A DNA stretch of 57,726 nucleotides from Acidimicrobiia bacterium (GCA_035651955.1 DASRES010000088.1:1-57726); one strand, 5' to 3'; counted from the first letter of the stretch, positions 1-57,726 are shown. Translations and numbers: made by a program. Notes: generated from the letters alone by a model not told the origin.

Positions 1-67
1 ACGGACACCCCTTGTCGCCGACAGTCCTCGGGGCGACACTCCCCGCAGAGGACGTCGGGAGGGGACG

Positions 68-388
68 ATGCCGAGGTACCTGATCATCGCGTCGTACACG
101 CCGGACGGGATTCGAGGGCTCCTCGAGGGCGGGGGCACCGCGAGGCGCAGGGCCGTCGAGGAGGCGATCCGCGGGGCTGGTGGCAAGCTCGAGACGTTCG
201 ACTTCGCGTTCGGCGAGGACGACGTGTACGTCGTCGCGGAGATGCCCGACAATGTCGCAGCGGCCTCGATCGGTCTCACGGTCGCGGCGAGCGGGCTCGT
301 CCGCACCCGCACCGTCGTGCTCCTGACACCGGAGGAGATCGACCGCGCGGCCGAGGTCGAGGTCTCGTACCGGCCGCCCGGAAGGTGA
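68..388 (+). CDS. GYD domain protein
   Basis: A 106-residue protein with the layout of the GYD family: N-terminal PRYLIIASYTPDGIRGLL, then a ferredoxin-like alpha/beta pattern with FDFAFGEDDVYVVAEMPD and a later VRTRTVVLLTPEEID strand. Length matches the usual 95-110 residues. The molecular function of GYD proteins is unknown; they are thought to be small dimeric proteins. The ATG follows GGGAGGGGACG, a good ribosome binding site. The gene stands alone on the plus strand and ends 149 bp before the convergent DUF6544 gene. That gap holds a short perfect palindrome (ATTTGCAAAT, 449-458) but no gene. Confidence 0.85.
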   Translation: MPRYLIIASYTPDGIRGLLEGGGTARRRAVEEAIRGAGGKLETFDFAFGEDDVYVVAEMPDNVAAASIGLTVAASGLVRTRTVVLLTPEEIDRAAEVEVSYRPPGR

Positions 389-537
389 CGCGCGCGCTGA
401 CGTGACCGGTCGCATCCCGACCAGGCCACGAAGGGCATTCAGCGGGCAATTTGCAAATGGCGCCACGACGGCTCCGGACCTCGAACCCTCGCTTCGCGTC
501 GGGAGCGGTCCCGGGCGCGGCAGGCGGTTGTGACGCG

Positions 538-1398
538 CTATCCGCCTGACGCCGATGCGGGGCGCGTGGGGACCAGGTTCGGGTTGTACGTGATCGCATC
601 GTCGCGGAAGACGACCTGCAGGTAGGTCAGGTCGCCGTCCTCGAGCTTCCACACCGCGCGTCCGGCGGACGGGAGCGCGCGACCGTGCACGTCGTGCCAG
701 CCCGACAGCGGGGTCGACCACTCGGCGCGTCGCAGCCCACCCGGCAGGTCCGCATACCGGTCCGTCGTCCGAAAATCGCGTGGGTGACCGACCTCGTCGA
801 GAAAGACGCGCGCCGTCACCGTCCGGCCCGCGTGCCGACAGGAGACGTCGAACGTGGTGTCGTCGAGCGCGTCGAACGACACCGCGGGGGTGAGAAGCAT
901 CGATGGGCACATGATGACGGCGTCGTTGAGCCACGTCGTGAGCTCGCCGACGTCGAACTCCTCGCCTTCTCCCTTCGCGACGGTGACCAGCCCGAGCAGC
1001 CTGCCGCGCATCGCGCCGCGACCGGACGCATATGCATCGCGGCCGACCATCGGTACGACACCGGCCAAGTCGATGCGCATGTGGAACAAGCGCGCGAGCG
1101 GGTCGGCCGTGTTGCACTGCCAGGCCTCACAGCGCATGAAGCGCTGCTTCGGCCGGAGTCGGAACGTGCCGGTGAGGTGGGCGACGAACGACTCGTCGCG
1201 GGGGCGCCCGACGACTCCCATCGCCTCCAGGTATCGCCGGGCGCTCGACGGCAAGTCGGCGATGTCGGCGCCCTCGATCGGCGTACCCGGCCGCGCTTGG
1301 CTCAGGCGCGTCGCGCGTATGTCGTCAGCCAGCGCGCCCCGAAGGTCGCGCCCGAGGATCCGCTCCAACGACCGGACCGGATTCGGAACGGTCACCAC
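538..1398 (-). CDS. DUF6544 family protein
   Basis: About 286 residues matching the DUF6544 layout: LPSSARRYLEAMGVVGRP, then FRLRPKQRFMRCEAWQCN, a central MRGRLLGLVTVAKGEG block and the C-terminal SGWHDVHGRALPSAGRAVW / LTYLQVVFRDDAITYN segment. The function is unknown and no catalytic motif is apparent. The frame stays open far upstream, but that part belongs to a different, broken gene. The likely start is one of two adjacent GTG codons (1398 or 1395) just before TVPNPVRSLERILGRD. The gene lies immediately downstream of the hemerythrin-like remnant on the same strand. Confidence 0.75.
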   Translation of the reverse strand: MVTVPNPVRSLERILGRDLRGALADDIRATRLSQARPGTPIEGADIADLPSSARRYLEAMGVVGRPRDESFVAHLTGTFRLRPKQRFMRCEAWQCNTADPLARLFHMRIDLAGVVPMVGRDAYASGRGAMRGRLLGLVTVAKGEGEEFDVGELTTWLNDAVIMCPSMLLTPAVSFDALDDTTFDVSCRHAGRTVTARVFLDEVGHPRDFRTTDRYADLPGGLRRAEWSTPLSGWHDVHGRALPSAGRAVWKLEDGDLTYLQVVFRDDAITYNPNLVPTRPASASGG

Positions 1399-1480
1399 CC
1401 CTCGCCTACCCGGCGGCGCGTCGCTCCATGCGAGGATGCATACGTCGCAGGATGCGTGTCCGCGGCCAGGCGCGCCAACG

Positions 1481-1871
1481 TCAGGCCTCGGTGTCGGCGC
1501 GTTCGAGCTGATCGACGAAGGCTGCGAGGTCGCTCTGGGCGCGCGCCACGGCGAGCAACCCGCGCTCTTCCTCGGCGGTGTGCGCACGCAGCGTGTCGAT
1601 GACGGCGTCGAACGACGTGCGCGCACGGTGATGTCGCCGTCGCAGAGTCCGTCGCGTACGCGGCGGTCGAGCGCGCCGAGGGTCTCGTGGTCTGCCGACG
1701 GCTCCACGACCGGGGACAGATCAGGGCATCCGCACGAGTCGCACATCGGGCACCGACCTGCTCGCCGGTGAGCGAGATCGCGGCCGGGAACCGGACGTGG
1801 TTCTCCGTGTGGACGTGCAGGTGCGTGTCGGTCTCGGGGACGGCGACCCATGGCCCGACGCTCGGTGACAC
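1481..1871 (-). pseudogene. Degraded hemerythrin-like (HHE) gene
   Basis: Coding signal runs through this stretch but changes frame at least twice. The upstream part (about 1871-1740) reads ETDTHLHVHTENHVRFPAA, the H-x-H-x3-EN-x3-FP pattern of RIC/hemerythrin proteins. The next part starts MCDSCGCPDLSPVVEPSADHE, like the MCxYCGC opening of actinobacterial hemerythrin-domain proteins. Around 1625 the frame shifts again to TSFDAVIDTLRAHTAEEERG and ends at a TGA at 1481. A one-base deletion would explain the second shift. Either one gene, or the tail of one plus another, has decayed. Sequencing error is possible, although neighbouring genes are intact. Confidence 0.6.
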
Positions 1872-1935
1872 GTCACGGTTGTGAGGGCTCGGAGTGGACG
1901 TGCCACCGATGTCGCCGTCCACGGGCCTGGCCGCG

Positions 1936-2694
1936 TCAGCGTTTCAGGACGCGGCCGAGGAGAATGCACGTCTCGTAGAAGACGTACATGGGGACGGCCA
2001 TCGCGAAGAGTGAGTACGGGTCCTGGCTAGGGGTGATCACCGCGGCGAACAGCACGATGACGACGATCGCGATCCGCCGCCAGTGTCGGAGCTGCTCGGT
2101 CGAGAGCACGCGGGCGACGAGCAGGAACATCAGCAACACGGGAAACTCGAACGAGAGCCCGAACGCCACGATCATCAGCGAGACGAGCGACAGGTACTTG
2201 TCGGCGGTGAGGAACGGCTGGAGTTGGGGACCGCCGACACCGAGCAGGAACGCGAGCGCTTTGGTGAGGGTGAGAAGCGCGATCCACGCGCCGAGCGCAA
2301 AAAGTGCGACAGACGACACGATGAACGGGATTGCGTAGCGCTTCTCGCGACGGTCGAGCGCGGGGGTGACGAACCGCCAGAGTTGCCAGAGCCACACCGG
2401 AAGCGCGAGGACGATCCCGCCGTAGGTCGCGATCTGGAGCCTCACCTTGAACGCGTCGAGTGGTCCGGTGAAGATCAGCGCGTCGCGTTGGCCGTGTGTG
2501 GCGTGCTGGTAGTAGTGGACCAAGAAGCTGATGACCTCGCGCGAGAAGACGAACGTGACAACGGCGCCGATGGCCACCGCGACGATCGAGACGAAGAGCC
2601 GTCGCCGGAGCTCGCGCAGGTGGTCGAGTATCGGCATCGCGCCGCCCGGCTGTCGTCGCGCTCGATGACGGCGGAGTCCGAGCACGGCGGTCAT
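1936..2694 (-). CDS. tatC: Sec-independent protein translocase TatC
   Basis: A 252-residue integral membrane protein with six hydrophobic segments, the receptor subunit of the twin-arginine translocase that binds Tat signal peptides. Hallmarks are ILDHLRELRRRLF at the N-terminus, PLDAFKVRLQIATYGGIVLALP and LWRFVTPALDRREKR in the middle, GLSFEFPVLL with the conserved Glu, and ITPSQDPYSL near the last helices. The ATG at 2694 overlaps the preceding ORF by ATGA. The internal ATG at 2637 (MPILDHLRELRR) gives a more typical N-terminus and may be the true start. The tatA-type partners lie 3 kb away on the plus strand. Confidence 0.93.
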   Translation of the reverse strand: MTAVLGLRRHRARRQPGGAMPILDHLRELRRRLFVSIVAVAIGAVVTFVFSREVISFLVHYYQHATHGQRDALIFTGPLDAFKVRLQIATYGGIVLALPVWLWQLWRFVTPALDRREKRYAIPFIVSSVALFALGAWIALLTLTKALAFLLGVGGPQLQPFLTADKYLSLVSLMIVAFGLSFEFPVLLMFLLVARVLSTEQLRHWRRIAIVVIVLFAAVITPSQDPYSLFAMAVPMYVFYETCILLGRVLKR

Positions 2695-3095
2695 CGTGTG
2701 CGCTCCGCGTCGACGGGCGCCCGCAGCCGGTAGGTGCGCCCGCCCGGCAGGTTCGGCAGGTTGCCGTCGAGCAGGTAGCCGCGGCCGTCTGCCGCGCCGA
2801 CTGCGTGCACGACCGGTCGTGTGTCGGCGGGTTCGAGCTCGACGTCGAGCGCGCCCGACGCGTGTTGCGCGTCGTGTGCGCGCTGTGCGGTGTCGTCACT
2901 GTCGACAGCCGGATCGACGCGGTCGAGGCGTCGCGAGGGGGCACGTGTCGCGGCGGCGGCGTCGGCGAGGAGCAACCGCGTGGCGAGGAACGCGAGCGGG
3001 ACGTTCGCCGGCGCGAGTGAGCTGTGCCGGGGTCTCCACGGCGCGGTGGCGATCCGTGTCCAGGTCGGATCGTGCGACGCCGTGCGCTGTGTCAC
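2691..3095 (-). CDS. Possible anti-sigma (RskA C-terminal)-like fragment
   Basis: The C-terminal third reads LEPADTRPVVHAVG, then DGRGYLLDGNLPNLPGGRTY, resembling the end of RskA-type anti-sigma factors where a dGrGYLl-LP-LpaGrtYqLW motif is usual. The first 80 residues show no recognisable anti-sigma domain and no transmembrane helix. The ORF also stops right after the motif, so this is at best a truncated or diverged relative. Its TGA overlaps the tatC ATG at 2694, which would couple translation if both are expressed. No sigma factor gene is adjacent. The start is uncertain. Confidence 0.35.
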   Translation of the reverse strand: MTQRTASHDPTWTRIATAPWRPRHSSLAPANVPLAFLATRLLLADAAAATRAPSRRLDRVDPAVDSDDTAQRAHDAQHASGALDVELEPADTRPVVHAVGAADGRGYLLDGNLPNLPGGRTYRLRAPVDAERTR

Positions 3096-3222
3096 GGCAG
3101 ATGTTCGGACCGGCCACCGGGACGGGATGATCGCTCGTGCCGAAGCCCGTCGTGTCGCGAGACGTCATCCGGGTGCGGTTGCAGCTCCGAACAGGGGCCG
3201 AGTCGCACGGAACGGAGATGGC

Positions 3223-3609
3223 ATGCGACGCGCGGTTCGGTCCTCGTTGGTCGTCATCGCTGCGGTTGTGTTCGTGCTCGGCGTCGTCGGATGCAGCTCG
3301 AGCTCGCACAGCAAGGCGGCATCGGGTGCGACGTCCGAATCGACCACGCCGGCGGCGACGGGCACGACGATCGCGATCAAGAACTTCGAGTACTCGCCGA
3401 ACCCGTTGAAGGTGAAGGTCGGTGCGACCGTGACAGTGCGCAACACCGACAGCACCGACCACACCGTGACCGCGGACAAGGGCAGCTTCGACACCGGTCA
3501 CATCCACGGCGGCGGCACCGCGACGTTCACGGTGACCAAGGCGGGGACGTACCCCTACCACTGCGACATCCACCAGTTCATGAAGGGCGTCCTCGAGGTC
3601 ACCGGTTGA
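3223..3609 (+). CDS. Cupredoxin (plastocyanin/azurin-like) lipoprotein
   Basis: A 128-residue secreted copper protein. Residues 1-24 form a lipoprotein signal ending in VLGVVGC with lipobox Cys24, followed by a Ser/Thr-rich linker to about residue 48. The cupredoxin fold follows: IAIKNFEYSPNPLKVKVGATV, then the type I copper ligands His80 in DSTDHTV, Cys114 and His117 in YHCDIHQFM, and Met120. The predicted role is electron transfer or copper binding on the outer membrane face. The ATG was chosen because GGAG lies just upstream and the signal peptide begins there; the frame is open further upstream. It heads the plus-strand run of ferritin-like and TatA genes. Confidence 0.9.
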   Translation: MRRAVRSSLVVIAAVVFVLGVVGCSSSSHSKAASGATSESTTPAATGTTIAIKNFEYSPNPLKVKVGATVTVRNTDSTDHTVTADKGSFDTGHIHGGGTATFTVTKAGTYPYHCDIHQFMKGVLEVTG

Positions 3610-3643
3610 CCGGGACGCCACGTCCGCAAATGAGGGAGCGCGC

Positions 3644-4480
3644 ATGTCAGTTGACGAACGACGCCTCGGCGAGCTCGTCGAGGAGTCCGAGGATCTGCAG
3701 TCCGACGCGCTGCGCAACGCGCGGCCGGCGCTGGACGAGACCGTGGACCTCGCTCACGAGAGAGGCCGACACGACCTCGACGAGTCACGCCGGTTCGCCC
3801 ACGAGAGTCGCGGTCTGATCTCGCGTGGCGTGATGGGCGGCGGCGCGCTCGCGGCGGCCGGTTTCGGCGGGGCGTTGCTGACGCTGATGGCGCGCCCCGC
3901 GTTCGCGGACCAGTCGATGGACGTCCAGATGCTGCAAACCGCGGCGTCGATCGAGAACCTCGCCGTCGCGACCTACACCGCCGCGCTGGGTCTGCCGTTC
4001 GCGAGCTCGTTGCCGAAGGTCGTCCAGACGTTCGTGACGACGACCCGCCAGCAGCACACCGATCACGCGAAGGCGTTCAACGCCGCGGTCACCCAGTTGG
4101 GGGGCAAGGCCCAGGACCAGCCGGACCCGGTGCTGCTCGACGTCGTGAACAAGGCAAAGCCGGGGCTCACCGGCCCCGGCCCGCTCGTCGACCTCGCGAT
4201 CCAGCTCGAGACCGGCGCCGCGGAGACCTACGTCGCGGATGTCGGCGCGTACTCCGACACCAACGCCCGCAAGTTGACGGCGAGCATCATGGGCGTCGAG
4301 GCGCAACACGTCGCCGTGCTCAACGCGGTGAAGGCGCTCCTGTCGGCCGGACATCCCGAGTGGATCACGCTGCCGCCGCCTGTCGCGCAGCTTCCCGCCG
4401 CCGCGGGCAGCGTCGGGTTCCCCGACACGTTCATCAAGACGGACCAGGCCCGGCCTGCCAGTGAAGGAGCGGTGAAGTGA
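3644..4480 (+). CDS. Ferritin-like domain protein, copy 1 (signal lacks twin Arg)
   Basis: 278 residues. The N-terminal 55 residues are charged and helical (LVEESEDLQSDALRNARPAL), followed by a hydrophobic export-like segment GGGALAAAGFGGALLTLMA ending in PAFADQ. The rest is a ferritin-like four-helix domain of the PF13668 type: SIENLAVATYTAALGL, QQHTDHAKAFN, AIQLETGAAETYVADVG and IMGVEAQHVAVLNAV supply the expected Glu and His residues. The segment before the hydrophobic stretch is SRGLISRGVMGG, so the twin-arginine pair is missing although the paralogue next door has one. The substrate is unknown. Its TGA overlaps the next gene's GTG (GTGA, 4477-4480). Confidence 0.85.
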   Translation: MSVDERRLGELVEESEDLQSDALRNARPALDETVDLAHERGRHDLDESRRFAHESRGLISRGVMGGGALAAAGFGGALLTLMARPAFADQSMDVQMLQTAASIENLAVATYTAALGLPFASSLPKVVQTFVTTTRQQHTDHAKAFNAAVTQLGGKAQDQPDPVLLDVVNKAKPGLTGPGPLVDLAIQLETGAAETYVADVGAYSDTNARKLTASIMGVEAQHVAVLNAVKALLSAGHPEWITLPPPVAQLPAAAGSVGFPDTFIKTDQARPASEGAVK

Positions 4481-5307
4481 GCGCCCCGCACCACAACGAT
4501 CCCATCCAGATCTCCGAGGGCGAGCTCACCGCGATGACCGCGGAGCTCGAGGAGCGCCACCAGGAGAGCCTCCCGAAGATGCGCGCGGCGCTCGACGAGT
4601 GGGCCGAGCTGCGCAACGGCCTGCGCGCGGGTGTCGACGGGCTCACGTCCGCCGCCGCGACCCGGCGCGGCTTCCTGCTCGGCGCCGGGATCGCGCTCGG
4701 CGGCGTCGCGCTCGCCGCCTGTGGCGGCAGCAGCGGCAGCTCGAAGAAGAAGTCGGGCGGCACGACCCGGTCGACGGTCGCCGGCGGCGGAAGCCAGAAG
4801 CTCACCGGCGACCTCGCCGTTGTCGCGCTCGCAGCGGCGTTGGAGAACACGGCGGTTGCGACCTATCAGGCGGGGATCGACGCCGCGACGGCCGGCAAGC
4901 TCGGCACGGTCCCGCCCGCGGTCGTGACGTTCGCCCAGACCGCGCAGACCCAGCACAAGGCCCACGCCGACGCGTGGAACGCCGCGCTCGCGCAAGCGGG
5001 GAAGGCGAAGGTGACGGGTGTCGACCTGACCGTGAAGAACGGTGTCGTCGACCCCGCGTTCGCGAAGGTGACCGACGTCGCGGGACTCGCGACGCTCGCG
5101 TTGCAGCTCGAGAACGTCGCCGCGGCGACGTATCTGAGCGGCATCGGCGCGATCAGTGACCCGGGCGGGATCAAGACCGCGGCGTCGATCCAGCCCGTCG
5201 AGATGCAACACGCGGCGATCCTGAACTTCGTGCTGGGTCAGTACCCCGCGCCCGACACGTTCGCGAAGACCGACGGCGCCCGTACCACCACCGACCAGAT
5301 CGGCTGA
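4477..5307 (+). CDS. Ferritin-like domain lipoprotein with Tat signal, copy 2
   Basis: 276 residues and paralogous to the preceding gene. A helical, charged N-terminal part (about 1-60, ELEERHQESLPKMRAALDEW) precedes a Tat signal AATRRGFLLGAGIALGGVAL ending in a lipobox (LAAC). After a Ser/Gly/Lys linker comes the ferritin-like domain: ALENTAVATYQAG, TQHKAHADAWN, ALQLENVAAATYLSGIG and QPVEMQHAAILNFVLGQYP. It starts on GTG with AAGGAG seven bases upstream and overlaps copy 1 by four bases, so the pair is translationally coupled. The long n-region before the RR motif is unusual. Export would use the TatC/TatA proteins encoded around it. The biochemical function is unknown. Confidence 0.88.
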   Translation: MSAPHHNDPIQISEGELTAMTAELEERHQESLPKMRAALDEWAELRNGLRAGVDGLTSAAATRRGFLLGAGIALGGVALAACGGSSGSSKKKSGGTTRSTVAGGGSQKLTGDLAVVALAAALENTAVATYQAGIDAATAGKLGTVPPAVVTFAQTAQTQHKAHADAWNAALAQAGKAKVTGVDLTVKNGVVDPAFAKVTDVAGLATLALQLENVAAATYLSGIGAISDPGGIKTAASIQPVEMQHAAILNFVLGQYPAPDTFAKTDGARTTTDQIG

Positions 5308-5409
5308 ACACTTCCGCACCGGCCGGTCGGTTCCCTCGCCGATCGGTACCACGCGCGGGTGCCCGCGCCGATGCGTGTGCCCGCCCTCAACTCACGCCTG
5401 GAGGCAACC

Positions 5410-5586
5410 ATGCATCCCGTCTTCGCCGAGATCATCGGCCCCGACATCCTGATCGTCGTCGCGATCGTCGCGTTGTTGTTCGGCAGCACCCAGATCCCGA
5501 AGCTCGCCCGATCGCTCGGCGCCGCGTCCAAGGAGTTCCACGAAGGTGTTCGCCACGGTGCTACCGACGACACCCGCGCCGAGTAG
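5410..5586 (+). CDS. tatA: TatA-type twin-arginine translocase subunit (first of three)
   Basis: 58 residues. A short periplasmic stretch with GPDIL leads into one transmembrane helix (IVVAIVALLFGST), then the hinge and amphipathic helix QIPKLARSLGAASKEFHEG of TatA, and a short acidic tail. TatA oligomers form the protein-conducting assembly with TatC. The ATG at 5410 follows GGAGGCAACC, a good ribosome binding site; an upstream in-frame start adds residues with no family match. The second TatA-like gene starts 9 bp downstream. Together with tatC at 1936-2694 this locus could form a complete translocon. Confidence 0.9.
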   Translation: MHPVFAEIIGPDILIVVAIVALLFGSTQIPKLARSLGAASKEFHEGVRHGATDDTRAE

Positions 5587-5595
5587 GCGAACGGC

Positions 5596-5934
5596 ATGGT
5601 GCCGGGACTCGGCTTCGTGCATCTCGTTGTCGTCGCGATCGTCGCGCTCCTCGTACTCGGCCCCGACAAGCTTCCCGACCTCGCCCGACGCGCCGGGCAC
5701 GCCTACCGAGACCTCCAACGGTTGCGTGAGCACCTCCAACTCGACGTGGAGACGCTCCTCGGCGCGAACGACGACGCGCTGCTCGAGGATCACAGGGCGG
5801 ACGCGCCGACCGTCATCCGCCCGGCGGTAGCAGCTGCGACGAGTGAAGCCTCCCGCGGGGTCGCGCGGCCTGCCCGACACGTCCCGCCGCAAGCCATCCC
5901 GTTCGATCGGATTGCACGACGACAAGCCGTGTGA
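5596..5934 (+). CDS. TatA/TatB-type translocase subunit (second of three)
   Basis: 112 residues: MVPGLGFVHLVVVAIVALLV begins with a transmembrane helix, followed by the hinge LGPDKLPDLARRAGHAYRDLQRLREH and a long charged tail. The GPDKLPDLAR motif and the longer C-terminal region resemble TatB more than TatA, but the N-terminal polar residue usually diagnostic for TatB (Glu8) is not evident, so I leave the subtype open. It starts 9 bp after the first tatA and is followed by the third copy after a 31-bp gap. The C-terminal half (after residue 65) has no recognised motif. Confidence 0.8.
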   Translation: MVPGLGFVHLVVVAIVALLVLGPDKLPDLARRAGHAYRDLQRLREHLQLDVETLLGANDDALLEDHRADAPTVIRPAVAAATSEASRGVARPARHVPPQAIPFDRIARRQAV

Positions 5935-5965
5935 ACCACAAGCCTCGACTACGCCAGGAGAACTC

Positions 5966-6127
5966 ATGTTGGGTCTCGGAGCACCCGAGCTCCTGATCGT
6001 GCTGGCCGTCGTCGTGTTGCTCTTCGGCGCGACGCGACTGCCGAAGCTCGCACGATCGTTCGGGCAAGCGTCGACGGAGTTCGAGCGCGGTCGGCACGAC
6101 GGCGAATCGCGCCGGACCGAACTGTGA
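5966..6127 (+). CDS. tatA: TatA-type twin-arginine translocase subunit (third of three)
   Basis: 53 residues, very close in layout to the first copy: MLGLGAPELLIVLAVVVLLF, then GATRLPKLARSFGQASTEFE and a short charged tail. The ATG at 5966 has CAGGAG eight bases upstream, and upstream in-frame residues overlap the previous gene without family similarity. Two TatA copies plus one TatB-like protein could provide different translocon stoichiometries or substrate preferences; this is inference. The coding cluster ends here and is followed by degraded DNA. Confidence 0.88.
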   Translation: MLGLGAPELLIVLAVVVLLFGATRLPKLARSFGQASTEFERGRHDGESRRTEL

Positions 6128-6288
6128 CCTTGCACCGGTGAACGTGCTCACGTAGATCTCGCCAGACCTGCCCGTCGAAATTCGCCACCTTCTGGATGGT
6201 TCCCGGGAGGTAGGGCGCTCGTTCCGGGAGTGGGAGCCGTTGGAACGCTGCGAGGCACACGTGCGGCAACGGCTCACGGACGCGCAGG

Positions 6289-6690
6289 TCATTGCGAGCG
6301 AGCTGCGACGCCTGGGAGCTCGACGAGCGCCGAGGCGTTGGCCGTGACGACCGTGCTTCCCGCCCCTCGCGCGGTTGCGATCATCAGGTCGTGTGCATCG
6401 CGGGGCCGACCTCACGGGACTGTGGCGAGGAGCTCGGCGTGCGCTTCGGCCGTTTCGCTGTCGTAGGGGAGAACCGGGATCTCGCGATGACGCCATCGAG
6501 CAGCGCCGCGCGCGGGCACGGCGTTGCCGATCGGCGGGGAGGGCAGCGACGCGGAGCTCGCCGACGGTGATGGCCGCAACGGCAAGGTCGTCGTCGTCGA
6601 TCAGGTCTTCGATCCCGGGGCCGGCGCGTTCGTGATCGAGCAGGAGCTCACCGCGCTGTTCGACCGCGTCGAGTCGGCGAAGCTGCGGGA
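6289..6690 (-). pseudogene. Broken PIN-domain (VapC-type) toxin gene
   Basis: Pieces of a PIN nuclease are readable in order on the minus strand but in different frames. PGIEDLIDDDDLAVAAITVGEL (with the conserved Glu) is followed by RAALLDGVIA in a second frame, then EIPVLPYDSETAEAHAELLA in a third. That frame continues through an in-frame TGA (about 6413) into GRPRDAHDLMIATARG and STVVTANASALVELPGV, ending at a stop at 6289. At least two frameshifts and one nonsense codon mean it cannot make an active toxin. The N-terminal DTN motif is not visible. No antitoxin gene was recognised upstream. Such remnants are typical of decayed VapBC modules. Confidence 0.7.
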
Positions 6691-6762
6691 AACCTCGTGG
6701 CAGACACGTCAGGTACGAGACCGGATCCCAGATCGGGACGGAGGAAGGCTGCGGCCTGCCCG

Positions 6763-6833
6763 GATCGCGCGGCCAGGTGCAGCTCAGCCCGAGCGGCTGC
6801 CTCGCCCGCGGTCGTCGTCGTTCACCGCGAACC
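6763..6833 (-). repeat. Shrunken copy of the small basic ORF found at 12113-12292
   Basis: Two blocks match the region 12092-12299: about 36 of 39 bases around the ORF end (6763-6801 against 12092-12130) and 25 identical bases around the ORF start (6809-6833 against 12275-12299). Here the blocks are almost adjacent, whereas in the other copy about 144 bases separate them. Read on the minus strand, this copy is still an open frame of 13 codons from GTG at 6825 to TGA at 6784 (VNDDDRGRGSRSG). The middle of the protein has therefore been lost in frame. Confidence 0.7.
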
Positions 6834-7335
6834 GACGCATCCTGGAGATCATCGGCGCGCAACACCTGCTCGAAGATCCCCCGCGACCGCACGGTGGGCC
6901 GCGGCGAACGCGTGGCCGCGCTCGCCGGTCGAGTCGGTAGTTGCCCCGTCACCTCTCTGCCGGTACGGTCCTCACCTCGTCGTCGTGCCGTGTCGACGCA
7001 ACGTCGGCTCCGAGGTACCCGGCGACAGGATCTGCTCGTGCGCTCCGGACCCTGGCGCACCACGTCAGCGTGGTTGTCTCGCGAGGGGAGCGTCGATGCA
7101 CCCGACGGCAGCGTGGGCGTGCCGCCGGGTCCGGTCGACGCGGGGTGGCGCGAGGCCACGGGTGCGCGTCGGCGGGTCGGACGCCGTGGGCAGGAGCGTT
7201 CGGCCGTCGGCGCGTGCAGCCGAGGCGGGAGTGATCGGTTCCGGACGTTCCCCCGTGGGGGGACCGGTTGCTCTCCGCCTCGGCCCACTCGACTTCTGCG
7301 TGCTGGTGCACGACGTGCGAGTGTGTGACCGTCCG
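6834..7335. other. No convincing gene (about 500 bp)
   Basis: Several long frames are open here because of the GC content, but none shows a recognisable domain, a plausible start with ribosome binding site, or sensible composition; they are rich in Arg, Pro and Ala. The stretch lies between the small-ORF remnant and the GAF-ANTAR gene and looks like decayed or regulatory DNA. Confidence 0.5.
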
Positions 7336-8139
7336 TCACCGACGTGGCGGATGCCGCGGCTTCCCTGCGACGACGGCGTGCGCGGGCAGCGTGCGCGCGG
7401 CGACGGCTTCCGCGACGTCGACGAGCCGCGCGTTGTGCTCGCGGGCATAGCTGCGAAGCGCGGCGAACGCGTCGGGCATGTCGCGGCCCGTGTGCTCGGA
7501 CACGACACCCTTGGCCTGCTCGATGACCACGCGGCTGTTCAGCGCGTACTGCAGCTGCTCGGTCAGCAGTCGCGACTCGTCGGCGGCGCGGTGCTGCAGG
7601 ATCCCGATCGTCGCGACGTCGGCGAGCGCCTGCGCGATCAGGAGATCAGACGGCGCGAGGTCGTTCGCCTGGTGACGCAACAGGTTGAGTGAACCGATGA
7701 TCTGGTCGCGCAGGCGCAGCGGGACGGCGAACACCGACCCGAACCCGGCTCTCATCGCCTCGGGCGCGAAGACCGGCCAGCGCGCCGACGCGCCCGCCAG
7801 GTCGTCGCACGCGACCTGTCCCCCTGTGCGGTAGCACTCGAGACAGGGGCCTTCGTCGTGTTGGAGCTCGAAGAGCTCGAGGAGTCCCATCCGCTCGCTG
7901 GACGACGCGGCGACGTGGAGCGCGCCGGGCGTGTCGGCGAGCATGATGCCCGCCTCTGACAGGTCGAACAGGTCGACGCATCGGCCGGTCAGGACCGAGA
8001 GGTAGTCGAGTACGTCGAAGTCGGCAACCAGCGTGTCCGCGATGTCGACGAAGGTCTGTGCGAGGAGTGCATCGCGCTGTGGCATCGACGAAGGGCTCCG
8101 TTTGGGAGGTGCGGTCGCGTGCGTGACCCGCCTCGTCAC
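7336..8139 (-). CDS. GAF-ANTAR transcription antiterminator/regulator, copy 1
   Basis: 267 residues. A GAF sensor domain spans about 25-170 (LLAQTFVDIADTLVADFDVLDYL, DEGPCLECYRTGG, FAVPLRLRDQIIGSLNLL). An ANTAR RNA-binding domain follows at about 195-250 (LTEQLQYALNSRVVIEQAKGVV, then FAALRSYAREHNARLVDVAEAV). ANTAR proteins act by binding nascent RNA hairpins and preventing termination; the GAF domain senses an unidentified small ligand. The GTG start at 8139 overlaps the stop of the next GAF-ANTAR gene (GTGA), so the two are coupled and may function as a pair. The HDEGPCLECY motif is typical of actinobacterial GAF-ANTAR proteins. Confidence 0.9.
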   Translation of the reverse strand: MTRRVTHATAPPKRSPSSMPQRDALLAQTFVDIADTLVADFDVLDYLSVLTGRCVDLFDLSEAGIMLADTPGALHVAASSSERMGLLELFELQHDEGPCLECYRTGGQVACDDLAGASARWPVFAPEAMRAGFGSVFAVPLRLRDQIIGSLNLLRHQANDLAPSDLLIAQALADVATIGILQHRAADESRLLTEQLQYALNSRVVIEQAKGVVSEHTGRDMPDAFAALRSYAREHNARLVDVAEAVAARTLPAHAVVAGKPRHPPRR

Positions 8140-8834
8140 TCGATCCTGAGCTTGCGCGCGATGACATCGCGGGCGACGTCATCGACCGGGCGTCCCTCAG
8201 CGTAGGCATGCGCCCGGAGACGCACGAGGGCCTCCCCGACGCCCACGCCGAGCTGGGCCGCGACCATCCCGGACGCTTGATGAACCTCGATGCGCAAGGT
8301 CTCCGCGCGCTCGAGCTCGGGCGCGAGCGCGCCCGTCGCCGTGCCGGCCTGCAGTTCGAGGAGGGCATGGGTGACGACCTCGGCGACGATCCGCGCGTCG
8401 TCGTACTGCTGGGTGCGCAGGTCGCCCGGCTGGCCGCAATGCAGATCGAGTGCACCGAGACGGATCGTTCCCAGCTGCAACGGGAACGCGAACACGGCAC
8501 GGATGCCGGTGTCGATCAGCGCAGGCACGAGAGCAGGCCAGCGGTGAGCCGCGGCGTCGTCGAGATCGGGGACCGACACGGATCGGCCGGCTTCGTAGGC
8601 GTCGATGCAGGGTCCCTCACCCAACGTGAATTGCAGGTCCTCGAGCAGGGCCGCCGCGTGGTCGGACGAGCCCAGCGACCCGTGGTGACGGTCGGCGATC
8701 TTGAACATGATCCCGGCCCCCGTGGTCCCGAGGACGTGGGCACACGCGGCGCACGTCTGGCGACCGGGAGCCTGACCGGCCGACTGATCGGACGCGAGCC
8801 CGGCAACGACGTGTTCGAGCGCGCCGCGTTGCAC
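8136..8834 (-). CDS. GAF-ANTAR regulator, copy 2
   Basis: About 232 residues, paralogous to the downstream gene. The GAF domain has CAHVLGTTGAGIMFKIADRH, LGEGPCIDAYEAGRSV and VFAFPLQLGTIRLGALDLH. The ANTAR domain follows with LRIEVHQASGMVAAQLGVGV and ALVRLRAHAYAEGRPVDDVA. The frame is open beyond 9000, but that part overlaps the GGDEF gene. The GTG at 8834 is the first plausible start after the GGDEF stop, leaving a 14-bp gap, and is not certain. The order GGDEF, GAF-ANTAR, GAF-ANTAR on one strand with coupling suggests one operon linking c-di-GMP signalling to antitermination. Confidence 0.85.
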   Translation of the reverse strand: MQRGALEHVVAGLASDQSAGQAPGRQTCAACAHVLGTTGAGIMFKIADRHHGSLGSSDHAAALLEDLQFTLGEGPCIDAYEAGRSVSVPDLDDAAAHRWPALVPALIDTGIRAVFAFPLQLGTIRLGALDLHCGQPGDLRTQQYDDARIVAEVVTHALLELQAGTATGALAPELERAETLRIEVHQASGMVAAQLGVGVGEALVRLRAHAYAEGRPVDDVARDVIARKLRIE

Positions 8835-8848
8835 CTCGTCGAGCGCCG

Positions 8849-9733
8849 CTACGAACGCGCCACGGCAACGCGACCGGGCGAGCCGCGTTCGGCCCGCCCG
8901 GCGTAGAGCCGGGAGTCGGCGACACCGAGGAGGTCGAAGCCGTCCGACGGGAACGTCGCGATCCCCGCACTGAACGACGGCATCGGGGCACCACGCAACC
9001 GCGTGACGAAGGCCTTCGCTCCCGCGCTGTCCGTCTCGGGCATGAGCACGACGAGCTCGTCGCCTCCGATCCGGTACGCCCCGTCCATGCGCCGACATGC
9101 CGCGACGAGGTGCTCCGCAAGGCCCTGGAGACGTTCGTCACCGGCGGCGTGATCGTTCGTGTCGCTGACGCCCTTCAGCCCCTCCACGTCGATCATCGCG
9201 ACGCTGAGGAACCGCTGATGACGTTCGGCGCGGGCGCGCTCTTTCGCGAACCCGAGATCGAACGCACGCCGGTTGCCCACGCCGGTCAGAGGATCGCACA
9301 GCGCGTCCGCCTGCAGTGCCGCGACGGCTTCGTGTGCGACGACCATCATCAGACGCTGCACCAGCCCGGCGAGCACCAATCGCGACCGTCCGGCACGGCC
9401 GCTCGCGCTGCGTCGCAGTAGCGCGTGCTCGAAGGTCTCGCGCATGCACGCGAGCTGTGCCAGCGCGACGTCCACCGAGCCGGCCTGCCGCGCGAAGTGT
9501 TGGGCCAGCGGTCGCAGGTCCTCGTCGACGCCACGCCCCGGCGGCTGGGGACGGCCGGGCGCCGAGGAGACGGCGCGAATCATCTCGCGGGCAATGGGCG
9601 GCGGGCGTTCGACCAGCTCGGGGTCCGAGCGGCACCGCTCACACCACGCGTCGCGCAACCGGTCGCATGCTGCGCTGCTGAAGGTCGGAGCGACCGCGTC
9701 CGAGATCGACCGTGACGTCTGCGATGTGCTCAT
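8849..9733 (-). CDS. GGDEF-domain diguanylate cyclase (GGDEL variant)
   Basis: 294 residues. Residues 1-150 form a helical N-terminal sensor-like region (LRPLAQHFARQAGSVDVALAQL) of unknown ligand. The GGDEF domain begins DPLTGVGNRRAFDLGFAKER and carries RIGGDELVVLMP, so the signature is GGDEL rather than GGDEF. Five residues before it stands RRMD, a perfect RxxD product-inhibition I-site. GGDEL variants can be active, so c-di-GMP synthesis with feedback inhibition is plausible. No EAL domain and no transmembrane segment are visible, so the protein is probably cytosolic. It is the first gene of the apparent GGDEF/GAF-ANTAR operon. Confidence 0.88.
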   Translation of the reverse strand: MSTSQTSRSISDAVAPTFSSAACDRLRDAWCERCRSDPELVERPPPIAREMIRAVSSAPGRPQPPGRGVDEDLRPLAQHFARQAGSVDVALAQLACMRETFEHALLRRSASGRAGRSRLVLAGLVQRLMMVVAHEAVAALQADALCDPLTGVGNRRAFDLGFAKERARAERHQRFLSVAMIDVEGLKGVSDTNDHAAGDERLQGLAEHLVAACRRMDGAYRIGGDELVVLMPETDSAGAKAFVTRLRGAPMPSFSAGIATFPSDGFDLLGVADSRLYAGRAERGSPGRVAVARS

Positions 9734-10027
9734 GCCGGCTGTTCACCACCCGTTGTCGGGTGCGCCACCGGGGTCCTGAGCAACGCAGAGGGAGAGGCAC
9801 TTCACGATATGCCCGCCGTCGAAGGCGCGAAAGCGTTCGACGGCGCCATGACCGCCCGGGTCCGGGTGCCTGCGGGCCCGGCTGGTGAACGAGCCCTGGA
9901 CGTGCGGCCGTGCAACGTACGTCTGGTGCCAGAGCAGCAGGAGACTTCGAGAAGGCGATGACGAGTTCCAGGATTCGGGACTGCGGTTCGCCGTCGCGAC
10001 TGGACGCCTTCTCTCGCCGAGCGTCCG

Positions 10028-10345
10028 GTGAGACAATCGGAGCCGGGTTCAAGGCGGGCCGGCAAACGCGCTCTCACGCAACGACTCGTTCTTGCCGTCG
10101 TCCTCGTCGCCCTCGTCTTCGTGTTCATCGTCGAGAATCCGAGGGAGACGAAGATCCGCTTCATCGTTCCGCGGGTGACCGCGCCGCTGTGGATCGCGTT
10201 GTTCGTCGCGGCGATCCTCGGTGCTCTGGCCGGCGCCCCATCGCTCGCCACGTCGCCGCTCCCGAGCCTTGACGGTTCCGCGGCCGGCAGCGCGACACGC
10301 CGACCGAGGCTGACTGAGACCGGCGACTGCCAGCACGGATCGTGA
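10028..10345 (+). CDS. LapA-like (DUF1049) small membrane protein
   Basis: 105 residues with two transmembrane helices: LTQRLVLAVVLVALVFVFIV, then the family motif ENPRETKIRFIVPRVTAPLW, then IALFVAAILGALAGA. This is the usual LapA/DUF1049 layout, associated with envelope assembly in other bacteria. The first 18 residues are basic and cytosolic. The GTG start at 10028 is weakly supported. The C-terminal 30 residues are unremarkable. The 294 bp upstream hold no gene I can support. Confidence 0.7.
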   Translation: MRQSEPGSRRAGKRALTQRLVLAVVLVALVFVFIVENPRETKIRFIVPRVTAPLWIALFVAAILGALAGAPSLATSPLPSLDGSAAGSATRRPRLTETGDCQHGS

Positions 10346-10367
10346 CCTTCGTGACGACCCGCGGGTC

Positions 10368-10895
10368 TCATCGGCGGTCGACGGCTGTCGCAGCGCGAGG
10401 TCCGGCTCGGTGCTGCGGGTGCTGCGAGTGGTCGGGTGGCCAGCCGTCGTCCGCGGCGCGATCGAGCGACAAGCCGTCGATGGACACTGGCGCGTGGACG
10501 CGCCGACGCGCGGGGGACCGCATCCCATGCTCCGGAGGCTTCACGGTCACGGCGGCTGCCGGCGTCGTGGCTCCTTTCGCGCCATCGTGTCGCGCGCGGC
10601 CGGCGCGTCGGCGCTCGATGCGCCATTCGGGGGACCAGCGCCGCGGCGTCGCGAACGGGATGACCCCGTCCCTGCTCTGAGGGTCGAGCCCGTCGATCGC
10701 CTGGTAGACGAGCCGTAGCGCGTTCGTCGCTTCGTAGTCGTCGGAGGCACGGGCCAGTCGATCGGTGAAGACGCCGCGCGCCTCTTCGAGCAGGCCGCGC
10801 TGCCGGCGGGCCGCGGCGGCGACGTCGCCGGCGGGCAACGCCGCCGAGATGGCGGCGTACATCGCGTGCCGTGAGTCGTCGGTGACCGAACGCAT
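10368..10895 (-). CDS. Hypothetical protein
   Basis: 175 residues from the ATG at 10895, which has a CAGGAGGG ribosome binding site close upstream. Residues 1-90 look like a genuine protein, helical and charged (HAMYAAISAALPAGDVAAAARR, RGLLEEARGVFTDRLARASDDYE). The last 60 residues become Arg/Pro-rich and may lie beyond the true end if a frameshift is present. No domain is recognised. An AT-rich region with an operator-like inverted repeat (11011-11032) lies upstream and is shared with the slipin gene on the other strand. Confidence 0.55.
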   Translation of the reverse strand: MRSVTDDSRHAMYAAISAALPAGDVAAAARRQRGLLEEARGVFTDRLARASDDYEATNALRLVYQAIDGLDPQSRDGVIPFATPRRWSPEWRIERRRAGRARHDGAKGATTPAAAVTVKPPEHGMRSPARRRVHAPVSIDGLSLDRAADDGWPPDHSQHPQHRAGPRAATAVDRR

Positions 10896-11010
10896 CGTCG
10901 CCCTCCTGTGATGGTCGTGCGGAACCGAGGAGCACGAGCAGAGGCGGTGTTGGTCAACGTGCAACGTGACCAGGTCCGCTCGTCGTTTCACCAAGATGTT
11001 AGCAGAGAAA

Positions 11011-11032
11011 AACTAGAAATTATTTGCTAGTT
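11011..11032. promoter_or_regulatory. AT-rich inverted repeat, probable operator/promoter
   Basis: AACTAG and CTAGTT arms separated by ten A/T-rich bases (AAATTATTTG) form a 22-bp dyad inside a roughly 40-bp AT-rich island in otherwise about 70% GC DNA. It lies between divergent genes (10895 minus and 11252 plus), as expected for a regulator binding site or core promoter. The binding factor is unknown. Confidence 0.5.
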
Positions 11033-11251
11033 GGCTGCTTCATGATTTACGGTCAGCGTCATGACGGCGAGCCGCGCTCGACCCGCTCCCACGATGCGGC
11101 GTGGCGCGTCACACGCAACGACGGTGCGCGTCGACCAGTCGTTCGTGGTGGTCGTCGTCGCCGGTGCGATCGCCGCGGCCGTTCCTCGCGTTGGCGAGGC
11201 CGCGTCTTGTGTCTGCTGCTCGGGTGCGCTCGAGGATCGAAGGAGCAACGA

Positions 11252-12085
11252 ATGGCAGTACTGATCGTGATCGTCGTCGTGGCCGTCGTCGCGTTCGTGG
11301 CGCTGATCGTGCTCGTCGCGTCGCTGCGGGTGGTGAAGCAGTACGAGGAGGGGGTGCTGTTCCGTCTCGGCCGGGTCGTCGGCGTTCGCACGCCGGGCCT
11401 CACCCGGATCGTGCCGGTCATCGATCGACTGCGGCGCGTGTCGCTACGGATCGTGACGATGCCCATCCAGTCGCAGGGGATCATCACGCGTGACAACGTG
11501 AGCGTCGACGTGTCGGCGGTCGCCTACTTCCGCGTGGTCGACGCGACCAAGTCGGTCGTGGCGATCGAGAACGTCGCCGCCGCGATCAATCAGATCGCCC
11601 AGACGACGCTGCGCAAGGTCGTCGGGCAGCACACGCTGGACGAGACCTTGGCGGAGACCGACCGCATCAACGTCAACATCCGCGAGATCCTCGACGTCGC
11701 GACCGAGGACTGGGGTGTCGTCGTGACGCTGGTCGAGCTGAAGGACATCCAGCTTCCGGAGACCATGAAACGGGCGATGGCGCGTCAGGCCGAGGCGGAG
11801 CGCGAGAAGCGGGCCAAGATCATCGCCGCCGAGGGCGAGTCTCTCGCGGCCGACGCGCTCGGCGCGGCGTCCGACATCATGATGGCTCACCCTCTCGCGC
11901 TCCAGCTCCGCAATCTGCAGAGCCTGGTGGAGATCGGCGTCGACAAGAACACGACGGTCGTCTTCCCGGCACCGCTCATGAGCACGATCCAGGAGCTCGG
12001 CGGCTTCCTCGCTCGGGAAGCCGCCGCGGTGGGCACGCCGCCGACCGCGCCAGCACCGAACGGTGCGACGAGCCGGCCGGAGTGA
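11252..12085 (+). CDS. Slipin / stomatin-like SPFH protein
   Basis: 277 residues. An N-terminal membrane segment [20 protein letters not shown] is followed by the SPFH domain: [60 protein letters not shown] and [21 protein letters not shown] charged coiled coil ([20 protein letters not shown]) comes next, then an [16 protein letters not shown] tail. Prokaryotic slipins organise membrane microdomains, usually with an NfeD partner; no nfeD gene is adjacent. The ATG at 11252 follows AAGGAG. A short open frame upstream (11061-11264, [20 protein letters not shown]) could encode one membrane helix, but I do not consider it proven. Confidence 0.92.
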
Positions 12086-12091
12086 CGCCCT

Positions 12092-12299
12092 GATCTCGCG
12101 GCCGGGTGGAGCTCAGCCCGAGCGGCTGCCCCGGCGACGGTCGTTGCGTCGCTGTCGGCGTCGCTGCTTCTTCCCGGGCGGTCCGCCGCCTTCTCCGTCG
12201 CCGGAGCGGGTGCGCTTCGCGGGGTCGGTCCTTGCTCGCGGTTTCGCCACTGCTCGGTACCGTACCGTGACTCCGCGGTCGTCGTCGTTCACCGCGAAC
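12092..12299 (-). repeat. Longer copy of the small-ORF repeat
   Basis: Its ends (12092-12130 and 12275-12299) match 6763-6801 and 6809-6833. The intervening 144 bases encode the middle of the 59-residue protein and are absent at the other site. The repeat boundaries coincide closely with the ORF, with a few bases of flank. Confidence 0.65.
12113..12292 (-). CDS. Small basic protein (59 aa), duplicated ORF family
   Basis: A 59-residue ORF from GTG at 12292 to TGA at 12113. It begins VNDDDRGVTVRYRAVAKPRA, then runs RTDPAKRTRSGDGEGGGPPG into a strongly basic tail KKQRRRQRRNDRRRGSRSG. The composition (acidic start, Gly/Pro linker, Arg/Lys tail) suggests nucleic acid binding, but no family is recognised. 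Support for a real gene comes from the second copy at 6784-6825, where start, first seven codons and last six codons are kept in frame while the middle is deleted. It lies convergent to the slipin gene end and divergent from the 86-residue gene at 12322. Confidence 0.55.
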   Translation of the reverse strand: MNDDDRGVTVRYRAVAKPRARTDPAKRTRSGDGEGGGPPGKKQRRRQRRNDRRRGSRSG

Positions 12300-12321
12300 G
12301 CGCGGAAGGGAGCAGATCCGC

Positions 12322-12582
12322 ATGGCCCGTGACGACGATTGGGGCACGGTCAGGCTGAGCGGCCGGGAAGCGCACGCGATCGCGACGTTGTTGGCCCGCC
12401 TGAGCACGTTGCTCGAGGGTGAGCGGTACCCGAACGACCTGCAGCTCACCTACGACCAGGTGCACCTCCTCGGCGCACCGCATGCGCCGGCGCCGCAGCA
12501 GCTCGCGGCCGATCTTCGCGAGCACGTCGCGCAGATCGAGCAGCAGCTACACGGCGATGTTCCGAGCGTGTGGCCCGAGTGA
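12322..12582 (+). CDS. Hypothetical 86-residue protein
   Basis: ATG with GGAAGGGAGCAG upstream. The sequence MARDDDWGTVRLSGREAHAI, then ATLLARLSTLLEGERYPNDL and a C-terminal helix LAADLREHVAQIEQQLHGD, looks like a compact, soluble, mostly helical protein. No family is recognised. The opening DDDWGTVRL resembles the DDDRGVTVRY start of the divergent small basic ORF, which may reflect shared ancestry of the N-termini or chance. Confidence 0.65.
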   Translation: MARDDDWGTVRLSGREAHAIATLLARLSTLLEGERYPNDLQLTYDQVHLLGAPHAPAPQQLAADLREHVAQIEQQLHGDVPSVWPE

Positions 12583-12624
12583 CCCAGCGCGGCGAGCTCG
12601 TGGAGCGAACCGGGCGACCCGGTC

Positions 12625-12810
12625 TTACTCGGTGGCCGGTCGCTTCATGAGCACCGCAAGGGCCCCGTCGGGCAGGGCGGTCATCCCGATGGCCTCCCAG
12701 CCCTGACTGCCCTCACGATTGAGCGCCACGACAGCTGCCGATTGGGCGGGCATCGGTGTCGGCGCCTGCAGCTGCGGCAACGCGACGATCATGTACTCCC
12801 ACGTCAACAT
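12625..12810 (-). CDS. DUF4177-like small protein
   Basis: 61 residues. MLTWEYMIVALPQL, then LNREGSQGWEAIGMTALPDG and ALAVLMKRP match the DUF4177 pattern (WEY start, an lN-lG-eGWE centre and a final strand VLLKRP). The function is unknown. It is the last gene of a minus-strand run of very small proteins that starts with the wHTH regulator at 13824; it follows the preceding gene after 34 bp. Confidence 0.75.
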   Translation of the reverse strand: MLTWEYMIVALPQLQAPTPMPAQSAAVVALNREGSQGWEAIGMTALPDGALAVLMKRPATE

Positions 12811-12844
12811 GCGCTCATCCTGTCCCGATGCGACGTGCGAGCCG

Positions 12845-13069
12845 TCAGCGACGTTCCACGCCCACGTCCGTGTCGTATCCGTACGTTGCCGTTCCGCCCG
12901 ATTCGAAGCGCAGGTCGACGGTTCGGCTGCTGTCGTCGCGCGCGACGTCGACGACGCGTTCGCGGTTCCGCCCGCGTGCCGGACACACCGTGTCGCCCGG
13001 CAGGAGCTCGCGTGCGCGGAGGCGCTCGATCGAGCCTGCCCCGAGCCGACCGAGCCATCGTGCGCTCAT
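12845..13069 (-). CDS. Small hypothetical protein of the wHTH cluster
   Basis: 74 residues from ATG 13069: MSARWLGRLGAGSIERLRAR, ELLPGDTVCPARGRNRERVV, then DLRFESGGTATYGYDTDV. The C-terminal half resembles a small beta-barrel (short strands with D-x-G turns), like the protein encoded just upstream. No family is recognised. It follows the 13083-13274 gene by 13 bp. Confidence 0.55.
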   Translation of the reverse strand: MSARWLGRLGAGSIERLRARELLPGDTVCPARGRNRERVVDVARDDSSRTVDLRFESGGTATYGYDTDVGVERR

Positions 13070-13082
13070 CGGGACCGACTCA

Positions 13083-13274
13083 TCACCGCGCGGGGGAGAT
13101 GTCGCGCGGGGCGAACTCGACGGGGAGGACATAACCATCGGAGTGACGGCGGACGAGATAGCCGGTGGTGGTCGTCCCGGCGATCTCGTAGCCGCGACTC
13201 CACTGTTCGCGGAAGCGGTCGCGGACGTCGACCTCGGCGCCGACGGACAGCCCCGACCCGAACACCGCGCTCAC
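13083..13274 (-). CDS. Small beta-rich hypothetical protein, coupled
   Basis: 63 residues from a GTG at 13274 that overlaps the TGA of the upstream gene (GTGA): SAVFGSGLSVGAEVDVRDRF, EQWSRGYEIAGTTTTGYLVR, then HSDGYVLPVEFAPRDI. The alternation of short strands and the VRDRF...GYEIA...GYLVRR...LPVEF pattern look like a Tudor/SH3-type beta-barrel, which is inference. The overlap was decisive for the start, because the upstream extension of this frame is the shadow of the zinc-ribbon gene. Confidence 0.6.
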   Translation of the reverse strand: MSAVFGSGLSVGAEVDVRDRFREQWSRGYEIAGTTTTGYLVRRHSDGYVLPVEFAPRDISPAR

Positions 13275-13453
13275 GAGATCGACGCAGACGCACGGAGCTC
13301 GCGGATGCGCTGGAGCTCGGCGCACTCGGCGCAGAGCTCGCCGCCCGCAGGCATCCGGTTGCGTGACCAGTAGTCGAGCCGCGGCCATTGCGAGCATCGG
13401 CTCGTGGAGTGCCAGACGTTCCCACCCGGTTTGCAGTGCCAGCGTTCCTTCAT
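13271..13453 (-). CDS. Small cysteine-rich (zinc-ribbon-like) protein, coupled
   Basis: 60 residues: MKERWHCKPGGNVWHSTSRC, a linker WPRLDYWSRNRMPAGG, then ELCAECAELQRIREL. Cysteines at about 7, 20, 42 and 45, with His6 and His15, could coordinate zinc; CxxC is present in the second half. The ATG at 13453 overlaps the TGA of the wHTH regulator (ATGA) and its own TGA overlaps the next start (GTGA), so three genes are translationally chained. The function is unknown. Confidence 0.6.
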   Translation of the reverse strand: MKERWHCKPGGNVWHSTSRCSQWPRLDYWSRNRMPAGGELCAECAELQRIRELRASASIS

Positions 13454-13824
13454 GACTCGTCCGTTCTTCGTGTGCGGCCGCGTGTCGAGGCCCGCTTCGG
13501 TGTCACCGTGCCGGCCCGGCTGCGCGTCCTGCGCCGTACGCCAGGTCTCGTCTCGACGAGCAGTTCGAGGAGCTCGCCGATGGTGCGTTCCCGAACGACC
13601 GGCTCGCGAAGCGGGAGGTCATGTCGCACGCGGTACCGATTGCGTCGACCGTCGCGCTCCTTCACGACGTAGCCGGCGGCGGCGAGGTCGGTGACGATGC
13701 TGTACGCGCTCCGCTCCGTGATCCCGAGCGTCGCCGCGAGCTCGCGGAGACGAATGCCGGGGTCGTGCGCGATGCACAGCAACACGCGCGCGTGATTCGT
13801 CAGGAAGCTCCACTCCGACCCCAC
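13450..13824 (-). CDS. Winged-helix (MarR-like) transcriptional regulator
   Basis: 124 residues: WSFLTNHARVLLCIAHDPGI, RLRELAATLGITERSAYSIV and TDLAAAGYVVKERDGRRNRY give a helix-turn-helix plus wing, a pattern common in actinobacterial single-domain wHTH proteins. The C-terminal 40 residues are basic. It is the first gene of the small-protein operon running to 12845 or 12625. Upstream of the ATG (13842-13853) is TCTATATCTAGA, an AT-rich near-palindrome that may be the promoter or an autoregulatory operator. CTAGAA also occurs in the AT-rich dyad at 11011. Confidence 0.8.
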   Translation of the reverse strand: MGSEWSFLTNHARVLLCIAHDPGIRLRELAATLGITERSAYSIVTDLAAAGYVVKERDGRRNRYRVRHDLPLREPVVRERTIGELLELLVETRPGVRRRTRSRAGTVTPKRASTRGRTRRTDES

Positions 13825-13888
13825 CTCGACGATGGTAGCACTCTATATCTAGAATCAGAATGCTTACGTTGCGCAGGCGCCGGGCGCG

Positions 13889-14374
13889 TCACCGCCAGCG
13901 ATGGTCGCCCGCATGGGCGAGCGGCAGCACGCAGACGAGCGGATGGCCGGTGGTCGTCCGCTCCATGAAGGTCCCGCACACGCATCCGCCGGTGTCGGTC
14001 TCGAGTCTGTCGCGCTGGAGCGCGACCTCGTCGGTATCGGTCATGAGCTCGACGTCGAGGCGCTCCTGAGCGTCGCTCTGCGCGTCGGAACGCCGGAAGA
14101 GCTCCTGGACGTGGTCGGGGGCGGCTCGGAGGATCAGCGTCGCGTGGCTCGCGCGGACGGCACGTGCGCAGCGGACGAGCGCGTCACGCCCGGCGCGGTC
14201 GATCCGGCTGGTCGACGACAGGTCGAGGACGATCCGGCGCGTCCCTTCCAACAGGACATGGGTGATCGACGTGCGAAAGGCGGGCGCGGTGTCGGCGGTC
14301 AGCTCGCCGACCGGGCAGATGACGTGCTCACCCGGACGGGTGGCGGCGTGACGAACCGTTCGAGGCTCGTCCAT
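13889..14374 (-). CDS. STAS-domain protein, copy 2
   Basis: 161 residues from ATG 14374. A STAS fold is visible: HVICPVGELTADTAPAFRTS, TRRIVLDLSSTSRIDRAGRD (the DLS...D strand-helix motif) and ALVRCARAVRASHATLILRA. The usual phosphorylatable Ser of anti-sigma-factor antagonists is replaced in this region by Arg (RIDRAGRD). The last 55 residues, with GGCVCGTFMERTTTGHPLVC and HAGDHRW, contain a Cys/His set that could bind metal and is not part of STAS. The start overlaps the upstream STAS gene by 47 bp (71 bp if the ATG at 14398 is used). Confidence 0.75.
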   Translation of the reverse strand: MDEPRTVRHAATRPGEHVICPVGELTADTAPAFRTSITHVLLEGTRRIVLDLSSTSRIDRAGRDALVRCARAVRASHATLILRAAPDHVQELFRRSDAQSDAQERLDVELMTDTDEVALQRDRLETDTGGCVCGTFMERTTTGHPLVCVLPLAHAGDHRWR

Positions 14375-14651
14375 GCCGGTTCCTCTCGTCGCGTCCATCC
14401 ACGGTCACGACCAGCACGGCGTGTGCTGCACGCGCAGCCCGCTCGCAGATGAGGAGCCCGGACACCGCCGAGTCGTCGCAGGAGGTCACCCGCGACAGGT
14501 CGACGACGATGCGACGCGCGCCTTCGGAGAGCTGCGTTGCGACCCAGCGGCGCAGCCCCGGGGTCGTCGTCGCGGTGAGCGCGCCGGTAGGTCGTACGAC
14601 GCGCGTGACGGGTGGTCGCCATTCGGTTTGCAGGTAGTCGGGTGACACCAT
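14328..14651 (-). CDS. STAS-domain anti-sigma factor antagonist-like protein, copy 1
   Basis: 107 residues. VTRVVRPTGALTATTTPGLR, then LSEGARRIVVDLSRVTSCDD and SAVSGLLICERAARAAHAVL form the STAS domain; SCDDSAVSGLL carries a Ser at the position phosphorylated in SpoIIAA/RsbV-type antagonists. Such proteins relieve anti-sigma kinases in partner-switching stress cascades. No RsbW-type kinase is in the window. The ATG at 14651 follows CGAGGAG, which lies inside a leader duplicated in front of the gene at 16764-17000. The 3' end overlaps the second STAS gene. Confidence 0.8.
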   Translation of the reverse strand: MVSPDYLQTEWRPPVTRVVRPTGALTATTTPGLRRWVATQLSEGARRIVVDLSRVTSCDDSAVSGLLICERAARAAHAVLVVTVDGRDERNRHGRASNGSSRRHPSG

Positions 14652-14655
14652 GATG

Positions 14656-14714
14656 CTCCTCGTTCCGCCAGGAAGACGACGACCGGTCCGACGGACGGGA
14701 GCGGGAAGGACGCC
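14656..14714 (-). promoter_or_regulatory. Duplicated leader/promoter element, copy A
   Basis: About 58 bp that match 17009-17067 with only a few differences and one gap. The core, CGACGACCGGTCCGACGGAC on the plus strand, is identical, as is the CTCCTCG that forms the ribosome binding site of the minus-strand gene. Further upstream both copies have TACGGT about 15-25 bp before the block. The element ends just before the STAS start codon. Confidence 0.65.
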
Positions 14715-14764
14715 GAGGAAAGGCGCCGAACCAACCGTACACCCTCGGGTTGGTGACGCGTGCG

Positions 14765-15730
14765 TCATGCCGGGATCGCGAGACGTCCACTCCTGTCGCG
14801 TTCGTACCAACGGACGTTCGTTGCACAGCCCGAACGTTCGAAGATGCGGATGAGCGCGGCGGACGGGTCGATCTGGTGACGGAGCACGCCGTGACGGGCA
14901 GCGTCGGGATGGGCGTGGTGGAAGTTGTGCCAGCTGTCGCCGAGTGACACCACCGCGAGCGCGGCAAGGTTCGTGCTGCGGTCCTTCGTCGTGAACGGCC
15001 GCTTGCCGAACGCGTGGCACAGCGAGTTGACGCTCCAGGTGACGTGGTGCAGCGCCGCCATGCGCAGCACGCCTGCCCACACGAGCGCGGAGAGCGCACC
15101 GGCAAGCGTGCCGGAAAGGAGCCAACCCAACCCGAACGGGGCGACCAAAGAGACGACTGCGAGCAGCGGAAAGAGACGGTTCACCGTGACGAGGTCACGG
15201 TCGCGCAACAAGTCGGGCGCGAACCGACGGGTCGGCGTCGTGTCCGGCGTGAACAGCCAGCCGCAATGCGCGTGGAACAGCCCGAGGAGCTGACCGCGCA
15301 CGTCGGCACCGAAGCCGTGCGGCGAGTGCGGGTCGCCCGGGCGGTCGCTGTACACGTGGTGTCGACGGTGGTTCGCCACCCAGCCGATGGGTGCGCCTTC
15401 GACCGCCATCGAGCCCGCGACCGCGAGGGCGATCCTGAGCGGTCGGTTCGCCGTGAAGCTGCGGTGCGTGAAGAGACGATGGAACCCGACGGTCACACCG
15501 AACGCCGTCACGACGTAGAAGGCGAGCGCCAGCACGAGCGTCCGTACCTCGACGCCGTGACCGGACCAGAGCAACACCGCGGCGCCGATCGCGACGACCG
15601 GACCGCCGACGAGGATCCCGGTGATCGTGCGCGACACGACCAGCGCGCTCCGGCTCGGCGGTTCACTCGGCTGCGGAGTCGGCGGGATCGAAGCAGACGG
15701 ACCCGTCCGGTCCGCAGTGGCAGTCGACAT
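14765..15730 (-). CDS. Fatty acid (acyl-CoA) delta-9-type desaturase
   Basis: 321 residues of the membrane desaturase superfamily. Three His boxes are intact: HRLFTHRSF, then NHRRHHVYSD, then DSWHNFHHAHPDAARHG. Hydrophobic pairs (about 35-85 and 185-225) place the di-iron site on the cytosolic face. The layout matches stearoyl-CoA/acyl-CoA desaturases (DesA3-like), which introduce a double bond using reduced ferredoxin or an oxidoreductase partner; no partner gene is adjacent. The internal ATG at 15730 (MSTATADRTG) was preferred to 15751. It is placed among stress regulators, which would suit adaptation of membrane fluidity. Confidence 0.92.
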   Translation of the reverse strand: MSTATADRTGPSASIPPTPQPSEPPSRSALVVSRTITGILVGGPVVAIGAAVLLWSGHGVEVRTLVLALAFYVVTAFGVTVGFHRLFTHRSFTANRPLRIALAVAGSMAVEGAPIGWVANHRRHHVYSDRPGDPHSPHGFGADVRGQLLGLFHAHCGWLFTPDTTPTRRFAPDLLRDRDLVTVNRLFPLLAVVSLVAPFGLGWLLSGTLAGALSALVWAGVLRMAALHHVTWSVNSLCHAFGKRPFTTKDRSTNLAALAVVSLGDSWHNFHHAHPDAARHGVLRHQIDPSAALIRIFERSGCATNVRWYERDRSGRLAIPA

Positions 15731-15838
15731 GTGAGGCGCCCTTCTGTCCACGGCGTCCGGGGTCCAGGGGCGCGATCACGAGGTCTGGGTCATGGTATCC
15801 GAACTCGTCGCGGCGGCGGCCCGCTCGCACTCGCGCGT

Positions 15839-16510
15839 TCAGGGAACGAGCTCCTCCCCGTCGGCCGGGCGCATGACCAGGGACGTGCGGGGGACGTCCG
15901 TCGCGACGGCGAGGTGCTGGACGTCGCGGATCACGCCGATGCTGCGCAGCGTGAGGTCGCGCGTCTGGGTCACCTCGATCCAGCGCGGCAAGGCGTCCGC
16001 GGGATACCCCACGGCGAGGAGCTCACCCGGTCGTGCCGCGTCGCACAAGCGGGAGGCGAGGTTCGTCGGGCGTCCGATGTAGTCGTCGCCGTCGAACAGC
16101 AACACCGCGCCATGCGCGACCCCGCCTCGTAACGGCAACACGTCGTCACGACCGCGTGCGACGAGCTCCGCTGCGGTGGCGATCGCGGGACCGACCTCGT
16201 GCGCGGTGAGCATCGCGCCGTCGCCCAACCACTTCGTGACCTGAACTCCTCGCCGCGTGGCGATGTCGCGTGCCGCGACGCGGAATCGCCGCAGGGATTC
16301 GATCGCTGCGTGCTCGCCCTCCGACGTGAGGAACGTCGTGAAGCCACAGAGGTCGACGAACGCGAAGGCCCGGTCGACGAGTGGGGTCGGCGTCGCGACG
16401 TCGTGGGGGTGTCGTGTGCCCGGTTGCTCCGCCGCCGTCCCGATCCCGCCGAGCGCCGGACGATCGGTCGCGAGCAATTTCGTGTCGGGCATGCGCGTCG
16501 ATTCGCTCAC
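15839..16510 (-). CDS. Soluble class III adenylate/guanylate cyclase
   Basis: About 223 residues, essentially a single cyclase homology domain. Metal ligands Asp53 (FAFVDLCGFTTF) and Asp97 (KWLGDGAML) are present, Lys93 and Asp143 fit the adenine-recognising pair, and Asn150/Arg154 in RPTNLASRL are the transition-state residues. All catalytic positions are filled, so cAMP synthesis is likely. There is no membrane segment or sensor domain. The GTG at 16510 was chosen because GGAGGAA lies seven bases upstream; the ATG at 16492 is the alternative. No effector is encoded adjacent. Confidence 0.88.
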   Translation of the reverse strand: MSESTRMPDTKLLATDRPALGGIGTAAEQPGTRHPHDVATPTPLVDRAFAFVDLCGFTTFLTSEGEHAAIESLRRFRVAARDIATRRGVQVTKWLGDGAMLTAHEVGPAIATAAELVARGRDDVLPLRGGVAHGAVLLFDGDDYIGRPTNLASRLCDAARPGELLAVGYPADALPRWIEVTQTRDLTLRSIGVIRDVQHLAVATDVPRTSLVMRPADGEELVP

Positions 16511-16763
16511 GAGCTTCCTCCGGGGAGTCGCGCAGTCGTCGTCCCCGGCAGCGTCGGCGCGGGAGACCCGCAGGGATGTCGAAGACCGGTCTCGCCAGCG
16601 CGGCCGGCGCATCGACCTCTCGACGGTAGCAGCCGCATCCGGGAGCGCCGTGGTCGCGGGTACCGTCCGCTGTGGCACCGCGCACGCTCCCGCGCATCCG
16701 GATGACCGGAGCGCCGCGGGAGCGACTGACGGGGCGGCGAGTATCAGCGCGCCATCGCAGACG

Positions 16764-17000
16764 TCAGCCGATCGGGTCTCGTGCCTCGAGCACGAACGAG
16801 TACCTCGCGCAGCCCGGCGGTGCGTCGCCCGACGCGAGACGCGTCACGACGACCGTCTGCACGGGCTGCAGACCCCGCTTCTTCACCTGCGCGGTCAGAT
16901 AGAGACGACGCTGCTCGACGACCGCGGCCCGCGACTCGGGGTCCGCCATGACGTCGTCGCGCAGGTAGCCCCATGACGTCTCGGCATCGGAAGGCGACAT
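16764..17000 (-). CDS. Hypothetical 78-residue protein
   Basis: MSPSDAETSWGYLRDDVMAD, then PESRAAVVEQRRLYLTAQVK and a strand-rich end VQTVVVTRLASGDAPPGCAR. Unknown family; likely a small cytosolic alpha/beta protein. The ATG has GAGGAGTGACGGAG upstream, and that ribosome binding site sits at the end of a leader duplicated before the STAS gene at 14651, so the two genes are probably co-regulated although their products are unrelated. Confidence 0.65.
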   Translation of the reverse strand: MSPSDAETSWGYLRDDVMADPESRAAVVEQRRLYLTAQVKKRGLQPVQTVVVTRLASGDAPPGCARYSFVLEARDPIG

Positions 17001-17008
17001 CTCCGTCA

Positions 17009-17067
17009 CTCCTCGGTCCGCCACGAACCACGACGACCGGTCCGACGGACGGGAGCGGAGGGAACGC
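17009..17067 (-). promoter_or_regulatory. Duplicated leader/promoter element, copy B
   Basis: Counterpart of 14656-14714. It carries the identical core CGACGACCGGTCCGACGGAC and GGGAGCGG on the plus strand, and the same CTCCTCGnTCCGCCA next to the start codon. It lies in the 150-bp gap between the minus-strand gene at 17000 and the plus-strand gene at 17151. Confidence 0.65.
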
Positions 17068-17150
17068 ATCGCATGACGTTCGCGCTCGACCGTAGCCGCT
17101 CCACGTATCGATGACGCCCGGATTCGCGCACGGAGGAGTACCGTCGAAAC

Positions 17151-17432
17151 GTGGATCCACATCGCGGCACGGCGATCGCATCCGAGACCCAGCTCTTCGA
17201 ACGACTTGCGAAGCTGCGACACGAGGAGACGAAGCTGCGCGCGATCACGGCGACCGGCGTGGTCGACGCGAAGCGTTCCGCGCGCCTGCAACAGATCGCT
17301 GTCGAGGCCGCTGAGGTGTGGAGCGGTATCCGTTCGGCACGAGCCGCGAGCCGCGCCGCGTACCGGGCGCGGAACGCCCCGCCACCACTCGATCCGTTCC
17401 GCCAGTTCACCCGCGACCAGCCCCGCCGGTAG
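17151..17432 (+). CDS. Small helical protein (DUF2630-like)
   Basis: 93 residues. The core ETQLFERLAKLRHEETKLRA, then ARLQQIAVEAAEVWSGIRSA, forms a helical hairpin whose spacing resembles DUF2630 (a short helix, a charged turn and a second helix ending near CWDLLRqRRA). The C-terminal 30 residues are Arg/Pro-rich. It starts on GTG at 17151; CGGAGGAG lies about 12 bases upstream, somewhat far. The function is unknown. Confidence 0.6.
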   Translation: MDPHRGTAIASETQLFERLAKLRHEETKLRAITATGVVDAKRSARLQQIAVEAAEVWSGIRSARAASRAAYRARNAPPPLDPFRQFTRDQPRR

Positions 17433-17512
17433 TCGAATCGGCGATGGCCGCGCTTGTGCCGCGGCGGCGTCTTCCCCGGGTCGCGACCCCACGTTGCGAC
17501 GTTCGGTTGCGT

Positions 17513-17537
17513 GCAGGTTCGACTCCTGCTCCGGGCA
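17513..17537 (+). other. tRNA 3'-end-like fragment (T arm plus acceptor strand)
   Basis: GCAGGTTCGACTCCTGC forms a perfect five-pair T arm with a canonical TTCGACT loop, followed by TCCGGGCA, which looks like the 3' acceptor strand plus discriminator. The block resembles the end of actinobacterial tRNA-Leu genes. No matching 5' acceptor strand (GCCCGGA), D arm or anticodon arm is found in the 80 bases upstream, so this is not a whole tRNA. Such fragments are often left at integration sites of mobile elements. Confidence 0.5.
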
Positions 17538-17580
17538 TCGCGTGCACGCAATGCGCGGATCGATCGCGCCGGCACGACGG

Positions 17581-18090
17581 CTACGGCTCCGGGAGTGCCC
17601 GGCTGCGGAGGTAGTCGCGCATCCGTGGCTGATCCTCGCCGCCGAGCGCGTCGAACAGCCGCGCGAGCGCTTCGAACGCGTCGTCGCCGAGCTCGGTGCG
17701 CAGTCGTCGTTCGATCGCTCTCGCCGCCTTCCGGCGTGTCGCGAGGTACTCGTGCGCCCGCGGCGTCAGCTCGACGATCTTCTCGCTGCGGTTGGTGGGC
17801 GAGGTCCGGACCTTGACGTACCGGCGTGCGCGCAGGCTCACGACGATCTTGTGTGCACCCTGCCGCGTGATCCCGAGCTCCCGCCCGATCTGCGAGATCG
17901 TCGTCGGGTTGTCGCGGCACATGCGCAGCACGCGGCCGTCGGGGAACTGGCGATCGGTGAACCCCGCGGCTGCGAGCGCGGCATCGAGCTGCTGCTGGTA
18001 GCCGACCCAGGCGCGCTGCAACGCCCGTCCGAGGTTCACCCGATCCGCCGTAGGCGCGACCGATCGCGCTCTGGATTGTGAAGCCTTCAT
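17581..18090 (-). CDS. MarR family transcriptional regulator
   Basis: 169 residues with the MarR layout: an N-terminal dimer helix ([20 protein letters not shown]), a winged helix-turn-helix with [20 protein letters not shown] and [20 protein letters not shown], and C-terminal dimer helices ([20 protein letters not shown]). It probably represses its divergent neighbour, the secreted phosphoesterase at 18220, and itself. A 16-bp dyad lies in the gap at 18111-18126. The ligand is unknown. Confidence 0.88.
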
Positions 18091-18110
18091 GATGTCGGCA
18101 CCAGCCGAGT

Positions 18111-18126
18111 GTTAACCAAGGTTGAC
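18111..18126. promoter_or_regulatory. Probable MarR operator
   Basis: GTTAACCAAGGTTGAC is a dyad of seven-base arms around AA with one mismatch. It lies 21 bp upstream of the marR start codon and about 94 bp before the phosphoesterase ATG, the usual position and size for a MarR-family site. Confidence 0.6.
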
Positions 18127-18219
18127 ACCTTACCCGACGGCGCGGATACTCCGTCCATGCGCGCATGCGGTGTGGCGCCGGCTGCAGAGCGAGCGCGCGC
18201 GGTGAGCGAAGGGAACCTG

Positions 18220-19800
18220 ATGCGCCTGCAGTCGCACGCCGTCACGAGAGCGAAGACGGTCGCCGTCGTCCTCGCGGTCGCGCTCGTCGCCGGCTCGTGC
18301 AGTGGCTCGTCCAAGGGGAAGGGATCGCCGCCGGCGCGCAAGAGCTCGGGGACGGTCTCGGGTGGCCCGACGGGCAGCTACGTCGTCCCGACCGGGATCC
18401 ACAAGATCGAACACGTCGTCGTGATCATGCAGGAGAACCGCTCGTTCGACACGTACTTCGGCACCTTCCCGGGTGCCGACGGCATCCCGACGAAGGACGG
18501 GAAGCCGACGGTGTGCGTCCCCGATCCCGCGAAGGGCACCTGTGCCGCGCCATACGTCGATCACGCGGACGTGAACGGGGGTGGGCCGCACAACTACGCG
18601 AACGCGTCGACTGACGTGAACGGCGGGAAGATGGACGGCTTCGTCGGCCAGGCCGAGGCGGGCAGGAAGGCCTGCGCGGATCCGACCGACCCCGCGTGCA
18701 CGAACTCCACGACGCCCGACGTCATGGGATACCACACCCAGTCCGACATCCCGAACTACTGGACGTACGCGAAGGACTTCGTGCTCCAGGACCACATGTT
18801 CGAGCCGAATGCCTCGTGGAGCCTCCCTGCACACCTGTTCCTGGTGTCGGAATGGGCCGCGTACTGCACCAAGGAGGACAACCCGTCGAGCTGCGTGAAC
18901 GGCACCGCGAGCAACCCGCCGGCGAAGCCGCAAGCGGCGCCTCCGGTCTACGGCGGTGAGGTCGGTCCGAAGCGGCTGAAGAAGAACAAGAGCAACCCCG
19001 GACACCAGCCGATCTACGCGTGGACGGACCTCACGTACCTGCTCTACAAGGACCACGTCAGCTGGGGCTACTACATCGTCAGCGGGACCGAGCCCGACTG
19101 CGAGAACGACGCGGCCATGACCTGCGCGCCGGTCGCGCAGAGCGCGAGCACCCCGGGGATCTGGAACCCCCTGCCGTGGTTCGACACGGTCAAGAGCGAC
19201 GGACAGCTGGGCAACATTCAGGACGCGACGAAGTTCTACGCGGCAGCCAAGCAGGGGACCCTGCCCGCGGTGTCGTGGGTCGTGCCGTCGAACGTGGTGA
19301 GCGAACATCCGCCCAGCCCCGTCAGCTACGGACAGAGCTACGTCACGAGCCTCGTCAACGCGGTGATGAGCAGCCCCGACTGGAGCTCGACCGCGATCTT
19401 CCTCGCATGGGACGACTGGGGCGGCTTCTACGATCACGTCGTCCCACCGACCGTCGATCAGCTCGGCTACGGGCTGCGCGTCCCGGGGATCGTCATCAGC
19501 CCCTACGCGAAGACCGGCTACGTCGACCACCAGACGTTGAGCTTCGACGCGTACGACAAGTTCATCGAGGACGACTTCCTGAACGGTCGGCGGATCGACC
19601 CGGCGTCGGACGGCCGGCCCGACCCGCGCCCGGTCGTCCGCGAGAACGAGAAGATCCTGGGCAACCTCGTGCAGGACTTCGACTTCGACCAGGCGCCCCG
19701 GAAGCCCGTGATCCTGCCCGTCCACCCGGCGACCACCCTGACCGGCACACCGGGACCGGCGCGCGCGGCTGCGGCTGCGGTCCCCGACACCGACGGGTGA
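18220..19800 (+). CDS. Secreted phosphoesterase (phospholipase C/acid phosphatase family)
   Basis: 526 residues. A lipoprotein signal ([17 protein letters not shown]) is followed by a Ser/Gly/Lys linker and a PF04185 phosphoesterase domain. [20 protein letters not shown] is the family signature with the metal-binding Glu/Asn. Later motifs include [73 protein letters not shown] and [20 protein letters not shown]. Substrates may be phospholipids or phosphomonoesters. The ATG at 18220 begins the signal peptide; a GTG at 18205 is possible. It is divergent from a MarR gene with a dyad between them, so repression is likely. Confidence 0.92.
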
Positions 19801-19830
19801 CTCGCGAGCTCGTCGGGGGTCGGCTCCGCG

Positions 19831-21150
19831 CTACCTGAGGTAGGTCGGCTGCGCGGTCGTGACGTCGGTGAGGTTCGGCGCGAGGCAGGTGAAGGGCTTC
19901 CCGGCCGGTGAGAACACCGGGACGAACTTGGAGTCGTGCACCTTCACGAACGCGGTGCAGCGGAGGCCTCCGTACTTGTCGGTGTGCGCACGCGGCCAGG
20001 TGAGCGGCGCGATCAATCCGCCCGCGTCGAACGGAGGCGCATGGTTGATCGCGTCGACGACCTTCTGCTGGGTGAAGTTCGGTCCCGCGGCCCGGAGCCC
20101 GGCGACGAACTGCGCCGCGTTCACCCAGCCGACCTCCGCGTTCTCCGTCTTGCGGTACCCGGCCTTGTCCATCCACTTCTGGAAGTCGTCGAGAGCCGGG
20201 AACGACGGCTTCGTCTCGAGCGGTGCCTCCTGCACGCCGACGATCGACCCTTCGAAGAACCCGCCGTTCTTCGCCATGAACTCGTGGTCGTACGCGTCCG
20301 GGAAGTACTGCAGCGCGTTCACACCCTGCTGGCGCATCTCGCGAGCGAGCGTGAGCACACCGTTCGCGTCCATGCAGGTGGTCACGAGGTCGACCTTCGC
20401 GTCGCCCATCTTCTTGACGTCGGAGCTGAGGTCCGTCACGCCGAACGCGAGCGACTTGTCCGCGAACACGATCTTGGCGCTCGGGTACTTCGCGAAGCTC
20501 GCCTCGATCATGTCGAGACAGTTCGCCGACTGCGCCACCGTGTACGCGAGGACCGCGATGCGCTTCTTGCCGAGCTTGTGCGCGACCCACGGCAGCGTCG
20601 GGTTCGGACAGGCGCTGCCGTTGCACAACGCGCCGGTCTGCGCGAAGAAGTTCTGCGGGCCGGTCCAGTCGTCCTGGATGTTCCAGCCGAACGTCGGGAT
20701 CCCGGCCTTGGCGAGCAGGTCGGAGCCCGTGAACAGGACCACGGAGACGGGCAGGACCGCGAACGGGTGATCCTGGTCGAGGATCGCCTCGACCTCGCGT
20801 CGGTCGTCGACGGTCTGGTCGTCGTGGCGGTTCGCGAGCACCAGGCGGCGTCCGTAGATCCCGCCTTCGCTGTTGACCATGTCGAAGTACGCCTGCACGC
20901 CGTCGAACGCCGTGCCGTACAACACCGCGGTCGGGTTCGTCGTCGACGCGACGCCGCTGACCCGGATCTCGGTCGATGTCACGCCCGGTTGGTTCACTGC
21001 CGGGTACTTCCCGGCCGCCGCGGTGGTGCCCGCCGTCGTCGTGGTCGTCGACGCCTGCTTCGCCTTGCCGGAGCTGGAGTTGCTGCACGCGGCGGCGAGC
21101 ATCGCGGTCGTCGCGACCACGGCACACCAGACCACCGTTCGACACCTCAT
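19831..21150 (-). CDS. ABC transporter substrate-binding lipoprotein (branched-chain amino acid type)
   Basis: 439 residues. The signal peptide VVWCAVVATTAMLAAAC ends in a lipobox, with a Thr-rich linker and then a periplasmic binding fold of the Peripla_BP_6 (LivJ-like) family: GVTSTEIRVSGVASTTNPTA, FDGVQAYFDMVNSEGGIYGR, VLANRHDDQTVDDRREVEAI and AVLAYTVAQSANCLDMIEAS. Ligand unknown. No permease or ATPase genes of the Liv type are next to it, so it is an orphan binding protein. The ATG at 21150 (MRCRTVVW) was chosen over 21198. The 3' end is convergent with the phosphoesterase gene, 30 bp apart. Confidence 0.9.
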   Translation of the reverse strand: MRCRTVVWCAVVATTAMLAAACSNSSSGKAKQASTTTTTAGTTAAAGKYPAVNQPGVTSTEIRVSGVASTTNPTAVLYGTAFDGVQAYFDMVNSEGGIYGRRLVLANRHDDQTVDDRREVEAILDQDHPFAVLPVSVVLFTGSDLLAKAGIPTFGWNIQDDWTGPQNFFAQTGALCNGSACPNPTLPWVAHKLGKKRIAVLAYTVAQSANCLDMIEASFAKYPSAKIVFADKSLAFGVTDLSSDVKKMGDAKVDLVTTCMDANGVLTLAREMRQQGVNALQYFPDAYDHEFMAKNGGFFEGSIVGVQEAPLETKPSFPALDDFQKWMDKAGYRKTENAEVGWVNAAQFVAGLRAAGPNFTQQKVVDAINHAPPFDAGGLIAPLTWPRAHTDKYGGLRCTAFVKVHDSKFVPVFSPAGKPFTCLAPNLTDVTTAQPTYLR

Positions 21151-21246
21151 GGCCCACCCCCCGGTACCGCGCGGTTGCTCGCGTCGGACGCGCGTCACAT
21201 GCTGACACCAATCCGGGCGACGAGCACCCGCGACGCGTCCGCGCGG

Positions 21247-21705
21247 TCAGGACACGTAACGCGCCGCCGGTGTGCCGGGCGGGTTCGAGACGCCCGGCCG
21301 CGCGTCCGGGTTGGCGACGCAGACCTCGCCTTCCAGCCCGTCCGGGTCGCGGAAGAAGACGCTGAGGATCGGGCCGAAGTCGGTGACGAAGCTGTCCGCG
21401 GCGCCGCGCTCCATGAGGCGGTCGCGGATCGTCTCGAACGCCTCGAGCGACGCGGCCTGCAACGCGAGATGGTCGATGCGACCGCGTCCGAACATCGGTG
21501 TCTGACGGTCCGCTTCGGTGTTGCCCTCGATCTCGAACACGTTGAGCTCGGCCTCGGGCCCGACGCGCACGAACGTGAGCCGGACCCCGGGCGACTCCTG
21601 CATCTGGCCGTCGACCTGGGCGTCGAACACGTCCTCGTAGAACGCGACGAGCCGGTCAGTGTCACGCGTCAGGGTCGCGACGTGGTTGAAGCCCTTCGTC
21701 AGCAT
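21247..21705 (-). CDS. VOC (glyoxalase/dioxygenase superfamily) protein
   Basis: 152 residues. FNHVATLTRDTDRLVAFYED opens a VOC domain; the second half has RIDHLALQAASLEAFETIRD, DFGPILSVFFRDPDGLEGEV and a final cupped strand. Potential metal ligands are His8, Glu54 or Glu58, His99 and Glu143. Substrate unknown. It stands alone between the binding-protein gene and the DUF2461 gene, both on the same strand. Confidence 0.85.
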   Translation of the reverse strand: MLTKGFNHVATLTRDTDRLVAFYEDVFDAQVDGQMQESPGVRLTFVRVGPEAELNVFEIEGNTEADRQTPMFGRGRIDHLALQAASLEAFETIRDRLMERGAADSFVTDFGPILSVFFRDPDGLEGEVCVANPDARPGVSNPPGTPAARYVS

Positions 21706-21754
21706 CGCGTGCCCTCCCAGCGTGTGCGTGAGGTCGACAGCGTAGGACGCAGTG

Positions 21755-22426
21755 CTACGTCGGTTCCCGCGGGGCGATCGTGCTGGGGCCGACGTGACGG
21801 TCGAGCCATCGGTTGACGGGTGCGGCGTCGCGCCAGACGCGGACGATGCGGTCGTACGCGGCGCGCGTGTGGAGCCAGCGCGCCGGCGTGAAGGACCGGC
21901 CGACCGTGAGGCCCTTGTTGCGCAGCAGCTCGATGCGCGGATGGTCCTTGGGATACCCGCGCGGCGCGGACTTGAGCGACTCGTGCGCGGCGATGTCGTA
22001 GCCGGACGCCCGCAGCCGGTCGACCTCGCTCGCGATGCGCGGACCGCGCTTCGGGTCGGCGACGGCCGCGCGCCATCGTTCGAGCTGGTCGGCCGCGAGG
22101 ACGTAGTAGCCCGACGCGACGAGCAGCCCCTCGGCGGACAGCTGCACGTAGAACCCGCAACCGCCGGGACCTTCCGTGACTGCTGCGGCCGCGGTCTTGT
22201 ACGGGCTCTTGTCGCGCGAGAAGCGGACGTCGCGGTACGGGCGGAAGACGTGGAGCGGACCGAACTCCTTCGCCACCTCGTCGCCGAGACGCAGGAACGG
22301 CTCCCTCACGGCGCGCTCGTACGTGTCGCGATGCGCGTGCCAGTACGACTTCGAGTTGTCGGCCTCGAGCCCCACGTAGAACTCGAGCGCCTCGGGCGGC
22401 CAGCCGTTGAACCCGCTCACGTCCAC
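21755..22426 (-). CDS. DUF2461 (TIGR02453) family protein
   Basis: 223 residues. The start FNGWPPEALEFYVGLEADNS, then KSYWHAHRDTYERAVREPFL, RPYRDVRFSRDKSPYKTAAA, GFYVQLSAEGLLVASGYYVL and PRGYPKDHPRIELLRNKGLT are hallmarks of this conserved family, whose function is unknown. Length is usual. There is a 28-bp gap to the upstream SRPBCC gene on the same strand. Confidence 0.9.
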   Translation of the reverse strand: MDVSGFNGWPPEALEFYVGLEADNSKSYWHAHRDTYERAVREPFLRLGDEVAKEFGPLHVFRPYRDVRFSRDKSPYKTAAAAVTEGPGGCGFYVQLSAEGLLVASGYYVLAADQLERWRAAVADPKRGPRIASEVDRLRASGYDIAAHESLKSAPRGYPKDHPRIELLRNKGLTVGRSFTPARWLHTRAAYDRIVRVWRDAAPVNRWLDRHVGPSTIAPREPT

Positions 22427-22453
22427 CGACGCTAACGATCTCGCAGCGCCTGT

Positions 22454-22858
22454 TCACGTTCGTGCACCGTCCAACGCGTCGCGCACCGCGGCGATGCCAC
22501 GTTCCATCAGCGCGTCGACCTGAGGCGCGCGCTCGTCGGGGAGCAGGTCGGAGATCCACACGAAGCGGCTGCCGTCGCCGTCGGACAGCACCTGCGCAGC
22601 CGCGCTGTGGTGCGTGAAGCCGAGGCCACTCTCGACGACCGCGTACGCCAGGCGGCGCGCGCTGTCGTCGATCCCGACGAGTCGCTCGCGCGCGACCGCA
22701 CCGTTGAAGAACGTGATGACGCGGGTGTCGCCGTCGACACGGGCGTCGACCACGAATCCCGGGACGAGGCGTTCGTGCAGCGCGCCGAAGTCACGCAACG
22801 CGTCCCACACGTCGTCGGGACGGGCGTCGAGCGTGATCTCCTTGCGGATCGAGGCCAT
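22454..22858 (-). CDS. SRPBCC/START-like (polyketide cyclase/dehydrase) protein
   Basis: 134 residues: IRKEITLDARPDDVWDALRD, RLVPGFVVDARVDGDTRVIT, RERLVGIDDSARRLAYAVVE and the final helix APQVDALMERGIAAVRDALD. This is the helix-grip layout of small lipid or ligand binding SRPBCC proteins. The ligand is unknown. It sits 63 bp downstream of a MerR regulator on the same strand and may be its target. Confidence 0.85.
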   Translation of the reverse strand: MASIRKEITLDARPDDVWDALRDFGALHERLVPGFVVDARVDGDTRVITFFNGAVARERLVGIDDSARRLAYAVVESGLGFTHHSAAAQVLSDGDGSRFVWISDLLPDERAPQVDALMERGIAAVRDALDGART

Positions 22859-22921
22859 GTCGTTCCTCCGTTCGCCGTCGCCGATGCTGCGACGAGGATG
22901 CGGCCTCCCGCGAGGGGAGAG

Positions 22922-23716
22922 TCAAGACGGCACGTGCGAGATCGGCCAGCACACCTCCGTGCCGTCGTCGGCGAGGTAGTGCTCGCGCACAGGACCGTCC
23001 GCGCCGATCGCCCGCTCGGTCACGAAGGTGCCGAGCGCGCCGTACGTCTCGTCGAGGTCGTCGAACGGACCGGTGTGGACCGTGACGGCGAGGAGCGCGG
23101 CCGGGATCTCCACGACCTGGACGCGGCCGGACGTCGGCTGCCGCGTGTCGCGGGTCGCGACGTACGCGACGACTTCGCCGACGTGGGCCTCGAAGTAGCC
23201 GGTCGAGTAGAGCGCGGCATCGGGCCCGGCTCGAGCCGCGCCGGCGCTGTCGAGCGCGCGGCGGAGCTCGTCGAAGGCGCCGTCCAACCACGCTTCGGTG
23301 TCGTCCCACGCGACGCGCTCGCCGATCGCGAAGGCCCGCACCCGGTCGACGGTCCGATACTCGACGGGGATCGCGGCGCCCGTGCCCGCGAGCAGCCCGC
23401 GGAGCGACGCGACGGTCGCCTGCGTGTGCGCCAGCTGCTGCTCCATCCGCTGGAGATGCGCGGCGATCACCCGATCGCGGGAGGCGACGTCGGAGGCCGT
23501 CAGCACCGCTCGGACCTCGTCGAGCGGCATGTCGAGGTCGCGCAACCGGCGGATCACGTGCGCGGCCGGTACCTGCGACGTCGCGTAGAAGCGGTACCCG
23601 CTCGCGCGGTCGATCTCGACCGGCTCGAGGAGACCGACGTCGTGGTAGTGGCGCAACGCTTTCACGCTCAGGTGGGTGACGCGCGAGAACTCGCCGATGC
23701 TCAACAGCGCGCTCAT
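22922..23716 (-). CDS. MerR family regulator with GyrI-like effector domain
   Basis: 264 residues. The N-terminal MerR winged helix is LLSIGEFSRVTHLSVKALRH, YHDVGLLEPVEIDRASGYRF and a coiled linker (VIAAHLQRMEQQLAHTQATV). The C-terminal half (about 115-264) is a GyrI/AraC_E_bind-like small-molecule domain (FAIGERVAWDDTEAWLDGAF, RVQVVEIPAALLAVTVHTGP, EHYLADDGTEVCWPI). This BmrR-like architecture usually senses hydrophobic drugs. No efflux gene is adjacent; the downstream SRPBCC gene is the nearest candidate target. Confidence 0.9.
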   Translation of the reverse strand: MSALLSIGEFSRVTHLSVKALRHYHDVGLLEPVEIDRASGYRFYATSQVPAAHVIRRLRDLDMPLDEVRAVLTASDVASRDRVIAAHLQRMEQQLAHTQATVASLRGLLAGTGAAIPVEYRTVDRVRAFAIGERVAWDDTEAWLDGAFDELRRALDSAGAARAGPDAALYSTGYFEAHVGEVVAYVATRDTRQPTSGRVQVVEIPAALLAVTVHTGPFDDLDETYGALGTFVTERAIGADGPVREHYLADDGTEVCWPISHVPS

Positions 23717-23801
23717 GGCGCGAGGATCGCGGCTTCCGCAGGGGGAGGGTCAAGCGTTCCGCTCGCGACGAGGCGGTCACGAACGTTGGATACTGGACCG
23801 G

Positions 23802-24551
23802 ATGACCGTCGAGACGAGCAGGGAGGGGCGGACGCTCGTCGTCCGCATGGCGCGCGAGCACAAGCGCAACGCGATGGACGCGAGCATCACCGCGGGGATC
23901 GACGCGGCGATGAACGAGCTCGAGGACGACGACGAGCTGTGGTGCGGGATCCTCACCGGTGGGACACGCGTCTTCTCGGCGGGTGCCGACCTCGCCGTCG
24001 GCCCCGGGGAGCCGACCGAGCGGGGCGGGCTCGTCGGGCTCATCGAGCGACGGCGTACGAAGCCGCTCATCGCGGCGGTCGAAGGCGTCGCGCTCGGCGG
24101 CGGCGTCGAGCTGGTCCTGTGCTGCGACCTCGTCGTCGCAGCGCGCGACGCCGCGTTCGGGCTGCCCGAGGTCGCACGCGGGCTGATGCCCGACTTCGGC
24201 GGCGCGTTCCGCATCACGCGCGCGCTCCCGGTCAACGTGGCGCGGGAGATGCTGCTCACGGGGGACCGGCTGGGTGCGGAGCGAGCGGAGCGGCTGGGCT
24301 TCGTGAACGTGCTGACCGAGCCGGGTGGTGCGCTCGACGGCGCGCTCCGGCTCGCGGCGCGCATCTGCGAGAACGCGCCGCGCGCGGTGCGCGAGGCGCT
24401 GGCGCTCGCCAACGCCGAGGTCGCGGGCGACGAGTCGGAGAGCTGGGCGAGGAGCCACGCCGCGCACGCTCGACTGCTCGCGACGGATGACGTGCGCGAA
24501 GGGATCGCCGCGTTCTTCGAGCGTCGCGAGCCGCGATGGACCGGCCGGTGA
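23802..24551 (+). CDS. Enoyl-CoA hydratase/isomerase family protein
   Basis: 249 residues of the crotonase fold. An oxyanion-hole strand GILTGGTRVFSAGADLAVGP and the second hole KPLIAAVEGVALGGGVELVL are present. Of the catalytic glutamates, AFGLPEVARGLMPDFGG retains the Glu in PEV, while the second position (after FGG) lacks an obvious acid, so hydratase activity is not assured and an isomerase or other crotonase role is possible. The ATG at 23802 follows GGACCGG. It converges with the hotdog gene 14 bp away. Confidence 0.88.
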   Translation: MTVETSREGRTLVVRMAREHKRNAMDASITAGIDAAMNELEDDDELWCGILTGGTRVFSAGADLAVGPGEPTERGGLVGLIERRRTKPLIAAVEGVALGGGVELVLCCDLVVAARDAAFGLPEVARGLMPDFGGAFRITRALPVNVAREMLLTGDRLGAERAERLGFVNVLTEPGGALDGALRLAARICENAPRAVREALALANAEVAGDESESWARSHAAHARLLATDDVREGIAAFFERREPRWTGR

Positions 24552-24565
24552 GCGGCGGGCACTCG

Positions 24566-25330
24566 TCACGTGACGGTGACGACGGCGCGGGCGAGCAGCA
24601 GCCCGCTCGCGCCCGCGTCACGCACGGTCACGTCGACGACGGCGTGGTCGGCGCGCTCGCGAAGGATCGTCGTCGTCGCACGGGCCGGACCGACCTTCGT
24701 CTGATCCAGGTACCGCAGCGTCACGTCGGTCGCCGTGCGCGCGGTCGCGGACTCGGCGGCACCGGCGACGACGAACCCGAGCACGCCGCCGTTGATGGTC
24801 CCGAAGCTGTTCCCGACGTAGTCGCTCCGTTCGAGCTCCGCAGTTCCGCGTTCGAGCCGCAGACCCATCCGCTGCGCCACCGGGACCGTGAGCGGCGGTC
24901 CCGTCCGTTCGAGCCGCGACCTCGCGCCGACCTCGGGGAGGGCGTTCGCGGCGACGAGCGACGCCTCGCGCGGCATTCGCGCGAAAGACGCGGTCGCGGC
25001 ACCCGCGGCGCCCAGATCGACGTCGACCCCGACGATGTTCGACCCGACCCGCGTCACGTGCGCGTCCGCGCGCACGACGCCGTCGGACAGGCGTGCCGCG
25101 CTCGTCACCGTGAGATCGATCGTCGCGGTCCAGTCGGGCGCGACCGCCGCGAGCGTCACCCGCGCGCACGCGACGTCCGCCAGCGTGACGAGCGCGCCCA
25201 GCGACACCGCGCCCGTCGCGTCACGCACCGCGTCGACGACGTCGAGCTGCGCGCACGCGCGATCGTCTGGTTCGCGCCAGCTCGTGATCTGCAGATCGCG
25301 CAGCAGGTGGTCCTCCGGCGGGTAGGGCAC
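24566..25330 (-). CDS. Double hotdog (PaaI/thioesterase-like) protein
   Basis: 254 residues with two hotdog domains. The first (about 30-125) has [20 protein letters not shown] and [20 protein letters not shown]; the second (about 160-254) has [40 protein letters not shown] and [20 protein letters not shown]. This resembles acyl-CoA thioesterases of the PaaI/4HBT class. The FGTINGG loop is the usual catalytic/CoA site. The substrate is probably an acyl-CoA linked to the divergent or neighbouring beta-oxidation-type genes. Confidence 0.8.
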
Positions 25331-25386
25331 GGCGTGATCCTGCCATCGCCGTGGCCCAGGCCCGGCCTCCGCTAGGGTGTCGCCGC

Positions 25387-25434
25387 GGGGGTGGAGCTCC
25401 CCGGAACCGCCGTCAGGCCAATGGCTCCTGTGTC
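25387..25434 (+). ncRNA. Fluoride riboswitch (crcB RNA motif)
   Basis: The 5' stem GGGG (25387-25390) pairs with CCCC (25399-25402), enclosing GTGGAGCT. It is followed by GGAACCGCC-GTCA-GGC, a second short hairpin, and then CAATGGCTCCTGTG. GGAGC in the first loop can pair with GCTCC downstream to form the pseudoknot that defines this motif. It ends about 29 bp before the GTG of the fluoride channel gene, so it should switch on expression when fluoride is bound. Confidence 0.85.
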
Positions 25435-25462
25435 TCGATCGCGATCACGGCGAGGAGGTGCA

Positions 25463-25948
25463 GTGAGCAACGACGACCGGACGGAGATCTCGGCGGCCGA
25501 TCGACCGACCTCGCGACGGCATCGCGAGCGCCGCGCGCGTGCGGACGTGCTCGCGGCCGTCGCGCTCGGCGGCGCACTCGGCGCACCGGCGCGCTACGGC
25601 GTCGCCCAGGTCATCCACGTCGCGAAGGGCACGTTCCCCTGGGCGACCTTCTGGACGAACATCTCCGGGAGCTTCGTGCTGGGGCTCGTCCTCGTGCTGA
25701 TCGTCGAGCGCTTCCCGCCGACGCGCTACGTGCGTGCATTCGTCGCGGTCGGGTTCCTCGGCGCGTACACGACGTTCTCCACGTTCTCCGTCGAGATCGA
25801 CGTCCTCGCCAAGGACGGCCACGGTGGCATCGCGGCTGCGTACGCGTTCGGCAGCCTCGCCGCGGGCCTCGTCGTCGTCTGGCTCGGAATGGTCGCGGGG
25901 CGGCTGCTGCCGTTCGGACATGCCCGTTCACCGGGGAGGATCCCATGA
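25463..25948 (+). CDS. crcB: Fluoride channel CrcB/Fluc, subunit 1
   Basis: 161 residues. After a charged N-terminus (about 1-28) come four transmembrane helices with the Fluc signatures: [40 protein letters not shown] with the channel Asn, and [20 protein letters not shown] with the TTFST turn. It exports fluoride passively as a dual-topology dimer; with the second subunit downstream a heterodimer is likely. It starts on GTG with GAGGAGGTG before it and overlaps the DUF190 gene by ATGA. It is controlled by the upstream riboswitch. Confidence 0.95.
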
Positions 25949-26298
25949 GGCTCGAAGGGCCGCAGAAGCGCCTGACGGTGTTCATCGGTGAGAGCGACCA
26001 CGTCGGCCGGACGCCGCTCGCCACCGAGATCGTGCAGCGCGCGCACCGCGCGGGTCTGGCCGGCGCGTCCGTGTTCCGCGGCATCGAGGGCTACGGCGCG
26101 TCGAACCACATCCACACGACGCGCATCCTCTCGCTGTCGGAGGATCTCCCGATCGCCGTCGTCATCGTCGACACGCGCGAGCGGATCGACTCGTTCCTTC
26201 CCCAACTCGACGAGATCGTCACCGAGGGCCTCGTCATCCTGGACGACGTCGAGGTCGTGAAGTACGTCGGACGCGACGGCGAGGACACGCGCGGATGA
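25945..26298 (+). CDS. DUF190 protein of the fluoride operon
   Basis: 117 residues: [60 protein letters not shown] and [20 protein letters not shown]. This is the PII/ferredoxin-like DUF190 fold commonly found between crcB genes. Its role in fluoride resistance is unproven; regulation of the channel is often proposed. It overlaps both neighbours by four bases (ATGA twice), so the three genes are a tightly coupled unit. Confidence 0.93.
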
Positions 26299-26669
26299 AC
26301 GTCGCAGTCGCGGCCGGGCTCGTCGTCGCGGGTGCCGCGGGCGCGCTCGCGCGCTACCTGCTCGACGGCTTCGTGCAAGATCGCACGGCCGGCGCGTTCC
26401 CGTGGGGCACGTTCGTGATCAACGTGAGCGGAGCGTTCGCGCTCGGCCTGCTGACGGGCGCCGCGCTGTACCACGGCTTTCCGTCGACGCCGAGGATCGT
26501 CCTCGGGACCGGGTTCTGCGGCGCGTACACGACGTTCTCGACCTTCACGTTCGAGTCGGTGCGGCTCCTCGAGGAAGATGCGAGGACCGAGGCGCTGCTC
26601 AACGTCGCAGGCAACCTCGTCGTCGCGGTCGCGGCCGCCGCGGCCGGCCTCGCGCTCGCCATGCTGTAG
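26295..26669 (+). CDS. crcB: Fluoride channel CrcB/Fluc, subunit 2
   Basis: 124 residues, four helices, no N-terminal extension. [20 protein letters not shown], then [20 protein letters not shown] (Asn of the pore) and [20 protein letters not shown] (TTFST). Unlike subunit 1 it lacks the charged cytosolic head, consistent with opposite orientation in a heterodimer. The stop is followed after 3 bp by the next gene's GTG, so the hydrolase may be cotranscribed. Confidence 0.95.
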
Positions 26670-26672
26670 GAC

Positions 26673-27635
26673 GTGCACCGGACGGTCGGCGCGCTGGTGG
26701 TCGTCGCGCTCGTCGGAGCGGGCGCGTGCGGCGCGTCGCACGCCGAGCCGGCGCGCCCGTGTCCCGGCTCGGGCGCCTTGCTGCACCCGCCCACCCCGGC
26801 GTCCGATCCCGACCCTGCCGTCCGGCGCGTCGACGCGACGTTCGTCGACCGGACACGCGAGACGCCGGCGAACGGCAAGCGGCCGCGCAGCGCGTGCCGC
26901 GTCCTGCCGGTCCAGATCCGCTATCCCGCCGCGGTCACGCGACCCGTGCCGCTGATCGTGGTCGTCCACGGGCTCGACGGTGATCCCACGTCGCTCGGAC
27001 CGCTGCTCGACGCGTGGAGCGCGTCCGGTCACGTCGTGGTCGCACCGACGTTCCCGACGACGGTGAAGGACTCCACCGGGCGGTCGGTGCCCGCGAGCAA
27101 CGTGCGGCAGGCGGACGACGTCAGCTTCGTCGTCGACGTGCTGCTCGACGGTGGACCCGATGCCGCGGTCCTCGCGTCGGTGCACGAGCGGATCGACGGC
27201 GAGCACATCGGCGTCGCGGGGATGTCGCTCGGCGGGCAGACCGTCTACGGCCTCGTGGCGAACACGTGCTGTCGGGACGGGCGCGTCGACGCCGCCGTCG
27301 TCATGGCGGGCGTGTACCGCGCGCTGCCCGGCGGCGAGTACGTCGCCAACCACGTTCCTGTCATGCTCGTCCAGGGCGACGCGGACGGCGGCTACCACAA
27401 CAGCGTGCGCGCGTATCCGAGCCTCGCGCCGCCGAAGTGGTTCATCACGCTGCACGGCGCCCGCCACTCGCCACCGTTCGAGATCCCGCTCGGGCCCGAC
27501 GCGCCGCTCGTGCGCGACACGACGACCGAGTTCTGGCACGCCTACCTCGACGGCGACGGCTCGGCGCCGGCACGCGTCGTCGCCGCGGTCGACGCGACGA
27601 ACGGCCGGGCGACGCTCCGGCGCGACTCGTCGTAG
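26673..27635 (+). CDS. Secreted alpha/beta hydrolase (dienelactone hydrolase/PHB depolymerase-like)
   Basis: 320 residues. A short signal peptide with a Cys near residue 19 (VVVALVGAGACGA) suggests a lipoprotein. The hydrolase core has VPLIVVVHGLDGDPTSLGPL (oxyanion strand), nucleophile Ser in IGVAGMSLGGQTVYGLV, an acidic region in MLVQGDADGGYHNS and His in TLHGARHSPPFEIP. An NTCC pair after the nucleophile elbow could form a disulphide. The substrate is unknown. It starts on GTG three bases after crcB2. Its fluoride connection, if any, is only positional. Confidence 0.8.
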   Translation: MHRTVGALVVVALVGAGACGASHAEPARPCPGSGALLHPPTPASDPDPAVRRVDATFVDRTRETPANGKRPRSACRVLPVQIRYPAAVTRPVPLIVVVHGLDGDPTSLGPLLDAWSASGHVVVAPTFPTTVKDSTGRSVPASNVRQADDVSFVVDVLLDGGPDAAVLASVHERIDGEHIGVAGMSLGGQTVYGLVANTCCRDGRVDAAVVMAGVYRALPGGEYVANHVPVMLVQGDADGGYHNSVRAYPSLAPPKWFITLHGARHSPPFEIPLGPDAPLVRDTTTEFWHAYLDGDGSAPARVVAAVDATNGRATLRRDSS

Positions 27636-27664
27636 GCTCTGGTGACCGCGCGGGAGGAGCAGCA

Positions 27665-28054
27665 ATGGACGTTCGTTCGGCCGCAGACGTGGCGCCCGTC
27701 GTCGAGCACAACGGCACCGTCCCGGTGTGGTGGCTGGTGAACCCGCGCGAGATGAAGGACATCACCGACGGCGGGTATCTCGAGCTCGCGAACGAGTTCG
27801 AGGTGCCGCGTGGCAGCGCCGTGTTCCCGCACTCGCACCCGACGCACGAGTTCTATTACGTGATGACGGGAACCGGCGCGATGACCATCGGCGACGAGCA
27901 CCGCGACGTCGCGCCCGGCGACCTCGTCTACATCCCGCCGGACACCGTCCACAGCCTCGCCCCGACGGGTGACACCGACGTGATCCGGTGCTTCTGCTTC
28001 GCGGTCGGCGTGAAGGACGCGCCGCCGATCGACTACACGCACCACGACGACTGA
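27665..28054 (+). CDS. Cupin domain protein
   Basis: 129 residues forming one cupin barrel: VPRGSAVFPHSHPTHEFYYV (motif 1 with His, His and Glu), then GDLVYIPPDTVHSLAPTGDT (motif 2 with His). The metal site is complete. Enzymatic or binding role unknown. GAGGAGCAGCA precedes the ATG. It is 29 bp downstream of the hydrolase gene and 24 bp before the GH15 gene, all on one strand. Confidence 0.88.
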   Translation: MDVRSAADVAPVVEHNGTVPVWWLVNPREMKDITDGGYLELANEFEVPRGSAVFPHSHPTHEFYYVMTGTGAMTIGDEHRDVAPGDLVYIPPDTVHSLAPTGDTDVIRCFCFAVGVKDAPPIDYTHHDD

Positions 28055-28078
28055 TCGGCGAGCGCGCGTTCGCCGGCC

Positions 28079-29890
28079 GTGTGCGACACGCCGATCGCCG
28101 ACTACGCGTTGCTCTCCGATCGGCACTGTGCCGCGCTCGTCAGTCGTGACGGATCGGTCGACTGGCTGTGCACGCCGCGGTTCGACAGCCCGTCCGTCTT
28201 CGGGCGTCTGCTCGGCGAGGGTGCGGGTCACTGGTCGATCGGCGTGCCGGACGCGCACGACGTCGAGCGCCGGTACGTGGACCGGACGATGGTGCTCGAG
28301 ACGACGTTCCGCACGCCTGCCGGCACCGTCGTCCTCTCCGACGCGCTGATCACGGGCGACCACAACCGCGGCCACGACCTCGGCGTCGGTGCCCCGCACC
28401 TCCTCGCCCGGGTGCTCGTCTGCACCGACGGCACCGTCGAGGTCGACGTCGAGTACGCGCCGCGTCCCGAGTACGCGCTCGTCCAACCCCTCCTCGACGA
28501 CGTCGACGGCGGGATCCGCGCCCGCGGCGGCGCCGACATCCTCACGCTGTCGTCCGCGGTCGGGTTGCAGCTGGACGGCGCCACGGCGCGGACGCGCGTC
28601 ACGATGCGCGCACCCGATCGTCTCGCGTTCGCGCTGCACCACTGCGTCCGGGCCGAGCGGCACAAGGCGCGGGTGTGGTCGCAGGAGGAGATCCACGCGC
28701 GCCTGGACGACACGATCGCCGCGTGGCAGTCGTGGTCGGAACTCCACCAGGCGTACGAGGGTCCGTGGCGCGACCTCGTGCACCACAGTGGTCGCGTCCT
28801 GCAGGCGCTCTCGTTCCAGCCGACGGGCGCCATCTGCGCCGCGGCGACCACCTCGCTCCCCGAGGTCGCCGGTGGTGCCCGCAACTGGGACTACCGGTTC
28901 TCCTGGGTCCGCGACGCGAGCTTCACCATCGAGGCGCTCTGGGTCGCCGCATGCCCCGACGAGGCGGGCGAGTTCTTCGAGTACATGGCGACGTCCGCGG
29001 CGTCGTCCGTGCGACGCGGCGACGATCTCCAGATCATGTTCGGCCTCGGCGGCGAGCGTGACCTCACCGAGCGCGTGTTGCCACACCTGCCCGGCTGGCG
29101 CAACAGCGCGCCGGTCCGGATCGGGAACGACGCGTGGCGTCAGCGGCAGGTCGACGTGTACGGCGAGCTGCTCGTCGCCTTCCAGCGCATGGCCGACAGG
29201 CTCGGCGAGCTCGACCCCGCGACGCGGCAGTTCCTCGTGGAGCTCGCGGACAGCGCGGCCGTGCGCTGGAAGGATCCCGACCACGGGATCTGGGAGATCC
29301 GGGGCGAGCCGCGCCACTTCGTCTACTCGAAGCTGATGTGCTGGGTCGCGCTCGACCGGGCGGCCGCGCTCGCGGACCGCCTCGACGCACGCGATCGCGT
29401 GGCCCGCTGGCGCGCGACCCAGGACGAGATCCGCGACGCCATCCTGACCAACGGCTGGAGCGAGGAGGCGGGCGCGTTCGCGCAGTCGTTCGGATCGAGC
29501 GCGCTCGACGCGTCGAACCTCGCGCTCGCGTTCGTCGGGTTCCTGCCCGCCGACGATCCCCGCATGCTCGCGACGATCGACGCGACGGCCGAGCGCCTGA
29601 CCGACGCCCGCGGCCTCGTGTACCGGTACCGCGCCGACGACGGCCTCGCGGGCGACGAGGGGACGTTCCTGCTGTGCACGTTCTGGCTCGCCCAGGCCCT
29701 CGCGATGGCGGGCCGGCGCGACCGCGCCCGGGACGTGTTCGAGCGCGCGATCGCGTTCGTCAACGACGTCGGCCTGCTCGCGGAGGAGGTCGACGCGGGG
29801 ACGGGTGAGCTCCTCGGCAACTTCCCGCAGGCCTTCAGCCACGTCGGTCTGGTCAACGCGGCGTGGGTCATCGCCGGGTCCGAGGCCTGA
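28079..29890 (+). CDS. GH15 family glycoside hydrolase (glucoamylase/trehalase-like)
   Basis: 603 residues, the usual size of two-domain bacterial GH15 enzymes. N-terminal beta domain (about 1-220): IADYALLSDRHCAALVSRDG, SVDWLCTPRFDSPSVFGRLL. The C-terminal alpha/alpha barrel contains RNWDYRFSWVRDASFTIEAL, the DHGIWEIRGEPRHFVYSKLM segment typical of this family and the catalytic-acid region around EEAGAFAQSFGSSALDASNL. It lacks a signal peptide, so the substrate is likely an internal alpha-glucan or trehalose. It starts on GTG, 24 bp after the cupin gene. Confidence 0.92.
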   Translation: MCDTPIADYALLSDRHCAALVSRDGSVDWLCTPRFDSPSVFGRLLGEGAGHWSIGVPDAHDVERRYVDRTMVLETTFRTPAGTVVLSDALITGDHNRGHDLGVGAPHLLARVLVCTDGTVEVDVEYAPRPEYALVQPLLDDVDGGIRARGGADILTLSSAVGLQLDGATARTRVTMRAPDRLAFALHHCVRAERHKARVWSQEEIHARLDDTIAAWQSWSELHQAYEGPWRDLVHHSGRVLQALSFQPTGAICAAATTSLPEVAGGARNWDYRFSWVRDASFTIEALWVAACPDEAGEFFEYMATSAASSVRRGDDLQIMFGLGGERDLTERVLPHLPGWRNSAPVRIGNDAWRQRQVDVYGELLVAFQRMADRLGELDPATRQFLVELADSAAVRWKDPDHGIWEIRGEPRHFVYSKLMCWVALDRAAALADRLDARDRVARWRATQDEIRDAILTNGWSEEAGAFAQSFGSSALDASNLALAFVGFLPADDPRMLATIDATAERLTDARGLVYRYRADDGLAGDEGTFLLCTFWLAQALAMAGRRDRARDVFERAIAFVNDVGLLAEEVDAGTGELLGNFPQAFSHVGLVNAAWVIAGSEA

Positions 29891-30244
29891 AGGCGGGCGC
29901 GTCGGCCCTGGTCATCGCCCGGATTCGGTCCGCCGATGCCTCAGGTTGGGGTGGGCCCGGTCGAACAGAACCTCGGGCGGCCGGGCGGTGCAAGCGTGCA
30001 CCACCCGGACCGCGCGAGTGCCGACCCGGTCGCCCCGTTCGCCCTGCCGTCACGCGCTCGCGCGCGAGGCGGCCCGGGCCGCCACAGCCGGAGGGGCAGG
30101 GTGAGGCTCCGCTGAGGCGAGGACCCGGGCCGCACCCGAAGGCTAGAGAGCCGGTGGGCGCGAAACGCGGAATTGGCCCGAACGCGAATGTGCCGCGCCC
30201 GAAGGCGCGGCACACTCGCCGGACGTAGCCCCGTGACCCTGCCG
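29891..30244. other. Convergent intergenic region (354 bp)
   Basis: It lies between the 3' ends of the GH15 gene (plus) and the metallophosphoesterase gene (minus). I see no supported gene. It is rich in short GC inverted repeats, and a strong hairpin at 30189-30214 fits a bidirectional terminator. Unusually long for a convergent gap in this window. Confidence 0.5.
30189..30214. terminator. Hairpin, probable bidirectional terminator
   Basis: TGTGCCGCGCC and GGCGCGGCACA form an 11-bp perfect stem around a CGAA loop. It lies 31 bp beyond the minus-strand metallophosphoesterase stop and about 300 bp past the GH15 stop. There is no T tract on either side, as is common in GC-rich actinobacteria. 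Confidence 0.65.
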
Positions 30245-32554
30245 TCAGAAGCTCGTGCCTCGCACGATCGTCCAGCCCGGCCAGTACGAGAACGTCGTGA
30301 CCGTCGGCGCGACGTACGCCTGGCTGATCGTGAACGGGTGGGCACCACCCCAGCCGTCGACGACGTAGCCGGCATTGCCGTCCGGCGTCACGTTGATCCC
30401 CCGGGCGATGTCCCAGCCGCTCCAGTACGCGCTGGTCACCGCGGGCGGAGGCGTGACGCCGCTCGTGGCGAACGTGTGCACGCCGCCGTACCCGTCGACG
30501 ATGTAGCCACCGCCGCCCGGCACGAACGTGACGCCGCGGGCGATGTCGACGCCGTTCCAGTACGGGCCACCTGTCGGCGTCGGCGCGGTGCCGTTGCTCC
30601 CGATCGTGAAGCCGTGCAGACCGCCCCAGCCGTCGACGATGTAGCCGTACTTGCCCGACGGGTCGATCGCGACGCCGCGGGCGATGTCCCAGCCCTTCCA
30701 GTACGGACCGTTGGTGACCGCCGGCGGTGCCGAGTTGCTCCCGATGGCGAACGGGTGCAGCCCGCCCCACGCGTCGAGCGTGTAGCCGCCCGTCGGGTTC
30801 CCGTTCTTGTCGTGCACGAGCGCGACGCCCCGGGCGATGTCCCAGCCGTTCCAGTACGCAGCGCCCTTCGCCGCGCCGAGCGGCGTCGCGCCACCCGTGG
30901 CGAAGTCGTGCAACCCACCCCAGCCGTCGGCGACGTAGCCCGCGCTCGTTGCTGCGGTCTTCGGGCCGACGTGCTGGTACGTCTGCACGTCGAAGGTCTG
31001 ACCGGTCGAGTCCGTCGGCGCGACCGTCACGTCACCCGGGCTCGGGCTGTTCACCGTCACCTTGAGGAAGTGGTACACGTTCGCCGCGCTCGCCGGCGGC
31101 GCGGGTTGCGCGGTGCCGCACGCCGATCCGACGTTGGACGTCGGCGACCATCCGATCGCGTACACGTCGCGCGGATCACAGCCGCTCTGCTTGACGGGCT
31201 CGAGCGTGCCGCCACCGCCACCGGTGATGTAGGTGACGATCTGGTTCGGGTCGAGCGCGGCGTTGCGCTCGTACACGTGCGCGTGCCCGTTGAACGCCAT
31301 CGCCACGCCGTTCTGGGCGAGCAGCGCCTCGAGACTCTGGTTGCCCGCCGGACCGTCGCTGCGCAGCCACGTGTCCGGACCCTCGTTGACCGTGTTGACG
31401 TCACTGACGAGCGGCTTGTGGAAGATCGCGAACTTCAAGCCGCCCGGGTGCGCCGCGAGGTCGGCCTTCAGCCACTCGTACTCCGGCGAGCCGACCTTCC
31501 AGTGCGTCTCGTAGTCGTTCGCGTAGCCGCCCGGAGTGGGCGCCGTGCCGACGTTGTTGTCGGGCCACGCCGTCTCGAGCACGTAGAACCGCGCGTTGCC
31601 GGCGTCGAACGCGTACCAGAGGCTCGGCAGGTTGACCGCCGTCGTGCCGTACTTGGTCGACGGGTACGCGTCGATCTGGTAGCGGCCACCCGAGCTCGCG
31701 ACCGCGTCGTCCTGCGGCCAGTTCTGCAGCTGCGGGTGGATGGTGTCGTTGCGGTACAGGCCGTGGTTGCCGATGCCCGCGAACATCGGGATCGAGCTGC
31801 CCGGCACCGTCCAGAAGCTCGGGCCGAAGGCCGCGCTCATCCCCGTCTGGGGCGTCGGCGGGATCGGCGGGACCGCGGACGGGTTCCCCGGGTTCGCGGG
31901 GATGAACGTCTGGTGGAGGTCGCCGTAGTCCTCCTGGCTGCCGTTGTTGTAGACGTTGTCGCCGGTCGAGATCGCGAAGCGGACGCCGCTCTGCGCGATC
32001 TGGCTCATGACGGCGGCCTCGCTCGGGTTCTGACCGTTCTGGTCGACCTGGCCCCAGTCACCGATCACCGCGAACGAGAACGGCTGCGTCGAGCCCTTCG
32101 GCACCTGGGTCGTGAACTGCGGCGAGGCGTCGCTGCCGAGCAGGTCGACGTCCGTCGTCTTGCTGCCGCGGAGGAGCACCCGGTAGCAGTACGTGCCCGC
32201 GGACGGCAGCGTGAGGTTCGCCTTCCACTGGTACTCGAGCACCTGCGCACCGGTCGGGCCGATCGCGAGGTTGGTCTTCGAACCGGTGACCCGGTTCGTC
32301 GGGTTGCAGCCGCCGCCGGTCACGGGCCCCCAGAGGACCGTGCCGACGGAACCGGCGCCCTGGGACCGGTCGGTGGCCCAGTTCACCGTCACCTTCGGGA
32401 CCCCGTTCACGTTCACGAGGTTGGTCAGGTACGGGTAGCGCGTGAGCGGCAGTGCCGTGGTCAGCGCCGACGCCGGGGGCGAGGTCGCCATCCCGAGCGT
32501 CGTGACCGCGAGCGCCACGCTCGCGAGGCATCCCATCAGTCGACGGAACGACAT
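30245..32554 (-). CDS. Secreted metallophosphoesterase with C-terminal tandem repeats
   Basis: 769 residues. A Sec signal (CLASVALAVTTLGMATSPPA) leads to a fibronectin-like N-terminal domain (about 30-140) of the purple acid phosphatase type. A calcineurin-like domain follows (about 145-480) with FAVIGDWGQVDQ, STGDNVYN, FAGIGNHGLYRN, FHKPLV and FNGHAHVYERN, all the metal ligands. The last 250 residues are six units of about 47 residues, each with GYxxDxWGGLHxF and YWxGWDIARG, interrupted by Gly/Pro loops; they probably form a propeller or solenoid for binding a surface or polymer. ATG at 32554 follows GAAAGGGACGCTC. Confidence 0.9.
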   Translation of the reverse strand: MSFRRLMGCLASVALAVTTLGMATSPPASALTTALPLTRYPYLTNLVNVNGVPKVTVNWATDRSQGAGSVGTVLWGPVTGGGCNPTNRVTGSKTNLAIGPTGAQVLEYQWKANLTLPSAGTYCYRVLLRGSKTTDVDLLGSDASPQFTTQVPKGSTQPFSFAVIGDWGQVDQNGQNPSEAAVMSQIAQSGVRFAISTGDNVYNNGSQEDYGDLHQTFIPANPGNPSAVPPIPPTPQTGMSAAFGPSFWTVPGSSIPMFAGIGNHGLYRNDTIHPQLQNWPQDDAVASSGGRYQIDAYPSTKYGTTAVNLPSLWYAFDAGNARFYVLETAWPDNNVGTAPTPGGYANDYETHWKVGSPEYEWLKADLAAHPGGLKFAIFHKPLVSDVNTVNEGPDTWLRSDGPAGNQSLEALLAQNGVAMAFNGHAHVYERNAALDPNQIVTYITGGGGGTLEPVKQSGCDPRDVYAIGWSPTSNVGSACGTAQPAPPASAANVYHFLKVTVNSPSPGDVTVAPTDSTGQTFDVQTYQHVGPKTAATSAGYVADGWGGLHDFATGGATPLGAAKGAAYWNGWDIARGVALVHDKNGNPTGGYTLDAWGGLHPFAIGSNSAPPAVTNGPYWKGWDIARGVAIDPSGKYGYIVDGWGGLHGFTIGSNGTAPTPTGGPYWNGVDIARGVTFVPGGGGYIVDGYGGVHTFATSGVTPPPAVTSAYWSGWDIARGINVTPDGNAGYVVDGWGGAHPFTISQAYVAPTVTTFSYWPGWTIVRGTSF

Positions 32555-32917
32555 GAGCGTCCCTTTCCGCGGTGCACGGGGGCGCACCGCAATCCCCTCT
32601 TGTCCAGCTCCAGCCCGCCGGTCGGGACGGCGTCCCACCGGAGCGCCGCAGTGTATTGAGCGTTCTGCGGCTTTCGCCACATTCAGAACACAAAAGCGGT
32701 TCGAGGGGTTCGACCGTTTTGGACGGGCGCGGGCGCGCGCCTGCGTTGTCGCGTGCGACCCGTGCGCGCTCCCTGCCGTCCGACTGCCCTCACCCCAGCC
32801 CTGCCATGCCGGAAAGCCCTTTCCGGCATGCTGGATTGTGCGGACGCGCCCGGCCCGCCGCCATCGGTATCTCCACCCCTTTCGCGCGCCGCGGGGTGGG
32901 AGCGGCCGCGCCGCGTG
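32555..32917. other. Intergenic region upstream of the metallophosphoesterase (363 bp)
   Basis: It holds the promoter side of the minus-strand phosphoesterase gene, with a locally AT-richer stretch around 32650-32730, and the downstream hairpin of the citrate synthase gene at 32805-32830. No gene or known riboswitch is recognised. Confidence 0.5.
32805..32830. terminator. 12-bp perfect hairpin, probable terminator of the citrate synthase gene
   Basis: CATGCCGGAAAG and CTTTCCGGCATG are exact inverted repeats separated by CC. It lies 88 bp past the stop of the minus-strand CBS-citrate synthase gene. A two-base spacer means the loop would open by a pair or two; it could also serve as a protein site. 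Confidence 0.6.
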
Positions 32918-34471
32918 TCAGGCGGGGTCGGGGACGGGCTGGGGCGGCGGGGGGCCGACGTACTGCGCGCTCGGGCGGATCAGCCGGTTGTCGGCGGCCT
33001 GCTCGAGCACGTGGGTGCACCACCCGATGACACGGCTGGACGCGAACGTCGGCGTGAACATGTCGCGCGGCACGCCGACCGTGTCCATGACGACGCCGGC
33101 GTAGAACTCGACGTTCGTGTACAGGCGCCGACCGGGCTTCAGCTCGGCGAGCACGTCGACGGCGGTCCGTTCGATCTGCTCCGCGAGCGCGACGCGCGGT
33201 CCGCCGAGTCGCTCGGCGACCTCACGGAGCAGCAGCGAGCGCGGGTCGTCGGTCTTGTAGACGCGGTGGCCGAAGCCCATGAGGCGATCGCCCCGCTCGA
33301 CGGCGTCGCGCAGCCACGGCTCCGCGCGGTCGGCGGTGCCGATCGCGTCGAGCATGTCGAGGGCCCGGCTCGGCGCGCCGCCGTGCAGGGGACCGGACAG
33401 CGCGCCGATCGCGCCGACGATCGCGGCGCCGAGATCCGCCTGCGTGCTCGCGATGACACGGGCCGTGAACGTCGACGCGTTGAACCCGTGGTCGATCGTC
33501 GAGATGAGGTACTGCTCGATCGCGCGGGCGTGCTCGGGCGGCGGGACGTCACCGGTCAGCATGTAGAGGTAGTTCGCTGCGTACGGCAGGTCGGGGTGCG
33601 GGTCGATCGGCGCCTCGCCGCGGCCGAGCCGGTACAGCGCCATCAGCAACGTCGGGACGACCGCGCACACCTGGAGCGCCTCCTGGCGCAGGGTGGCGCG
33701 GTCGATGTCGCCCCACGGGCGGAACCCGAGCGACGCGGCCATCAGCGAGACGGTTGTCCGGAGCAGGTCGAGCGGGGGTGCACCGGACGCTGCCCGCGCG
33801 ATGTCGGGGAGCACCCGCTTCACGCCCTCGGGAACGACGCGCAGCGGCCGGACCTCGGCGAGGAACGCGTCGCGCTGCGCGAGGGTCGGGAGCTCGCCCT
33901 CGAAGAGCAGGTACCAGACGTCCTCGAGCGTCCGCTTCCGCGCGAGGTCGACGGCCGAGTACTGCCGGTAGTGGTAGAAGCCCTCGAGGCCGCGGACGTC
34001 GCCGATGTCGGTCTCGGCGACGACCACGCCCTCCAGCCCCTTGGGCACCTCGTGGGCCATCGCCTCCGCGGGCTGGATCTGCGCGAGACGCATCAGGTCG
34101 CGCAGCGACACGACGCCCCGCAGCTCACCCTCCTCGACAACGGGGAAGTGGCGGTAGCCGTGCTCGGAGAGCGACGCGAACGCGTCGGCGGCGGCGCGCT
34201 CCGGTTCGATCGTGTCGGGTCCTCGCGTCATCCACTCGTCGACGCGTGCGCTCCCGGGGTCCGTCCCCGATCCCGCGGCGCGCAGGACGTCGCGCTCGGT
34301 CAGGATCCCGATCGGCTTGTCGCCCTCGACGACGACCACCGAGCCGACGCGCGCGTCGCGCATGCGCATCGAGGCCTCCGCGAGGCTCTCGTCGGGCCGC
34401 GCGGTGACGGCCGGCGAGCTCATCACGTCGGCGACGGACCGGGCCTTGCCACTCGGCGCGCTCGCGGTCAT
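32918..34471 (-). CDS. CBS-domain citrate synthase fusion
   Basis: 517 residues. Residues 1-125 are two CBS motifs (VADVMSSPAVTARPDESLAE, GSVVVVEGDKPIGILTERDV, then DEWMTRGPDTIEPERAAADA and YRHFPVVEEGELRGVVSLRD). The rest is a full citrate synthase: GPLHGGAPSRALDML and LMGFGHRVYKTDDPRS carry the two catalytic His. The usual NVDFYSG Asp position reads NVEFYAG, so Glu replaces Asp, as in some citrate synthase-like enzymes. It condenses oxaloacetate or another 2-oxoacid with acyl-CoA. The CBS pair suggests allosteric control by adenine nucleotides. A Pro-rich tail (VGPPPPQPVPDPA) ends it. Confidence 0.92.
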   Translation of the reverse strand: MTASAPSGKARSVADVMSSPAVTARPDESLAEASMRMRDARVGSVVVVEGDKPIGILTERDVLRAAGSGTDPGSARVDEWMTRGPDTIEPERAAADAFASLSEHGYRHFPVVEEGELRGVVSLRDLMRLAQIQPAEAMAHEVPKGLEGVVVAETDIGDVRGLEGFYHYRQYSAVDLARKRTLEDVWYLLFEGELPTLAQRDAFLAEVRPLRVVPEGVKRVLPDIARAASGAPPLDLLRTTVSLMAASLGFRPWGDIDRATLRQEALQVCAVVPTLLMALYRLGRGEAPIDPHPDLPYAANYLYMLTGDVPPPEHARAIEQYLISTIDHGFNASTFTARVIASTQADLGAAIVGAIGALSGPLHGGAPSRALDMLDAIGTADRAEPWLRDAVERGDRLMGFGHRVYKTDDPRSLLLREVAERLGGPRVALAEQIERTAVDVLAELKPGRRLYTNVEFYAGVVMDTVGVPRDMFTPTFASSRVIGWCTHVLEQAADNRLIRPSAQYVGPPPPQPVPDPA

Positions 34472-34599
34472 GTCGTGGCTCCTGTCGACAGGTCTCCGGA
34501 TGTCGCGACAAGTGTACGGACGCCTCCCATCCGCCCACGACGCCGGCGACGTACACCGCGCGTCGTGACGCGCCGGGAACGCCCGGCCACGTCGCTATC

Positions 34600-35187
34600 G
34601 TGAGCCCTGTCCCCGAGAGTCGTCGGAGTCGTGCCGTGCGCCGTCTGTCGTTGTCGTTGCTCGTCGTGCTGTCGACCGTGCTCGTCGTGTCGCTCGCCGG
34701 GTGCGGGAGCGGCAGCGGGACCAGCTCGAAGTCGGGCTCGTCGACCTCGTCGCAGTCCGCGGCCGACGCGACCAAGCCGCTCAAGGCCCAGGCCGAGGAG
34801 GACCCGACGACCGAGATCTGCGACACGATGATCAAGCAGGCCGTCACCGACATCGTCCGCGAGCCGTACACGACCGCGTCGAACCGCTCCGCGACCGACA
34901 GCATCTGCACGTACAACTTCGCGAACGGATCGCTCACGTTGCGTGTGCACACGGCGAAGACGAATGCCGACGCGAACGCCTACTTCGACGCGTTGCGCAA
35001 CGACGCGGGGAAGGTGACGACCCTCTCGTTCGGCTCGCCGGCGTTCGCCGCGTCGAACGGGACGACGGTCATGGTGAAGGACAACCTCGTGCTCGTCGTC
35101 GACCCGACGAAGGCACCTGCAGGCGTCGACCGGACGAACACCGCCGAGAGCCTGGCCGCCGAAGTGCTGGCGTGCTGGACGGGGTGA
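34600..35187 (+). CDS. Hypothetical lipoprotein
   Basis: 195 residues. The signal SLSLLVVLSTVLVVSLAGC ends in a lipobox, followed by a Ser-rich linker and an alpha/beta domain with TTEICDTMIKQAVTDIVREP, SATDSICTYNFANGSLTLRV and VMVKDNLVLVVDPTKAPAGV. Two Cys (ICDT, ICTY) and one near the end (VLACWTG) may form disulphides. It resembles DUF3558-type mycobacterial lipoproteins in layout, but I cannot claim membership. The start is GTG. Its TGA overlaps the cytochrome gene's GTG. Confidence 0.75.
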   Translation: MSPVPESRRSRAVRRLSLSLLVVLSTVLVVSLAGCGSGSGTSSKSGSSTSSQSAADATKPLKAQAEEDPTTEICDTMIKQAVTDIVREPYTTASNRSATDSICTYNFANGSLTLRVHTAKTNADANAYFDALRNDAGKVTTLSFGSPAFAASNGTTVMVKDNLVLVVDPTKAPAGVDRTNTAESLAAEVLACWTG

Positions 35188-35573
35188 GCGCGCGTCGCGT
35201 CGCGCGGCACGTCGTCGCGTTCGGAGCGTTGACGGTCGCCGGGATGCTCGGGGTCGCGGGCTGCGGCGGCGGCTCGTCGTCGTCGTCGACCACGACCGGT
35301 CCGCCCGCGCCGAGAGGCGCGCAGGCGAAGGACGCGCAGCTCGTGCGCGGTCGGCTCATCTACAAGAACTACTGCGCGGAGTGCCACGGCACGCAGGGGC
35401 AAGGCGGCGTCGGTCCGCAGCTCGCCGGCGGCGCGGTCGTGCGCGCGTTCCCGAACATCCAGGACCAGATCACGCTGGTCGAGAACGGCCGCGGCCTCAT
35501 GCCGGCGTGGAACGGCAAGCTCTCGGCCGAGCAGATCCGCGATGTCGTGCGCTACGAGCGCGAGGTGCTCTAG
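35184..35573 (+). CDS. Monohaem cytochrome c lipoprotein
   Basis: 129 residues. VVAFGALTVAGMLGVAGC is a lipoprotein signal, followed by a Gly/Ser/Thr linker and a cytochrome c domain: KDAQLVRGRLIYKNYCAECH with haem motif CAECH, GVGPQLAGGAVVRAFPNIQD, and the axial Met in NGRGLMPAWNGKLSAEQIRD. It is a class I membrane-anchored electron carrier on the outer face. The GTG at 35184 overlaps the preceding stop (GTGA). The stop codon abuts the convergent HAD gene with no spacer. Oxidase or reductase partners are not in the window. Confidence 0.92.
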   Translation: MSARRVARHVVAFGALTVAGMLGVAGCGGGSSSSSTTTGPPAPRGAQAKDAQLVRGRLIYKNYCAECHGTQGQGGVGPQLAGGAVVRAFPNIQDQITLVENGRGLMPAWNGKLSAEQIRDVVRYEREVL

Positions 35574-36215
35574 CTACACCGCGAAGCCGAGGTGGCCGGC
35601 GAGCTCGCGGAGCGCGTCGGCGGGCTCGACGACCTTGATCGTCGTCATGCCGAGCTCGCGCGCAGGCTTGAGGTTGACGCCCAGATCGTCGAGGAAGACG
35701 ACCTCGGGAGGGGTCACACCGAGGCGGTCGCACGTCAGCCGGTAGATGCGCGGGTCGGGCTTGCGCAGCCCCTCGACGCTCGACTCGACGACGACGTCGA
35801 AGAGGCCGTCGAGCCCGCCCGTCGCGCTGGTCGACCGGGCGTCGTCGCGGTCGCCGGCAGGCGCCCAGTTGTTGGTCAGCGCCGCGGTGCGCAGACCGCG
35901 CGCGCGGACCGTGCGGATCGCCGCGATCATCTCGGGGCGCGGGCCGAGGCCGGCGCCGATCGCGCCCATCAGCTCGGCCGCGTCGACGATGCCGCCCGCG
36001 GCCGCGCACTCGGCCGCGAACGCGTCGTGGAACTGCGGCATCGTGAGCTCGCCGCGCTCGAGGCGCGCCCACGCGCCGTGGTCCGCGCTCGCCGCGACGA
36101 CGTCGCGGATGAAGCGGTCGGGGAGGTCGTGGTCGCGCTCGTACGCGGCGAACGCGTCGAAGGGTGACGGCACCACGACGCCGCCGAGGTCGAAGATCAC
36201 GGCCCGGTAGGTCAA
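35574..36215 (-). CDS. HAD superfamily hydrolase
   Basis: 213 residues: VIFDLGGVVVPSPFDAFAAY (motif I; the nucleophile Asp is present as FDLGG, while the second Asp of DxD is Gly), RGLRTAALTNNWAPAGDRDD (motif II Thr-Asn), GLRKPDPRIYRLTCDRLGVT (motif III Lys) and PEVVFLDDLGVNLKPARELG (motif IV). The DLGGV form occurs in epoxide hydrolase N-terminal-like and related HAD proteins (subfamily IA), which often lack the acid/base Asp. Substrate unknown. The 3' end touches that of the cytochrome gene. Confidence 0.88.
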   Translation of the reverse strand: MTYRAVIFDLGGVVVPSPFDAFAAYERDHDLPDRFIRDVVAASADHGAWARLERGELTMPQFHDAFAAECAAAGGIVDAAELMGAIGAGLGPRPEMIAAIRTVRARGLRTAALTNNWAPAGDRDDARSTSATGGLDGLFDVVVESSVEGLRKPDPRIYRLTCDRLGVTPPEVVFLDDLGVNLKPARELGMTTIKVVEPADALRELAGHLGFAV

Positions 36216-36226
36216 GGACGGGAACC

Positions 36227-37843
36227 TTACGCGTCAGGATCGATGAGGACCCCGGGGTTGAGGATCGCGTCGGGGTCGAGCGCGCGCTTCGCGGCGCGCA
36301 GCGCGTCGCCGAACAGCGGCGGGCGCTGACGGTCGTACCACGCGCGATGGTCGCGGCCGACCGCGTGGTGGTGCGTGATCGTGCCGCCGCACGCGAGCAG
36401 CGCGTCCGAGGCCGCCGCTTTGACCGCGGCCCACTGCTCGAGTCGCCCGTCGCGTGCGCCGGGCGCGATCACCGTGAAGTAGGGAGCCGGGCCGTCCGGG
36501 TACACGTGCGTGAAGCGGCACGTCACGATCCCGGGCCACGCCCCGACGGCACGCATGGCGTCCGTCGTCGCGCGCATGACGCGTTCGTGGAGTCGTTCGA
36601 ACCCGTCCCATGTCACCGCGGTCTCGAACGTCTCGTTGATCATCCCCAGCATGACGAGCGCGTCGCGCGTGTACGGCGCGCGCACGAACGCGGCGCGCCA
36701 CGTCCCCGCCGCGCCGGTTCGCTCGCCGTGCTCGTCGGTCCGCACGGTGACGGACTCGTCATCGACGACGCCGCCGTGGTCGCGGACGAGCTCGACGGCG
36801 CGACCGATCCACGCGTCGAGAGCGTGGTCGGCGGACTCGAACGCGACGAGCAACACGCTCGTGGTGCCGTCGCCACTGCCGGTCAGCATCGCCTCGGTGG
36901 CGTCGAGGAGCCGGCAGTTCGCCGGGTGCAGCCCGGACTGGGCCAGCGCGCGCGTCGCGACGACGCCGTCGTCGAAGCGTGCGAACCGCGCCGAGGCCGC
37001 GGCGCGGAACCGGGGCCGGTCCTGGAGGCGCATCCACGCGCGCGTGATGACGCCGAGCGTCCCCTCGGATCCGAGGAACATGCGGTCGGGCGACGGGCCC
37101 GCGCCCGAACCGGGCACGCGTCGCGACTCCACGACGCCGCGCGGTGTGACGACGCGCATCGACTCCACGAAGTCGTCGATGTGCGTGTGCAGCGTCGCGT
37201 AGTGACCGCCGGAGCGCGTCGCGAGCCAGCCGCCGAGCGTCGAGAGCTCGAAGGACTGCGGGAAGTGCCGCAACGTCAGTCCGTGCGGCTGGAGCTGCTC
37301 CTCCAGCGCCGGACCGTACGCGCCCGCCTCGATACACGCGGCCCGTGACGTCCGGTCGACCTCGACGACCCGGTCGAGGTGACCGAGGTCGATGCTGACC
37401 GCGCCCGCGTAGTCCTCGCCGACCGCGCACTCGACGCCCCCGACGACGGACGACCCACCGCCGTACGGGACCGCCGCGACGCGGGCGTCCGCACACCAGT
37501 CGAGCAACGCGGTGACGTCGCGTTCGTCACGCGGGAACGCGACGACGTCGGGCGCGCTGCCGAAGTCGCGCGCCAGCGCGCGGACGACGTCGCGGAACGA
37601 CTTCCCGTACGTGTGTCCGGCCCGGTCGTACGTCCCGGTGGAGCAGATGTCCGCCAGCGCGGCGGGTGGCGTGACACGTGGCGCGGGCAGCGTGACCTCG
37701 TCGATCCCCGGCGCGTCGACCGAATCGAGCCCGTCGAGACCGAAGCGCTCGGTGAGCGTGCGGGCGAGCCGGTCGCGCTGCTCGGCCGTCGGGCCTTCGC
37801 CCTCGTATCCCCAGCCCCAGAAGCTCCGTCGCCGTCCCGCCAC
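36227..37843 (-). CDS. FAD-binding oxidase, alkyl-dihydroxyacetonephosphate synthase-like
   Basis: 538 residues. FAD_binding_4 domain: DVVAFPRDERDVTALLDWCA, RVAAVPYGGGSSVVGGVECA, HFPQSFELSTLGGWLATRSG and HYATLHTHIDDFVESMRVVT. The C-terminal FAD-oxidase domain has GTITHHHAVGRDHRAWY, the triple-His motif characteristic of alkyl-DHAP synthase, and ALRAAKRALDPDAILNPGVL. The start RRRSFWGWGYEGEGPT also fits that family. Predicted reaction: exchange of acyl for alkyl on DHAP in ether lipid synthesis; a lactate or glycolate oxidase role is the alternative. It is divergent from the SnoaL gene with only 35 bp between. Confidence 0.85.
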   Translation of the reverse strand: MAGRRRSFWGWGYEGEGPTAEQRDRLARTLTERFGLDGLDSVDAPGIDEVTLPAPRVTPPAALADICSTGTYDRAGHTYGKSFRDVVRALARDFGSAPDVVAFPRDERDVTALLDWCADARVAAVPYGGGSSVVGGVECAVGEDYAGAVSIDLGHLDRVVEVDRTSRAACIEAGAYGPALEEQLQPHGLTLRHFPQSFELSTLGGWLATRSGGHYATLHTHIDDFVESMRVVTPRGVVESRRVPGSGAGPSPDRMFLGSEGTLGVITRAWMRLQDRPRFRAAASARFARFDDGVVATRALAQSGLHPANCRLLDATEAMLTGSGDGTTSVLLVAFESADHALDAWIGRAVELVRDHGGVVDDESVTVRTDEHGERTGAAGTWRAAFVRAPYTRDALVMLGMINETFETAVTWDGFERLHERVMRATTDAMRAVGAWPGIVTCRFTHVYPDGPAPYFTVIAPGARDGRLEQWAAVKAAASDALLACGGTITHHHAVGRDHRAWYDRQRPPLFGDALRAAKRALDPDAILNPGVLIDPDA

Positions 37844-37878
37844 GGCGTGACACGTTACGGCGTGCGACGATTCGCGGC

Positions 37879-38298
37879 GTGCGGGACCACGACGAGATCG
37901 AGCGGCTGCTGTACGCGTACGCGGAGCGTCTCGACCTCGGCGACCTCGACGGCGTCGCGGCGCTGTTCGAGCACGCGACCTGGCGGACCGCGGTCCGTAC
38001 GGACGTGCTGCGCGGTCGCGAGCAGGTGCGGCACGCGTACGACGGTGTGATCCTCTACGACGGAATCCCGCGCACGAAGCACGTCATCACGAACGTCGCG
38101 ATCACGGTCGGGGGAGCGGACGTGGCGTCGTCGCGCTGCGCGTTCACCGTGCTGCAGGCGTGCCCCGGTCTCGCGCTGCAGCCGGTCCTCGCGGGCCGGT
38201 ACCACGACGAGTTCGGGCGCGTCGACGGGACGTGGCACTTCACCGACCGCCTGATCCTCCCCGACATCACCGGCGACCTCTCCCACCACATGCGGTAG
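37879..38298 (+). CDS. SnoaL-like (NTF2 fold) protein
   Basis: 139 residues: DEIERLLYAYAERLDLGDLD, GVAALFEHATWRTAVRTDVL, GREQVRHAYDGVILYDGIPR, HVITNVAITVGGADVASSRC and RYHDEFGRVDGTWHFTDRLI. This is the cone-shaped NTF2 fold of bacterial SnoaL_4 proteins (dehydratases, isomerases or binding proteins). Asp in LDLGDLD and the His in TKHVITN are at the usual functional positions. Substrate unknown. GTG start. Confidence 0.85.
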   Translation: MRDHDEIERLLYAYAERLDLGDLDGVAALFEHATWRTAVRTDVLRGREQVRHAYDGVILYDGIPRTKHVITNVAITVGGADVASSRCAFTVLQACPGLALQPVLAGRYHDEFGRVDGTWHFTDRLILPDITGDLSHHMR

Positions 38299-38307
38299 CA
38301 GACCCCG

Positions 38308-38358
38308 CCGCGTTGGGACCGAAACCCGGCGTATGGCCGACAAAGTGTCCCAACGCGG
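38308..38358. terminator. Stem-loop between convergent genes
   Basis: CCGCGTTGGGAC (38308-38319) and GTCCCAACGCGG (38347-38358) are exact inverted repeats around a 27-base loop. They lie in the 85-bp gap between the SnoaL (plus) and CLC (minus) stops and fit a shared bidirectional terminator. Confidence 0.55.
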
Positions 38359-38383
38359 GTGTGGGGGGACACCGCGCGAAGCG

Positions 38384-40063
38384 CTATTCCTCCGTTTCGC
38401 CGAGGATCTCGTCGAGGCGGACGATCTCGGAGGTGGTGACAACACCGACGAGCCGACCGCCGTCGAGGACGGCGAGCCGGTCGACGTCGGCCTCCTCCAT
38501 CACGCGCATCGCCTGGCGCAGGTCCCAGTCCGCGTGCGCGATCGGCGCGTCGTCGCGCATGACGTCACCGGCGCTCGTCGCCGCGCGCTCGTCGCGTGGG
38601 ATCGCGACGACGTCGTCGAGACGCACCATGCCGAGATACGACCCGTCGTCGCCGAGCACCGGGATCGTCTTGGCCCGTGCTCGCAGGAAGTGATGGTCGA
38701 CGAGCTCGTCGAGCGTCATGTCCGGATGGCAGACGTCGGGGTCGGGGACGAGCGCGGCCGTGACGGGGAGGTCGAAGCGCCGCTCGAGCAGGCTCGGACG
38801 TCGTGAACGCTGGTACGGCGTGATCGACGACCGTCCCATCGCGAGCTGGGAGATCGCGGTCGCGACGAGCGCGGGGACGACGAAGCCGGGCCGTCCCGTC
38901 GACTCGGCGACGAACACGACGCCCGTGATCGGCGTGCGGTAGCCCGCGCCCAGGAACGCGGACGCGCCGATCACCGAGAACAGCGAGGTCGACGAGCCGA
39001 CCGCAGACGTCACGACCCGCCCGAGCAGCCATCCCTGCACGACGAGCGGGATGAACGTCCCACCGGCACCGCCTCCCGCGATGGTGCACGCGGTCGCGAT
39101 CGCGTGCAGCACGAACAGCAGCAGCACGAGATGGAAGGCGCGGTCGCCGAGCGACCACGCGATCGCGCGGTACCCGGGCCCGATCGTGACGGGCGAGCCG
39201 TCGTAGAGCAGGAACCCGAGCGCCGCCGTGGCCGCGAGGCCGCCACCGCCGACGACGAGTCGCAGCGGCACGGGCGCCGTCGCGGACCAGTCCTTCGCGA
39301 CGCGCAGCAACCACACGAACGCGCGTGCCCCGAGCCCGCACAGCACGCCCATGCCGACCGCGCCGAGCAGGTCGACGGCGTCGAAGCGCGGCTGACCCGA
39401 GATGGCGAACAGCGGTGCGGTCCCGTGCAGCGCGATGAACGTGAGGTACGACGCGGCCGACGACACGAGCGCGGGAAGGATCGCGTGCGCCGCGGTGTCC
39501 TCCTGGAACGGGACCTCGATCCCGAACAGCGCGCCCGTTGCCGGGGCCTTGAAGATGGCGGCGACCCCGGCCGACGCGCCCGCGACGAGCAGCAGCTTGG
39601 AGTCGTCGCGCGAGAAGAAGCGGCTGAACCGGCGTTGCAGGAACGAGCCCGTCGCGGCGCCGATGTAGATCGACGGGCCCTCGAAGCCCATCGCACCGCC
39701 CGATCCCAACGTCGCGATCGACGCGAGCACCTTCGCCGGGAACTCGCGCAGGTTCATTCGCAGGTGCCGGTCGTGGTACACGTGCAGGTACTCGTCGGAC
39801 GTCGACGGCGACGCGCGCGGCCCGAGGTACTGCAACGCCGCCGTCGCGCACACGAGCCCCACTGCCGGAGCGACCGCGAGCGCGACGTGGGGCAGCTGCT
39901 CGACGTGCGCGAGCAGGACCTGCGAGGTGATCCAGTCGAACCCCGCGACGAGCAGCCCGGTGACGAATCCCGTCAGGGCCGACAGGACCAGGACACGGTG
40001 CCACCGGTGCTGCAACTGGCGGAGCTGCGCGAGGCTGGGGAGGCGGTGCCGGCGGAACTCCAC
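38384..40063 (-). CDS. CLC family chloride channel/antiporter with CBS domains
   Basis: 559 residues. About ten transmembrane helices are followed by two CBS motifs (about 425-555: VCHPDMTLDELVDHHFLRAR, TSAGDVMRDDAPIAHADWDL). The selectivity-filter loops are LGSGGAMGFEGPSIYIGAAT, whose GFEGP carries the gating Glu, and AGGGAGGTFIPLVVQGWLLG. The GSGIP loop is altered to GSGGAM, so ion selectivity may differ from chloride. The start (GTG at 40063, VEFRRHRLPSL) is uncertain; the frame runs to 40111. It is divergent from the esterase-thioredoxin gene. Confidence 0.9.
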   Translation of the reverse strand: MEFRRHRLPSLAQLRQLQHRWHRVLVLSALTGFVTGLLVAGFDWITSQVLLAHVEQLPHVALAVAPAVGLVCATAALQYLGPRASPSTSDEYLHVYHDRHLRMNLREFPAKVLASIATLGSGGAMGFEGPSIYIGAATGSFLQRRFSRFFSRDDSKLLLVAGASAGVAAIFKAPATGALFGIEVPFQEDTAAHAILPALVSSAASYLTFIALHGTAPLFAISGQPRFDAVDLLGAVGMGVLCGLGARAFVWLLRVAKDWSATAPVPLRLVVGGGGLAATAALGFLLYDGSPVTIGPGYRAIAWSLGDRAFHLVLLLFVLHAIATACTIAGGGAGGTFIPLVVQGWLLGRVVTSAVGSSTSLFSVIGASAFLGAGYRTPITGVVFVAESTGRPGFVVPALVATAISQLAMGRSSITPYQRSRRPSLLERRFDLPVTAALVPDPDVCHPDMTLDELVDHHFLRARAKTIPVLGDDGSYLGMVRLDDVVAIPRDERAATSAGDVMRDDAPIAHADWDLRQAMRVMEEADVDRLAVLDGGRLVGVVTTSEIVRLDEILGETEE

Positions 40064-40122
40064 GACCGCGGAGCCTAAGGCGAGCCCGCCGAGGCGACCG
40101 TGACCATCCACCGGGAGGACAC

Positions 40123-41130
40123 ATGGCGTTGGTGACGAACGTGGTGCGCGGCCCGAACGCGGAGCGGCTGCTGCTCCTCGTGCACGGGTTCGGCGCGGAC
40201 GAGCGCGACCTCGCCGGGCTCCTGCCGTACCTCGATCCCGACGGCCACTTCGTCACCGTCCTGCCACGCGGGCCCATCGCCGCGCCGCCCGGGTTCGCCT
40301 GGTACGACATCGCGGGCGTCACCGGTGACGCGCGAGCATCGGACGTCACGTTCCTCGCGAACCTCGACGCGCTCGACGACCTGCTCGAGGACGCGTGCAC
40401 GGAGCACGGCCTCGCACGCGCGGACGCCGTCGTCGGCGGGTTCTCGCAGGGCGGCGCGATGGCTGTCGCGCTGGGCCTGCGCCGCAGCGCGCGCGTGCAT
40501 CCCGCCGCGGTCCTCGCCATGAGCACCTACCTCCCCGAGAACGAGGGTGTCGACTACGACTGGGACGGCGCGCAGCACACGCCCTTCCTCGTGCAGCACG
40601 GCACCGAGGACCCGCTCATCCCCGTCGCGCGTGGTCGCGCGCTGGCCCGCACCCTGGAGGAGCACGGCGTGCCCGTCGTCTACGGCGAGTACCCGATGGA
40701 GCACCAGGTCGCGCTCGAGAGCGTGCGACAGGGCGCGCAGTGGCTGGCCGAGGTCCGCTCCGGAAAGGAGCCGTCCGAGCCCGTGCCCGCCGACCCGCCC
40801 GAGGGTCCGGTCCGCGCGGTCGACACCGCGTCGTTCCCGACCGAGGTGCTGTCGAGCGACCTCCCCGTGATCGTCGACTTCTGGGCGCCGTGGTGCGGAC
40901 CGTGCAAGCAGGTCGGGCCGATCGTGGAGCAGATCGCGCTGATGCGCGAGGGGTCCTACAAGGTCGTGAAGGTCAACATCGACGAGAACCCGCGTCTCGC
41001 GCAGGAGTACGGCGTGCAGAGCATCCCGCTCATCGCGCTGTTCCGGAACGGGCGGATGGAGCGCGCGTCGCTCGGTGCGAAGCCGAGGCCCCAGCTCGAG
41101 GCCGACCTCGGCATGCTCGTCATCCCTTGA
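40123..41130 (+). CDS. Esterase-thioredoxin fusion protein
   Basis: 335 residues. Residues 1-212 are a phospholipase/carboxylesterase (Abhydrolase_2) domain: RLLLLVHGFGADERDLAGLL, Ser108 in VVGGFSQGGAMAVAL, Asp163 in GTEDPLIPVARG and His194 in PMEHQVAL complete the triad. A Pro/Glu linker (213-228) joins it to a complete thioredoxin domain (229-335) with IVDFWAPWCGPCKQ (Cys258 and Cys261) and cis-Pro302 in QSIPLIALF. The hydrolase of this family acts on small esters or acyl-thioesters. Joining it to a redox domain in one chain is unusual. The ATG follows GGGAGGACAC. The 3' end overlaps selD by 11 bp. Confidence 0.9.
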   Translation: MALVTNVVRGPNAERLLLLVHGFGADERDLAGLLPYLDPDGHFVTVLPRGPIAAPPGFAWYDIAGVTGDARASDVTFLANLDALDDLLEDACTEHGLARADAVVGGFSQGGAMAVALGLRRSARVHPAAVLAMSTYLPENEGVDYDWDGAQHTPFLVQHGTEDPLIPVARGRALARTLEEHGVPVVYGEYPMEHQVALESVRQGAQWLAEVRSGKEPSEPVPADPPEGPVRAVDTASFPTEVLSSDLPVIVDFWAPWCGPCKQVGPIVEQIALMREGSYKVVKVNIDENPRLAQEYGVQSIPLIALFRNGRMERASLGAKPRPQLEADLGMLVIP

Positions 41131-42187
41131 TCGTCACGCGCCCCGGCGAACCTTCGACCACACGTCCGACGACCGCATGAGCGAGCGCACCACGCGTGCG
41201 CAGCTGCGTCACGAGCTCGTCCGCCGCGCCCGCGTCGACGGCGACGAGCAGCCCGCCCGACGTCTGCGCGTCCGCGAGCAGCAGCTGCTCCTGCTCGGGG
41301 AGCCCGTTCCACTCGACGTCGGGCGTCACGAACGCATGGTTGCGGCGTGTGCCGCCCGCGATCATCCCGGCCGCGACCAGATCGCGTACGCCGTCGATGA
41401 CCGGCACGCGCGGCACATCGATCTCCGCGGCGACGCTCGACGCGACGAGCATCTCGCGCAGATGACCGAGGAGACCGAACCCCGTGACGTCGGTGACGGC
41501 GTGGACGGCGTCGCCGACCGCGAGCACGGCGTCGCGCGCCGCCGCGTTCAGCGTCGTCATGACGCGCACCGCCTCGGCGATCAGCTCGGACGACGCGACG
41601 TCACGCTTCACGGCGGTGGAGATCACACCGAGGCCGACCGGCTTCGTGAGCACAAGCGCGTCGCCCGCACACGCGCCCGCGTTCGTCAGCACACGCTCCG
41701 GGTGCACCGTCCCGACGACGGCCAGGCCGAACTTCGGTTCGGGGTCGTCGATCGAGTGGCCGCCCGCGACGATCGCGCCCGCGTCTCGGACGACGTCACC
41801 ACCGCCGTCGAGGACGCGCGCGAGCACGTCGAACGGGATGCCTTCGCGCGGCCACGCGACGAGGTTCAGCGCGAGCAACGGCGTGCCGCCCATCGCGTAC
41901 ACGTCCGACAGCGCGTTCGTGGCCGCGATGCGTCCCCAGTCGTACGCGTCGTCGACGATGGGTGTGAAGAAGTCGGTGGTGAGGACGATCGCGAGGTCGT
42001 CGCGCACTCGGTACACCGCGGCGTCGTCCGACGTGTCCAGGCCGACCAGCAGGTCGGGGTCCTGCGCGCCGCCGATCCCGTGCACGAGACCGAGGACGGT
42101 GCGCAGGTCGGACGGTGAGAGCTTGCACGCGCAGCCCGCGCCGTGCGAGAAGCGCGTCAGGCGAACGTCCGTCTCGCGTGTCGTCAC
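41120..42187 (-). CDS. selD: Selenide, water dikinase SelD
   Basis: 355 residues, usual length. FSHGAGCACKLSPSDLRTVL contains the catalytic Cys19/Lys22 region (Cys rather than selenocysteine). LTTDFFTPIVDDAYDWGRIA and ATNALSDVYAMGGTPLLALN bind ATP and metals; TDVTGFGLLGHLREM is the second conserved block; FVTPDVEWNGL and LLLADAQTSGGLL close the domain. It makes selenophosphate from selenide and ATP for selenocysteine or selenouridine. No selA, selB, tRNA-Sec or mnmH gene is in the window. The stop overlaps the convergent fusion gene. Confidence 0.95.
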   Translation of the reverse strand: MTTRETDVRLTRFSHGAGCACKLSPSDLRTVLGLVHGIGGAQDPDLLVGLDTSDDAAVYRVRDDLAIVLTTDFFTPIVDDAYDWGRIAATNALSDVYAMGGTPLLALNLVAWPREGIPFDVLARVLDGGGDVVRDAGAIVAGGHSIDDPEPKFGLAVVGTVHPERVLTNAGACAGDALVLTKPVGLGVISTAVKRDVASSELIAEAVRVMTTLNAAARDAVLAVGDAVHAVTDVTGFGLLGHLREMLVASSVAAEIDVPRVPVIDGVRDLVAAGMIAGGTRRNHAFVTPDVEWNGLPEQEQLLLADAQTSGGLLVAVDAGAADELVTQLRTRGALAHAVVGRVVEGSPGRVTIKG

Positions 42188-42230
42188 CCGGCGATCGTAC
42201 GGCGAACCGGGCGCGCGACCCGATCAGCGT

Positions 42231-43319
42231 CTAGCCGGGACGGGCTGCGAGCGGCAGGACGCTCCCCATCGGCGCGACCTTCACGAAGTCGCCGGTGTGC
42301 GGCGCGGTCACGACCATGCCGTTGCCGATGTAGATCTCGACGTGCTGGCTCCCGCCGGCCCCGCGGAACAAGAGGTCGCCGGGCTGGATCGCGCTGAGCG
42401 GCACGTGCGGGAACATCTCGTACTGCGCGCCCGAGTAGTGCGGCATCGACACGCCCGCCGCGGCCCACGCGGCCATCGTGAGGCCCGAGCAGTCGTAGGT
42501 GGCGGGGCCGGACGTGTCGTACACGTACGGCTTGCCGACCTGCGCGAGCGCGAAGTTCACCGCGATCATCGCCCGCGGTGAGGTCGGCGGGATCGACCCG
42601 ACCGACACCGACACGCCCGCGGAGCTCCCCGTCCCGCCGCCGTCACCGCGCGTCTGTTGCGCCGCGGCCTGGCGCTGCGCTGCGGCGGCGGCCGCCGCGG
42701 CCTGGCGCTTGTACTGCGCGACGAGCGTGTTGATGTCGTTGTTCGTCTGCTTGAGGAGCGCTTCCTGCTTCGCGTTCGCGGACTCGAGCTGCGTCTTCGC
42801 GCTCGACAGGCGGTCCTTCTGGCTCTGCGCGTTCGCGCGGTCACGGTTGAGCTGGTCGCGCTGGCTCTTCAATTGGTCCTTCGACGCGCTCAGCCGATCC
42901 ATCAGCTCGTTGTCGCGGCTCGTCGCGGCCGCCGCGTACTTCGAGCGCGCGGCGAGGTCGTTGATGTTCTGGACGTCGATCGCGGCGAGGGGGTTGTCGT
43001 TGCCCGCGCTCATGTAGATCTCGGCGGCGCGGATGTCGACCTCGTGACGCACCTGGTCGAACTGCGCCTGCGCGACCTGGAGCCGGGACTGGGAGTCCGC
43101 GATCTGCTTGTCGATCTGCTGCAGCTTGTAGACGGCGCCGTCGTATTCCTGTGACAACGCGTCGATCTTGTCGCCGTTCGCGTTGATCTGGGCCTGGATC
43201 TGCGCGGCTTGCGCGCGCTTGTCGTCGATCGGCGAGCCGCTCGCCGCGAGCGGTGCGACGGCGAGAGCAGCCACCAGGATCCCGACGACCACGACGATCC
43301 GAGCAACCCGGAGGTTCAT
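42231..43319 (-). CDS. NlpC/P60 peptidoglycan endopeptidase with coiled-coil domain (RipA/RipC-like)
   Basis: 362 residues. Signal peptide (VVVVGILVAALAVAPLAASG), then two long coiled-coil segments (about 30-225) rich in Gln/Asp/Lys and Ala (AQIQAQINANGDKIDALSQE, LKSQRDQLNRDRANAQSQKD), a Gly/Ser linker and the catalytic domain (about 250-362): ATYDCSGLTMAAWAAAG with the nucleophile Cys, GGSQHVEIYIGNGMVVTAPH with the catalytic His and the third His. It should cut D-Glu-meso-DAP bonds during cell separation, with the coil mediating autoinhibition or FtsX-type activation. ATG at 43319 follows AAAGGGAG. Confidence 0.93.
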   Translation of the reverse strand: MNLRVARIVVVVGILVAALAVAPLAASGSPIDDKRAQAAQIQAQINANGDKIDALSQEYDGAVYKLQQIDKQIADSQSRLQVAQAQFDQVRHEVDIRAAEIYMSAGNDNPLAAIDVQNINDLAARSKYAAAATSRDNELMDRLSASKDQLKSQRDQLNRDRANAQSQKDRLSSAKTQLESANAKQEALLKQTNNDINTLVAQYKRQAAAAAAAAQRQAAAQQTRGDGGGTGSSAGVSVSVGSIPPTSPRAMIAVNFALAQVGKPYVYDTSGPATYDCSGLTMAAWAAAGVSMPHYSGAQYEMFPHVPLSAIQPGDLLFRGAGGSQHVEIYIGNGMVVTAPHTGDFVKVAPMGSVLPLAARPG

Positions 43320-43712
43320 GGGGACTCCCTTTGGCACGAGCCTCTGCTTGTCCTTGCGAACGCCGCGTTTCGTCGTTGAAACGGGGTCACACTAACAACG
43401 AGCCCGCGAGCAAACGCGGAATGCGGCTCACGGGCGACGGCGAACGCTAGACAGCTACATCGGCAGCGCGCCAGCCCGGCTGTACCACTGATCGCGCGCA
43501 ACAGGATCCGCGCGCGAACGCGACACTCGGCGCGAATCAGCCGCTTCCACCCCGTGCAAGACCGCGGTGACCTGCACGTTCGCGGAGATCGCCGGCGACC
43601 ACGACGCGTGTGACACGCGGCGCACACGACGAACCGCGGGCCTCGCAAACGTCGGGAAAAACTCTGGCGGTGGAGGCGATACGTCCGATCCGCGTGGTCT
43701 CGCGGCGTCGCG
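43320..43712. other. Intergenic region upstream of the NlpC/P60 gene (393 bp)
   Basis: No gene is supported. It is a long leader/promoter region for the minus-strand hydrolase. I looked for the c-di-AMP (ydaO) riboswitch that often precedes such genes in Actinobacteria but could not find its GGGGTGAATC-type core. A 15-bp odd palindrome, CGCGTGTGACACGCG (43605-43619), lies near the end of the marR gene and could be a terminator or operator. Confidence 0.5.
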
Positions 43713-44171
43713 TTACCCGTTCGCCACGACGCGACCTTGCCGTCGCGCGTTCGGTTCGTCACGCGCTTCGAGACCCGACCAGATCGGCCGCAGACGCTCA
43801 CCGAGCCGGTCGAGCTCTTCGAGCATCACCGCGCTCAGCTGCCGGATCTTCCGCGCTCCCGTCGCGGTCAGACGGAGACGTACGACGCGATGGTCGTCGG
43901 GATCGTGGATGCGACGCACGAGCCCCGCGCTCTCGGCTCGGTCGACGAGACCGACCGCAGAGTGGTGACGCAACAGGAGCTCGTTCGCGACGTCGCCGAT
44001 CGTCGGTCCGCGCGGATCACGGTGACCGCGTATCGCGAGCATCAGCTGGTGCTGCGCGGGTGAGAGCCCGACGCGCTCGGCCTGCTCGCCGCTCCACTTG
44101 AGGAACCGTCGCAGACCCGTCCGGAACTCCAGCAGTCGTTCGTAGTCGGCGTCGGTGAGCTCGGGCGGCAT
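43713..44171 (-). CDS. MarR family transcriptional regulator
   Basis: 152 residues. LTDADYERLLEFRTGLRRFL and GLSPAQHQLMLAIRGHRDPR lead into the winged helix TIGDVANELLLRHHSAVGLV, DRAESAGLVRRIHDPDDHRV with a typical MarR wing, then C-terminal dimerisation helices (QLSAVMLEELDRLGERLRPI). It lies directly downstream of the CLC gene on the same strand. A 13-bp dyad stands 23 bp before its ATG and a related one lies upstream of the CLC gene, so autoregulation and control of the transporter are likely. Confidence 0.88.
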   Translation of the reverse strand: MPPELTDADYERLLEFRTGLRRFLKWSGEQAERVGLSPAQHQLMLAIRGHRDPRGPTIGDVANELLLRHHSAVGLVDRAESAGLVRRIHDPDDHRVVRLRLTATGARKIRQLSAVMLEELDRLGERLRPIWSGLEARDEPNARRQGRVVANG

Positions 44172-44194
44172 GTCAGCAGGATAACCCAACGAGC

Positions 44195-44207
44195 ATCGTA
44201 ATACGAT
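44195..44207. promoter_or_regulatory. Palindromic operator before marR
   Basis: ATCGTA-A-TACGAT is a perfect dyad of six-base arms around one base, in the 49-bp gap between the CLC stop and the marR start. Surrounding bases are locally AT-rich (CATCGTAATACGATATG), suggesting a promoter overlapping the site. Confidence 0.65.
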
Positions 44208-44220
44208 ATGATCGTGCCGG

Positions 44221-45750
44221 TCAGCGGAGTCTGGTTCCGCGCGCGTCCGAGTGGCCACTCCCGTCCGCGGCCGTGCCGGCGGGCGCTCCCGGCCGGGACG
44301 TGTCGGATCCGTCCGTGTCCGGCCCGTCGGTGTCCGGCCCGTCCGTGTCGGGGCGGTGCTCGTCGGTGCGGACGTTCTCCATGCCCATCTCGTCGGCGGT
44401 GAGCGCGTGGGGCGACCCGAGCTCCTCGCCGTGGATGCCCTCACGGAGCTGCTGGCTCTCGATCAGGTACACGTTCGAGGTGAGGAAGAAGCTCAGCAGC
44501 CCCGAGATGAGCGCGGTCGGGAGCAGCCGCATCCCGACCATCTCGGTGACGACGAGCGTCGAGCCGAGCGGGGTCTTGGTCACGCCCACGTTGATCGCCA
44601 CCATCAGGCACACCGCGAGCACGACGCCGTTCGGGTGACCGGGCAGGAACTCCGAGCCGGCGCGACCCAGGCAGTAGCCGCAGAAGAACATCGGGATGAT
44701 GAAGCCGCCCTTCCAGCCCCCGGCCATGCTCAACGCGGCCGCGACGAGCTTCACGACGACGGCGAGGCCCAGCGTCGCGATCGCGACCTTGTCCAGGAGG
44801 GCGAGATGGGTCAGCTGCAGCTCGGCGAACGTCAGCGCGTACGGGGACGCGAAGGCGAGCGCGCCGAGGGCCACGCCGGTCACGACGGGCTTCGCGAGCG
44901 CGGGGATCGGGCGGAACATCCACCGGGTGAGCACGACGAGGTACGTGAACGCGGCGGCGATGAGCGCACCCGCGATCCCCGCCGCGATGGCCCAGCCGAA
45001 GTCGGCGAGGACGAGGTCGTTCGGGACGTGCAGCACCGAGCCGATGTCCCAGACGGGCCGGAGCCCGAGGGTCGTGAGCGCCGTGTACACGATGTAGCCG
45101 ACGATCGTCCCGGTGAGCGCGGGGAGCAGGACCTCGAAGTAGCGGAGGCTCTTGCGGTGCAGCAGCTCCATCGCGAACACCGACGCGCCGAACGGCGCGG
45201 CGAAGAGCACTGTGAAGCCGGCGGCCATCCCGGTGATCGTGAGGATCCGCGTCTCGTCCTGGGAGATGTGCCAGCGGTGCGACAGCCACGACCCGATCGT
45301 CCCGTTGGTCTGGCTGAGCGGCGCCTCCGGGCCGATGCCGCTGCCGACCGCGATGTTCACGAGCGAGATCGGGATCAGCGACTTCAGCTGCCTGATGTCC
45401 TCGGCCGGCGCGCCGCCGTGCACGTGGATGTTGTCGACCAGGAGCTCGGTGTCACCGGGGTCGCCGATCAGCTTCACGGCCACCGCGGTCAGCAGACCGG
45501 CGCCGACGAGGATGAGCCAGTGGGCCTCGTTGCTCCACGTGATCGTGGTGTTGAACGGCGTCTTCACGAGCTGCGGCAGCGTCGCCGCCCACGGCGCCGG
45601 GAAGAGCAGCTGCGACAGCGCGTTCATCGCGGTCACGTACGCCGCCCCGACGAGCCCGCCGATCAGCCCGGTGAGCGCGGCCATGGGGAGCAGCTTCGTG
45701 CTCGAGAGGAATGCCTCGAAGTGGTACTGCTGGGGAAGGAAGCGCCGCAC
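44221..45750 (-). CDS. CLC family chloride channel/antiporter, second copy
   Basis: 509 residues. At least ten transmembrane helices with VNIAVGSGIGPEAPLSQTNG, where GPEAP holds the gating Glu, and GGWKGGFIIPMFFCGYCLGR for the GxFxP loop. It lacks CBS domains. The C-terminal 75 residues are hydrophilic and contain tandem DTDGP units (PDTDGPDTDGPDTDGSD) encoded by a 15-base DNA repeat at about 44305-44350, a likely replication-slippage product. The sequence differs strongly from the CLC at 38384. An operator-like dyad lies upstream and a MarR gene downstream. Confidence 0.9.
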   Translation of the reverse strand: MRRFLPQQYHFEAFLSSTKLLPMAALTGLIGGLVGAAYVTAMNALSQLLFPAPWAATLPQLVKTPFNTTITWSNEAHWLILVGAGLLTAVAVKLIGDPGDTELLVDNIHVHGGAPAEDIRQLKSLIPISLVNIAVGSGIGPEAPLSQTNGTIGSWLSHRWHISQDETRILTITGMAAGFTVLFAAPFGASVFAMELLHRKSLRYFEVLLPALTGTIVGYIVYTALTTLGLRPVWDIGSVLHVPNDLVLADFGWAIAAGIAGALIAAAFTYLVVLTRWMFRPIPALAKPVVTGVALGALAFASPYALTFAELQLTHLALLDKVAIATLGLAVVVKLVAAALSMAGGWKGGFIIPMFFCGYCLGRAGSEFLPGHPNGVVLAVCLMVAINVGVTKTPLGSTLVVTEMVGMRLLPTALISGLLSFFLTSNVYLIESQQLREGIHGEELGSPHALTADEMGMENVRTDEHRPDTDGPDTDGPDTDGSDTSRPGAPAGTAADGSGHSDARGTRLR

Positions 45751-45757
45751 GCGATAG

Positions 45758-45770
45758 ATCGTAATGCGAG
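45758..45770. promoter_or_regulatory. Imperfect copy of the MarR operator upstream of the CLC gene
   Basis: ATCGTA-A-TGCGAG matches the 44195 dyad in the left arm and centre, with two differences in the right arm. It begins 8 bp before the CLC start codon region, where binding would block initiation. Confidence 0.5.
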
Positions 45771-45804
45771 CTAATCGTGCTCGGCCAAGCTCTTCGATGC
45801 CCGT

Positions 45805-46623
45805 TCAGCCGAGCCCGATCGCCTTCAGCATCGACGGCGGCATGCCGGTGTCGCCGGCGGCGATCATCGCGGCCTTCTCGACGTTGATCGCGTCGCGGTC
45901 GCGCTCGATCCACTCGTCCCACGGGCCCGCGGGGATCGCGTCGACGTCGCCGCGCGCGTCGCAGCACGCGCGCAGGTAGTCCTGCAGCTCGCGCACCTCG
46001 TGCGCGCCGCCGATCGGGCCGTGTCCCGGGACGATCGTCGTCGCGAGCTGGACGACCTCGTCGAGCGTGTCGACCCACCTCGCCGGGTCACCCTGGAACG
46101 CGAGCGGCGTCACCCCGAAGAAGCACAGGTCGCCGGCGAAGCACACGTCGGCGTCGTCCACGAGCACCACGAGATCACCCGCGGTGTGGCCGGACGCGGG
46201 GAGGATCTCGGCACGGGGCGTCAGCGACGTCGGGCGTTCGACGACGTCCGTCACCGGGCGCAGGCCGGTGGCGGCGAGGTCGTCGAACCCCTCGCGGAAC
46301 GCCGGCATGAACGCCTTGTACGCGTCGAGCGGCATCGCCTGCGCGACCAGGTCGCGCGTGAACGCCGATCCGTGGACGCTCGCGTCCGGGAACGCAGTCG
46401 TCCCGCCGACGTGGTCGACGTGCGCGTGCGTCAGGACGACGCGCCGGACGTGCGCCCCGAGCGCGCCGACCGCCTGCGCGAACGGCTCCCACTGCGACCG
46501 CACCATCAACGTGTCGACGACCGTCAGGCCGTCGTCGTCGACGATGACCCCGGCATTGCTCACCCCCGTCTCCCCGCCGGGTTGCAGCCACGCGTACACA
46601 CCGTCCGCGACAGGTTCGAGCAT
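45805..46623 (-). CDS. Metallo-beta-lactamase fold hydrolase
   Basis: 272 residues. The metal motifs are complete: LTHAHVDHVGGTTAF (HxHxDH), PASGHTAGDLVVL (His), CFAGDLCFFGV (Asp) and VPGHGPIG (His). The opening EPVADGVYAWLQPGGETGVS and size fit glyoxalase II-like or lactonase-like MBL enzymes; the substrate is unknown. ATG at 46623 was chosen because MLEPVADGVYAW is the classical family start; the frame runs further upstream. Divergent from the lyase gene at 46706, 82 bp away. Confidence 0.9.
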   Translation of the reverse strand: MLEPVADGVYAWLQPGGETGVSNAGVIVDDDGLTVVDTLMVRSQWEPFAQAVGALGAHVRRVVLTHAHVDHVGGTTAFPDASVHGSAFTRDLVAQAMPLDAYKAFMPAFREGFDDLAATGLRPVTDVVERPTSLTPRAEILPASGHTAGDLVVLVDDADVCFAGDLCFFGVTPLAFQGDPARWVDTLDEVVQLATTIVPGHGPIGGAHEVRELQDYLRACCDARGDVDAIPAGPWDEWIERDRDAINVEKAAMIAAGDTGMPPSMLKAIGLG

Positions 46624-46705
46624 GCCCGGACGGTAGCGCCGGCGGCCGCCACGCGCCCGCGGGCGGGTGGGGTGGCGGGCGAACGGCTCGCGTAGGCTGA
46701 CCTGC

Positions 46706-47641
46706 ATGTCCGAACGCTCACGCAACCTGCCCCGTCGCTCCTGTCTCTCGGTCCCGGGCTCGAGCGAGAAGATGCTCGGGAAGGCGCCGAACCTCGGTGC
46801 CGACATGGTGTTCCTCGATCTCGAGGACTCCGTCGCGCCGCTCGAGAAGGAAGCGGCGCGCGACAACGTCGTGAAGGCGATCAACGAGCAGGACTGGGGC
46901 GAGACCGTCCTGTGCGTGCGCGTGAACGCGTGGGACACGAAGTGGACGTACCGCGACGTCATCCACGTCGTCGAGAACGCGTCGGAGCGCCTCGACGAGA
47001 TCATGCTGCCGAAGGTGCAGTCGGCCGCCGAGGTGGTCGCGCTCGATCTGCTGCTCACGCAGATCGAGCAGACGACCGGGCGCACGAGCAGCGTCGGCAT
47101 CGAGGCGCAGATCGAGACCACTCGCGGTCTGATCAACGTCGAGGAGATCTGCGCGGCGTCGCCCCGCACCGAGACGATCATCTTCGGCCCGGCCGACTTC
47201 GCGGCGTCGATGGAGATGCCCGTCCTCACGGCCGGTGTCGCGGTTCCGGAGTACCCGGGCGACCACTTCCACTACGTCTTCAGCAAGATCCTGATGGCCG
47301 GCCGCGCGAACGGTCTCCAGGTGATCGACGGTCCGTTCCTCAAGATCCGCGAGCTCGACGCGCTGCGTGAGTACTCGATGCGGACACGCGTGCTCGGCTA
47401 CGACGGCAAGTGGGCGCTGCACCCCGACCAGGTCACGGTCATCAACGAGGTGTACACGCCGACGCAGGAGCAGTTCGACCGCGCGCACGACATCCTCGAG
47501 GCGTACCGGTCCGCGACCGAGGAGGAGCGGCGCGGCGCGGTGATGTTCGGCGACGAGATGATCGACGAGGCGAGCCGCAAGATGGCGACGAAGTTCGTCA
47601 TCCGCGGCGAGCGCGCGGGAATGACACGCAGCAGCAGCTGA
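46706..47641 (+). CDS. HpcH/HpaI-CitE family lyase, probable malyl/beta-methylmalyl-CoA lyase
   Basis: 311 residues. RRSCLSVPGSSEKMLGKAPN and GADMVFLDLEDSVAPLEKEA (metal ligand region), VRVNAWDTKWTYRDVIHVVE, DEIMLPKVQSAAEVVALDLL, SVGIEAQIETTRGLINVEEI (Glu ligand) and ETIIFGPADFAASM (Asp ligand), ending with GYDGKWALHPDQVTVINEVY. This is the Mcl1/CitE beta-subunit layout. In the ethylmalonyl-CoA pathway it cleaves beta-methylmalyl-CoA and makes or splits malyl-CoA. The acyl-CoA dehydrogenase at 48819 and MaoC hydratase at 54755 support that assignment. Confidence 0.88.
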   Translation: MSERSRNLPRRSCLSVPGSSEKMLGKAPNLGADMVFLDLEDSVAPLEKEAARDNVVKAINEQDWGETVLCVRVNAWDTKWTYRDVIHVVENASERLDEIMLPKVQSAAEVVALDLLLTQIEQTTGRTSSVGIEAQIETTRGLINVEEICAASPRTETIIFGPADFAASMEMPVLTAGVAVPEYPGDHFHYVFSKILMAGRANGLQVIDGPFLKIRELDALREYSMRTRVLGYDGKWALHPDQVTVINEVYTPTQEQFDRAHDILEAYRSATEEERRGAVMFGDEMIDEASRKMATKFVIRGERAGMTRSSS

Positions 47642-47660
47642 GGGGCGCCACAATCGTGTC

Positions 47661-48776
47661 GTGAGACGCGCGGCGGGTCTGCTCGCGGTCGTCGCGCTCG
47701 TGGTGGGCGTGGTCGCGGCGGGCTATGTCGTCGCCGACGCCGGGTCGTCGCGCAACTCGCGCGTGCACACGCGGGCGCCGTCGACGGGCGCGCCGCCGTC
47801 CTCGGCGCCGTCGTCCTCGGCGACCTCGACCACCACCGCGGCGCCGTCGCAGCCGTCACCGGTCACGTTCGCCTTCGGCGGCGACGTCCACTTCGAGGGC
47901 ACGCTGCGCTCGCGCGCGGTCGCCGATCCGGGCGCGCTGCTCGCCCCGATCGCGCGGGTGCTGGCGAGCGCGGACGTCGCGGTCGTGAACCTCGAGACGG
48001 CCGTGACGGACCGCGGGACGCCGGCGCCGAAGCAGTACACGTTCCGGGCGCCCGTCGCCGGGCTGGTCGCCTTGCGCGACGCAGGCGTCGACGTCGCGAC
48101 GATGGCCAACAATCACGGCATGGACTACGGCGCCGTCGGGCTGGAGGACTCGCTGGCTGCGAGCCGCTCGACCGGCTTCCCTGTCATCGGGATCGGCGAG
48201 AACGCCGCGCAGGCGTACGCGCCGTGGCGAACCGTGGTGCGCGGGACGCGCGTCGCGGTCATGGGCGCGACGCAGGTGCTCGACGACGTCGTGCGGACGG
48301 CGTGGACCGCGACCGACACGCACGCGGGGCTGGCGTCGGCGAAGGAGATCGACCGGTTCCTCGACGAGGTGCGCGCCGTTCGGCCGACGACCGACGTCCT
48401 CGTCGTGTACGTGCACTGGGGTGTCGAGGGCGCGACGTGTCCGACGTCCGCGCAGCAGACGCTCGCGCGCCAACTTGTCGAGGCCGGCGCGGACGTCGTC
48501 GTCGGCAGTCACAGCCACCGCGTCGAGGGCGCGGGGCGCCTCGGTGACGCGCTCGTCGACTACGGGCTCGGCAACTTCGTCTTCTACAACGAGTCGGGCC
48601 CGTCGGGCGTGAGCGGCGTGCTGAAGGTGACGACGACCGGCCGGCACGTGGACGCGTACGCGTGGGTGCCGGCCGCGATCGGCTCCGGAGTGCCGCGCCC
48701 GCTGTCGGGCGCGGCCGCGTCGGCGGCGGCCGGGTCCTGGACCTCGGCGCGCAGCTGCACCGGCCTCGGGCCGTGA
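47661..48776 (+). CDS. CapA/PgsA family metallophosphatase-like protein
   Basis: 371 residues. A single N-terminal membrane anchor (LLAVVALVVGVVAAGYVVAD) and a Ser/Thr/Pro linker precede the CapA domain: VTFAFGGDVHFEGTLRSRAV, VAVVNLETAVTDRGTPAPKQ, VDVATMANNHGMDYGAVGLE, DVLVVYVHWGVEGATCPTSA and ADVVVGSHSHRVEGAGRLGD, with GNFVF near the end. Metal ligands of the calcineurin-like fold are kept. Members take part in poly-gamma-glutamate or other capsule synthesis, though many act on unknown substrates; no capB/capC is nearby. GTG start, 19 bp after the lyase. Confidence 0.88.
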   Translation: MRRAAGLLAVVALVVGVVAAGYVVADAGSSRNSRVHTRAPSTGAPPSSAPSSSATSTTTAAPSQPSPVTFAFGGDVHFEGTLRSRAVADPGALLAPIARVLASADVAVVNLETAVTDRGTPAPKQYTFRAPVAGLVALRDAGVDVATMANNHGMDYGAVGLEDSLAASRSTGFPVIGIGENAAQAYAPWRTVVRGTRVAVMGATQVLDDVVRTAWTATDTHAGLASAKEIDRFLDEVRAVRPTTDVLVVYVHWGVEGATCPTSAQQTLARQLVEAGADVVVGSHSHRVEGAGRLGDALVDYGLGNFVFYNESGPSGVSGVLKVTTTGRHVDAYAWVPAAIGSGVPRPLSGAAASAAAGSWTSARSCTGLGP

Positions 48777-48818
48777 CCCGCACGCTTGTGTGATTTCGCC
48801 CTCTCTACGCCGGAGGAT

Positions 48819-50453
48819 TCACACATCCCGAGGCGTGAGCCCCTGTTCCGCGAGACGGCGGGCGATGACGCGCAGGCAGAGCGTCTCGTCGGCGCCCTCG
48901 AAGATCGAGAGGACGCGCGCGTCGACGAAGTAGCGCGAGACGGGGAACTCCTCCGCGTAGCCCATGCCGCCGTGCAGCTGCATCGCCTCGCGCGTCACCC
49001 ACTCCGACGCGCGGCACACGTACGCCTTCACCATCGACGCCTGCAGCGCGCCCTCGCCCTTCGCCATGCGCCGCGCGACGTCGTAGGAGAACTGACGCCC
49101 GGCCTGGATGAGCGCGGCCATGCGCGCGAGCTTCACCTTGCTGAGCTGGTAGTCGAACACCGATTTCCCGAAGACCTTGCGCTCGCGCGCATAGTCGAGC
49201 CCGGCCTCGAACGCGGCCTGCATCAAGCCGACGGCGCGCGCGGCCGTCTGCAGCCGACCGTTCTCGAACCCCTCCATCTGCAGGTAGAAGCCACGGCCCA
49301 GGCCGGCCTCACCACCGATGAGGTTCTCCGCGGGGACGAACCAGTCGGAGAACGCGACCTCGTACGAGTGCATGCCGCGGTACCCGAGCGTGTCGATCGC
49401 GCGGCCCTCCATGTGGCCGCCCCGGCCGTCGTCGAACGAGAACGAGTGGCCGGGCGCGGGCGGCTTCTCGACGACGAACATCGACAGCCCGCGGTGACCG
49501 GCCGAACGGTCGGGGTCGGTGCGCGCGAGCAGCAGCAGCAGATCGGCGCGACCGGCGAACGTCGCCCACGTCTTCACGCCGTTGACGAGCCAGCCGCCGT
49601 CGGTCGGGGTCGCGGTGACCTTGATGCCGGCGACGTCCGAGCCGTAGTCGGGCTCGGTGACCATGATCCCGGCCATGAGCTCGCCGCTCGCGACGCGCGG
49701 CAGCCACCGCTGCTTCTGCTCCTCCGTGCCGCCCGCGACGACCGCGCGCGTGAGGATCTCCGGTCGGGTGATGAGCGCGCCACCCGCGCCGAGCGAGCCC
49801 CATGACAGCTCCTCCGTGGCGACGACCATCCCGAGGTAGTCGGACTCCGCGCCGGTCGCGTAGCCGCCGTACTCCTCGGGGACGCTGAGCCCGAAGCCGC
49901 CGAGCTCGGCCATGCCGCCGATGATGTCGTCGGGGATGTCCGCGTTGGTGCGGTGGATCTCCTCGGCGACCGGGCGGATGCGGTCCTCGGCGAACCGGTG
50001 GAACGTCTCGCGCACCAGCTCGAAGTCCTCGGACAGGTGCGACGGCCCGGTGCCGTGCTCGGCGACGGCGTCGCCGAGCGATGCGAGGAACTCGGGTGCG
50101 CGGTGCGCGCTCACGAACGGCAGGGCCTGCTCCAGCTCGCCGCTCTCGACGCCCCACGCGGCGTCACGCCCGATCACGCGCGACGCCAGGTCGGCGATCG
50201 CGTCCGCGACGAACGCACGCGCCAGCTTCGACTCGAACTCGCCACCCGCGCCGTACTCGACCATGACGCGGCTCGCCTCGACCGCGCTCGCGCCGTGCGC
50301 GAGGTCGTACGCGACGACTTGGTGGCGGTCCAGGCGGTCGACCGCGATCCGGCCGTTCTGCTCCGACTCGCGCGCGAGCGCGGCGGACGCCTGGTCGACG
50401 AGGGACGCGGCCGCGTCGATGGCGGCGTTCGCTGCTTCGAGCTCCTCGGGCAT
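48819..50453 (-). CDS. Acyl-CoA dehydrogenase with N-terminal extension, probable (2S)-methylsuccinyl-CoA dehydrogenase
   Basis: 544 residues, longer than the usual 380-400. Residues 1-130 form a helical extension (LEAANAAIDAAASLVDQASA, LARAFVADAIADLASRVIGR), as in methylsuccinyl-CoA dehydrogenase. The dehydrogenase core has GGFGLSVPEEYGGYATGAES, LMAGIMVTEPDYGSDVAGIK (FAD loop), VNGVKTWATFAGRADLLLLL, GRGFYLQMEGFENGRLQTAA and QLHGGMGYAEEFPVSRYFVD. The proposed role is oxidation of methylsuccinyl-CoA to mesaconyl-CoA; a generic acyl-CoA dehydrogenase is the alternative. The start ATG 50453 fits that family. Confidence 0.85.
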   Translation of the reverse strand: MPEELEAANAAIDAAASLVDQASAALARESEQNGRIAVDRLDRHQVVAYDLAHGASAVEASRVMVEYGAGGEFESKLARAFVADAIADLASRVIGRDAAWGVESGELEQALPFVSAHRAPEFLASLGDAVAEHGTGPSHLSEDFELVRETFHRFAEDRIRPVAEEIHRTNADIPDDIIGGMAELGGFGLSVPEEYGGYATGAESDYLGMVVATEELSWGSLGAGGALITRPEILTRAVVAGGTEEQKQRWLPRVASGELMAGIMVTEPDYGSDVAGIKVTATPTDGGWLVNGVKTWATFAGRADLLLLLARTDPDRSAGHRGLSMFVVEKPPAPGHSFSFDDGRGGHMEGRAIDTLGYRGMHSYEVAFSDWFVPAENLIGGEAGLGRGFYLQMEGFENGRLQTAARAVGLMQAAFEAGLDYARERKVFGKSVFDYQLSKVKLARMAALIQAGRQFSYDVARRMAKGEGALQASMVKAYVCRASEWVTREAMQLHGGMGYAEEFPVSRYFVDARVLSIFEGADETLCLRVIARRLAEQGLTPRDV

Positions 50454-50509
50454 GGTCGCCGATGCTACCGACGGGTAACGAAGACGCTCACGTCCGGCGG
50501 GACGTGAGG

Positions 50510-51667
50510 TCAGCCCGTCGACGGCGACGTGGTCTTGCTCGGGGTCGACGTGCTCGGCGTCGACGCCGTCGACGGCGGCTCGCTCACGACGGGAGTCGTC
50601 GAGGGAGGCTGTGTCGCCGCCGGCGCCTCGGTGGTGGTCACCGACGTTCCGTTCCCGCTGCTGCTGTGGCGACGGCTCGTCGTGGACGTCGTGCGCGAAC
50701 CGGAGCGCAACGTGCGGCTCGTGCCCGGGACCTGCGTGCTGCCCTTCGTCTCGATGACGGACTTCGCCTGCGACGGGACGGCCTGCGCGGTGATGCGCCA
50801 CTTGGCGTCGAGCAGCTTGAACACCGCGCTCGCGAGACGGTCGCCGCCGTCGGGCGTGAAGTGGATGCCGTCGCCCGCGCGTACGAGCACGGGGTTGCCG
50901 TTCGCGTCGGGCAGGTTGGGCGCGTACTTCCCGTCCGGGCCGGCGAACAAGGAGTAGGAGTCGACGTAGACCGCGCCGGGATGCTGCGCGACGACTCCCC
51001 GTACGACGTCGTCGAGCTCCTTCACGCGTTGCGAGAACGCCGGGTCCCGCATGGTGGGGGCGCCGACCCAGTAGATCGTCCGCGGCGACGAGCCCGCGCT
51101 GAAGATGGCGAGCATCTGCTCGACGAGCGTGCGGTACTGCGCGGCCCACGACGGCGTCTGCCCGGTGGGCGTGTCGGGTTCGACGTTCGCGTCGTTCGCG
51201 CCGATGATGAACACGATCGCCTCGGGGTTCAGCCGCGCGACCTCCTGCTGCGCGTGCTGCGGCCAGTCGAAGAACGACGGGTTCGTGAGCCCGCTCGACA
51301 CACGCGAGTCGAACACCGGCTGCACGACGCCGGTCGCGGCCGTCATGTCGCCGAGCGACGGCCCCAGCGACCCGGCGAGCGAGTCACCCGCGATCCACAG
51401 CCGCAACGGCTGGTCCGGCGTCAACGGTCGCGTCGGGACCGCCGCGTCCGAACCGGCGTCCTGGCCCGTATTCGAGTCGTTGCCCGTGTGCGCGAGGCGA
51501 GGAGCGTCGCTCGCGTGCCCGGGGCGCAACGTGTCGGTCGCGACGAGCGCGAGTCCCGCGACCACGACGACCGCGGCGAACGCGACCGCGGTCCGGCGCA
51601 CGCGGCGGCGGTGCGCCATCCGGTGCTCGCGGCGCGCGCCGCCTGGAGTCAGGTCGTCGGATCGCAT
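50510..51667 (-). CDS. SGNH/GDSL hydrolase (DUF459-like) with Ser/Thr-rich tail
   Basis: 385 residues. A membrane anchor (AVAFAAVVVVAGLALVATDT), then LRLWIAGDSLAGSLGPSLGD (block I Ser), AIVFIIGANDANVEPDTPTG (GxND block III) and AGDGIHFTPDGGDRLASAVF (DxxH block V). It is a probable extracytoplasmic esterase/acyltransferase of the type that modifies polysaccharides. The last 75 residues are nearly all Ser, Thr and Pro and could span the wall. 56 bp downstream of its stop lies the start of the acyl-CoA dehydrogenase gene. It is 74 bp downstream of the ABC exporter gene end. Confidence 0.88.
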   Translation of the reverse strand: MRSDDLTPGGARREHRMAHRRRVRRTAVAFAAVVVVAGLALVATDTLRPGHASDAPRLAHTGNDSNTGQDAGSDAAVPTRPLTPDQPLRLWIAGDSLAGSLGPSLGDMTAATGVVQPVFDSRVSSGLTNPSFFDWPQHAQQEVARLNPEAIVFIIGANDANVEPDTPTGQTPSWAAQYRTLVEQMLAIFSAGSSPRTIYWVGAPTMRDPAFSQRVKELDDVVRGVVAQHPGAVYVDSYSLFAGPDGKYAPNLPDANGNPVLVRAGDGIHFTPDGGDRLASAVFKLLDAKWRITAQAVPSQAKSVIETKGSTQVPGTSRTLRSGSRTTSTTSRRHSSSGNGTSVTTTEAPAATQPPSTTPVVSEPPSTASTPSTSTPSKTTSPSTG

Positions 51668-51741
51668 GACGGAGAGGGACGCGAGAGCGTGCGGTGCGCG
51701 TCCGGGGACGCATCGTACCGGCGCGCAGTCCGCTCAGATGC

Positions 51742-53631
51742 TCATGCAGGCGCGTCGAGCGCGCGGCCGAACTGCGTGCGGTACAGCTCGGCGTACAGCC
51801 CGTCGGCGTGGACGAGCTCGTCGTGACGACCTTCCTCCACGATCCGTCCCTCGTCGAACACGAGGATGCGGTCGGCGTTCACGATCGTCGACAGCCGGTG
51901 CGCGATGACGAGCGCTGTACGACCTTCGAGCGCTTCGCCGAGCGCGCGCTGGATCGCGAGCTCCGACTCGGAGTCGAGGTGCGACGTCGCCTCGTCGAGG
52001 ATGACGATCGCGGGGTCCTTCAACAGGACGCGCGCGATCGCGAGACGCTGCTTCTCGCCTCCCGACAGGCGGTAGCCGCGCTCGCCGACCACGGTGTCGT
52101 AGCCGTCCGGGAGGCTCTCGATCAGGTCGTGGATGCGCGCGCGCTTGCACGCCTGCACCAGCTCGTCGTCGGTCGCCTCGGGGCGGGTGTAGCGCAGGTT
52201 CTCGCGAATCGTCTCGTGGAACAGGTGCGGGTCCTGCATCACGAAGCCGATCGCGTCGCGCAGCGAGGTGAGCGTGAGGTCGCGCACGTCGTGACCGTCG
52301 ACGATCACGCGTCCTTCGGTCACCTCGTTCACGCGGGGCACGAGCATCGCGGTCGTCGTCTTGCCCGCGCCGGACGGCCCCACGAGCGCGATCGTCTCGC
52401 CGGGCTCGACGGCGAAGGTGACGTCGCGCAGGATCCAGTCGGACGGGCTCGTGTCGAGGAGCGTCGCGTCCGCCTCGAGCGACGGGAGCGACACCGAGGC
52501 CGGCGCCGGGTGACGGAACCACACGTGGTCGAGCTCGATGCGGCCGCGTGGCGCGACCAGGTCGACCGCGCCCGGTCGGTCGACGATCGAGGGTGGGAAG
52601 TCGAGCACCTCGAAGACGCGCTCGAACGACACGAGCGCGGTCATCACGTCGACCCGCGCGTTCGTGAGCTGCGTGAGTGGCTGGTAGATCTGGCTGACGT
52701 ACAGGACGAACGCGGCGACGACACCGGCCGAGATGGTGCCGTCGATCGCGAGCCGCCCGCCGACGTAGTAGACGACCGCCGTCCCGACCGCGGCGACGAG
52801 CGCGAGCGCGGCGAACAGTACGCGGCTGTACATCGCCGTCTTCACGCCGATGTCGCGTACGCGCGCCGCCCGTCGGCCGAAGCTCTCCGACTCGCGCTTC
52901 GGGTGCCCGAAGAGTTTGACGACGAGCGCGCCCGCGACGTTGAACCGTTCCGCGATCGTCGTGTTCATCGACGCGTCGAGCTGCATGGCCTCGCGCGTGA
53001 TCACCTGCAGGCGCCGCCCGATGCGCTGCGCGGGAATGACGAACGCGGGCAGCACGAGCAAAGTCAGGACCGTCAGCCGCCACTCCAACCCGAGCATCAC
53101 GGAGAGCGTCACCCCGACCGTGATCAGGTTGGAGAGGACGGTGCCCATCGTGTCCGTGATCGCGTTCTGCGCGCCGATCACGTCGTTGTTCAGCCGCGAC
53201 ATGAGCGCACCGGTCTGCGTGCGCGTGAAGAACGACATCGGCATGCGCTGGACGTGGTCGAAGAGCTCGCGGCGCAGGTCGTAGATGAGGCCCTCACCGA
53301 TGCGGGCCGAGAACCAGCGCTGCATCAGCGACAGGCCCGCGCTCGCGATCGCGAGAGCCGTCGCCGCGACCGCGACCCAGGTGACGACCGCGAGGTCGCC
53401 GTGGCGCGAGTACCGACCGGGGAGCCCGTGGTCGATGAGCTGGCGGAGCAGGAGCGGCGGGATCGCACCGGCGATCGCGGCCAGGACGACCCCGACGAAG
53501 AACCCCACCAGCTGCCATCGGTACGGGCGTGCGAAGCCGAGGACGCGCTTCAGGACGTCGCGCTCGAGCCGCTTGCCCTGCAGCTCGTCCCGGTCGCGCC
53601 GGTAGCTCCGGATCGTGCGGTGGTTCATCAT
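51742..53631 (-). CDS. ABC exporter, fused membrane and ATPase domains
   Basis: 629 residues of the type IV half-transporter class. Membrane domain (about 25-330) with six helices, including WQLVGFFVGVVLAAIAGAIP and LLVLPAFVIPAQRI. ATPase domain (about 370-610): IALVGPSGAGKTTTAMLVPR (Walker A), VMQDPHLFHETIRENLRYTR (Q loop), YRLSGGEKQRLAIARVLLKD (signature), AIVILDEATSHLDSESELAI (Walker B and D loop) and VIAHRLSTIVNADRILVF (H loop). It works as a homodimer or with another half; the substrate is unknown (drug or lipid). Two adjacent ATG codons at 53631 and 53628 are possible starts. Confidence 0.95.
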   Translation of the reverse strand: MMNHRTIRSYRRDRDELQGKRLERDVLKRVLGFARPYRWQLVGFFVGVVLAAIAGAIPPLLLRQLIDHGLPGRYSRHGDLAVVTWVAVAATALAIASAGLSLMQRWFSARIGEGLIYDLRRELFDHVQRMPMSFFTRTQTGALMSRLNNDVIGAQNAITDTMGTVLSNLITVGVTLSVMLGLEWRLTVLTLLVLPAFVIPAQRIGRRLQVITREAMQLDASMNTTIAERFNVAGALVVKLFGHPKRESESFGRRAARVRDIGVKTAMYSRVLFAALALVAAVGTAVVYYVGGRLAIDGTISAGVVAAFVLYVSQIYQPLTQLTNARVDVMTALVSFERVFEVLDFPPSIVDRPGAVDLVAPRGRIELDHVWFRHPAPASVSLPSLEADATLLDTSPSDWILRDVTFAVEPGETIALVGPSGAGKTTTAMLVPRVNEVTEGRVIVDGHDVRDLTLTSLRDAIGFVMQDPHLFHETIRENLRYTRPEATDDELVQACKRARIHDLIESLPDGYDTVVGERGYRLSGGEKQRLAIARVLLKDPAIVILDEATSHLDSESELAIQRALGEALEGRTALVIAHRLSTIVNADRILVFDEGRIVEEGRHDELVHADGLYAELYRTQFGRALDAPA

Positions 53632-53693
53632 GGCGCTGGTCGCAACGTAGCCCGGCGGGTGGGGATTCCCGACCGGAAGCCCAAGTGGGCGGG

Positions 53694-54242
53694 TCACGCC
53701 TTCTGGACGTGCTCCGTGACGAGGAACCCGGGGTTCGTGGCCGCGAACGCGTTCGCGGCGTCCCGGTCGGCGAAGCGCAGGAACGTGAAGCCCTCGACGG
53801 GCGGCGCGTCGGGCGTGAACGTGCGCACGACGCGGTCCTCGACGTGGCGCGTGGCGCTCGTCGCGTCGCGAGCGGGTCTGAGGCAGACGTACTTGACGCC
53901 GGTCGCCGTCCCGTCCTCCACGACGCGCTCCTCGACGGCGTACGCGTGCATCGGCCCGATGAAGCTCTGGTGGTCGGCCATGAGCGCGCGGCCGTCGTCG
54001 GGCGACGTGAATGCGCGTGACGGGTCGAAGAACACGTCGGCCGACGGGGTCCAGATCTCGGTGATCGCGTCGACGGGGAACGGCTGCGGTGGCCCGTCGA
54101 CGTCGGCGAGGTTCACGACGTAGCGCTCCATCGCGCGCGTCACGCGGAGCCCGAGCGGCGCGTGCACCTCGAGGTAGTGACGGGCGAACGCGGCGTGCGA
54201 CAGGCCCGGTGCACGCCCGAACAGGAAGACGAGCTTCTGCAC
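53694..54242 (-). CDS. EthD domain protein
   Basis: 182 residues with two ferredoxin-like EthD/Dabb-type halves. First: LVFLFGRAPGLSHAAFARHY, LEVHAPLGLRVTRAMERYVV, DAITEIWTPSADVFFDPSRA. Second: RVVRTFTPDAPPVEGFTFLR, FADRDAANAFAATNPGFLVT. EthD proteins are small dimeric proteins linked to ether degradation or decarboxylation reactions; the role here is unknown. Three bases separate it from the upstream gene's stop, so they form an operon. Confidence 0.85.
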   Translation of the reverse strand: MQKLVFLFGRAPGLSHAAFARHYLEVHAPLGLRVTRAMERYVVNLADVDGPPQPFPVDAITEIWTPSADVFFDPSRAFTSPDDGRALMADHQSFIGPMHAYAVEERVVEDGTATGVKYVCLRPARDATSATRHVEDRVVRTFTPDAPPVEGFTFLRFADRDAANAFAATNPGFLVTEHVQKA

Positions 54243-54245
54243 CGG

Positions 54246-54635
54246 TCAGTCGCGGGGCTCGGCCCCGGGGCCGGCCTCGGCTCCGGGATCCGGGAGCTCG
54301 TCGACGCGCTCGGCGAGCCACGCGAGCCCGTTCTCGTCGGCCATGTGCTCCTCCCAGCCCGTGAGTCCGGCGCGCAGCGTGTCGATGTCGTCGTGGACGC
54401 CGAGGATCACGACCTCGTCGGGACCGCCGCCGAGCATCGCGCCGAGCGCCCCCAGACCGCGCCCCGGCGCGACGGGCGTGGCCGGCCGTCCCGAGTTGAA
54501 CGCCGCGATCTCGCCCGTCGCCTCCACCCAGACGACCTTCCACGGACCTTCGCCCCGCGTCCGCCACTCGGAGCCGAAGTCGACCTCGTCGGAGCTCGCA
54601 CGCGACGGGTCGTCGTAGAACTCGCGCAGCCGCAT
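54246..54635 (-). CDS. Hypothetical protein
   Basis: 129 residues from ATG 54635: MRLREFYDDPSRASSDEVDF, then GSEWRTRGEGPWKVVWVEAT, GEIAAFNSGRPATPV, PDEVVILGVHDDIDTLRAGL and EEHMADENGLAWLAERVDEL. It looks like a soluble alpha/beta protein; no family is recognised. It is the first gene of a two-gene unit with the EthD protein and is divergent from the MaoC gene across a striking palindrome (54667-54710). Confidence 0.7.
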   Translation of the reverse strand: MRLREFYDDPSRASSDEVDFGSEWRTRGEGPWKVVWVEATGEIAAFNSGRPATPVAPGRGLGALGAMLGGGPDEVVILGVHDDIDTLRAGLTGWEEHMADENGLAWLAERVDELPDPGAEAGPGAEPRD

Positions 54636-54666
54636 CGCGCCAGCATGCCGCGCCCGCCGTCGCGCC

Positions 54667-54710
54667 GTTGGTACACAAGTCGCGGTCCTGACCGCGACTT
54701 GTGTACCAAC
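54667..54710. promoter_or_regulatory. 44-bp near-perfect palindrome between divergent genes
   Basis: Two exact 21-base arms (54667-54687 and 54690-54710) are separated by the dinucleotide CT. Each arm begins or ends with GTTGGTACACAAGTCGCGG or its complement. It is 31 bp from the start at 54635 and 44 bp from the start at 54755, so it spans the promoter zone of both genes. The arms are much longer than a typical dimeric operator. Confidence 0.75.
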
Positions 54711-54754
54711 CCGGGTCGGACCGCGGTGGGCCACCGTCGGTACGCTCGCTCGCC

Positions 54755-55261
54755 ATGACCGTCTACGAGCGTCCGTTCGGTCGGTACTTCGAGGACTTCG
54801 AGCCCGGCGACGTCTACAAGCACTGGCCGGGCAAGACCATCACCGAGTACGACGACCACCTGTTCTGCATGATCACGATGAACCACCATCCGCTCCACAC
54901 GGACGCGTGGTACGCGGAGACGCAGACGCAGTTCAAGAAGAACGTGGTCGTCGGCAACCTCGTGTACTCGGTCGTGCTCGGGATGAGCGTCCCGGACGTG
55001 AGCGGGGCGGCGATCGCCAACCTCGAGGTCGAGACGCTGCAGCACAAGATGCCGACGTTCCACGGCGACACCATCTACGCGGAGACGAAGGTCCTCGAGA
55101 AGCGGGAGTCGTCGAGCCGGCCGGACCGTGGCGTCGTCACCGTCGAGACGCGCGGCTTCAACCAGCGCGGCGAGGAGGTCTGCTTCTTCCGCCGCAAGGT
55201 GATGGTGTGGAAGCGCGACGCCGCCAAGCCGCGCCAGCGGCCGTACGAGTCGCCCGAGTAG
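54755..55261 (+). CDS. MaoC family (R)-enoyl/mesaconyl-CoA hydratase-like protein
   Basis: 168 residues, a single hotdog. RPFGRYFEDFEPGDVYKHWP, GKTITEYDDHLFCMITMNHH and PLHTDAWYAETQTQFKKNVV contain the MaoC hydratase motif (Asp in D-x-x-F region and His in NHHPLHTD). Later NLEVETLQHKMPTFHGDTIY and RGFNQRGEEVCFFRRKVMVW complete the fold. The subtype accompanying CitE-like lyases fits mesaconyl-CoA hydratase of the ethylmalonyl-CoA pathway. ATG at 54755. It is followed after 10 bp by the HIT gene. Confidence 0.85.
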   Translation: MTVYERPFGRYFEDFEPGDVYKHWPGKTITEYDDHLFCMITMNHHPLHTDAWYAETQTQFKKNVVVGNLVYSVVLGMSVPDVSGAAIANLEVETLQHKMPTFHGDTIYAETKVLEKRESSSRPDRGVVTVETRGFNQRGEEVCFFRRKVMVWKRDAAKPRQRPYESPE

Positions 55262-55271
55262 CCCGTACGAC

Positions 55272-55712
55272 GTGGTCGTCCGGGCGCCGAACTGCGTCTT
55301 CTGCGACATCGTCGCGGACGACCGTCCCGCGGAGGTCGTGTTCCAGTCGGGTGACGTCGTCGCGTTCCTCGACCAGCGTCCGTTGTTCCCGGGCCACACG
55401 CTCGTGGTCCCGCGGGACCACGTCGACACCCTGGTCGACCTGCCGCACGCGCTCGTCGAGCCCCTGTTCGGCGCGGTGCAGATCCTCGCCGGCGCGGTTC
55501 GTGACGCCATGCACGCCGACGGGTCGTTCGTCGCGCTGAACAACGTCGTGAGCCAGAGCGTGCCTCACCTCCACGTGCATGTCGTCCCGCGCCGGCGCAA
55601 GGACGGCTTGCGAGGGTTCTTCTGGCCGCGCAACAAGTACGAGTCGGACGACGAGATGGCGCGCGTCGCCGACGCGATCCGCGACGCGGTCGCCCGGGTC
55701 ACCACGGCATGA
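55272..55712 (+). CDS. HIT family nucleotide hydrolase/transferase
   Basis: 146 residues. NCVFCDIVADDRPAEVVFQS (the CxxC of Zn-binding HIT proteins), VVAFLDQRPLFPGHTLVVPR, GSFVALNNVVSQSVPHLHVH and VVPRRRKDGLRGFFWPR. SVPHLHVHVVP is the H-phi-H-phi-H catalytic motif that forms a nucleotidyl-His intermediate. Probably acts on AMP-lysine, Ap4A or similar. GTG start. The stop overlaps the next ATG (ATGA). Confidence 0.92.
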   Translation: MVVRAPNCVFCDIVADDRPAEVVFQSGDVVAFLDQRPLFPGHTLVVPRDHVDTLVDLPHALVEPLFGAVQILAGAVRDAMHADGSFVALNNVVSQSVPHLHVHVVPRRRKDGLRGFFWPRNKYESDDEMARVADAIRDAVARVTTA

Positions 55713-56533
55713 GGTTCGCGACGATCAGGACGGACGGGGGGGCGTCGACGCACGCGGTCCGCATCGACGGCGACCACGCAGTCGAGCTCGACGCGCCCGA
55801 CGTCGGCGCGCTGCTCGGGCTGCGCGGCGGCGACGTCCGCGAGACCGGGCGCACGCACGCCCTCGACGCCCTCGACTACGCGCCGCTCGTCCCGAACCCC
55901 GGCAAGGTCATCTGCCTCGGCCTGAACTACCGCGCCCACATCCTGGAGACAGGCCGCGAGCTCCCGGCGTACCCCACGCTGTTCGCCAAGTACGCGGACG
56001 CGCTCGTCGGCGCGCGTGACGACATCGTGCTGCCGGCCGAGGTCGAGCGACCCGACTGGGAGGTCGAGCTCGCGTTCGTCATCGGCACCCCGGTGCGGCG
56101 TGCGCACCGTGACGACGCGCGCAACGCCATCGCCGGCTACACGATCTGCAACGACGTCAGCATGCGCGACTGGCAGTACCGCACGCTGCAGTGGATGCAG
56201 GGCAAGACCTGGGACCGCTCGACGCCGCTCGGACCGATGCTCGTCACCCCGGACGAGGTCGACCACGCGCGCGATCTGCGGGTGACGTGCGCGGTCGACG
56301 GCGACGTGATGCAGGACGCCCGCACGTCGGATCTCCTCTTCGGCCCGCCCGAGATCGTGGAGTATGTCAGCACGATCGTCACCCTGCGGCCGGGGGACGT
56401 GATCAGCACCGGAACACCGGGCGGGATCGGCGACGCCCGCGACCCGAAGGTGTCGCTGCGCCCAGGTCAGCGCGTCGTGTGTCGCATCGAGCGCCTCGGC
56501 GAGCTCGACAACCGCTGCGTCGCCGAACCCTGA
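55709..56533 (+). CDS. Fumarylacetoacetate hydrolase family protein
   Basis: 274 residues. N-terminal cap (about 1-65), then the FAH barrel: NPGKVICLGLNYRAHILETG, YPTLFAKYADALVGARDDIV, DWEVELAFVIGTPVRRAHRD (Glu ligands), GYTICNDVSMRDWQYRTLQW, KTWDRSTPLGPMLVTPDEVD and STGTPGGIGDARDPKVSL near the end. Metal ligands and the catalytic His-Glu region are kept. Members include 2-hydroxyhepta-2,4-diene-1,7-dioate isomerases and acylpyruvate hydrolases; the substrate is open. ATGA overlap with the HIT gene couples them. Confidence 0.9.
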   Translation: MRFATIRTDGGASTHAVRIDGDHAVELDAPDVGALLGLRGGDVRETGRTHALDALDYAPLVPNPGKVICLGLNYRAHILETGRELPAYPTLFAKYADALVGARDDIVLPAEVERPDWEVELAFVIGTPVRRAHRDDARNAIAGYTICNDVSMRDWQYRTLQWMQGKTWDRSTPLGPMLVTPDEVDHARDLRVTCAVDGDVMQDARTSDLLFGPPEIVEYVSTIVTLRPGDVISTGTPGGIGDARDPKVSLRPGQRVVCRIERLGELDNRCVAEP

Positions 56534-56588
56534 ACGAAGGCGTGGTGGTTGCGCCGCTAACCGTTGGTGTGCTAATCATTTGTGCACC

Positions 56589-57050
56589 ATGAAACCGTCG
56601 GTGGAGTTCCTCGGGCGTCGCATCGCGTGGACGCACCGCGTCCTGCAGGCCGAGCTCGACGCGCGGATGCGCGAGCGCGGCGGCGATTTCACGACCTGGA
56701 AGGTCCTCGTCCACCTCGTCGACGGCGCGCGCCCGAGCCAGCGCGAGCTCGCGGCCGGCATCCGCATCGACCCGGCGACGGTGGTGCGGCATCTCGACCG
56801 GCTCGAGTCCGAGGGCCTCGTGACGCGCGAGCGCGACGAGCGCGACCGTCGCGTCATCCGGGTCGCGCTGACGCCGGACGGGCGGCGCGTCCACGACCGC
56901 CTGAACCGCGAGGCCCTTCGCCTCGACGGTGAGCTCGCGGACGTGCTGTCACCGCACGGGTACCAGCAACTCGGGCGGCTGCTCGCCCGCGTCACCGATC
57001 ACTTCGCCCCCCGAACCGAGGAGGCACGCGATGACGAGCGTGTCGGCTGA
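56589..57050 (+). CDS. MarR family regulator coupled to ABC exporter
   Basis: 153 residues. FLGRRIAWTHRVLQAELDAR, FTTWKVLVHLVDGARPSQRE, ELAAGIRIDPATVVRHLDRL, ESEGLVTRERDERDRRVIRV (wing) and a C-terminal dimer helix DVLSPHGYQQLGRLLARVTD. Likely represses the ABC exporter that begins inside its 3' end (20-bp overlap). Upstream, GCTAACCGTTGG and TGCTAATCATTTG form two GCTAA half-sites (56557-56582) that could be the operator/promoter. Confidence 0.9.
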   Translation: MKPSVEFLGRRIAWTHRVLQAELDARMRERGGDFTTWKVLVHLVDGARPSQRELAAGIRIDPATVVRHLDRLESEGLVTRERDERDRRVIRVALTPDGRRVHDRLNREALRLDGELADVLSPHGYQQLGRLLARVTDHFAPRTEEARDDERVG

Positions 57051-57726
57051 CACGACGACCTCCACACCGACCGCGACGAGGCGACAGACGAGCGGCCGTG
57101 AGGAGGTCATCCGGACCGAGAAGCTCACGAAGGTGTACCCGGGCGGCGTGCGCGCCGTGGACGGCATCGATCTCGTGGTGTACCGCGGCGAGATCTTCGG
57201 GTTGCTCGGCCCCAACGGCGCCGGCAAGACGACGACGACCGGGATGCTCACGACCACTGTCATCCCGACGAGCGGACGCGCCTGGGTCGGCGGCATCGAC
57301 GTGGTCGCGCAACCCGCGCTCGCCAAGCAGGTGATCGGCGTCGTTCCGCAGACGAACACGCTCGACCGGGCGCTGAGCGTCTGGGAGAACCTCTACTACC
57401 ACGGCCGCTTCTTCGGGATGAGCGCGAAGGAGGCGCGCGCCGAGGCCGACTACCGGCTCGAGCAGTTCCGCCTCACCGACCGGGCGAAGATGCCCGTGCT
57501 CGCGCTGTCCGGGGGCATGGCGCAACGGCTCATGGTCGCCCGGTCGATCCTGCACCATCCCGCGATCCTGTTCCTCGACGAGCCGACCGCCGGCCTCGAC
57601 CCGCAGAGCCGCATCGCGCTCTGGGAGATCCTCGGGGAGCTGCACGCGCAGGGTCAGACGATCCTCCTCACGACGCACTACATGGAGGAGGCCGACCAGC
57701 TGTGCGAGCGGATCGCGATCATCGAT
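57031..57726 (+). CDS. ABC transporter ATP-binding protein (DrrA/NodI-like), partial
   Basis: The first 232 codons; the frame runs off the window end. A Thr-rich start (about 1-25), then LTKVYPGGVRAVDGIDLVVY, Walker A in FGLLGPNGAGKTTTTGMLTT, Q loop VIGVVPQTNTLDRALSVWEN, signature LALSGGMAQRLMVARSILHH, Walker B ILFLDEPTAGLDPQSRIALW and H loop ILLTTHYMEEADQLCERIAI. Architecture and motifs match DrrA-type exporters with a separate membrane subunit, presumably just outside the window. The ATG at 57031 follows CGAGGAGGCACGCG and overlaps marR. Confidence 0.93.
   Translation, partial: MTSVSADTTTSTPTATRRQTSGREEVIRTEKLTKVYPGGVRAVDGIDLVVYRGEIFGLLGPNGAGKTTTTGMLTTTVIPTSGRAWVGGIDVVAQPALAKQVIGVVPQTNTLDRALSVWENLYYHGRFFGMSAKEARAEADYRLEQFRLTDRAKMPVLALSGGMAQRLMVARSILHHPAILFLDEPTAGLDPQSRIALWEILGELHAQGQTILLTTHYMEEADQLCERIAIID

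Follow-up and report, generated by a model that had tools for sequence, protein, structure and literature searches.

The window, i.e. the whole stretch of 57,726 nucleotides analyzed here, from an actinobacterium of the class Acidimicrobiia, contains within 4.2 kb a tatC gene, a gene for a blue-copper (cupredoxin) lipoprotein, two coupled genes for ferritin-like proteins (copy 1 and copy 2) and three genes of the TatA/B type (Table 1). An earlier note had read this composition from the DNA, and Pfam searches confirmed all of these identities; genes were called with a simple codon-usage caller and checked with family HMMs. The genes for the cupredoxin (true start ATG 3223; lipobox GVVGC), copy 1, copy 2, TatA-1, TatB and TatA-2 are co-directional and separated by successive gaps of 34, -4, 102, 9 and 31 bases, with the genes for copy 1 and copy 2 overlapping in an ATGA and a strong ribosome site, GGAGG, preceding the ATG of tatA-1. 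Because the gaps are short, this operon-like run is likely transcribed as a single unit. tatC is divergent from it.

Table 1. Coordinates of the genes at the locus (positions in the window) and of two recurrent neighbors at related loci (positions at the locus named).
Feature	Position	Strand	Family match and remarks
tatC, second copy	1936..2637	minus	Pfam TatC, E 2e-63; ATG 2637 by alignment, ATG of a longer start at 2694
RskA-type anti-sigma remnant, C-terminal domain	2691..3095	minus	ATGA-coupled to tatC
Blue-copper (cupredoxin) lipoprotein	3223..3609	plus	Pfam Cupredoxin_1, E 3e-13
Ferritin_2 copy 1	3644..4480	plus	Pfam PF13668, E 4e-17
Ferritin_2 copy 2	4477..5307	plus	Pfam PF13668, E 4e-19
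tatA-1, type 'AEIIGPD...'	5410..5586	plus	Pfam PF02416, E 3e-9
tatB-like gene	5596..5934	plus	Pfam PF02416, E 3e-10
tatA-2	5966..6127	plus	Pfam PF02416, E 2e-11
'RCLRYMHDVE' protein	L103:13172-14008, L099:6778-7572, L113:7463-8248, L092:8630-9457, L065:3015-3800		no Pfam match (one tested)
'GYRHIPTIGPLF'-motif membrane protein	L103:9527-9973, L069:9034-9492, L080:13225-13590, L057:5670-6080		no Pfam match (two tested)

The three small tat genes, which the earlier note had left as one type, all match TatA_B_E and can be refined into a TatB-like gene flanked by two TatA-like genes. In a tree of the small Tat proteins the two types are separate, and the TatB-like protein groups with the TatB proteins of housekeeping operons, if on a long end branch (1.34). 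Together with a TatC that has the conserved positions, the locus encodes a TatABC set. The frame next to tatC is matched by an HMM of the RskA proteins of neighbors (E 2e-12 on the searched region; tblastn down to 1e-7). The sigma gene is absent beside this remnant, and about 20 relatives have complete ECF sigma and RskA genes close to the module. Given that the remnant is located directly before tatC, tatC appears to occupy a former regulator site. Paired GAF-domain-like regulator genes lie a few kb from the ferritin module in the window (7336-8708, minus strand) and at a related locus (L092:14089-15353), which may be chance.

Copy 1 (63 bits) and copy 2 (70 bits) both exceed the PF13668 cut-off of 24.7 bits and are predicted to adopt the four-helix fold of Ferritin_2 proteins. 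A PDB sequence search returned no convincing relative of either copy, and they were placed by fold comparison only: the predicted fold of copy 1 matches bacterioferritin with Z 17.8, copy 2 gave a match with Z 16, and the solved structure of RvFeMP-1 compares to the two with Z 16.9 and 14.5, respectively. Both domains carry the ligand pattern E / HxxH / E / ExxH; in copy 1 all six ligand-type residues (E104, H138, H141, E189, E219 and H222) are present in 49/49 aligned relatives, and the pattern is slightly looser in copy 2. RvFeMP-1 (RvY_06210) and Deinococcus DRB0118, the only biochemically studied PF13668 members that we found, are metabolite phosphatases (PMC11616004). RvFeMP-1 shares with copy 1 and copy 2 the Pfam family and the four-helix fold; however, its ligands are E51, E90xxH93, E132, D135 and D162 and, matched by helix order and not by alignment to the solved chain, Ala is found in the conserved set where D135 would fall. 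The lack of an IgG-like domain was also counted as a difference between RvFeMP-1 and the window pair. A phosphatase activity of the pair is, in our view, unlikely. A somewhat better but still tentative proposal is that the pair forms a surface metal-oxidising unit that hands electrons to the copper protein. This fits its partners and some of its hosts: the copper motif C-x2-H-x2-M is conserved in 51 of 55 linked cupredoxins, and species carrying copy 1 loci include Ferrithrix, Ferrimicrobium and Aciditerrimonas (species-genome scan). The literature consulted yielded nothing on Acidimicrobiia with a ferritin-like protein and a cupredoxin.

The two copies differ in their export signals. Copy 2 consists of a conserved N-terminal helix, a Tat motif (TRRGFL), a lipobox (LAAC) and the four-helix domain, and among its aligned relatives the RR is present in 49/49 and the lipobox is usual. 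Copy 1 consists of a conserved N-terminal helix, a hydrophobic segment, an AxA site (A88 in 49/49) and the four-helix domain, i.e. a degenerate signal without a proper RR. Over all loci, a strict RR was found in 11/81 copy 1 proteins versus 66/75 copy 2 proteins, and the copy 1 proteins that have it mostly fall in one deep clade. The signals described in the earlier note, RR and lipobox in copy 2 and a hydrophobic segment in copy 1, are thus present, but copy 1 of the window is not wholly RR-free: S-R-R-F occupies residues 48-51, about 16 residues ahead of the hydrophobic segment, and is not conserved in relatives. Adjoining the segment, copy 1 reads SRGLI where some relatives have RRxLL, so that in the window an RR in this position is found in copy 2 only, the one-partner pattern of hitchhiker pairs.

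Because copy 1 mostly lacks a strict RR while copy 2 keeps it, we suggest that the RR of copy 1 was probably lost where that of copy 2 sufficed for both proteins, and we infer, as the best reading, that copy 1 is co-exported with copy 2. Alternatively, copy 1 could be exported alone, by Sec or by means of its degenerate Tat signal, as the conservation of its hydrophobic segment and AxA site, the minority of copy 1 proteins with a strict RR and the R-R pair upstream of the signal-like segment in the window protein would allow. We consider this possible but doubtful given the usual loss of RR in copy 1 against its presence in 49/49 relatives of copy 2, a conserved 60-residue helix ahead of the hydrophobic segment that is unusual for a Sec signal, and the proximity of the two genes: copy 2 comes after copy 1 in nearly all loci long enough to show it, with an ATGA overlap in many. 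A helix before the signal is predicted in both copies (pLDDT above 90 in copy 2 and about 63-83 in copy 1), and in copy 1 its residues L11, S15 and D17 are found in 49/49 relatives. Since this helix would be cut off after export, it likely acts in the cytoplasm; our guess is that it pairs copy 1 with copy 2.

In the 4.1-Mb, 96% complete window genome, a search for another tat set, as proposed in the earlier note, identified tatB-tatC on contig C38 and lone tatA genes on C90 and C23. The tat genes of the window are therefore a second, complete set. The C38 tatC lies among genes for a DEAD-box helicase, WYL regulators and proteasome-accessory proteins (named by eye from translations), and a congener (G027) has its single tatC in the same kind of surroundings. 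In the tree, TatA-1 is similar to the lone TatA encoded on C23, and TatA-2 to that on C90 (65% identity), and the window thus has a counterpart of every tat gene type in the genome. The linked and housekeeping TatC proteins are 74% identical (dN 0.18, dS 0.60, dN/dS about 0.3); in the related genome G013 the corresponding dN and dS are 0.10 and 0.79, and dN/dS is 0.13-0.40 across four such pairs, pointing to purifying selection between the copies.

What would distinguish a second set from the first? One possibility is that TatC and TatA/B of the linked set have diverged in recognition and now accept only the ferritin pair, in the way that TatAdCd serves PhoD in Bacillus subtilis (PMC3068169), and the divergent TatB-like protein of the window agrees with this. 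However, the linked TatC retains 44/45 of the positions that are invariant in housekeeping TatCs, and a comparison of linked and housekeeping TatCs revealed five moderately enriched columns but no fixed signature of altered recognition. An altered TatC recognition surface was rejected on this ground and, given that other lineages have similar pairs without a linked set, we regard a diverged specificity as improbable. The retained positions and the lack of a fixed signature favor that the linked set is probably dedicated by co-expression rather than by a new specificity.

To follow the arrangement among relatives, 84,980 species genomes were scanned with the copy 1 alignment, yielding 80 loci, nearly all from Acidimicrobiia; within the class the pair is rare (copy 1 in 16/395 genomes). 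A cupredoxin is encoded within 4.5 kb of the pair in 55/81 loci and TatC in 11/81, against an expectation of about 0.6. With two tatC genes assumed per genome, chance linkage is about 0.7% per locus, and P is about 6e-10 for 10 or more TatC-linked loci if the loci are independent; because pair loci are related, this value is only a guide. The grouping that the earlier note had singled out hence exceeds chance. Two TatC genes were present in only three of the 58 genomes of the order (the window genome, G013 and G016), and a second TatC was present in 9/9 clearly linked genomes vs 3/57 others (Fisher 6e-9). In two of these others the linkage looks cut by a contig break: G417 has c2-tatA-tatC-tatB-cupredoxin on another contig, and G069 is readable in the same way. 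In G013, where contigs end within tatC, the joined reading is cupredoxin, tatA, tatB, tatC, copy 1, copy 2.

Two candidates were rejected as linked cases: G016, which has both TatCs in housekeeping-type contexts and is probably a mixed bin, and G427, in which the second tat set sits elsewhere. Two further cases are uncertain. In G062 (L092) the set lies 3.4 kb off, is divergent and has only TatC found; in a Pseudonocardiales MAG (G067, L133) tatC is split across contig ends. In the latter (L133/L235/L236) the ferritin pair is located between a TatB-like gene and tatA-tatC, and because the other tatC half adjoins a DEAD helicase gene, the neighbor may be the housekeeping tatAC itself. Two loci carry labels of other phyla, L080 (Acidobacteriota) and L136 (Saccharibacteria); given that their copy 1 sequences are near-identical to those of the Acidimicrobiia MAG loci L088 and L138, respectively, mislabelling of the records or mixing of the bins is probable.

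The neighborhood of ferritin pair, cupredoxin and Tat genes recurs in about six lineages, with nine or so differing gene arrangements among the 11 TatC-linked loci. One of the situations in which, according to the earlier note, its idea would fail, i.e. a single Tat set in the genome and an unconserved neighborhood, does not apply here. That tat genes and ferritin pair merely travel or landed together in the absence of a functional link would be compatible with a tyrosine-recombinase-like gene about 1.5 kb beyond the module at one locus (L065:8324-9466), a possible movement route, and with the genomes being mostly fragmented MAGs. We nevertheless consider such passive clustering very improbable, as the linkage recurs across distinct lineages that use different tat genes, the genes form same-strand runs and chance linkage per locus is low. 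About 70 of the 81 pair loci have no nearby tatC, and a general Tat system can therefore evidently export the pair. Isolates that carry the pair but no linked tat genes include Ferrithrix, Aciditerrimonas and Aquihabitans, whereas the linked state was seen in none of the isolates covered. Two neighbors recur as well. A protein of 260-300 aa ('RCLRYMHDVE...CYLRDL') adjoins the module in 13 loci, and a small membrane protein with a 'GYRHIPTIGPLF'-like motif recurs in tatC-linked loci (Table 1). The genome of L065 (G058) has four more lone 'AEILGPD'-type TatA genes (L225-L228 on contigs C467, C76, C506 and C161) and 10 TatA/B matches in all, an unusual expansion.

The ancestry of the linked tat genes was followed in a TatC tree of 57 rows, for which the linked group was set by position before the tree was built. 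Linked TatCs fall in six places, in most cases adjoining the housekeeping copy from the same genome or from a sister genome: that of G013 with its own housekeeping copy (100/99), that of the window with its own and the congener's copy (92/97), and with housekeeping TatCs also L065 (92/86), L069 and L103 (99/92), and L080, L088 and L092 (100/100); the placement of L099 and L113 is unsettled. A single clade of linked TatCs was rejected (AU p 9e-6), as was one of the window and G013 alone (6e-6), and on these tests together with the gene orders one linked TatC clade and one horizontally moved module were rejected. In the small-protein tree, the TatB proteins give the same picture for G013 (100/97) and L069/L103 (100/99) and, more weakly, for L080/L088 (94/86). 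On the copy 1 tree, the linkage label must change at least eight times. Because gene orders differ, the linked TatCs are not one clade and most group with the resident TatC, the pair appears to have acquired a second Tat set on about 5-6 independent occasions, and repeated duplication of resident tat genes into the pair locus is the simplest reading.

A different history would be one ancestral linkage that the housekeeping tat genes overwrote repeatedly through gene conversion, with trees that mimic many origins. Conversion would give the pairing of paralogues within genomes. Copy 1 of the window lies close to that of L065, and the linked TatA-1 proteins of the two form a group (95/92, over only 59 columns), suggesting that both may owe their linkage to a common root. 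On the other hand, gene order and strand vary among lineages, the window and G013, from one taxonomic order, hold copy 1 proteins of two deep clades, and TatB agrees with TatC. A sliding comparison of nucleotide identity detected no near-identical tract between paralogues (at most 0.86 identity per 90 bases), which makes recent gene conversion unlikely; it was rejected as an explanation, though ancient conversion may have occurred. In total, we judge a single overwritten linkage to be an unlikely history.

Combining these data, we think it rather probable that the locus is an export module in which a Tat set is made alongside its ferritin-pair cargo. In this model, (i) copy 1 and copy 2 would fold, probably load metal, and associate in the cytoplasm, (ii) the twin-arginine signal of copy 2 would carry the pair through the Tat translocase encoded next to it, (iii) outside the membrane, copy 2 would be lipid-anchored beside the blue-copper lipoprotein, to which electrons might pass, and copy 1 would be freed by cleavage after AxA, and (iv) the Tat set, a paralogue of the housekeeping set in or beside the ferritin operon, would be made when the cargo is made. 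Other lineages would have arrived at this coupling on their own, each with its resident tat genes. A bolder version, which we put forward tentatively, is that at least five Acidimicrobiia lineages, independently of each other, copied resident tat genes into the ferritin-pair locus and that both N-terminal helices act as a docking device in the cytoplasm, pairing the cargo before a co-made translocase transports it.

The earlier note regarded such grouping of Tat genes with substrates as unusual; exceptions to this are known. In B. subtilis, phoD-tatAdCd encodes a second Tat translocase beside its substrate and is co-induced by phosphate starvation (PMC3068169, PMC3827258). The window similarly has a substrate-linked set in addition to a housekeeping set, with the linkage to an RR-signal gene conserved in relatives. 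However, the Bacillus set is of the TatAC type without TatB and has a phosphodiesterase substrate, whereas the window set includes TatB; moreover, TatCd is one clade and the linked TatCs of Acidimicrobiia are not. In Listeria monocytogenes, fepCAB and tatAC adjoin and are both under Fur (PMC4481299), and in Bacilli a tatCy is linked to efeB, an iron-linked Tat substrate gene (PMC3827258). As in fepCAB/tatAC, the window tat genes adjoin a Tat substrate, but the Listeria cargo is a DyP-type peroxidase, an iron-binding lipoprotein and a permease, not two ferritin-like proteins with a cupredoxin. The MIC island of Methanococcus maripaludis encodes a two-subunit [NiFe] hydrogenase with a Tat signal on one subunit beside tatA/tatC (PMC6181927); it resembles the window in having the signal on only one of two partners with tat genes adjoining and differs in being archaeal, in its hydrogenase cargo and in being a single genomic island. 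In Tat hitchhiker complexes, such as the subunits of hydrogenase and formate dehydrogenase, one subunit is signaled and its partner carried (PMC10924467). The window pair likewise has the RR signal on one partner; unlike in the known complexes, its two proteins are paralogues from a single family, and the one carried along retains a signal-like segment. Several tatC genes occur in about 2% of species outside Bacilli (PMC3827258). As far as the literature consulted shows, substrate-linked Tat sets as such are known, and what is new here is the cargo and its repeated, apparently independent linking to Tat.

Work on the dedication of second Tat sets has centered on Bacilli, in which a single ancient duplication makes it hard to tell cause from history. 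With several apparently independent recruitments next to the same cargo, the question of dedication becomes a comparative one that can be addressed across unrelated tat genes. The pair is also a candidate for a natural two-protein Tat cargo in which the partners belong to one family and one of them mostly lacks RR. Moreover, for iron-cycling Acidimicrobiia such as Ferrithrix, Ferrimicrobium and Aciditerrimonas, the module suggests a yet uncharacterised metal system at the cell surface, made up of two ferritin-like proteins and a blue-copper protein. That the same arrangement was apparently built several times from a lineage's own export genes suggests that the pair and its copper protein may need an exporter supply of their own.
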